A DNA stretch of 26,319 nt from a virus: IMG/VR virus record IMGVR_UViG_3300023119_000102, positions 1-26,319 of that record. One strand, given 5' to 3'. Made by a program: the position numbers and the translations under genes. Below, piece after piece: positions 1 to 26,319 of this stretch. The notes below the pieces were generated by a model. The model was not told where the DNA came from, ran no database searches, and was given only the letters and a program-made list of their open reading frames with translations. Within the stretch, counting starts at the first letter, position 1. Every line of letters starts with the position of its first letter.

Positions 1-92
1 TTGTAGACCCAGGCCATTCAGAAAAATATACAGAACACGATGAAGGTTCTAAATCTCTTTGGGTCTGGATAAAAAATAACAAACCAAAATAA
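1..92 (+). CDS. Unidentified protein, C-terminal fragment
   Basis: An open frame enters from the left edge and ends at TAA 90-92, giving about 29 residues that start VDPGHSEKYTEHDEG and end in WVWIKNNKPK. The stretch is charged, has no membrane segment and shows no catalytic motif I recognise. It lies just before a holin-like gene, so a lysis or virion role is possible, but nothing in these residues supports that. The other two frames of this strand are closed here by stops, which together with the natural-looking composition makes this the coding frame. The start lies outside the window. Confidence 0.5.
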   Translation, partial: VDPGHSEKYTEHDEGSKSLWVWIKNNKPK

Positions 93-99
93 CATTTTT

Positions 100-107
100 C
101 ATAAATA
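100..107 (+). promoter_or_regulatory. T4-type late promoter CATAAATA
   Basis: CATAAATA matches the T4 late promoter consensus TATAAATA at seven of eight positions. It lies in the gap between the first partial gene and the holin-like gene, 22 nt before that ATG. A transcript starting a few bases downstream would keep the AGGAG ribosome site at 118-122. It would be read by the gp55 sigma encoded at 18338. Confidence 0.6.
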
Positions 108-129
108 CTTCTATATAGGAGTATTTTCT

Positions 130-408
130 ATGCAAGAACAAATTCTAGATTCAAAACTTTCAGATTACGAGAAAACATTTTTTCATTCTAAATGGAGACC
201 AGCACTTGCTTGGTCTTATCTTTTTGTAATACTTATGGATTTTGTTTTTCTTCCTATTATATTTATTTCTTTAGGTGCAGATGCAAATACTTTTAATTGG
301 GAACCTCTTACATTAAAAGGTTCAGGTATTTATCATGTTTCTATGTTAACCATTGTTGGTGTGACCGCATATGGAAGAACAAAAGAAAAACTGGAAAGAA
401 ATTTATAA
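130..408 (+). CDS. Holin-like protein (small, two membrane segments)
   Basis: A 92-residue membrane protein. A charged N-terminal stretch (residues 1-20) is followed by WRPALAW and a hydrophobic segment (about residues 24-47, ending near LGAD). A second, weaker hydrophobic segment runs from the SGIYHVSML region to about residue 80, followed by a charged tail RTKEKLERN. The W-RP-x-A-W entry into the first helix and the polar tail are features of small holin-type proteins common in marine phage genomes. Its role would be to form lesions in the host inner membrane at lysis. It follows a late promoter at 100 and an AGGAG site, and is followed 13 nt later by a second holin-like gene. The assignment rests on pattern memory. 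A different membrane function is possible. Confidence 0.6.
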   Translation: MQEQILDSKLSDYEKTFFHSKWRPALAWSYLFVILMDFVFLPIIFISLGADANTFNWEPLTLKGSGIYHVSMLTIVGVTAYGRTKEKLERNL

Positions 409-421
409 ATAGGAGTGTTGT

Positions 422-895
422 ATGATTGGCATTGTTTCTGCTGTTATTGGTCTTCTTACATCAGCAATACCTAGTTTAGTAAAAATATTAGAGAAAAGAC
501 AAGAGAGTGGTCATGAGATAAAATTGATGGAGATGAGAATTGAAGCAGCATCTAAAGGAGTGGATATTCAACGCTATATTGAAGACACTAAAGCTGATAT
601 CGAAGAAGGAAAATCTGTTCGACAGCATGATGCTCTTGTTACTGGTGATGGCTGGATATTCACACTACGAACTGCTGTTAGACCTGTTTTAACTTTTCTA
701 TTCTTTTTTCTATTTCTTATTATTAAATTAGTTGCAGTTTTTGCTATGTTACAACAAGGTGCACCTGTTGTTGAGATATTAGATGCAGTTTGGGATGAAT
801 ATACAGTTGCTATTTTTGGTTCTATCATTGGATTTTGGTTTGGTCATAGAGCATTTTTACACATACTTGGAAAAGAGAACAATAAAATTTTGTAA
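422..895 (+). CDS. Holin-like protein (three membrane segments, GTA-holin type)
   Basis: A 157-residue protein. The N-terminal hydrophobic segment (residues 1-20) is followed by a long charged, probably helical region (residues 24-66, rich in K, E and R). Two strong membrane segments follow: residues 84-110 (after LRTAVRP) and about residues 127-146 (ending IIGFWFGHRAF). The RP before the second segment and the I-G-F-W-F-G-x-R ending match what I know of the 3TM holin family associated with gene-transfer-agent release. The expected role is timed permeabilisation of the inner membrane. The AGGAG site at 411-415 lies in the short gap after the first holin-like gene, so the two are probably co-transcribed. 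Having two adjacent holin-like genes suggests a holin/antiholin or a two-component system, which is inference. Confidence 0.65.
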   Translation: MIGIVSAVIGLLTSAIPSLVKILEKRQESGHEIKLMEMRIEAASKGVDIQRYIEDTKADIEEGKSVRQHDALVTGDGWIFTLRTAVRPVLTFLFFFLFLIIKLVAVFAMLQQGAPVVEILDAVWDEYTVAIFGSIIGFWFGHRAFLHILGKENNKIL

Positions 896-908
896 ATAGG
901 AGATAAAA

Positions 909-1037
909 ATGACTTCTTTTCTTTTTGGTTTAGTTGTAGGTCTTATTGTAGGTTGGAATTTTCTACCACAACCACAATGGGTTAAAAATTTGGTAGATAA
1001 AGTTGTTGCTAAAATTTCTAATAAATTTTCTAAATAA
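909..1037 (+). CDS. Small single-span membrane protein
   Basis: A 42-residue ORF starting MTSFLFGLVVGLIVGWNF and ending in KISNKFSK. Residues 4-19 form one hydrophobic segment. A short proline/glutamine linker (LPQPQW) and a basic amphipathic tail follow. The start is supported by AGGAG at 898-902. It begins 13 nt after the holin-like gene and is followed 12 nt later by another small gene, so it fits the same late transcript. Small proteins of this shape sit near holins in related phages. A helper to lysis, such as a spanin-like or holin-partner protein, is conceivable, but no lipobox or other diagnostic motif is visible. Confidence 0.6.
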   Translation: MTSFLFGLVVGLIVGWNFLPQPQWVKNLVDKVVAKISNKFSK

Positions 1038-1049
1038 TAGGAGTAAGAT

Positions 1050-1316
1050 ATGTCTGATTGGAAAAAAAAAGCATTTGAAGGAGAAAATTATAGTGAATCT
1101 GAGGACTTCGGTTTGATTGCACTTGAAAGGCTAAAAAGACAAGCAGCTGCAGGCAATAAAGCAGCTCAAAAAGCACTTGAGGAAGATGGTGGTGATTGGG
1201 TTAAAGAAGCTTTTGCAGGTGAAGATGGTTATGTGGGTAATGATTATGGTTCTGGTAAAACTGGTGTCGATCCAGAATCTGACTGGAAAGACGATGCGTT
1301 TGAACCAAAAGAATAA
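1050..1316 (+). CDS. Small acidic protein with three W-x3-AF repeats
   Basis: An 88-residue soluble, acidic protein of a family I do not recognise. It carries three copies of a short motif: SDWKKKAFEGENY at the N terminus (W4), GDWVKEAFAGEDGY in the middle (W50) and SDWKDDAFEPKE at the C terminus (W79). The common core is D-W-(K/V)-x-x-A-F. A K/A-rich helical stretch (ERLKRQAAAGNKAAQKALEE) lies between the first two. AGGAG at 1040-1044 supports the start. Repeats with an exposed Trp/Phe pair suggest a peptide that binds the same partner several times, for example a virion surface or membrane protein, but this is inference only. Confidence 0.7.
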   Translation: MSDWKKKAFEGENYSESEDFGLIALERLKRQAAAGNKAAQKALEEDGGDWVKEAFAGEDGYVGNDYGSGKTGVDPESDWKDDAFEPKE

Positions 1317-1325
1317 TTATTAAAT

Positions 1326-1345
1326 GGGGGGTGTAATAATCCCCC
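1326..1345 (+). other. G6/C5 hairpin between small genes
   Basis: In a very AT-rich background, GGGGGG (1326-1331) and CCCCC (1341-1345) flank a loop TGTAATAAT. The RNA would form a five-base-pair all-GC stem ten bases after the previous stop codon. No U-run follows, so it is not a standard intrinsic terminator. It may be an mRNA 3'-end stabiliser or a weak attenuator. The first in-frame ATG of the next gene (1324) overlaps this hairpin, which argues against that start. Confidence 0.4.
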
Positions 1346-1365
1346 AACAATATAGAGGTATTATT

Positions 1366-1671
1366 ATGAATTATTTTAGTTTACTTTTTCATATGTTTGT
1401 TACATTTTTCTCCAAAAAGAAAGATATAAATAAACAAGTAGAGATGGATTTTGAAAAAGAAGAAGAAGTAAAAGAAGAAGAACCAGAAAAAGAAATTATT
1501 AATGTGAAAAGAGTTACAGGTCATAATGTAACTTATATCATACCAGATGATATGAAAAGAATGAAAGTAAGACTTCTTGAAAGAAATGGTAAGTATAAAA
1601 CAGAATATACTTTAACAGATTATTTGGATATTAAATCAGGCGAAAGATTTCAAATAATCATAGAAAGGTAA
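1366..1671 (+). CDS. Hypothetical protein with hydrophobic N terminus and acidic linker
   Basis: I place the start at ATG 1366, giving 101 residues (MNYFSLLFHMFVTFF...), because AGAGG at 1354-1358 is well spaced before it. The upstream ATG at 1324 lies in the G/C hairpin and has no ribosome site. Residues 2-15 are hydrophobic, followed by KKKD, then a Glu/Lys-rich linker (about residues 25-45). A compact C-terminal part (about residues 48-101) contains NVTYIIPDD and ends GERFQIIIER. This looks like a membrane-tethered small domain. I do not recognise the family. It sits three bases before gp13 and so probably shares its transcript. A TATAAATA inside it (1425-1432) could help drive gp13 onward. 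Confidence 0.6.
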   Translation: MNYFSLLFHMFVTFFSKKKDINKQVEMDFEKEEEVKEEEPEKEIINVKRVTGHNVTYIIPDDMKRMKVRLLERNGKYKTEYTLTDYLDIKSGERFQIIIER

Positions 1672-1674
1672 GAA

Positions 1675-2415
1675 ATGGCTCTACCAACAACAAGAGCAGA
1701 ATTCAAAGAGTTTTGTTTAAGAAAACTCGGCAAACCTGTTATTGAAATCAATGTTGATGATGACCAAGTGGAAGACCGTATAGACGAGGCACTAAAATAT
1801 TATTATGATTATCACTTTGATGGTTCTTCAAAGATATTTTACAAGCATCAAATAACACAAACAGATAAAGATAACAAGTATATCACAGTTCCAGAAAATA
1901 TTATTGGTGTTATTAACATCTTTGATCTAGGTTCTGCTCTTGGAACAAACAATCTATTCAACATTCGTTATCAGATTGCTTTGAATGACCTTTATACTCT
2001 TACCTCTGTTTCTATGGTTCCATATTTTATGGCAATTCAACATATACAATTTCTAGAATATCTTTTGGTTGGTAAACAACCTATTCGTTACAATCGCCAT
2101 GTAAATAAACTCCATGTTGATATGGATTGGGATAGATTTAATGTTGGGGATTATCTTTTAGCAGAAGCATATCAAGTTGTAGACCCAGATACTTATACAG
2201 ATGCTTGGGCGGATAGATGGTTGGGCAGATATGCTCAATGTCTTATTAAACAACAATGGGGCGAGAATCTTAAAAAGTTTGAGGGTATGCAAATGCCTGG
2301 AGGTTTGAAGTTTAATGGACAACAGATTTACAATGAAGCAATTGCTGAAAGAGAAAATTTAGAAAGAGAAATGATATCTACATATTCACTTCCTGTGACA
2401 GATATGATAGGATAA
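1675..2415 (+). CDS. 13: Neck protein gp13
   Basis: A 246-residue homologue of T4 gp13, which with gp14 forms the neck that closes the packaged head and joins it to the tail. The N terminus (PTTRAEFKEFCLRKLGKPVIEINVDDD) followed by VEDRIDEALKYYYDYHFDG is the conserved opening I associate with gp13 of marine T4-like phages. T4 gp13 is longer (about 309 residues). The region around residues 140-180 (MDWDRF...YLLAEAY) and the C-terminal helix (NEAIAERENLEREM) complete the domain. No membrane segment is present. Its place directly before gp14, gp15 and the terminase is the standard order, which supports the call strongly. Confidence 0.85.
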   Translation: MALPTTRAEFKEFCLRKLGKPVIEINVDDDQVEDRIDEALKYYYDYHFDGSSKIFYKHQITQTDKDNKYITVPENIIGVINIFDLGSALGTNNLFNIRYQIALNDLYTLTSVSMVPYFMAIQHIQFLEYLLVGKQPIRYNRHVNKLHVDMDWDRFNVGDYLLAEAYQVVDPDTYTDAWADRWLGRYAQCLIKQQWGENLKKFEGMQMPGGLKFNGQQIYNEAIAERENLEREMISTYSLPVTDMIG

Positions 2416-2419
2416 TTTT

Positions 2420-3142
2420 ATGGCAACTAATTTTTTCTTCAACAATTTTAACTCTTCACAGGAACAATTGTTACTAGAAAATTTAGTAATTGAGTCCATA
2501 AAGATTTATGGACACGATGTATATTATATTCCTATTACTAGAACATCTTATGATGATATCTATGGTGAAGACGATCAAGCAGCATATAATTCAGCATATT
2601 TTATGGAAATGTATATTAAATCCATAGATGGATTTTCTGGTGATGGTGAATTTATGTCAAGGTTTGGTATAGAAATACGAAACCAAGTTGTTTTTTCTAT
2701 GGCACAAAGAATATTCTCAGAAGAAGTTGGAACATTTACTAATCAGGTAAGACCCAATGAAGGGGACCTGATTTATTTTCCATTGAATGATAGATGTTTT
2801 GAAATTAAATTTGTAAACAAATATGAAATGTTTTATCAGTTAGGAGCATTACAAACTTGGGAAGTTACTTGTGAATTATTTGAATATTCAAATGAAACAT
2901 TCAATACAGGTATTCCTGAAATTGATATTATTCAATCTAAGTTCTCTATGAATGCACTTGATTTCTCTATAAAAGATGAAGTAGACGATTATCTTGCTAC
3001 AGAAGATTCGGAATATATTATTCTTGAAGGAAAAGCAGTTGATGATTTGATTCCAGCAGATGATAGTGATGAAATACAACAAGAATCAGATAACATAGTT
3101 CTTTTCTCAACAGAAGATCCTTTCAGTGAAGGAAATATTTAA
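2420..3142 (+). CDS. 14: Neck protein gp14
   Basis: A 240-residue homologue of T4 gp14 (about 256 residues), the second neck protein needed to join head and tail. It opens with TNFFFNNFNSSQEQLLLENL and continues with IESIKIYGHDVYYIPI, a pattern typical of the family. The middle has VRPNEGDLIYFPLNDRCFEI, a beta-rich motif seen in head-tail connectors, and a conserved LGALQTWEVTCELFEYSNE. The C-terminal 50 residues are acidic and low in complexity. It starts four bases after gp13, and its TAA shares the A of the gp15 start codon (TAATG), so translation is probably coupled. Confidence 0.85.
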   Translation: MATNFFFNNFNSSQEQLLLENLVIESIKIYGHDVYYIPITRTSYDDIYGEDDQAAYNSAYFMEMYIKSIDGFSGDGEFMSRFGIEIRNQVVFSMAQRIFSEEVGTFTNQVRPNEGDLIYFPLNDRCFEIKFVNKYEMFYQLGALQTWEVTCELFEYSNETFNTGIPEIDIIQSKFSMNALDFSIKDEVDDYLATEDSEYIILEGKAVDDLIPADDSDEIQQESDNIVLFSTEDPFSEGNI

Positions 3143-4509
3143 TGTTCGGTCAAACATTTTATCACAGTCTAATAAGAAAATATGTTGCACTTGTAGGAAC
3201 ACTTTTTAATGACATTTACATTGAGAGAACTGATAGCACTAACACTGTAACAAAGTTTATAAAAGTTCCTATAACATATTCACCAAAAGATAAAATGTTT
3301 GCTAGAGTAATACAAGACTCTGGTCTTGATAGAGAAACTGCAGTAATGCCTCTACCTATGATTTCATTTGAAATAGGACAAATGGCATATGATGGTTCAA
3401 GAAAATTGAATACTGTTACTAGAACAGTTGTTGAAGATCCAACAACACCTGACAAGAGAAAATATCAATATAATCCAGTCCCATATAACATAGAATTTAA
3501 AGTATATGTTTATGCTAATCACTCAGAAGATGCTTCTAAAATAGTAGAACAAATTCTTCCATACTTCACACCTGACTGGACAACAACAGTTCAACTTGTT
3601 CCAGAAGTTGAAATGATTATGGATATTCCAGTTATTCTTGATAGAATAAACTATTCTGATAATTATGATGAAGCATATACAAAAAGAAGAGCAATTATTT
3701 GGTCTCTAGATTTAACATTAAAAGGATATCTATATGGTCCTGTAAAATCTTCTGCTATTATCAAATTTGCAAATACAAACTTTTATATCCCTAAAAGAAT
3801 TGGTGATTATGATTTACAAGAAGAAGTACTTACAGTTATTTCGGGTAAGAATGTAAATAGCACAACAGATTTTATCACAATAAAAAATCAACCATTTGTC
3901 AATGGCGATTATCTTGTTTATGCAAATGCAGATGGTAATTCTCAAATTACTGGTCTAACCAGTGGTTCAAAATATTATGTTGTTCAAGCAAACTCTACTG
4001 GTATTAAACTATCCACTGAAAGATATGGTGGAACAGTTGATATAACATATGCATCCTCTAATACAACAAGCACATTAAGAAGAAATAGTGCAAGTAATAC
4101 TGCAGTTGCTGAAAGAGTTACAGTTCAACCTGGACTGACTTCTAATAATAAACCAACTGTTTTTGGTAATAATCAATTATTTGTTACAGCAACAGCAAAT
4201 GCATCAATTGAAAATGGCGTTGTTTCATATGTTACGATAGATGAAGATGGATATGGATACATTGATAATCCAACTGTTACTTTTTCCGCATCACCATCTG
4301 GTAATACTGCAACTGCAACAGCAAATGTAAGTGAGTATAGAGTTGTGAAACTTAATATTACAAGTGGTGGTTCTGGATATACTTCAGCACCAACAGTTAC
4401 AATATCTGCTCCAGACGGATTAACAGTTCCATTCTCGCAAATTGAAGAAGATGATAACTATGGATATGTTATCAGTATATATAATTGGGAAGAACTGAAT
4501 GGAGAATAG
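3142..4509 (+). CDS. 15: Tail sheath stabiliser/completion protein gp15 with inserted modules
   Basis: Residues 1-217 match T4 gp15 (272 residues), the hexameric terminator that caps the sheath and tube and meets the neck. Examples are FGQTFYHSLIRKYVALVGTL at the start and the SLDLTLKGYLYGP strand near residue 190. The protein is 455 residues because two extra modules follow. Residues 233-314 form a beta-type module (VNGDYLVYANADGN, ITGLTSG, YYVVQAN) that recurs in gp18. Residues about 345-424 hold two copies of a short repeat (YGYIDNPTVTFSA and GSGYTSAPTVTISA). Between and after them lie segments that read like normal gp15 C-terminal sequence (ERVTVQPGLTSNNKPT and EEDDNYGYVISIYNW). The gene overlaps gp16 by 11 bases. 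Confidence 0.85.
   Translation: MFGQTFYHSLIRKYVALVGTLFNDIYIERTDSTNTVTKFIKVPITYSPKDKMFARVIQDSGLDRETAVMPLPMISFEIGQMAYDGSRKLNTVTRTVVEDPTTPDKRKYQYNPVPYNIEFKVYVYANHSEDASKIVEQILPYFTPDWTTTVQLVPEVEMIMDIPVILDRINYSDNYDEAYTKRRAIIWSLDLTLKGYLYGPVKSSAIIKFANTNFYIPKRIGDYDLQEEVLTVISGKNVNSTTDFITIKNQPFVNGDYLVYANADGNSQITGLTSGSKYYVVQANSTGIKLSTERYGGTVDITYASSNTTSTLRRNSASNTAVAERVTVQPGLTSNNKPTVFGNNQLFVTATANASIENGVVSYVTIDEDGYGYIDNPTVTFSASPSGNTATATANVSEYRVVKLNITSGGSGYTSAPTVTISAPDGLTVPFSQIEEDDNYGYVISIYNWEELNGE
3838..4083 (+). repeat. Inserted beta module, copy in gp15
   Basis: Residues 233-314 of gp15 align without gaps to residues 316-397 of gp18 (7567-7812). By hand count 50 of 82 residues are identical. Runs such as ITGLTSG, VVQAN, KLST and VYANA are shared, and DNA identity is also clear, for example AAATTACTGGTCTAAC in both. 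The module is probably an exposed decoration domain. Confidence 0.8.
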
Positions 4510-4930
4510 AAAATTGAATGATGAAGAAGATCCTATTGGTGAAGCATTAGATATACTTCCTCCAGTAAAACAAGAAAAAGAAGAGAAAAAAGAATTAGTA
4601 ATAGAAGAAGACGATACTTCTGTTTCTGATTTTGTTTCTGCTCGCCAAAACATCCACGATATGATTGATGCTTCAAAAGAAGCAATTGATTTATTAGCAG
4701 GATTTGCTGAAAGATCTCAACAACCAAGAGCATTTGAAGTTTTAGGAAAACTTATAGAAACAAATGTTAAAGCAAATAAGGATTTGTTGGAACTACAAGA
4801 AAAAATAAGACAAATCAAAGAATTAGATATTACTCCTGAAGGTAAAGCAAAAACAATTAATAATAATTTATTTGTTGGAAGCACAGCAGAACTTCAAAAA
4901 GTACTAAAGAATATGAAGAATGAAGAATAG
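4499..4930 (+). CDS. 16: Terminase small subunit gp16
   Basis: A 143-residue homologue of T4 gp16 (164 residues), the regulator that recognises phage DNA and stimulates the gp17 packaging ATPase. Residues 1-45 are a charged, disordered-looking region. Residues 46-75 (VSARQNIHDMIDASKEAIDLLAGFAER) and 80-110 (the FEVLGKLIETNVKANKDLLELQEKIRQI region) form two long helices, as in the ring-forming helical core of this family. The C-terminal tail contains NNLFVGSTAELQKVLKN, close to the usual end of marine gp16 proteins. It overlaps gp15 by 11 bases and gp17 by 11 bases, so translation is likely coupled to both neighbours. Confidence 0.85.
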   Translation: MENRKLNDEEDPIGEALDILPPVKQEKEEKKELVIEEDDTSVSDFVSARQNIHDMIDASKEAIDLLAGFAERSQQPRAFEVLGKLIETNVKANKDLLELQEKIRQIKELDITPEGKAKTINNNLFVGSTAELQKVLKNMKNEE

Positions 4931-6575
4931 TGATATAGATGCTAAAGGTTATAAAGGTAATATTAATCTAAAGAGAATCAATCAAGAAATTGATTGGACT
5001 CCTGAACTCGTTCAAGAATATGTAAAATGTTCTGAAGACCCAGTATATTTTATTGAAACATATATGAAAATTATAAATGTTAATGAGGGTCTTGTAAACT
5101 TTAATTTATATGACTACCAAAAACAAATGATTCGTGGATTTCAGGATAATAGATTTAATATTATTACAACTGCTAGACAAGCAGGAAAATCTACAACCAC
5201 CTGCGGTTTTATTCTTTGGTACATTATATTTCATTCAGAAAAAACAGTAGCACTTCTAGCAAACAAGGGTGATACTGCTAGAGAAATTCTTGGTAAAATT
5301 CAACTTGCTTATCAACATTTACCCAAATGGTTACAACAGGGTGTAACTGAATGGAATAAAGGTTCGTTTGAATTAGAAAATAATTCAAGAGTTATTGCTG
5401 CTGCTACATCTTCAAGTGCTATTCGTGGTTATGCTATTAACTTATTGTTTATTGATGAGGCAGCATTTATTGAAGGATGGGATGAATTCTTTACTTCTGT
5501 TTACCCTACTATTTCTTCGGGTGATGAAACTAAAATTGTTCTTGTTTCAACACCAAATGGTTTAAATCATTTCTACAGTATATGGGTAAATGCTGTTCAA
5601 AAAAGAAATCAATATAACTTTATGAAAATTATGTGGCAAGATGTTCCCAACCGTGATGGTAAATGGAAAGATGAAACTCTTGCTGCAATGAACTTTGATA
5701 TTGAAAAGTTTCAGCAAGAATATGAGTGTGAATTTCTTGGTTCATCTGGAACACTGATTGCTGGTTGGAAGTTAAAAGAACTTGTTCATATGAATCCTGT
5801 GTCTGACAAAGAGGGTCTTACACAATATAAACAAGCAGAAAAAGAACATGCATATATAACAGTATGTGATGTTTCTCGTGGTAAGGGTCTAGACTATTCT
5901 GCATTTCAAGTTTTAGATGTTACATCTATGCCTTATCAACAAGTTTGTGTTTATAGAAATAATGCTATTTCACCTGTTGATTATGCTAGTATGATACATG
6001 GAGTAGCAAGAGGTTATAATGATTCTGCTGTTCTTGTAGAAATTAATGATATTGGCGAACAAGTTTCACATTCACTTCATTATGATTTAGGATATGATAA
6101 TATTCTTTTTACTGAAAATGCTGGTAGAAGTGGTAAAAGAATTACAGGTGGATTTGGTAAAGGAGAAATAGATAAAGGTATCAGAACAACTAAAATTGTA
6201 AAATCTGTTGGTTGTTCTATATTAAAATTATTAATTGAACAAAATCAATTAATAATAAATGATTTTAATACTATTAATGAACTTTCTACCTTTTCTAAAA
6301 AAGGTAAATCATATGAGGCTGAACATAATAAACACGATGACTTGGTAATGTGTTTGGTTTTATTTGCTTGGTTATCAGATCAAGATTATTTTAAAGAATA
6401 CACTGATATTAATACTCTTATGTCTTTAAGAGAAAAAACTGAAGAAGATATTGAGCAAGATTTAGCTCCTTTTGGATTTATTTTTGATGGGCGTGAAGAT
6501 TTTTATGATGAATCTTTTGAAGAGATAAATCCAGATGCGTGGATGTTTAATGACTCGTTGAAAATCAACTTTTAA
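4920..6575 (+). CDS. 17: Terminase large subunit gp17 (packaging ATPase/nuclease)
   Basis: A 551-residue homologue of T4 gp17 (610 residues), the motor that pumps DNA into the prohead through the portal and cuts the concatemer. The ATPase part shows the adenine-binding YDYQKQM (residues 64-70), Walker A ARQAGKST (K90), Walker B LLFIDE (E180) and the coupling motif STPNG (residues 210-214). The RNase H-fold nuclease part has D317 (VCDVSRG), E374 (VLVEIND) and the HDD at 472-474, matching the catalytic triad pattern of T4 gp17 (D401, E458, D542). All key residues are present, so it should be active. It is followed by a 46-base gap with the gp18 late promoter. Confidence 0.95.
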   Translation: MKNSDIDAKGYKGNINLKRINQEIDWTPELVQEYVKCSEDPVYFIETYMKIINVNEGLVNFNLYDYQKQMIRGFQDNRFNIITTARQAGKSTTTCGFILWYIIFHSEKTVALLANKGDTAREILGKIQLAYQHLPKWLQQGVTEWNKGSFELENNSRVIAAATSSSAIRGYAINLLFIDEAAFIEGWDEFFTSVYPTISSGDETKIVLVSTPNGLNHFYSIWVNAVQKRNQYNFMKIMWQDVPNRDGKWKDETLAAMNFDIEKFQQEYECEFLGSSGTLIAGWKLKELVHMNPVSDKEGLTQYKQAEKEHAYITVCDVSRGKGLDYSAFQVLDVTSMPYQQVCVYRNNAISPVDYASMIHGVARGYNDSAVLVEINDIGEQVSHSLHYDLGYDNILFTENAGRSGKRITGGFGKGEIDKGIRTTKIVKSVGCSILKLLIEQNQLIINDFNTINELSTFSKKGKSYEAEHNKHDDLVMCLVLFAWLSDQDYFKEYTDINTLMSLREKTEEDIEQDLAPFGFIFDGREDFYDESFEEINPDAWMFNDSLKINF

Positions 6576-6581
6576 TAAATA
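6574..6581 (+). promoter_or_regulatory. T4-type late promoter AATAAATA (gp18)
   Basis: AATAAATA starts at the last two bases of the gp17 stop codon, 40 nt before the gp18 ATG, in one of the few intergenic gaps. It differs from TATAAATA at the first base only. AAAGGAG at 6609-6615 is the gp18 ribosome site downstream. Confidence 0.55.
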
Positions 6582-6621
6582 CTAAAAAATATCGTAATCA
6601 ATCCACGTAAAGGAGAATAAA

Positions 6622-9180
6622 ATGCCATTTCAGTTAAGCCCAGGTGTTAATATTACTGAAATTGATTTAACAACTGTAGTGCCTGCAGTAGCCACTACAG
6701 ATGGTGCCATTGCTGGTGTCTTTCGTTGGGGTCCAATTAAAGACAGAGTTCTTATTGATTCAGAAAATCTTTTAGTTTCAAGATTTGGTAAGCCAACAAA
6801 TTTTAATGCTGAAACATTTTTTACTGCTGCTAATTTCTTAGCATATGGTAATAGACTATATGTTTCTCGTGCAGCAGATGTAGATGGCGCTACTCCACAA
6901 GTAGATAGTGTTGTAGCAAATACTTCTGCTTCTGGTGGTGCTGTTTTCACTGCATCAAATACAACTGCTATTTCTGTTGGTATGTATGTAACACAGACAA
7001 GTAATTCTACAGTTATTAACGCTACTGGTAAATCAGTAAATGTTACTGCAGTAAACTCTTCTTCATTTACTCTTAGTAAAAATGCAGCAGCAAACGATAC
7101 AATATCAGTTTATTTTGCAAACCCAGAAACAACTTATACAGCTGTTGCTATTCAAACAGATTCTTCAAACGGTATTGTCTCAAACCTTGTAAATCAGATT
7201 GTTCTAAACGAACAAAGATATGATGATAAAGATGGACAGTTTGATGCTGATGTTCTTTATGTAGCAAAGTATCCCGGTAAATTAGGTAATGATTTAAGAG
7301 TTTCTGTCTGCGATGCTTTTGATGGGTTTTCTTCAAACATTGCACTTTCTAACTCAACAGTAAATACTGCAGTTGAATTTAGAGTTGGTTCAAATACAGC
7401 AACAATCAAGTTTGAAGGAACTTCAAATGCTTCTGCAGCTGCAGTAGCTGGACAACTTTCTGTTGGAGATCAAATCCTTACTGGTAACTCATCTATTTCA
7501 AAGCAGTATCTACAGTTAAAATCTAAGACTGTAAATTCTACATATGTTAATACTTCTGCAATTTCTATTTCGGGTGCAGTTGTAAATAGTGCTCTTGACT
7601 TTATCACCATTTCTTCTAACCCATATACAAATGGTGATATTGTTGTTTATGCAAATGCTGCTGGTAATGCAGAAATTACTGGTCTAACTAGTGGTGATAC
7701 ATATCACGTTGTTCAAGCAAACACAGCGGGTGTTAAACTTTCAACTACACCTTTTGGTTCACCAGTAGATATTTCATATGTTGCTTCTAATACTTCTGGA
7801 ACTTTAACTGGTAATACAAATACAGTTGTTCTTGGATTTGAAGACCCATATAGACTAAGAAAAGATTTTGTTGATACCAAAGTTCAAAGATATTGGGAAT
7901 TCTTTAATGTTATTGATACAGCACCAGGACAATCTGACTTTGTAAGATTTAATGGTAATACTTCTGCAAATGATGAAATGCACGTTGTAGTTGTTGATGA
8001 AGATGGTGGTTTCACAGGAACTCCTGGTTCTATTCTAGAAACATTTAAGAATCTTTCTAGAGCATCTGATGCAGTTAATAATGATGGTGCTACAAATTAT
8101 TATAAAGAAGTTATTAATGATGTTTCAAATTATATTTGGTGGGCAAATGACAGAACAACTGCAGTTTCAAACACTGCTATTAGTCTTGAATCTGCTTCAA
8201 ATACAACTCCTGGTTCTTATAACTTTACATTAGGTGAAGATGGTAAGAGTGAAGCACTTACTCCTGTTTCAACCTTAATGGAAGCATATGATGAATTTAG
8301 ATCTTCAGAAGATGTTGATATTTCACTTATTATGCAGGGCAAACCAAGAGGAGGTACAACAGTATCTGGTGGCGAAACAATTGAAAACTTCCAACTAGCA
8401 AATTATATTATTGATAATATTTGCGAAATTAGAAAAGACTGTGTTGTTCTTATTTCTCCAGATAAAAGTAAAGTTCTAAATAACTATGGAAATGAAGCAG
8501 AGTCTCTTGTAAACTTTAGAAATGTTCTTCGTAGCTCATCATATGGTATTATGGATTCTGGTTATAAGTATATGTATGACCGTTACAACGACCTTTATCG
8601 TTATATTCCATTAAACGGTGATGTTGCTGGTCTTTGTGTAAGAACAGATCAAACAAGAGATCCTTGGTTCTCTCCAGCTGGATTTAATCGTGGCCAGATT
8701 AAAAATATTATTAAACTACCATTCAATCCAAGAAAAGCAGAAAGAGATTTAATATATCCAAATGGTGTTAATCCAGTAGTTGCTTTCCCTGGTCAAAGCA
8801 CTATTCTATTTGGTGATAGAACTCTACTAAATAAACCAAGTGCTTTTGATAGAATCAACGTTCGTAGATTGTTTATTGTACTTGAAAAAGCAATTTCTGT
8901 TGTTGCTAAATTCTCACTCTTCGAATTTAACGATGCATTTACTAGATCACAATTTAAGAATCTAATTGTACCATACCTCAGAACTGTTCAAGGCCGTCGT
9001 GGTATTACAGATTTCTTAGTTGTATGTGATGAAACAAACAACACTCCTGATGTAATTGATAGAAACGAATTTGTTGGAGACATTTATATCAAACCAGCTC
9101 GTTCTATCAACTTCATTCAGTTGAATTTCGTAGCAGTTGGAACTGGTGTACAATTCTCTGAAGTCGTCGGACGCTTCTAA
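6622..9180 (+). CDS. 18: Tail sheath protein gp18 with large insertion
   Basis: An 852-residue homologue of T4 gp18 (659 residues), the contractile sheath subunit. The N terminus (FQLSPGVNITEIDLTTVVPAV) and the C-terminal third are clearly sheath. The latter includes FNPRKAERDLIYPNGVNPVV, GDRTLLNKPSAFDRINVRRLF and the last strand FVAVGTGVQFSEVVGRF. The extra length lies between about residues 95 and 400. This region is rich in S, T, N and A and contains a short beta-rich segment (about residues 102-166) and an 82-residue module (316-397) shared with gp15. In T4 the equivalent middle domains face outward on the tail, so the insertion probably decorates the tail surface. The gene has its own late promoter at 6574 and a strong AAAGGAG site. 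Confidence 0.93.
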   Translation: MPFQLSPGVNITEIDLTTVVPAVATTDGAIAGVFRWGPIKDRVLIDSENLLVSRFGKPTNFNAETFFTAANFLAYGNRLYVSRAADVDGATPQVDSVVANTSASGGAVFTASNTTAISVGMYVTQTSNSTVINATGKSVNVTAVNSSSFTLSKNAAANDTISVYFANPETTYTAVAIQTDSSNGIVSNLVNQIVLNEQRYDDKDGQFDADVLYVAKYPGKLGNDLRVSVCDAFDGFSSNIALSNSTVNTAVEFRVGSNTATIKFEGTSNASAAAVAGQLSVGDQILTGNSSISKQYLQLKSKTVNSTYVNTSAISISGAVVNSALDFITISSNPYTNGDIVVYANAAGNAEITGLTSGDTYHVVQANTAGVKLSTTPFGSPVDISYVASNTSGTLTGNTNTVVLGFEDPYRLRKDFVDTKVQRYWEFFNVIDTAPGQSDFVRFNGNTSANDEMHVVVVDEDGGFTGTPGSILETFKNLSRASDAVNNDGATNYYKEVINDVSNYIWWANDRTTAVSNTAISLESASNTTPGSYNFTLGEDGKSEALTPVSTLMEAYDEFRSSEDVDISLIMQGKPRGGTTVSGGETIENFQLANYIIDNICEIRKDCVVLISPDKSKVLNNYGNEAESLVNFRNVLRSSSYGIMDSGYKYMYDRYNDLYRYIPLNGDVAGLCVRTDQTRDPWFSPAGFNRGQIKNIIKLPFNPRKAERDLIYPNGVNPVVAFPGQSTILFGDRTLLNKPSAFDRINVRRLFIVLEKAISVVAKFSLFEFNDAFTRSQFKNLIVPYLRTVQGRRGITDFLVVCDETNNTPDVIDRNEFVGDIYIKPARSINFIQLNFVAVGTGVQFSEVVGRF
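7567..7812 (+). repeat. Inserted beta module, copy in gp18
   Basis: This is the second copy of the module found in gp15 at 3838-4083, here residues 316-397 of the sheath. Alignment is gap-free and about 61% identical at protein level by hand count. It is flanked on the N side by further S/T/N-rich sequence and on the C side by return to the sheath fold at FEDPYRLRKDF. Confidence 0.8.
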
Positions 9181-9188
9181 TATAAATA
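9181..9188 (+). promoter_or_regulatory. T4-type late promoter TATAAATA (gp19)
   Basis: A perfect TATAAATA immediately after the gp18 stop codon and 29 nt before the gp19 ATG. It lets the tube protein be made from its own late transcript. AGGAG at 9207-9211 is the ribosome site. Confidence 0.7.
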
Positions 9189-9217
9189 CTAAATAGATAC
9201 AAATACAGGAGTAAAAG

Positions 9218-9832
9218 ATGCCTTTTAACATTAGTTCCTTTAAAGAAAACGGTCTGGTATATGGTGGTGCCAGACCATCCCTATTCTCTGTGACACTTAA
9301 TGTGCCACAGGGAATTGGTATTGATAATGTTTCGGTAGATAAGTTTAGATTTATGTGTAGAACAGCTGAATTGCCTCCATCAGCAGTAGCAGCAATTGAT
9401 GTGCCATATTTTGGAAGAAGAATTAAAATTGGTGGTGATAGAGCTTTTGGCGATTGGACTGTTAATATTATGAATGATGAAGATTTTGCTGTAAAAGCAT
9501 TATTTGAAAAATGGTCAAATGCTATTAACAGAATGCAATCTAATGTTCGTGATCCAAATGTTTCTACTGAGGAATATAAACAAGACTTAATGTGTACTCA
9601 ATATTCTAAAGATGGTATTAAAATTAGAGAATATAGAATTATTGGTGCGTTCCCAACAACAGTAGCTGGTATCGGTTTAGATTGGGATGCTCAAAATACT
9701 GTTGAAACATTTGGTGTTACATTTGCATATGATTATTGGGTTCCAGAAATTGAAACTTCTGATAAGAAAGCTGGTGGTGTAAATGCTTACAGACCAGAAT
9801 CAGAACTAGATGGTCCTTTAGGTCCAGAATAA
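9218..9832 (+). CDS. 19: Tail tube protein gp19
   Basis: A 204-residue homologue of T4 gp19 (163 residues), the hexameric ring protein that builds the inner tail tube under the sheath. Typical features are PSLFSVTLNVP near residue 25, FMCRTAELPPSAVAAIDVPYFGRRI around residues 45-70, and DWTVNIMNDEDFAVKALFEKW. The late part FPTTVAGIGLDWDAQNTVETFGVTFAYDYW is the hallmark end strand of tube proteins, followed by about 25 extra residues. It follows the sheath gene as in T4 and has its own perfect late promoter, which fits the high copy number needed. Confidence 0.92.
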   Translation: MPFNISSFKENGLVYGGARPSLFSVTLNVPQGIGIDNVSVDKFRFMCRTAELPPSAVAAIDVPYFGRRIKIGGDRAFGDWTVNIMNDEDFAVKALFEKWSNAINRMQSNVRDPNVSTEEYKQDLMCTQYSKDGIKIREYRIIGAFPTTVAGIGLDWDAQNTVETFGVTFAYDYWVPEIETSDKKAGGVNAYRPESELDGPLGPE

Positions 9833-9867
9833 TATTTGAAATAACTTTATAAAAGGTAAACTATTTT

Positions 9868-11670
9868 ATGGCAGAAAACCAATCTTTATTTGGATTTATT
9901 TTTAAACGCAAAGAGAAGGAAGAAAAGGTTCAATCCTTTGTTCCTAAAGGTGATGATACTGGTGCAACCACTATTTCTGCAGCATCTGGTGGTGCATATG
10001 GAACATATGTAGATTTAGATGGTACTGTTAGATCTGAAGCAGATCTAGTTACAAGATATCGTGATATGTCTCTTCATCCAGAATGTGATTCAGCAATTGA
10101 TGAAATTGTAAACGAATCTATTTCAATAGATGAAGAGACTATCGTTGATATTAATCTTGATGACATACAAATTGATGATAAAATTAAAGATGTTATTAGA
10201 CAAGAATTTTATGAATGTCTAAGAATTATAGAATTTAATAAGTATGCATATGATATATACAGAAGATGGTATGTAGATGGTAGATTGTATTACCATGTTG
10301 TAGTTGATCCAGCAAATCCAAAAAATGGTATCAAAGAAATTAGATACATTGATCCTCGTAAAATGAGAAAAGTTCGTGAGATTACCAAAAAACCTATGAC
10401 AAAACAAGGTGGTGATGGTGGTATCACAAAAGTTGTAAAAGAATACTACATTTATAATGATAAAGGATTTAACTATGGTAACAAAACAGTTGGTCCTACT
10501 ACAACTGGATTAAAAATATCAAAAGATGCTATTATTCATACAGTATCTGGATTGACTGACACACAAGGAAAGATGGTTTTATCTCATTTGCATAAAGCTA
10601 TCAAAGCATTAAATCAGTTAAGAACATTAGAAGATGCTGTAGTTATCTATAGAATTTCACGAGCACCCGAAAGAAGAATTTGGTATATTGATGTTGGCAA
10701 TCTACCAAAGATGAAAGCAGAACAATATGTTCGTGAAATTATGGTCAAACATAAAAATAGATTAATATATGATGCTGCTTCTGGTGAAGTTAGAGACGAT
10801 AGAAGATTTATGACTATGTTGGAAGATTATTGGCTTCCAAGAAGAGAAGGTGGTAGAGGAACTGAAGTTTCTACACTACCTCCAGGACAAAATCTAGGGC
10901 AGATGGAAGATGTTTTATATTTCCAAAAGAGATTTTTACAGTCTCTAAACGTTCCATCTAATAGATTAAACAATGATACTCTTTTCTCTATGGGTAGAGC
11001 AACTGAAATTACAAGAGACGAAGTTAAATTTAATAAGTTTATTATTAGACTAAGATCTAGATTTTCACATTTGTTTTATTCATTACTCGAAAAACAACTT
11101 GTTTTAAAACAAGTTATGACAGTTGAAGAATGGGAACAAATTTCTTCTCTTATTAGATTTGATTTTTCTACTACAAGTTACTTTACTGAGTTGAAAAAAG
11201 CAGAAATTGAACAAGCAAGACTTTCTCTTGCTAGAGATTTCCAAGATATGGCTGGTAAATACTATTCACACAACTGGGTTCGTAGAAATGTTCTACAACA
11301 AACTGATACTGATATTGGACAGATGGATGGTGAGATTGGTCAAGAAATTGAATCTCAAGATCCAAGATGGTTTAATCCAGTTGTAGCACAGAATGAAGAA
11401 CAGATGATGCAAATGCAAATGCAACAACAACAAATGCAAGGTGGTGGACAACAACAAGCTCCATCTGGTGGTGCTAGTGAACCAGAAGGTGGTGGAAGTA
11501 ATGAAAATGCAGATAAATTAAGAAAAATACAACAAGCACAACGTGATATTGATATGCTAGAAAAGAAAAAAGGAAATAGAACTCCACAAGAAGAGACTAG
11601 ATATAGATCATTATTACAAGTCGTAGCTAAAAACAGAGGGTTCATGAAACAAATGGGGATAGCAGTATAA
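9868..11670 (+). CDS. 20: Portal vertex protein gp20
   Basis: A 600-residue homologue of T4 gp20 (524 residues), the dodecameric portal through which DNA enters and leaves the head and on which the prohead is initiated. Supporting motifs are MSLHPECDSAIDEIVNESIS (about residues 67-86), RYIDPRKMRKVREI, the RISRAPERRIWYIDVGNLPK strand, LPPGQNLGQMEDVLYFQKRF and LNVPSNRLNNDTLFSMGRATEITRDE. From about residue 508 the sequence turns Met/Gln-rich, then Gly/Ser/Pro-rich (about residues 520-550), before a helical K/R-rich end (RKIQQAQRDIDMLEKKKG). That low-complexity linker accounts for much of the extra length. Its TAA shares the A of the next start codon. Confidence 0.95.
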   Translation: MAENQSLFGFIFKRKEKEEKVQSFVPKGDDTGATTISAASGGAYGTYVDLDGTVRSEADLVTRYRDMSLHPECDSAIDEIVNESISIDEETIVDINLDDIQIDDKIKDVIRQEFYECLRIIEFNKYAYDIYRRWYVDGRLYYHVVVDPANPKNGIKEIRYIDPRKMRKVREITKKPMTKQGGDGGITKVVKEYYIYNDKGFNYGNKTVGPTTTGLKISKDAIIHTVSGLTDTQGKMVLSHLHKAIKALNQLRTLEDAVVIYRISRAPERRIWYIDVGNLPKMKAEQYVREIMVKHKNRLIYDAASGEVRDDRRFMTMLEDYWLPRREGGRGTEVSTLPPGQNLGQMEDVLYFQKRFLQSLNVPSNRLNNDTLFSMGRATEITRDEVKFNKFIIRLRSRFSHLFYSLLEKQLVLKQVMTVEEWEQISSLIRFDFSTTSYFTELKKAEIEQARLSLARDFQDMAGKYYSHNWVRRNVLQQTDTDIGQMDGEIGQEIESQDPRWFNPVVAQNEEQMMQMQMQQQQMQGGGQQQAPSGGASEPEGGGSNENADKLRKIQQAQRDIDMLEKKKGNRTPQEETRYRSLLQVVAKNRGFMKQMGIAV

Positions 11671-11870
11671 TGGAAAATACCACATCAGCAGTAGATTTAA
11701 TTAGAGCAGCAACAGAAGAAAAACCTGGAGATTTTGAAGCATCTTTTAATAGTATTATGCTTGATAAGCTAAGAGATGCTGTCAGGGAAAGAAAAATTGA
11801 AGTTGCTAAAAATATGTATAACTATAAACCCATTGAAGAACCAGAAGATAACGAGGTAGAAGATGCCTAA
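11670..11870 (+). CDS. 67: Prohead core protein gp67-like
   Basis: A 66-residue protein in the T4 gene 67 position, directly after the portal gene. It has an N-terminal helical part (FEASFNSIMLDKLRDAVRERKIEVAKNMY) and an acidic tail (IEEPEDNEVEDA). T4 gp67 (80 residues) likewise has a helical part with K-I-A-x-A-R-N followed by a very acidic tail, and is a prohead core component digested during maturation. The call rests on position, size, helix pattern and acidic tail rather than strong identity. The start overlaps the gp20 stop by one base, and the end overlaps the next gene by eight bases. Confidence 0.65.
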   Translation: MENTTSAVDLIRAATEEKPGDFEASFNSIMLDKLRDAVRERKIEVAKNMYNYKPIEEPEDNEVEDA

Positions 11871-12249
11871 GCACCTAAGAGATATTGTAGCAAGACTACC
11901 TGATACAACACCAAAAAATTACGATAGTCTATACGGCAAGAGAAAAGTTGAAAAGGTTACTCTTGGTCAAGATGATGACTATTACATTGGTAGTGATGAT
12001 AAAGGTGCTAAAAAATTCGTTGCTAAACACGAAGTAGAAGTTCACGATTATCCAGTTCAAAATGATGGTGATGTCCCATTCAAAGCAGTAAATATTAAAC
12101 CGGTTCTCGCATCAGATGTTGATAAACAACATGGATATCAAGGATATCCAGCTGGCGAGGACAGGAAAGTTTATGAAGAAGTAGAACAAATGTCTTTATC
12201 TGCTTATCTAGAAGATAAGGGAAAATCTAAAAAAAAAAAGAATAAATAA
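11863..12249 (+). CDS. Conserved hypothetical protein in the gp68 position
   Basis: A 128-residue hydrophilic protein starting MPKHLRDIVARLPDTTPKNY and ending in a Lys run. It occupies the place of T4 gene 68 (prohead core), but I see no convincing gp68 similarity and leave it unnamed. The middle holds DDDYYIGSDDKGAKKFVAKHEVEVHDYP. GAGGTAG before the ATG supports the start, which overlaps the gp67-like gene by eight bases. Oddity: the last codons lie on a run of 11 A (12229-12239). In the +1 frame after this run the sequence stays open for about 35 coding-like codons to 12343. The true C terminus may therefore be longer, by frameshift, transcript slippage or a one-base sequence error. Confidence 0.6.
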   Translation: MPKHLRDIVARLPDTTPKNYDSLYGKRKVEKVTLGQDDDYYIGSDDKGAKKFVAKHEVEVHDYPVQNDGDVPFKAVNIKPVLASDVDKQHGYQGYPAGEDRKVYEEVEQMSLSAYLEDKGKSKKKKNK

Positions 12250-12343
12250 GAGTAATATCTACTATGATAAGAGTGATGCAGTTAGCACAGCAAGTCCAAC
12301 TGTAAATACAACAGAACCATATCAAGGAATATTAAGGGTGTAA
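12239..12343 (+). other. Orphan +1-frame extension after an A11 run
   Basis: Open frame without any ATG, GTG or TTG start, reading RINKSNIYYDKSDAVS and ending EPYQGILRV with TAA 12341-12343. It continues, in the +1 frame, the 128-residue gene that stops at 12249. Removing one A from the run 12229-12239 would fuse the two. Composition (D, S, T, P, Y) is protein-like, and the TAA is one base before the next ATG (12345), the usual gene spacing here. Confidence 0.45.
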
Positions 12344-12344
12344 A

Positions 12345-12572
12345 ATGATTTTAAAAGTATTAGGACCTGAAATATCTATAGGAACAGCAAATACTGTTGC
12401 TAATTCTAATTTAGTTAGAGTCATTAACACTGGTGCAGCTGCTGTTCTTAATGTAGGTAGTGTTGGCAATGTAACGGTAACTAACACAGAATCAGTTATT
12501 GTAGAAAAAGAACCCACAGAAACTTTAACAGGAACTGGTATGGTAGCAGCTCCAATAGCTTTTAGGTACTAA
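12345..12572 (+). CDS. Hypothetical small beta-rich protein
   Basis: A 75-residue protein: MILKVLGPEISIGTANTVAN, then LVRVINTGAAAVLNVG and NVTVTNTESVIVEKEPTETL. It is rich in V, T, N and G with alternating hydrophobics, so it should be a small beta-sandwich or barrel. No signal or membrane segment is seen. It lies between the gp68-position gene and protease gp21, which suggests a head or virion role. The pattern (a short strand, NTG-AAVL, then VTVTN) reminds me of small capsid-associated proteins, but I cannot name a family. It begins one base after the +1-frame stop at 12343, with AAGGGTG at 12334-12340 as ribosome site. Confidence 0.6.
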   Translation: MILKVLGPEISIGTANTVANSNLVRVINTGAAAVLNVGSVGNVTVTNTESVIVEKEPTETLTGTGMVAAPIAFRY

Positions 12573-12573
12573 G

Positions 12574-13248
12574 ATGAAACTAATCAAAGAACTAACAGAA
12601 GAAGTAGAATATATCACAGAAGCAGATGAAGCTTCTGGTAAAAAGAATAATTACATTCGTGGTGTATTCTTAGTCGGCGAACAAAAAAATAAAAACGGTA
12701 GAATATATCCTATCTCTACTCTTGAAAAAGAAGCAGAAAGATATTGTAAAGAGATAGTAGAACAAAAAAGAGCATATGGTGAGCTTGGACATCCAAAAGG
12801 TCCACAGATTAATCTTGATAGAGTTTCACATATCATCACTGAATTAAAAAGAGATGGCAATAATTATATTGGTAAAGCAAGACTAACAGAAACACCAATG
12901 GGTGAAATTGCTAAAGGTCTTTTAAATTCAGGTGCAAGTCTTGGTGTATCTTGTAGAGGTATGGGTAGAGTTGAACCCTGTAAAAAAACAGGTGTTATGG
13001 TTGTACAAGATGATTACAGAATTGCTACAGCTGCTGATATTGTCGCTGATCCTTCTGCTCCAGGAGCATTTGTTCAAGGTATTATGGAAAATGTAGAATG
13101 GATTTATGATCCAGTTAGTGACAGTTGGCTAGAAGAAAAATTGAATAATACTAAAAAATCAATTGGAAAAATGTCAATGTCACAAATTGAAGAGAGTAAA
13201 CTATCAATCTTTGAAGATTATATTTCCTCTTTATCATTAAAAAGATAA
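12574..13248 (+). CDS. 21: Prohead core protease gp21
   Basis: A 224-residue homologue of T4 gp21 (212 residues), the herpesvirus-fold serine protease that degrades the scaffold and trims the capsid after (L/I)-x-E sites. Visible residues are NGRIYPISTLEKEAERYCKE near the start, the catalytic His in ELGHPKG (H73), the catalytic Ser in GVSCRGMG (S126) and the Asp-containing DIVADPSAPGAF (residues 155-166). The C terminus has possible self-cleavage sites, QIEES and SIFED. It lies directly before its main substrates gp22 and gp23. The start is one base after the preceding stop. Confidence 0.93.
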   Translation: MKLIKELTEEVEYITEADEASGKKNNYIRGVFLVGEQKNKNGRIYPISTLEKEAERYCKEIVEQKRAYGELGHPKGPQINLDRVSHIITELKRDGNNYIGKARLTETPMGEIAKGLLNSGASLGVSCRGMGRVEPCKKTGVMVVQDDYRIATAADIVADPSAPGAFVQGIMENVEWIYDPVSDSWLEEKLNNTKKSIGKMSMSQIEESKLSIFEDYISSLSLKR

Positions 13249-13252
13249 ATTT

Positions 13253-13260
13253 TATAAATA
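13253..13260 (+). promoter_or_regulatory. T4-type late promoter TATAAATA (gp22)
   Basis: A perfect TATAAATA in the short gap after gp21, 28 nt before the preferred gp22 start at 13289. A second near-match (TATAAATG) lies at 13263-13270 but is less good. Confidence 0.65.
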
Positions 13261-13288
13261 GATATAAATGCTCAAAGGAGAAACAAAT

Positions 13289-14323
13289 ATGTCTCAAGAA
13301 GAAATCTTAGATGAAAAGTATGAAATGGATTCCCCAGATTCTGGTAACGAAACCATTGCTGCTAAATCTATTAAAGCAAAAGGTCAAGTTACAGACACTC
13401 AAATGGCAGATTCCAAATCATCAATGATGAATGGTATGATGTCAGCAATGGCAGCTATGCCAAAAGAACAAGTTGCAAATATGTTTGATCAGGTTATGGC
13501 TCAGTTTGGTCACTGGGCAGATAACATTCCTGATGATGCAGCTGCTAAAAATGCATCTACTATTGCAGCTAAACCATCTGCAGCATCTGGTTCTATGAAA
13601 GAAGATGTTGCCGAAATGTTTGCTGGTGAAGAATTATCAGAAGAATTTAAAGAAAAAGCTACTGTTCTTTTTGAAGCTGCTGTAAACGCTAAAGTTACAA
13701 CTGTAACTCAAGAGCTAGAAGAGCAGTTTGAAGAAGCACTAAACGAAGAATTGTCATACTTCACTGAAGAAGTCACTGATAAGTTGGATAACTACTTAAA
13801 CTATGTTGTAGAAAATTGGATGTCAGAAAATGAAGTTGCCATTGAATCTACATTGAAGAATGAAGTAAATGAAGAATTTATTCAAGGTCTAAAAGGACTA
13901 TTTGAACAAAATTATATTGAAATGCCAGAGGACAAAGTTGACATTGTAGAAGAACTAGCTGAAAAAGTTGAACACCTCGAAAACAGACTCAATGATTCTA
14001 TTAATGAAAACTCAGAATTGAAAAATGTTCTTTCTGAATCTGTAAAAAAACAGGTAATTGATGATGTTTCATCAGATTTAACTTTAATGCAACAAGATAA
14101 ATTTTTATCATTCGCTGAGGGAATTGAATTTGATGGTGATGTTGATGAGTATGGTAAAAAATTAGAAATCATTAAAGAAAATTATTTCGGTACTCAGAAA
14201 CAACAAGTTTCTTCTAATCTTGAGGAAGAAGTTTTTGAAGAAGAAACAGAGTTGAATGAATCCTATGTTCATCCATCAATGCAGAAATATGTTAATGCAT
14301 TACAAAGAACAGTCAAAAATTAA
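13289..14323 (+). CDS. 22: Prohead scaffold (core) protein gp22
   Basis: A 344-residue protein in the T4 gene 22 position. It is acidic and mostly helical (long E/K/L-rich stretches from about residue 110 onward), as expected of the scaffold that fills the prohead and is later cut to peptides. I choose ATG 13289 because AAAGGAG (13274-13280) precedes it by eight bases. The upstream in-frame ATG at 13268 would place the ribosome site inside the gene. The end reads TELNESYVHPSMQKYVNAL. L-N-E before S is a good gp21 cleavage site that would release the basic tail of about 20 residues ending RTVKN. The N-terminal Met/Ala-rich stretch (MMNGMMSAMAAMP) is unusual. T4 gp22 is shorter (269 residues). 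Confidence 0.85.
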   Translation: MSQEEILDEKYEMDSPDSGNETIAAKSIKAKGQVTDTQMADSKSSMMNGMMSAMAAMPKEQVANMFDQVMAQFGHWADNIPDDAAAKNASTIAAKPSAASGSMKEDVAEMFAGEELSEEFKEKATVLFEAAVNAKVTTVTQELEEQFEEALNEELSYFTEEVTDKLDNYLNYVVENWMSENEVAIESTLKNEVNEEFIQGLKGLFEQNYIEMPEDKVDIVEELAEKVEHLENRLNDSINENSELKNVLSESVKKQVIDDVSSDLTLMQQDKFLSFAEGIEFDGDVDEYGKKLEIIKENYFGTQKQQVSSNLEEEVFEEETELNESYVHPSMQKYVNALQRTVKN

Positions 14324-14328
14324 TATAT

Positions 14329-14336
14329 TATAAATA
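14329..14336 (+). promoter_or_regulatory. T4-type late promoter TATAAATA (gp23)
   Basis: A perfect TATAAATA between gp22 and gp23, 32 nt before the capsid start, with GAAAGGA at 14356-14362 as ribosome site. A private late promoter for the major capsid gene is also the T4 arrangement. Confidence 0.7.
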
Positions 14337-14368
14337 GTCTAAAATACATCTTATAGAAAGGAATAATA

Positions 14369-15733
14369 ATGTATTTATCCGAGGATATTCAAAATAAGTG
14401 GGCTCCAGTCCTAGACTGTGACTCAGTTGGTTCCATTAAAGATACACACCGTCGTTCTGTTACTGCTCTAGTTCTAGAAAATACTGAAAAAGCACTAAGA
14501 GAAGATGCAGCACACGGTAGTTATCAAACTCTAACAGAAGCTAACCCAGCTGCTACAAACATTATGGGTGCTTCTTCTTCAACAGCAGCAGACGGTGCTG
14601 TTGATATCTTTGATCCAGTTCTTATTTCACTTGTTCGTCGTGCAATGCCAAACCTAGTTGCATACGACATTTGTGGTGTCCAGCCAATGACTGGTCCAAC
14701 TGGTCTTATTTTCGCAATGCGTTCACGTTATGCTAACCAAGCTGGTGACGAAACTTTCTTCAACGAAGTTAATACTGCATTTTCTTCTGTTGTTTCTGGT
14801 GCCAATACTTTTGGTCAGCAACATGTAGAAAACTCAGGTATTCCTGGTGCTTCTAACACTTCTCCATTAACAGCTGTTAACACATACAACACTGGTTCTG
14901 GTATGTCAACAGCACAAGCTGAAACTCTTGGTACTGATGGTAATACAGCATTCCCAGAAATGGCTTTCTCTATTGAGAAACTAACTGTGACTGCTAAGAC
15001 TCGTGCTCTAAAAGCAGAATACACTATGGAACTAGCACAAGACCTAAAGGCAATCCACGGTCTTGATGCTGAAACTGAACTCAGCAACATTCTTTCTTCT
15101 GAAATTCTTGCTGAAATCAACCGTGAAGTTATTCGTACAATTAACATTACTGCTGAAACTGGTGCTGACCTAAACACTACTACTTCTGGTGTTTTTGATC
15201 TAGACACAGATTCAAACGGTCGTTGGTCAGTTGAAAAGTTCAAGGGTCTTATGTTCCAACTCGAAAGAGAAGCGAACAGAATCGCAAGAGAGACTCGTAG
15301 AGGGAAAGGCAACATGGTGCTTTGTTCATCAGATGTTGCTTCAGCTCTACAAATGGCCGGTGTTCTTGATTATGCACCAGCACTAAATTCAAATAACCTA
15401 GAAGTTGATGACACAGGCAATACTTTTGCTGGTGTTCTTAACGGTCGTCTAAAAGTTTACATCGATCCATATGCTGTCGGTGGTAACTATATGACTGTTG
15501 GTTATAAGGGTTCATCAGCATTTGATGCTGGTCTGTTCTACTGCCCATATGTTCCTCTACAGATGGTCAGAGCAGTTGATCCTCTCTCCTTCCAGCCAAA
15601 GGTAGGGTTCAAAACTCGTTACGGTATGATTGCAAACCCATTCGCAAAAGGTTTAACACCATTTACTGATGATGGTCTTGCAATTAACTCTAACAAGTAC
15701 TACAGAAAAGTTATTGTTAATAACCTAATGTAA
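14369..15733 (+). CDS. 23: Major capsid protein gp23
   Basis: A 454-residue homologue of T4 gp23 (521 residues), the HK97-fold hexamer protein. Recognisable parts are PVLISLVRRAMPNLVAYDICGVQPMTGPTGLIFAMRSRY (about residues 85-123), the KTRALKAEYTMELAQDLKAIHGLDAETEL block, SSEILAEINREVIRTI and the C-terminal FQPKVGFKTRYGMIANPF. A gp21 cleavage site L-T-E | A at residues 55-58 would remove a 57-residue N-terminal peptide, close to the T4 cut after residue 65. Codon choice is richer in CGT, ATC and TTC codons than in neighbours, consistent with very high expression. No gp24-like vertex gene follows, as in many marine relatives. Two hairpins follow the stop. Confidence 0.97.
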   Translation: MYLSEDIQNKWAPVLDCDSVGSIKDTHRRSVTALVLENTEKALREDAAHGSYQTLTEANPAATNIMGASSSTAADGAVDIFDPVLISLVRRAMPNLVAYDICGVQPMTGPTGLIFAMRSRYANQAGDETFFNEVNTAFSSVVSGANTFGQQHVENSGIPGASNTSPLTAVNTYNTGSGMSTAQAETLGTDGNTAFPEMAFSIEKLTVTAKTRALKAEYTMELAQDLKAIHGLDAETELSNILSSEILAEINREVIRTINITAETGADLNTTTSGVFDLDTDSNGRWSVEKFKGLMFQLEREANRIARETRRGKGNMVLCSSDVASALQMAGVLDYAPALNSNNLEVDDTGNTFAGVLNGRLKVYIDPYAVGGNYMTVGYKGSSAFDAGLFYCPYVPLQMVRAVDPLSFQPKVGFKTRYGMIANPFAKGLTPFTDDGLAINSNKYYRKVIVNNLM

Positions 15734-15741
15734 TACTGCTT

Positions 15742-15761
15742 GGGGGAGATTTTTCTCCCCC
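15742..15761 (+). terminator. First hairpin after gp23
   Basis: GGGGGAGA (15742-15749) pairs with TCTCCCCC (15754-15761) around a TTTT loop, an eight-base-pair stem eight bases after the capsid stop. The tail TATTCTATT is a weak U-tract, so it may act mainly as an mRNA-stabilising 3' end, with termination completed at the next hairpin. Confidence 0.65.
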
Positions 15762-15807
15762 TATTCTATTCCCAATAAAAAAATAATAACTAAAACGGGA
15801 ATATACT

Positions 15808-15834
15808 AAGGGAGTTTTATACTCCCTTTTTTTT
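15808..15834 (+). terminator. Intrinsic terminator after gp23
   Basis: AAGGGAGT (15808-15815) pairs with ACTCCCTT (15821-15828) around TTTAT. An unbroken T run covers 15827-15834. This is a textbook intrinsic terminator that ends the head-gene block, just before the next late promoter at 15839. Confidence 0.85.
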
Positions 15835-15838
15835 ATAT

Positions 15839-15846
15839 CATAAATA
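15839..15846 (+). promoter_or_regulatory. T4-type late promoter CATAAATA (gp3-like/uvsY/uvsW)
   Basis: CATAAATA lies four bases after the terminator T run and 18 nt before the next ATG. AAGGAG at 15852-15857 is the ribosome site. Terminator followed at once by promoter implies an independent late transcript for the gp3-like, uvsY and uvsW genes. Confidence 0.65.
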
Positions 15847-15864
15847 TACCATAAGGAGAATGGT

Positions 15865-16386
15865 ATGTCAGCAGTAGATAATACACCAGAAAATAAAAAC
15901 TTTTTATCCCCTCTTAATTTTAGATTTCAAATTAAGAAGGCACCACATGTTAATTTTTTCGTTCAGTCTGTGAACATACCTGCTATTTCTCTTCCACATG
16001 TAGACACACCCAATCCATTTGTAAGAATTCCACAAACTGGTGATCATATATCATTTGAACCTTTACAAATAAGTTTTAAGGTTGATGAAGACTTACAAAA
16101 TTACCTAGAGATACACAATTGGATATTGGGTTTAGGTTTTCCAGAATCATACGACCAATATAAAAAATTATCAGATGTTCCTAGAATAACAGGCGAAGGT
16201 CTGTTGTCTGACATTACTGTATTAGTTTTATCCAGTACAAAAATAGCAAACTATGAAGTAACTTTTGTAGATGCACATCCGGTATCTTTAACAGAATTAA
16301 AATTTAATTCAACAGATACTTCTGTGAACTATATAAGTAGTAGTGCAACTTTCAAATATACCCATTATAAAATTCAAAATATATAA
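15865..16386 (+). CDS. 3: Tail completion protein, gp3-like (tube-terminator type)
   Basis: A 173-residue protein. Its opening (NKNFLSPLNFRFQIKKAPHVNFFVQSVNIPAISLP) and the later GDHISFEPLQISFKVDEDLQNYLEIHNWI read like a member of the tail-tube fold group that includes gp19, gp54 and tail terminator proteins. Its place after gp23 and before uvsY is where marine T4-like phages carry the gene annotated as gp3 (T4 gp3 is 176 residues), the protein that ends tube polymerisation. I infer gp3 from size, position and the tube-like pattern. A baseplate tube protein is the main alternative. It has its own late promoter. Confidence 0.6.
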   Translation: MSAVDNTPENKNFLSPLNFRFQIKKAPHVNFFVQSVNIPAISLPHVDTPNPFVRIPQTGDHISFEPLQISFKVDEDLQNYLEIHNWILGLGFPESYDQYKKLSDVPRITGEGLLSDITVLVLSSTKIANYEVTFVDAHPVSLTELKFNSTDTSVNYISSSATFKYTHYKIQNI

Positions 16387-16394
16387 GGATTGTT

Positions 16395-16829
16395 ATGAAC
16401 ATTGATGAGATTATATCTGAGTGGAAAACTGACTCAGAAATAGATGTGACTGAGCTTGCCGATGAGTCTATAAAGATAGCAAAATTACATCAAAAATACT
16501 ATGAATATTTGATAAAGGAAAAGTTATTATTTAAGAAAAATGAATCAGATCTTAAACTATTAAGGTTAGAAAAATACGAATTTTATACACAGGGTCACAA
16601 CGAAGAAACATTGAAAAAAGGATGGGAACTTCCATCCAAAGGTATGGTTATAAAATCCGAAATACCTATGTATCTTGAAGGTGATAAAGATATTATCAAT
16701 CTAAATCTAAAGATAAGTTATCAACAAGAGAAAATAGACCTTCTACAATCCATTATAAAATCTTTGAATAACAGAGGATACAATATCAAATCTGCTATTG
16801 ATTGGATTAAATTTACATCAGGTGTATAA
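16395..16829 (+). CDS. uvsY: Recombination mediator UvsY
   Basis: A 144-residue homologue of T4 UvsY (137 residues), the heptameric mediator that loads the UvsX recombinase on gp32-coated single-stranded DNA. Visible are the N-terminal DEIISEWKTDSEID, then ESIKIAKLHQKYYEYLIKEKLL, LLRLEKYEFYTQG and the C-terminal coiled region LKISYQQEKIDLLQSIIKSLNNRGYNIKSAIDWIKF, which match the family pattern well. Its TAA shares the A of the uvsW start. The order uvsY-uvsW is the reverse of T4 (uvsW-uvsY). Confidence 0.9.
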   Translation: MNIDEIISEWKTDSEIDVTELADESIKIAKLHQKYYEYLIKEKLLFKKNESDLKLLRLEKYEFYTQGHNEETLKKGWELPSKGMVIKSEIPMYLEGDKDIINLNLKISYQQEKIDLLQSIIKSLNNRGYNIKSAIDWIKFTSGV

Positions 16830-18277
16830 TGGAAATTATAAAATTAGAAAAAGTGAACGAGGTTTACAATAAAGTTATATGTGAACCTGGTGTAGGATAT
16901 GAAATAAAAGATTACTTTACTTTTAAAGTTCCAAACTATCAATTTATGCCTGCTTATAAAAATAAACTTTGGGATGGAAATATTTATCTTTTCAATCCAA
17001 TGAATTGTTTATTATATGGTGGATTAACAGAACAATTAGAAATATTTTGCAAAAGTAGAGATTATAAATTAGAATTATTATCTGATTTTAGTTCTGATAA
17101 TATGTCTGTAAAAGAGACTCTTGATTTTGTTAAAAGTTTAAATTTACCATTTCAACCAAGAGAATATCAATTAGAGGCGTTTGTAAGATGTGTGAGATCT
17201 AGAAGAAAAATGTTATTATCTCCGACAGGAAGTGGAAAAAGTTTGATTATTTATTTACTCTCAAGATTTTATAACTTGAGAACATTAATAATTGTCCCTA
17301 CTACTTCTCTTATTCATCAAATGACATCAGATTTTCTTAGTTATGGTTACAGCGATCCAGACAATATTCACAAAATCTACCAAGGTCAAGATAAAAATAT
17401 AAAATCACAGTTTGTGATTTCAACTTGGCAATCAATCTTCAAACAATCAAAAGACTGGTTCAACCAATTCGATGTCGTAATTGGAGATGAAGCACATTTG
17501 TTTAAAGCCAAATCTCTTACTTCTATAATGACAAAGTTAGAAACCTGTAAGTATAGATTTGGATTCACCGGAACCCTTGACGGATCTGAAACACATCAAC
17601 TTGTGCTAGAAGGATTGTTTGGACCTGTAAAGAAAATAATCACAACATCAGAGCTTATAGAACAAAAACATTTATCAAATTTTATGATTAAGTGTATCTC
17701 TTTACAATATCCTGATGATATTAAAAAAGAATGTTCTAAGTATTCGTTTCAACAAGAAATGGATTTTCTTGTATCCAATCAAGAAAGAAACAAGTTTATT
17801 ACTAATTTATCTTTATCATTAAAAGGTAATACTTTATTATTATTTCAGTATGTTGACAAACACGGAAAAGTGTTGTATGATATGATTTCTAATGAACATA
17901 GTGATAAAGATATTTATTTTGTTCATGGGGGTATTGATGGAAACGATAGAGAAAAGATTCGTAATCTAGTAGAAAAGAATAATAACTCTATTATTATTGC
18001 TTCTTATGGAACCTTTTCTACTGGAATTAATATTAAGAATTTACATAATATTATATTTTCTAGTCCATCTAAGTCTAAAGTAAGAAATCTACAATCTATT
18101 GGTAGAGGGCTAAGGTTATCAGATAACAAAGAACAAGCTGTTCTATATGATATATCTGATGATCTATCTTGGAAACAGCGTAAGAACTTTACTTTGTTAC
18201 ATTATATTGAAAGAGTTAAGATATACAATGAAGAACAATTTGAATACAAAACATATAAAATCAATATTAATACTTAG
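16829..18277 (+). CDS. uvsW: RNA-DNA/DNA helicase UvsW
   Basis: A 482-residue superfamily 2 helicase like T4 UvsW (about 500 residues), which unwinds R-loops and branched DNA, helps recombination-repair and switches off origin-dependent replication late in infection. After an N-terminal DNA-binding part (residues 1-105) come the Q-like motif FQPREYQLEAF (about 108-118), Walker A SPTGSGKS (131-138), motif Ia IIVPTTSL, the D-E-A-H box (220-223), motif III FTGTLDG (246-252) and motif VI with IGRGLR (424-429). All catalytic motifs are intact. It is coupled to uvsY through a TAATG overlap, and a 60-base gap separates it from gp55. Confidence 0.93.
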   Translation: MEIIKLEKVNEVYNKVICEPGVGYEIKDYFTFKVPNYQFMPAYKNKLWDGNIYLFNPMNCLLYGGLTEQLEIFCKSRDYKLELLSDFSSDNMSVKETLDFVKSLNLPFQPREYQLEAFVRCVRSRRKMLLSPTGSGKSLIIYLLSRFYNLRTLIIVPTTSLIHQMTSDFLSYGYSDPDNIHKIYQGQDKNIKSQFVISTWQSIFKQSKDWFNQFDVVIGDEAHLFKAKSLTSIMTKLETCKYRFGFTGTLDGSETHQLVLEGLFGPVKKIITTSELIEQKHLSNFMIKCISLQYPDDIKKECSKYSFQQEMDFLVSNQERNKFITNLSLSLKGNTLLLFQYVDKHGKVLYDMISNEHSDKDIYFVHGGIDGNDREKIRNLVEKNNNSIIIASYGTFSTGINIKNLHNIIFSSPSKSKVRNLQSIGRGLRLSDNKEQAVLYDISDDLSWKQRKNFTLLHYIERVKIYNEEQFEYKTYKININT

Positions 18278-18337
18278 ACTTTCAAAGACACAGTCTTATT
18301 ATACACACGGTTTAAATCTTGTCAAGGGAAAAATGCA
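18278..18337 (+). other. Intergenic gap uvsW-gp55, possible early/middle promoter
   Basis: This 60-base gap is unusual in the otherwise overlapping 16.4-26 kb block. It has no NATAAATA late motif. TATTAT or TTATAC (18297-18304) could serve as a -10 element, but I see no good -35. A weak inverted repeat AGACT (18276-18280) / AGTCT (18292-18296) is present. The change from late genes to replication genes happens here, so a promoter is expected on context, but sequence support is thin. Confidence 0.25.
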
Positions 18338-18874
18338 ATGAGAAAGAAAAATTATATAAACAATAAAGAACTGTATTCGGAAATGGTTAAATATCATTCT
18401 GCATATAAAACTAACAAAGAAGTAGAAATATCTAACTACATAGGCAAAGCAATACTTCTTATATGTAACAATCTTTCAAGAAAACCTAATTTTTGTGGAT
18501 ATACATATAAAGAGGATATGATTTCTGATGCAGTGTGTGACTGTGTTGCATCTGTAAAATCATTTAATGTTGAAAAATCAAATAATCCATTTGCATATTT
18601 TACACAAACTGCTTGGAATGCTTTTTTAAGAAGAATTGAAAAGGAAAGTAAACAAACAGTATTGAAACATAAAAACTTAGTAAATATGTATGTAATGCCA
18701 GAAACAGTTGTTGAAAATGATAAATCAAGTGTAAAATCAAATGAATTTTCTGATGAAATAATAAAAAATTATGAAAATAAATTGACAGAGAGAAAAAACC
18801 GTGCTAGATTAAATAGCCTAAGTAAGAAAGGTGTGTTAGATGAAAAGAGATCACTTAGTGCCCGTGGCAGTTAA
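18338..18874 (+). CDS. 55: Late-transcription sigma factor gp55
   Basis: A 178-residue homologue of T4 gp55 (185 residues), the small sigma-70-family factor that directs host RNA polymerase to TATAAATA late promoters together with the gp45 clamp. Residues 59-100 resemble sigma region 2: EDMISDAVCDCVASVKSFNV, then NPFAYFTQTAWNAFLRRI, the helix that reads the -10-like element. Residues 1-50 form an N-terminal helical part. The C terminus (KKGVLDEKRSLSARGS) is basic and lacks the hydrophobic/acidic tail by which T4 gp55 is thought to contact gp45. The start has AAGGG at 18323-18327. Its last 35 bases overlap the next small gene. Confidence 0.88.
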   Translation: MRKKNYINNKELYSEMVKYHSAYKTNKEVEISNYIGKAILLICNNLSRKPNFCGYTYKEDMISDAVCDCVASVKSFNVEKSNNPFAYFTQTAWNAFLRRIEKESKQTVLKHKNLVNMYVMPETVVENDKSSVKSNEFSDEIIKNYENKLTERKNRARLNSLSKKGVLDEKRSLSARGS

Positions 18875-18998
18875 AGATATTGGAGATAAAGTAGTTTCAA
18901 AGATTGTAAAACAAAGCGATAGACTTTATCACATCCAAAGACTAGAAGAAATTAGAGATTATTGTAATACCGTTATTAAAAAATTTGAGAGAAAATGA
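18840..18998 (+). CDS. Small conserved hypothetical between gp55 and gp47
   Basis: A 52-residue protein, MKRDHLVPVAVKDIGDKVV to the end VIKKFERK. It overlaps the end of gp55 by 35 bases in another frame, and its TGA overlaps the gp47 ATG (ATGA). The gp55-gp47 interval would otherwise be 120 bases of unexplained DNA in a block where genes abut, and both borders are classic coupling arrangements. The middle (SDRLYHIQRLEEIRDYC) is a likely helix. I have a general memory of similar small ORFs here in marine T4-like phages but no function. AAAGAAAGG-type sequence at 18824-18831 could be its ribosome site. Confidence 0.65.
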   Translation: MKRDHLVPVAVKDIGDKVVSKIVKQSDRLYHIQRLEEIRDYCNTVIKKFERK

Positions 18999-20041
18999 AA
19001 GTAGCAATAATATCAGATACACATTGGGGAGTTAGAAATGACTCTCCAATTTTCTATGAATATAATAAACTGTTTTTAGACAATCAGTTTTTTCCATATT
19101 TAGAAGACAATAATATCAACCAAGTTATTCATCTTGGTGATTTGGTTGATAGAAGAAAGTATATCAATTTCTATACTCTTAAAAGATTAAGAGAAGATTT
19201 TCTTGATAAAATGTGTGATAAAAATATCACTATGGATTTGATTTGTGGAAATCACGATACTTATTTTAAAAATACAAATGATGTAAATGCTTTAGATTTG
19301 CTTTTAAAAGATTATGATAATGTGAAAAGTTATATTGATCCACAAGAAGTTTCTGTAGATGGATGTAATATATTATTTTTACCTTGGGTGTGTAAAGATA
19401 ATGAAAAGAAAACATTTGAAATTATAGAAAAAACAAAATGTCAAATTGCTATGGGACATTTAGAAATATCAGGATTTCCTATGTTTGTTGGTTCTCCTAT
19501 GTCTCACGGATTTGATAGAAAACTTTTTTCTAAATTTGATATGGTATTTTCTGGGCACTTTCATCATAGAACTTCTGGTGGTAATATATTTTATCTTGGT
19601 AGTCATTCTGAATTTATGTGGTCTGATTGTAATGACCCACGAGGATTTCATATATTTGACCTAAAAACCAGAGACCTAACCTTTATACCTAATGAATATA
19701 CCATTCACCATAAATTTGAATATGATGAAAACAATATTGACTTAAAAAACTTAGAAGAAAAAGATTTTAAAAACAAGATAGTTAAAATTATTGTAAAAAA
19801 CAAAACAGACAACTTTGCTTTTGATTCGTTTATTGAACTTCTTGAAAACTATTCTCCTTACAAATATCAAATTATAGATGAAGTCATTGAGATAAATGAA
19901 GAAGATTTAGTGTTAGAAGCAGAATCTACACTTGATATATTTAAAAAATATATACATAGTTCTAATACTGGTTCTATTGTGAAAGATGAGCTTGAAAGAG
20001 TTATAGTAGATCTATATAATGAGGCAATCGATAAAGAATGA
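18995..20041 (+). CDS. 47: Recombination nuclease subunit gp47 (Mre11/SbcD family)
   Basis: A 348-residue homologue of T4 gp47 (339 residues), the metallophosphoesterase half of the gp46/gp47 complex that resects DNA ends for recombination-dependent replication and degrades host DNA. The five phosphoesterase motifs are intact: SDTHWG (D8, H10), HLGDLVD (D49), GNHD (residues 85-88), GHLEISG (H155) and GHFHHR (H188, H190). The remaining C-terminal part (about residues 240-348) is charged and would bind the gp46 coiled-coil base. It overlaps the genes on both sides by four bases (ATGA), so production of gp47 and gp46 is probably coupled. Confidence 0.95.
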   Translation: MKVAIISDTHWGVRNDSPIFYEYNKLFLDNQFFPYLEDNNINQVIHLGDLVDRRKYINFYTLKRLREDFLDKMCDKNITMDLICGNHDTYFKNTNDVNALDLLLKDYDNVKSYIDPQEVSVDGCNILFLPWVCKDNEKKTFEIIEKTKCQIAMGHLEISGFPMFVGSPMSHGFDRKLFSKFDMVFSGHFHHRTSGGNIFYLGSHSEFMWSDCNDPRGFHIFDLKTRDLTFIPNEYTIHHKFEYDENNIDLKNLEEKDFKNKIVKIIVKNKTDNFAFDSFIELLENYSPYKYQIIDEVIEINEEDLVLEAESTLDIFKKYIHSSNTGSIVKDELERVIVDLYNEAIDKE

Positions 20042-21747
20042 TTATTTTTGAAAATATAAAATGGAAGAATTTTCTTTCCACTGGTAATGTTTATACTAAA
20101 ATTAATCTATCAAAAAATAAAAATACACTTATAATAGGTGAGAATGGTGCAGGAAAATCTACCATTCTCGATGCACTTACTTTTGCTCTTTATAACAAAC
20201 CATTCAGAAAAATTAATAAAGGACAGCTTGTTAATTCTATTAACAATAAAGGTGCTGTTGTTGAACTTGAATTTTCTCTATACAAAAACAAATATAGGAT
20301 TGTAAGAGGAATTAAACCAAATATTTTTGAGGTCTATAAGAATAATGATTTAATAAATCAAAATGCAGATTCTAAAGACTACCAAGAATATTTAGAAAAG
20401 CATATTCTAAAAATAGGTTATAAATCTTTTTGTCAAGTTGTTGTTCTTGGGTCAGCAACATTTCTTCCGTTTATGCAATTGCCTGCTGCACAGAGAAGAG
20501 AGATTGTTGAAACACTTTTAGATTTACAAATTTTCACAACTATGAACAGCGTTCTAAAAGATAAAGTTCAGAAAAATAAAGAGGATTTTATTAGAGTAGA
20601 AGAACAAAAAAGAAATATAGAAGAAAAGATTATTATAATCAAAAAGTATATTGAAAAAAGAGAACAGGAAAGCAAAGAAAGTGTAGAAAAAAAAGAAAAA
20701 GAAATTGAAAAGATTGATGAAATTATCATTTCTAAAAAAGAGGAACTGAAAAAAGTTGAGAAGGAATATCACGAATTATCTCAAGATGTTTCAGATGATA
20801 AAAAGATTACAAATGAGAATACAAATCTATTACTGCTAAGAGAAAAAATAAATTCTAAAATAGATATGGTCTCTGAAGAAATAACATTCTTGGAAACAAA
20901 TGATGATTGTCCAACCTGTAAACAGAGAATAGAAGAAAGTTTTAAATTAGAATCTATTGGTGATAAAAATGATAAACTTAAAGAATATAAAGACGGTTTA
21001 TTTCTTCTAAAAGAAAAAATATTCAACAATGAAAAGGAAATGCAAAGTTTAAATGAAAGTAAAGAAAAGTTATCAAAAGTAAAAGACCAATTTAGAGATA
21101 TTAGTTTTGATTTATCTTCAACAGAGAGAATGAAAAAATCTATTGAAGCAGAAATAAAAAGCATAAAGAAAAAAGAATCTACTATTAGTAATGAAGAAAT
21201 AAAAGATAGTGAAGAAGAATTGATAAAAATTAATGATATATATAATGAGTTGATAAAAAATAAAGATTTGTATTCTGCATCATCTGTGTTATTGAAAGAT
21301 AATGGAATCAAGTCTAGGATTATTAAAAAATATATTCCTATAATCAACAAACTTATTAATAAGTATCTTTCTGATTTAAATTTCTTTGTTAAGTTTGAAT
21401 TAGATGAAGAATTTAATGAGGTTATTAAAAGTAGACATAGAGACGAGTTTTCATATTCATCTTTCTCAGAAGGCGAAAGGATGAAAATAAATCTATCAAT
21501 ACTTTTTACTTGGAGAATGATTTCTCAATTAAGAAATTCTATCAATACAAATCTATTGATTATGGATGAAGTTTTTGATAGTTCTCTTGATAGTGAAGCA
21601 ACTGAAGATTTTATGAAACTATTGAATGAATTTGGAGACAAAACAAATGTGTTTATCATTTCACACAAAACAGAACAGTTAAATGAAAAATTTGACAACA
21701 TTATTCGATTTAAAAAACAGAAAAACTTTAGTAAGATAGTACAATGA
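20038..21747 (+). CDS. 46: Recombination nuclease ATPase gp46 (Rad50/SbcC family)
   Basis: A 569-residue homologue of T4 gp46 (560 residues), the SMC-like ATPase partner of gp47. Walker A is GENGAGKS (residues 34-41). A Q-loop lies near FCQVVVLG. Two long coiled-coil arms (about 170-285 and 300-420) surround a zinc hook C-P-T-C (C291, C294). The signature motif is SEGER (477-481), and Walker B is LLIMDE (D510, E511), followed by a D-loop S-S-L-D and a switch His in IISHKTEQL. Every key residue of the family is present. It overlaps gp47 and the following deformylase gene by four bases each. Confidence 0.95.
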   Translation: MIIFENIKWKNFLSTGNVYTKINLSKNKNTLIIGENGAGKSTILDALTFALYNKPFRKINKGQLVNSINNKGAVVELEFSLYKNKYRIVRGIKPNIFEVYKNNDLINQNADSKDYQEYLEKHILKIGYKSFCQVVVLGSATFLPFMQLPAAQRREIVETLLDLQIFTTMNSVLKDKVQKNKEDFIRVEEQKRNIEEKIIIIKKYIEKREQESKESVEKKEKEIEKIDEIIISKKEELKKVEKEYHELSQDVSDDKKITNENTNLLLLREKINSKIDMVSEEITFLETNDDCPTCKQRIEESFKLESIGDKNDKLKEYKDGLFLLKEKIFNNEKEMQSLNESKEKLSKVKDQFRDISFDLSSTERMKKSIEAEIKSIKKKESTISNEEIKDSEEELIKINDIYNELIKNKDLYSASSVLLKDNGIKSRIIKKYIPIINKLINKYLSDLNFFVKFELDEEFNEVIKSRHRDEFSYSSFSEGERMKINLSILFTWRMISQLRNSINTNLLIMDEVFDSSLDSEATEDFMKLLNEFGDKTNVFIISHKTEQLNEKFDNIIRFKKQKNFSKIVQ

Positions 21748-22241
21748 TATTAGATATTGTAGACAAAACAAATCCTATACTTAAAGAAAAGATGGATAGA
21801 TTTGATTTTTCTGAACCACAAACAGACCCAATAGAATTAGCACATAATTTAACTCAGACTATGATTCATAATAATGGATTAAGTCTTTCAGCAAACCATG
21901 TTGGTTTGCCTTACAGAGCATTTGTTATTATGTCTAATCCAGTTATCTGTTGTTTTAATCCAAGAATTGTAGATGAAACAAATGAAACAGTTTATCTAGA
22001 AGAAACAAGCTTGACTTATCCTGGATTATCAGTTAAGATAAAGAGACCGTCTAATATTAAAGTTAGGTATGAACAACCTAATGGTGATATAGCAACAAAC
22101 AAATATATTGGTATGACTTCAAGATTGATACAACAAGAGTTAGACCATTTGAATGGAATTCTATTTTATACAAAAGCATCTGCTTATCATTTAGAACAGG
22201 CGAAGAAAAAAAGGAAAAAACTTTATGGAAATAAAAATTGA
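21744..22241 (+). CDS. Peptide deformylase homologue with degenerate active site
   Basis: A 165-residue protein with the deformylase fold pattern but altered catalytic motifs. True deformylases remove the N-formyl group from nascent proteins using a metal held by one Cys and two His. Motif 1 (GxGLAAxQ) reads GLSLSANHVG here (Q replaced by H52). Motif 2 (EGCLS) reads ETSLTYPG, with Ser (S89, codon AGC at 22008) in place of the metal-binding Cys. Motif 3 (HExxH) reads QELDH, with Gln (Q131, codon CAA at 22134) for the first His, while E132 and H135 remain. Canonical metal binding is therefore unlikely. The C terminus is Lys-rich. It may be a ribosome- or peptide-binding relic, or have changed chemistry. 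Marine T4-like phages often carry active deformylases in this region. Confidence 0.8.
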   Translation: MILDIVDKTNPILKEKMDRFDFSEPQTDPIELAHNLTQTMIHNNGLSLSANHVGLPYRAFVIMSNPVICCFNPRIVDETNETVYLEETSLTYPGLSVKIKRPSNIKVRYEQPNGDIATNKYIGMTSRLIQQELDHLNGILFYTKASAYHLEQAKKKRKKLYGNKN

Positions 22242-23076
22242 AATAGAAACTCTTAGAAAAAATAAACTGTTTATTGCTACGCCCATGTATGGCGGACAGT
22301 GTGCTGGTATGTTTACCAAGAGTGTAGCAGACCTATCAGCATTTTGTGCTAAACACCAAATTCCATTACAATTATATTTTATGTTTAATGAATCCTTGAT
22401 TACTAGGGCACGAAACTATTGTTGTGATGAATTTATGAGGTCTGATGCAAACCATCTTATGTTTATTGACTCTGATATTGGATTCAATCCACAAGATGTT
22501 ATTGCACTTATGGCACTTCAGTCTCAAAATGAAGACTATGATATTATTGGTGGGCCATATCCTAAGAAGTGTATTTCTTGGGAAAAAATTAAAAGAGCAG
22601 TAGATAAAGGAGTTGCTGATGAAGAAAGTAATGTTCTAGAAAAGTTTGTAGGAGATTATGTGTTTAATCCAAAAAGTGGTCAAAATCAAATTAAGCTATC
22701 TGATCCAGTGGAAGTTTTAGAAATTGGAACTGGATTTATGATGGTTACAAAAAATGCAATGTCTAAATTTCAAGAATCATATAAAGAGTATATGTATAAA
22801 CCAGATCATGTAAGAACAGAACATTTTGATGGATCTCGTGAAATTATGCAATATTTCCAAGCAGAAATTGATCCAAAAACAAAGCGATATTTATCAGAAG
22901 ATTATTGGTTCTGTCAAAAAGCACAAGAAGCAGGACTTAAAACTTGGCTATGTCCTTGGATGCAACTTCAACATGTTGGTTCGTATATTTTTGGTGGTTC
23001 TCTTGCAGACCTTGCAGCAATTGGTGCTGCAGCAACAGCAGACCCTTCTAATCTTTCTAAAGCTAAAAAGAAATAA
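22225..23076 (+). CDS. GT-A-like glycosyltransferase
   Basis: A 283-residue protein resembling nucleotide-sugar transferases with the GT-A fold. The opening KLFIATPMYGGQ (about residues 14-25) is the first Rossmann strand. LITRARNYCCDEFMRSDANHLMFIDSDIGF contains the D-x-D metal motif D82-S83-D84. EIGTGFMMVTKNAM and the SEDYWFCQKAQEAGLKTWLCP segment (E-D-Y near the acceptor site, then a C-terminal strand) complete a family-2-like layout, followed by QHVGSY. The last 25 residues are Ala-rich, then Lys-rich. It may glycosylate a phage protein, DNA or a host surface molecule; the acceptor cannot be inferred. AAAGGAAAA before the start lies in the overlapping end of the deformylase gene (17 bases). 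It is followed by gp45. Confidence 0.75.
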   Translation: MEIKIEIETLRKNKLFIATPMYGGQCAGMFTKSVADLSAFCAKHQIPLQLYFMFNESLITRARNYCCDEFMRSDANHLMFIDSDIGFNPQDVIALMALQSQNEDYDIIGGPYPKKCISWEKIKRAVDKGVADEESNVLEKFVGDYVFNPKSGQNQIKLSDPVEVLEIGTGFMMVTKNAMSKFQESYKEYMYKPDHVRTEHFDGSREIMQYFQAEIDPKTKRYLSEDYWFCQKAQEAGLKTWLCPWMQLQHVGSYIFGGSLADLAAIGAAATADPSNLSKAKKK

Positions 23077-23090
23077 ATTAGGATTATATT

Positions 23091-23750
23091 ATGAAAATTG
23101 ATAAAAATATTATTAATATTTTGAAAAACTTTGCACAAAACAGTTTATCCCTTTCTGTAAAAAAGGGAAATAAAATTGGTGTTATTTCAGAATCAAGAAA
23201 TACTATTGCAGAGGCATATCTTCCAGTTCCATTTGAACGAGACTTTGCAGTTTATGATTTAAGTAAATTTATCTCTTGTTTATCAATGTTTTACGAACCA
23301 GAGTTGATTTTCCAAGAATCATATGTTACTATTACTGATGGTAACAGATCTATCAATTATATGTATGTAGATGAAGAACTTATTAGTAAATGTGTCATAC
23401 CAGAACATAAACTGACTACCGATCCACAAGTAGCAGAGTTCAACATAACATCACAAAATCTAAAAGATGCAGAAAAAGCATTATCTGTTCTATCTGTTCC
23501 TAATATTGTATTTGAAGGAAAAGATGGTAAACTAAAAATGATTGTCTGTGATGTGAAATTAGACTCTGGTAATAACTTTGAGATTATTGTTGGTGAAACC
23601 GATAATAACTTTAAAGCAATTTTCTTAGCAGAAAATATTAAAATACTTGGTGATGACTATAGAATTGTTTTAGGACAAGGTGTTGCAAAGTTCTATGGTA
23701 ATGTTATTGAGTATTGGATTCGTTATGATCATCAAAGTGTGATGAATTAA
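23091..23750 (+). CDS. 45: Sliding clamp gp45
   Basis: A 219-residue homologue of T4 gp45 (228 residues), the trimeric ring that tethers DNA polymerase gp43 and, in T4, also activates late transcription as a mobile enhancer with gp55. The start MKIDKNIINILKNFAQNSLSL, the segment DFAVYDLSKFISCLSMF and the end KFYGNVIEYWIRYD match the family. It is acidic overall, as ring clamps are. Placement before gp44 and gp62 is standard. The ribosome site TAGGATT at 23079-23085 is moderate. Confidence 0.93.
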   Translation: MKIDKNIINILKNFAQNSLSLSVKKGNKIGVISESRNTIAEAYLPVPFERDFAVYDLSKFISCLSMFYEPELIFQESYVTITDGNRSINYMYVDEELISKCVIPEHKLTTDPQVAEFNITSQNLKDAEKALSVLSVPNIVFEGKDGKLKMIVCDVKLDSGNNFEIIVGETDNNFKAIFLAENIKILGDDYRIVLGQGVAKFYGNVIEYWIRYDHQSVMN

Positions 23751-23763
23751 TTGAGGAAATAAA

Positions 23764-24705
23764 ATGGAACAGTTTTTGTGGACTGAACTTTACAGACCAA
23801 AGTCTGTAAAAGATACTATTTTGCCTGATAATATGAAATCTGTTTTTCAATCTTTTGTTGATAAAAAAGAGATTCCAAATATGATTTTATCTGGAACCTC
23901 TGGTGTTGGAAAAACAAGTGTTGCAAAAGCAGTTCTTACTGAACTGGAATGTGAATATCTAGTTATCAATGGTTCTTTAAATGGTAATATTGATACTCTT
24001 AGAAATGAAATTCATAATTTTGCTTCAACAGTATCTCTATATGGTGGTAAGAAGTATATTATTCTTGATGAAGCAGATTATCTAAATGCTAATTCAACAC
24101 AACCTGCTCTTCGTAATTTTATGGAAGAGTTCTCTAAAAATTGTGGATTTATTCTTACCTGTAATTTCAAAAACAGAATCATTCAACCTCTACATTCACG
24201 ATGCACAGTGATTGATTTTAACTTTAACAAAAATGATAAAGTTAAACTTGCTATGTGTTTTATGAAAAGAATTGAAATGATTCTTAAAAATGAAGGTATA
24301 GAATATGAAAGAAGTGTGATTGCTGAAATTATTCAAAAATATTTTCCTGATTTTAGAAGAGTTTTAAACGAACTACAAAGATATTCTTCATCAGGAAAAA
24401 TTGATACTGGTATTCTTGTTGATGTAAAAGAAACTTCTATTACAGAGTTAATTTCAATTCTTAAACAGAAAAATTATCCAATGTTAAGGAATTGGTTGTA
24501 CAACAACTCAGATTGTGATATGAATGAATTATATAGACAGTTTTATGAACACGGTGCTGAATATTTTACAAAGCAAACTTTACCACACCTAATTATTTTA
24601 CTTGGTAAATATCAGTATCAAAATGCATTTGTTGCAGATGCAGAGATTAACTTTATGGCATTTTTAGTTGAAGTTATGGTAGAATGTGAAATTTTAGATA
24701 AGTGA
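23764..24705 (+). CDS. 44: Clamp loader large subunit gp44 (AAA+ ATPase)
   Basis: A 313-residue homologue of T4 gp44 (319 residues), the four-copy AAA+ motor of the clamp loader. The opening WTELYRPKSVKD is the RFC box. Walker A is GTSGVGKT (residues 44-51), Walker B is LDEAD (101-105), sensor 1 is LTCNF (N134), the arginine finger is S-R-C (R146), and FPDFRRVLNELQRY provides sensor 2 (about residues 204-217). All motifs are intact. GAGGAAA at 23753-23759 is the ribosome site. In T4 gp62 follows directly; here another small gene intervenes. Confidence 0.95.
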   Translation: MEQFLWTELYRPKSVKDTILPDNMKSVFQSFVDKKEIPNMILSGTSGVGKTSVAKAVLTELECEYLVINGSLNGNIDTLRNEIHNFASTVSLYGGKKYIILDEADYLNANSTQPALRNFMEEFSKNCGFILTCNFKNRIIQPLHSRCTVIDFNFNKNDKVKLAMCFMKRIEMILKNEGIEYERSVIAEIIQKYFPDFRRVLNELQRYSSSGKIDTGILVDVKETSITELISILKQKNYPMLRNWLYNNSDCDMNELYRQFYEHGAEYFTKQTLPHLIILLGKYQYQNAFVADAEINFMAFLVEVMVECEILDK

Positions 24706-24712
24706 GGTTATT

Positions 24713-24970
24713 ATGACAAAAAATATTACAGCTGTTAGAGTTTTAAATGTTCTTGATGTTTATCAAGATAATCCTCTTGGTAATAGATATGTATATCAGT
24801 ATAAAATTGGTAGCACAGGAACTTGGAATGATGCTGAAATTGCATATTGTAAACAAGAAATAAACACAGACAATAGAGTTGAAATGACACAAAAAGAGTT
24901 CAATACTATTGTTACTGAGGGTATGAAACAACAAAATGAAGTAATTGAAGATAATTTAGACGATGAATAA
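24713..24970 (+). CDS. Hypothetical protein inserted between gp44 and gp62
   Basis: An 85-residue protein not recognised as any T4 homologue. The N-terminal half is beta-like (ITAVRVLNVLDVYQDNPLGNRYVYQYKIG), followed by TWNDAEIAYCKQEI and a helical, acidic end (EFNTIVTEGMKQQNEVIEDNLDDE). GAGG overlapping the gp44 stop (24704-24707) is its ribosome site, and its last eight bases overlap the gp62 start. It therefore links translation of the two clamp-loader genes. It might be a clamp-loader partner or simply a passenger; nothing in the sequence decides. Confidence 0.75.
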   Translation: MTKNITAVRVLNVLDVYQDNPLGNRYVYQYKIGSTGTWNDAEIAYCKQEINTDNRVEMTQKEFNTIVTEGMKQQNEVIEDNLDDE

Positions 24971-25340
24971 GTATGATTGGAGATATGAAAATAGTATAAC
25001 AAGAGATAAAAAATATTTAGAAGTTAATTCCGAAGAAAAATATATAGCAGGAAGAACAAATAAAGTTCTTTCTAACTATCTAGATACTATTCTTTATTCA
25101 AATGAAATGAATATGAATAGACATCTAGAAGATAAAATGCATTATGAATATCTTTTTTATTCTATAAAAGCAAGAAAAAGATTCTTTAAAAGAGATAAAA
25201 CTTTACCTTTTGATGACATTTCTTTAGTTTGTGATTATTATAAATATAATCGTAAGAAAGCAGAACAAGCGATTAAAGTTCTGACTAAGGAACAACTCTA
25301 CAAAATTAAAGAAAAATTACAAAAAGGTGGAGAAAAATGA
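24963..25340 (+). CDS. 62: Clamp loader small subunit gp62
   Basis: A 125-residue protein in the gp62 position between the clamp-loader ATPase and RegA. T4 gp62 has 187 residues, so this is a short form. Visible are a basic N-terminal part, HYEYLFYSIKARKRFFKR (about residues 58-75) and a helical C-terminal part YYKYNRKKAEQAIKVLTKEQLYKIKEKL. The R-K-R-F-F-K pattern and the following YY are similar to gp62 sequences I know from marine T4-like phages. It provides the single non-ATPase subunit that bridges the gp44 ring. The last four bases overlap the regA start (ATGA). Confidence 0.75.
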   Translation: MNKYDWRYENSITRDKKYLEVNSEEKYIAGRTNKVLSNYLDTILYSNEMNMNRHLEDKMHYEYLFYSIKARKRFFKRDKTLPFDDISLVCDYYKYNRKKAEQAIKVLTKEQLYKIKEKLQKGGEK

Positions 25341-25738
25341 GCAATCTAGATAATCTTGTTGAAGTGACTATTGCTGAAGACGAAGATTTCCTTAAAATAA
25401 AGGAGACTTTAACTCGCATTGGTATTGCTTCTAGAAAAGAAAATAAACTTTATCAATCCTGTCATATTTTACATAAACAGGGTAAATATTATATTGTACA
25501 TTTTAAAGAGTTATTTGCTCTTGATGGAAAATCAACTGATTTCTCTGATGAAGATAAAGGTAGAAGAAATACTATCGTAAATCTTCTAAAAGAATGGGAT
25601 TTGGTTTCAGTTGTAAACCTAGAAAAAATTGAATCTCCTAGAGCACCTATGGGACAAATTAAAATTATTCCTCACAAAGAAAAAAGTGAATGGGTTCTAG
25701 AGGCAAAATATAATATCGGCAGAAAACGAAATAGATAA
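25337..25738 (+). CDS. regA: Translational repressor RegA
   Basis: A 133-residue homologue of T4 RegA (122 residues), an RNA-binding dimer that shuts off translation of many early phage mRNAs, including its own, by covering the start region. Similarity is strong: FLKIKETLTRIGIAS, LYQSCHILHKQGKYYIVHFKELFALDG, and the C-terminal WVLEAKYNIGR line up directly with the T4 sequence. The N terminus is about six residues longer than in T4. The ribosome site GGTGGAG (25326-25332) lies inside gp62. AT-rich starts in this block (gp45, gp44 and regA itself) are plausible targets. Confidence 0.95.
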   Translation: MSNLDNLVEVTIAEDEDFLKIKETLTRIGIASRKENKLYQSCHILHKQGKYYIVHFKELFALDGKSTDFSDEDKGRRNTIVNLLKEWDLVSVVNLEKIESPRAPMGQIKIIPHKEKSEWVLEAKYNIGRKRNR

Positions 25739-25752
25739 TAGGTAAATATATT

Positions 25753-26109
25753 ATGAAAATTTTTGATACACCACTATTAACACACCTGTATTCTTTTAAT
25801 AAAAAAGAACCTAAAACTCCCGCAGAAGAAAAACTTCAACAAATCCAGGAAATTTTGTTCCCTCCTTTGAAGCGATATACTGATAAGGATGGAAGAAAAT
25901 TTCACGTGGATTATTGTGCTGATACTAATTTACAAGCAGCACTTCACGATTTAGAAGATGATTTTAATGATGAAAACACTAGAAAAACTATTAAAAGTGT
26001 TGAAGAAAGAATCATCAATGTAAGAAAAGTATTGGAATTTAATCAACCATTAGATAGTGATGCACAATATGTGATTGCTGATGATGTAGAGAATATTGAA
26101 GAGGATTAA
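25753..26109 (+). CDS. Conserved hypothetical protein downstream of regA
   Basis: A 118-residue hydrophilic protein with EILFPPLKRYTDKDGRKFHVDYCADTNLQAALHDLED (about residues 34-70), then a charged helix KSVEERIINVRKVLEF and an acidic end. I recall proteins with the same FPP...DKDG-x-KFHVDY-AD-NL-AAL-DLED pattern after regA in marine T4-like phages, without known function. No catalytic motif or membrane segment is seen. The start follows regA by 14 bases with a poor ribosome site (TAGGTAA at 25738-25744). It ends one base before the next ATG. Confidence 0.75.
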   Translation: MKIFDTPLLTHLYSFNKKEPKTPAEEKLQQIQEILFPPLKRYTDKDGRKFHVDYCADTNLQAALHDLEDDFNDENTRKTIKSVEERIINVRKVLEFNQPLDSDAQYVIADDVENIEED

Positions 26110-26110
26110 A

Positions 26111-26319
26111 ATGAGAAAGAAAACTATCTTTGCTACTATCGTAGCAGGAGGAATTTTTTGTGCCGGTTATCTAGGGTATGCTGATGTCCAAGGATTAGAA
26201 TCAGTATCATCTCTTATATTCCTACATAACAAAAAATATAACTATAAAATTGTTAAAATTGTAGATGGAGACACAGTAGAATTTGAAGCAAAATTCTTAC
26301 CAGACCCTCTTAAAAAAAC
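26111..26319 (+). CDS. Exported SNase-like thermonuclease, N-terminal part
   Basis: Runs off the right edge; 69 residues are visible. Residues 1-24 (RKK, then TIFATIVAGGIFCAGYLGYA) look like a signal peptide or N-terminal membrane anchor, with a possible cleavage after GYA. From residue 44 the sequence YKIVKIVDGDTVEFEAKFLPDPL matches the first strand and the D-G-D-T metal-binding motif of staphylococcal-nuclease-like (thermonuclease) proteins. The catalytic Arg and Glu residues would lie beyond the window. An exported nuclease could act in the periplasm on host or competing DNA, or on DNA outside the cell. It starts one base after the preceding gene. Confidence 0.75.
   Translation, partial: MRKKTIFATIVAGGIFCAGYLGYADVQGLESVSSLIFLHNKKYNYKIVKIVDGDTVEFEAKFLPDPLKK

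Follow-up and report, generated by a model that had tools for sequence, protein, structure and literature searches.

Phages are known to swap accessory domains among the parts of their tails. The Ig-like accessory domains of tailed phages are small beta domains that occur patchily in many virion proteins and, according to Fraser et al. 2006 as relayed in PMC9230969, were proposed to attach weakly to carbohydrates on the cell surface. Evseev et al. 2022 (PMC9230969) described extra sheath domains that are inserted in the sheath core, face away from the tube and are more numerous in large phages, with adhesion or stability proposed as their role; a text search of that paper returned no inserted domain common to the sheath and the sheath terminator. 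In T4, domains I and II of the sheath protein gp18 make up the solvent-exposed part of the sheath, and domain I is a beta-barrel inserted in domain II that protrudes from the tail and touches the retracted fibres and the baseplate (PMC3004832). Residues 203-245 of T4 gp15 contact the C-terminal arm of gp14 (PMC12270204).

We analyzed a window of 26,319 bases, the whole of virus record IMG/VR IMGVR_UViG_3300023119_000102, which is itself a 26 kb fragment. The window comes from a T4-like phage and carries, in order, genes for a neck adaptor, gp14, gp15, terminase, gp18, tail tube, portal, head protease, scaffold and major head protein, followed by replication genes. Two of its tail proteins, gp15 and gp18, whose genes lie ~3.7 kb apart, contain the same inserted module. 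The features discussed below are as follows.

1675-2415: neck adaptor.
2420-3142: neck protein gp14.
3142..4509, + strand: gp15, the sheath terminator or tail sheath stabiliser, 455 aa; assigned by PF16724, PHROG 227 and T4 gp15 structures.
3805..4083, + strand: gp15 insert 1, residues about 222-314, containing the shared module; absent in 13 aligned relatives.
3838-4083, + strand: shared module of gp15, residues 233-314; ungapped alignment to the gp18 module.
4165..4428, + strand: gp15 insert 2, residues about 342-429, a GSGY/PTVT-type virion repeat; absent in relatives.
6622..9180, + strand: gp18, the tail sheath protein, 852 aa; assigned by PHROG 23, Pfam sheath domains and T4 gp18 matches.
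6913..7125, + strand: gp18 site A domain, residues about 98-168, at the T4 domain I position; variably present in relatives.
7534..7827, + strand: gp18 insert at site B, residues about 305-402, inside sheath domain II, containing the shared module; the site is empty in relatives.
7567-7812, + strand: shared module of gp18, residues 316-397; ungapped alignment to the gp15 module.

Both host proteins are readily classified. The T4-gp15_tss domain (PF16724) covers residues 6-219 of gp15 (3.6e-66), and the protein also matches PHROG 227 (5.6e-72) and the T4 gp15 structures 4huh/3j2m (5e-26); the domain, together with synteny to the neck protein, terminase and sheath genes, places it among T4-like gp15 proteins. 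For gp18, PF17482, PF04984 and PF22671 (Phage_sheath_1 and 1C domains) all scored above cut-off, PHROG 23 tail sheath matched at 1.2e-114 and T4 gp18 (9mkb) at 9.8e-97. T4 gp18 was also the best Foldseek match of the gp18 model (8e-27), and sheath domains and fold match together identify a T4-like tail sheath protein.

An earlier note on this DNA had claimed an ungapped 82-residue match between residues 233-314 of gp15 and 316-397 of gp18, and the alignment confirms it, with 50 of 82 positions identical and 0 gaps. BLASTP gave 51/84 identical residues (E 7e-27). The accompanying claim of DNA similarity likewise held, since BLASTN aligned 164/228 nt (72%, E 2e-31), and the same codon is used at 37 of the 50 identical residues. 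Outside the module gp15 and gp18 gave no alignment beyond chance (next best E about 1), in agreement with the note's view that the remainders are unrelated. The module pair had a Smith-Waterman score of 261; none of 1000 composition-preserving shuffles exceeded 74, and no other ORF in the window scored above 40. An S/T/N-rich composition thus fails to explain the match, and chance or composition bias is ruled out as its source. The T4 proteins are without the module, as had been asserted: T4 gp15 aligns only to residues 1-219 of the window gp15, and T4 gp18 aligns to residues 5-232 and 535-850 of the window gp18, not across the module.

IMG/VR was scanned with each module and with gp18, which yielded 96 loci (numbered here with the prefix L). 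Among the 63 gp15 ORFs in these loci, the module was found only in the window's lineage, which consists of the window plus 7 contigs. The site is empty in about 50 further gp15 relatives, most of them 270-290 residues long and some partial. Insert 1 starts directly after a conserved NFYIP motif (residue about 221), and the alignment with 13 relatives shows a clean joint. A second insert in gp15, which the earlier note had not mentioned, lies in a loop near the first and is followed by the conserved C-terminal tail. Insert 2 is of the GSGYTSAPTVT repeat type, a module type different from and unrelated to the shared one. Its repeat was matched in 119 phage records, in tail fibres, a head-closure protein and structural proteins, and it also occurs in the gp18 of L056 (4e-5), in gp14 of Synechococcus phage Sf-CH1b (2e-14) and in the 532-residue gp15 of Pelagibacter phage Mosig (1.6e-8). 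The gp14 and gp15 occurrences indicate that the neck/terminator region takes inserts in other phages too.

The gp18 comparison covers the nearest 80 matches to the window gp18, so that the fractions given here are those of this neighborhood and not of all T4-like phages. Site B is empty in relatives such as L065, L066 and L067, and gp18 of T4 and of the cultured relatives DLP_6, Cr30, Mosig and Melnitz gave no significant module match. In a tree of the conserved C-terminal core of gp18, all carriers of the module belong to a single clade; 22 of its 34 members have the module and 12 lack it, a pattern that needs >=5 changes. The module forms a tandem pair in L046, and L080 has a copy elsewhere in gp18. 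Site B was placed inside domain II by a phmmer YPG-LG anchor; MAFFT and phmmer disagree in domains I/II, which makes the mapping to T4 residues uncertain. With the site empty in about 50 relatives of gp15 and in many of gp18, the module is excluded as a component native to these two proteins in every T4-like phage, and the segment is foreign to both, as the note had held.

The case for the domain at site A as a paralogue of the site B module is suggestive rather than clear: the site-B profile matches it weakly (L033, 0.0012; L038, 0.0018), and profile-profile comparison of the two sites gave E 0.007 at a probability of 5.5%. Stronger site A values (L038 2e-13, L033 4.5e-9) were set aside, as the profile already included those copies. 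Judged by its sequence, the site A domain is possibly a distant relative of the shared module.

AlphaFold modelled the gp15 module (24 rows) at pLDDT 86 and pTM 0.76, all in beta strands except for one short helix. In the separate gp18 model (mean pLDDT 76, and 76-89 across most of the module) the strands recur in corresponding positions, shifted throughout by 307 residues, and the module is predicted to be a compact beta-barrel in both proteins. The independent beta domain that the note had suggested is thus what the gp15 prediction contains and the gp18 model reproduces. No family in Pfam or NCBIfam covers the module, and neither did a sequence search of the PDB return one. An Ig-like domain was rejected, with 0 matches to Ig, Big or FN3 families among 23 modules; a PDB fold search returned no significant match and was headed by E1 enzymes and F1-ATPase barrels. 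A carbohydrate-binding module was rejected as well, as none of the carbohydrate-binding families scored above cut-off; CBM_5_12 reached 17.0 bits over 16 residues versus the required 26.2. A scan of bacterial genomes with one module found no relative. Among predicted viral proteins (BFVD) there were 17 fold matches at E <= 0.001, the best a baseplate wedge protein (TM 0.82, rmsd 1.0), with wedge initiators also present and fibres lower. Sequence searches of near-complete relatives found the module in gp18 plus one or two other large proteins, the extra copies lying in proteins related to PHROG 17744 (baseplate wedge, three copies) and to PHROG 358. On the modelled structures, the fold recurs in other phages, among their baseplate wedge proteins and tail fibres, pointing to a wider virion accessory module.

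We consider it probable that an autonomous beta-barrel accessory domain was gained in gp18, was later copied to gp15 and has been kept as extra surface material of the tail. The domain, of roughly 80-90 residues, would have entered a loop of sheath domain II in the ancestor of one T4-like clade. Later, in an ancestor of the window's lineage, the gp18 copy would have been duplicated into the C-terminal part of the neighboring gp15, and purifying selection would have retained both copies on the contractile tail, so that each subunit of every sheath ring, and each of the terminator hexamer, would bear one module. The computed elements of this account are insertion, homology, nesting, purifying selection, the predicted fold and the presence of the module in further tail proteins. 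Several points run against it: neither a binding partner nor a carbohydrate-binding signature emerged; the gp15 module, inserted where T4 gp15 contacts gp14, may be an element of the joint rather than free decoration; and the nesting of gp15 modules inside gp18 modules is moderately supported (93/75), with a separate capture from some close, unsampled source conceivable.

The module is most likely a surface accessory domain. Outward exposure of the gp18 copy is plausible, since domains I and II of T4 gp18 are solvent-exposed (PMC3004832), and by analogy with the proposal for Ig-like accessory domains we infer that it may be used for low-affinity adhesion to host-surface polymers or to other virion parts. 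The glycan binding or shielding put forward in the note is a putative role. Exposure of the gp15 copy is uncertain and not assured by analogy, because its insertion point corresponds in the alignment to about T4 gp15 residue 221-226, inside the 203-245 segment where T4 gp15 meets gp14. A role at the head-tail joint is therefore a real rival. In such a role the module would bridge neighboring sheath subunits, and likewise the last sheath ring, gp15 and gp14, helping to lock sheath to terminator and tail to neck. The gp14-arm contact (PMC12270204) speaks for it, as do the position of gp18 domain II in the sheath core, where it moves between rings on contraction (PMC3004832), and the other module type carried by Sf-CH1b in the C-terminal part of the adjoining gp14. 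However, most relatives have the module in gp18 only, next to a normal gp15, and so a gp15-gp18 pairing is not required; baseplate and fibre proteins, which lie away from the joint, contain the module too, and the modules evolve faster than the core. Structural reinforcement is an unlikely explanation, if one to be taken seriously.

The module might instead be mainly tolerated baggage, spread by recombination between low-complexity-like beta repeats, accepted in permissive loops and kept folded only because misfolding harms assembly. The repeated loss or gain in gp18 (the >=5 changes noted above), the several host proteins and insertion sites, the presence of two different modules in one gp15 and a site A domain that also comes and goes are all consistent with this. 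In contrast, dN/dS is about 0.13 in both modules, versus 0.04-0.06 in the cores, so that both are under purifying selection and less constrained than the cores. Such long retention across a diverse clade, together with conserved motif positions in the module, makes baggage a rather improbable reading. The distribution also qualifies the note's suggestion of an exchangeable domain: the independent beta fold predicted for the module and the same fold in other tail proteins favor it, but the gp18 copies have mostly passed down by inheritance in a single clade, with occasional loss, rather than by free exchange.

The history of the copies argues for a passage of the module from gp18 to gp15. The module tree unites the gp15 copies with support 100/99, and their sister group consists of the gp18 modules from L009 and the window's own lineage (93/75). 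The gp15 module is 59-61% identical to these gp18 modules and <=54% to others. L009 (gp18) and L020 (gp15) have a common sample prefix and are not established as one virus. In some phages gp18 has the module while gp15 is plain (L013, L021, L022, L025, L028 and L030), as expected if gp18 had the module first. Since the gp15 copies are one branch whose nearest kin are the gp18 modules of their own lineage, the likeliest history is copying from gp18 to gp15 in an ancestor, which supports the note's idea of copying between the two genes; the direction is the best reading of the sequences, at moderate tree support. In DNA, the gp15 copy of the window is 90% identical to that of L020, whereas gp15 and gp18 copies share 69.9% within the lineage and 65.0-69.1% across lineages. 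The copying thus predates the split of the window and L020, and the similar values within and across lineages give no sign of recent gene conversion, which was rejected.

Two independent captures from outside, with a baseplate or fibre gene as donor, would dispense with copying between gp18 and gp15. Homologous modules do exist in other virion genes, and the window, as a fragment without those genes, places a non-gp18 internal donor beyond its reach. Yet the wedge-like and PHROG 358 modules score 48-75 bits against the profile, far below the 107-117 bits of the gp15 and gp18 copies, the nearest relatives of the gp15 copies are gp18 copies of their own lineage, and DNA similarity between gp15 and gp18 copies is still visible; we regard separate captures as quite improbable. 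That the domain moves within one virion, the gp15 and gp18 copies binding each other or the same partner and tying the last sheath ring to the neck as a homotypic lock made by gene-internal duplication, we judge highly doubtful.

Under the reading of a gp18 domain copied to gp15 and kept on the tail surface, the transfer of a domain from a polymeric sheath protein to the protein that terminates it can be followed cleanly and dated; public contigs contain the empty sites as well as the intermediate state, in which gp18 alone has the module. The module is an add-on in many aquatic T4-like phage sheaths and, in this one lineage, occurs in the sheath-capping ring protein as well. It belongs to an unnamed domain family, outside Pfam, whose members turn up repeatedly in aquatic phages, in sheath, terminator, baseplate and fibre proteins; this family aids annotation and gives a defined test of the purpose of accessory tail domains.

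Among known systems, the E1 FCCH beta-barrel (PF16190) has a short motif resembling that of the module. UBA6, matched over what may be its FCCH part, was among the top PDB fold matches (probability 0.99, TM 0.54, E 0.067, not significant); PF16190 had no match in the window proteins and a weak one, below cut-off (1e-4), in a different protein of relative L099. Wedge, wedge-initiator (gp7-like) and fibre proteins of marine cyanophages and uncultured phages have the same fold and are sequence relatives, but only at about 20-40% sequence identity and with the module set in large repeat-rich proteins. Like the Ig-like accessory domains, the module is patchily distributed over several virion proteins (gp18, gp15, wedge-like, PHROG 358 and fibre proteins), although it is a predicted small beta-barrel rather than an Ig sandwich and matches no Ig family. 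It resembles the sheath additions of Evseev et al. in being an extra domain in the sheath core, whereas those are mostly Ig-like sandwiches (PMC9230969). The position of T4 gp18 domain I corresponds to the site A domain of the window, and the shared module sits elsewhere, further along in domain II, at site B. The domain itself has no name; the case fits known phage domain shuffling.

Beyond the shared module, a predicted beta-barrel, gp15 holds a second insert that is unrelated to it, and the sheath protein gp18 has another domain of note (site A). These features of the window are given below with loci of other phages (L-numbers).

Window 4165-4428: gp15 second insert, GSGY/PTVT repeat type, residues ~342-429
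Window 6913-7125: gp18 site A domain, residues ~98-168
Window 15865-16386: second tail-tube-like protein, PHROG 45
Window 21744-22241: phage peptide deformylase gene, PHROG 2890
L099:1-2238: fibre-like protein, 745 residues, genome shared with L080
L130:960-2558: Pelagibacter phage Mosig gp15, 532 residues
L132:4377-5498: Synechococcus phage Sf-CH1b neck protein gp14, 373 residues

The GSGY/PTVT repeat recurs among the virion proteins of marine phages, tail fibres and head-closure proteins included. Mosig gp15 has a long C-terminal extension, in which GSGY-type repeats lie on both sides of a ~180-residue domain that returned no Pfam match and appears lectin-like by eye. The fibre-like protein matched E1_FCCH (PF16190) weakly, under the cut-off.

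The PHROG 45 protein, with the major head protein on one side and UvsY on the other, shares 20% identity with the tube protein at 9218-9832 and, judged by its position, is probably gp3, the tube terminator.

The site A domain is variably present among relatives and may be distantly related to the shared module; in the window, it occupies the same position as T4 domain I. The C-terminal part of Sf-CH1b gp14 holds a GSGY-type insert (2e-14); this part contacts gp15 in T4 (PMC12270204).
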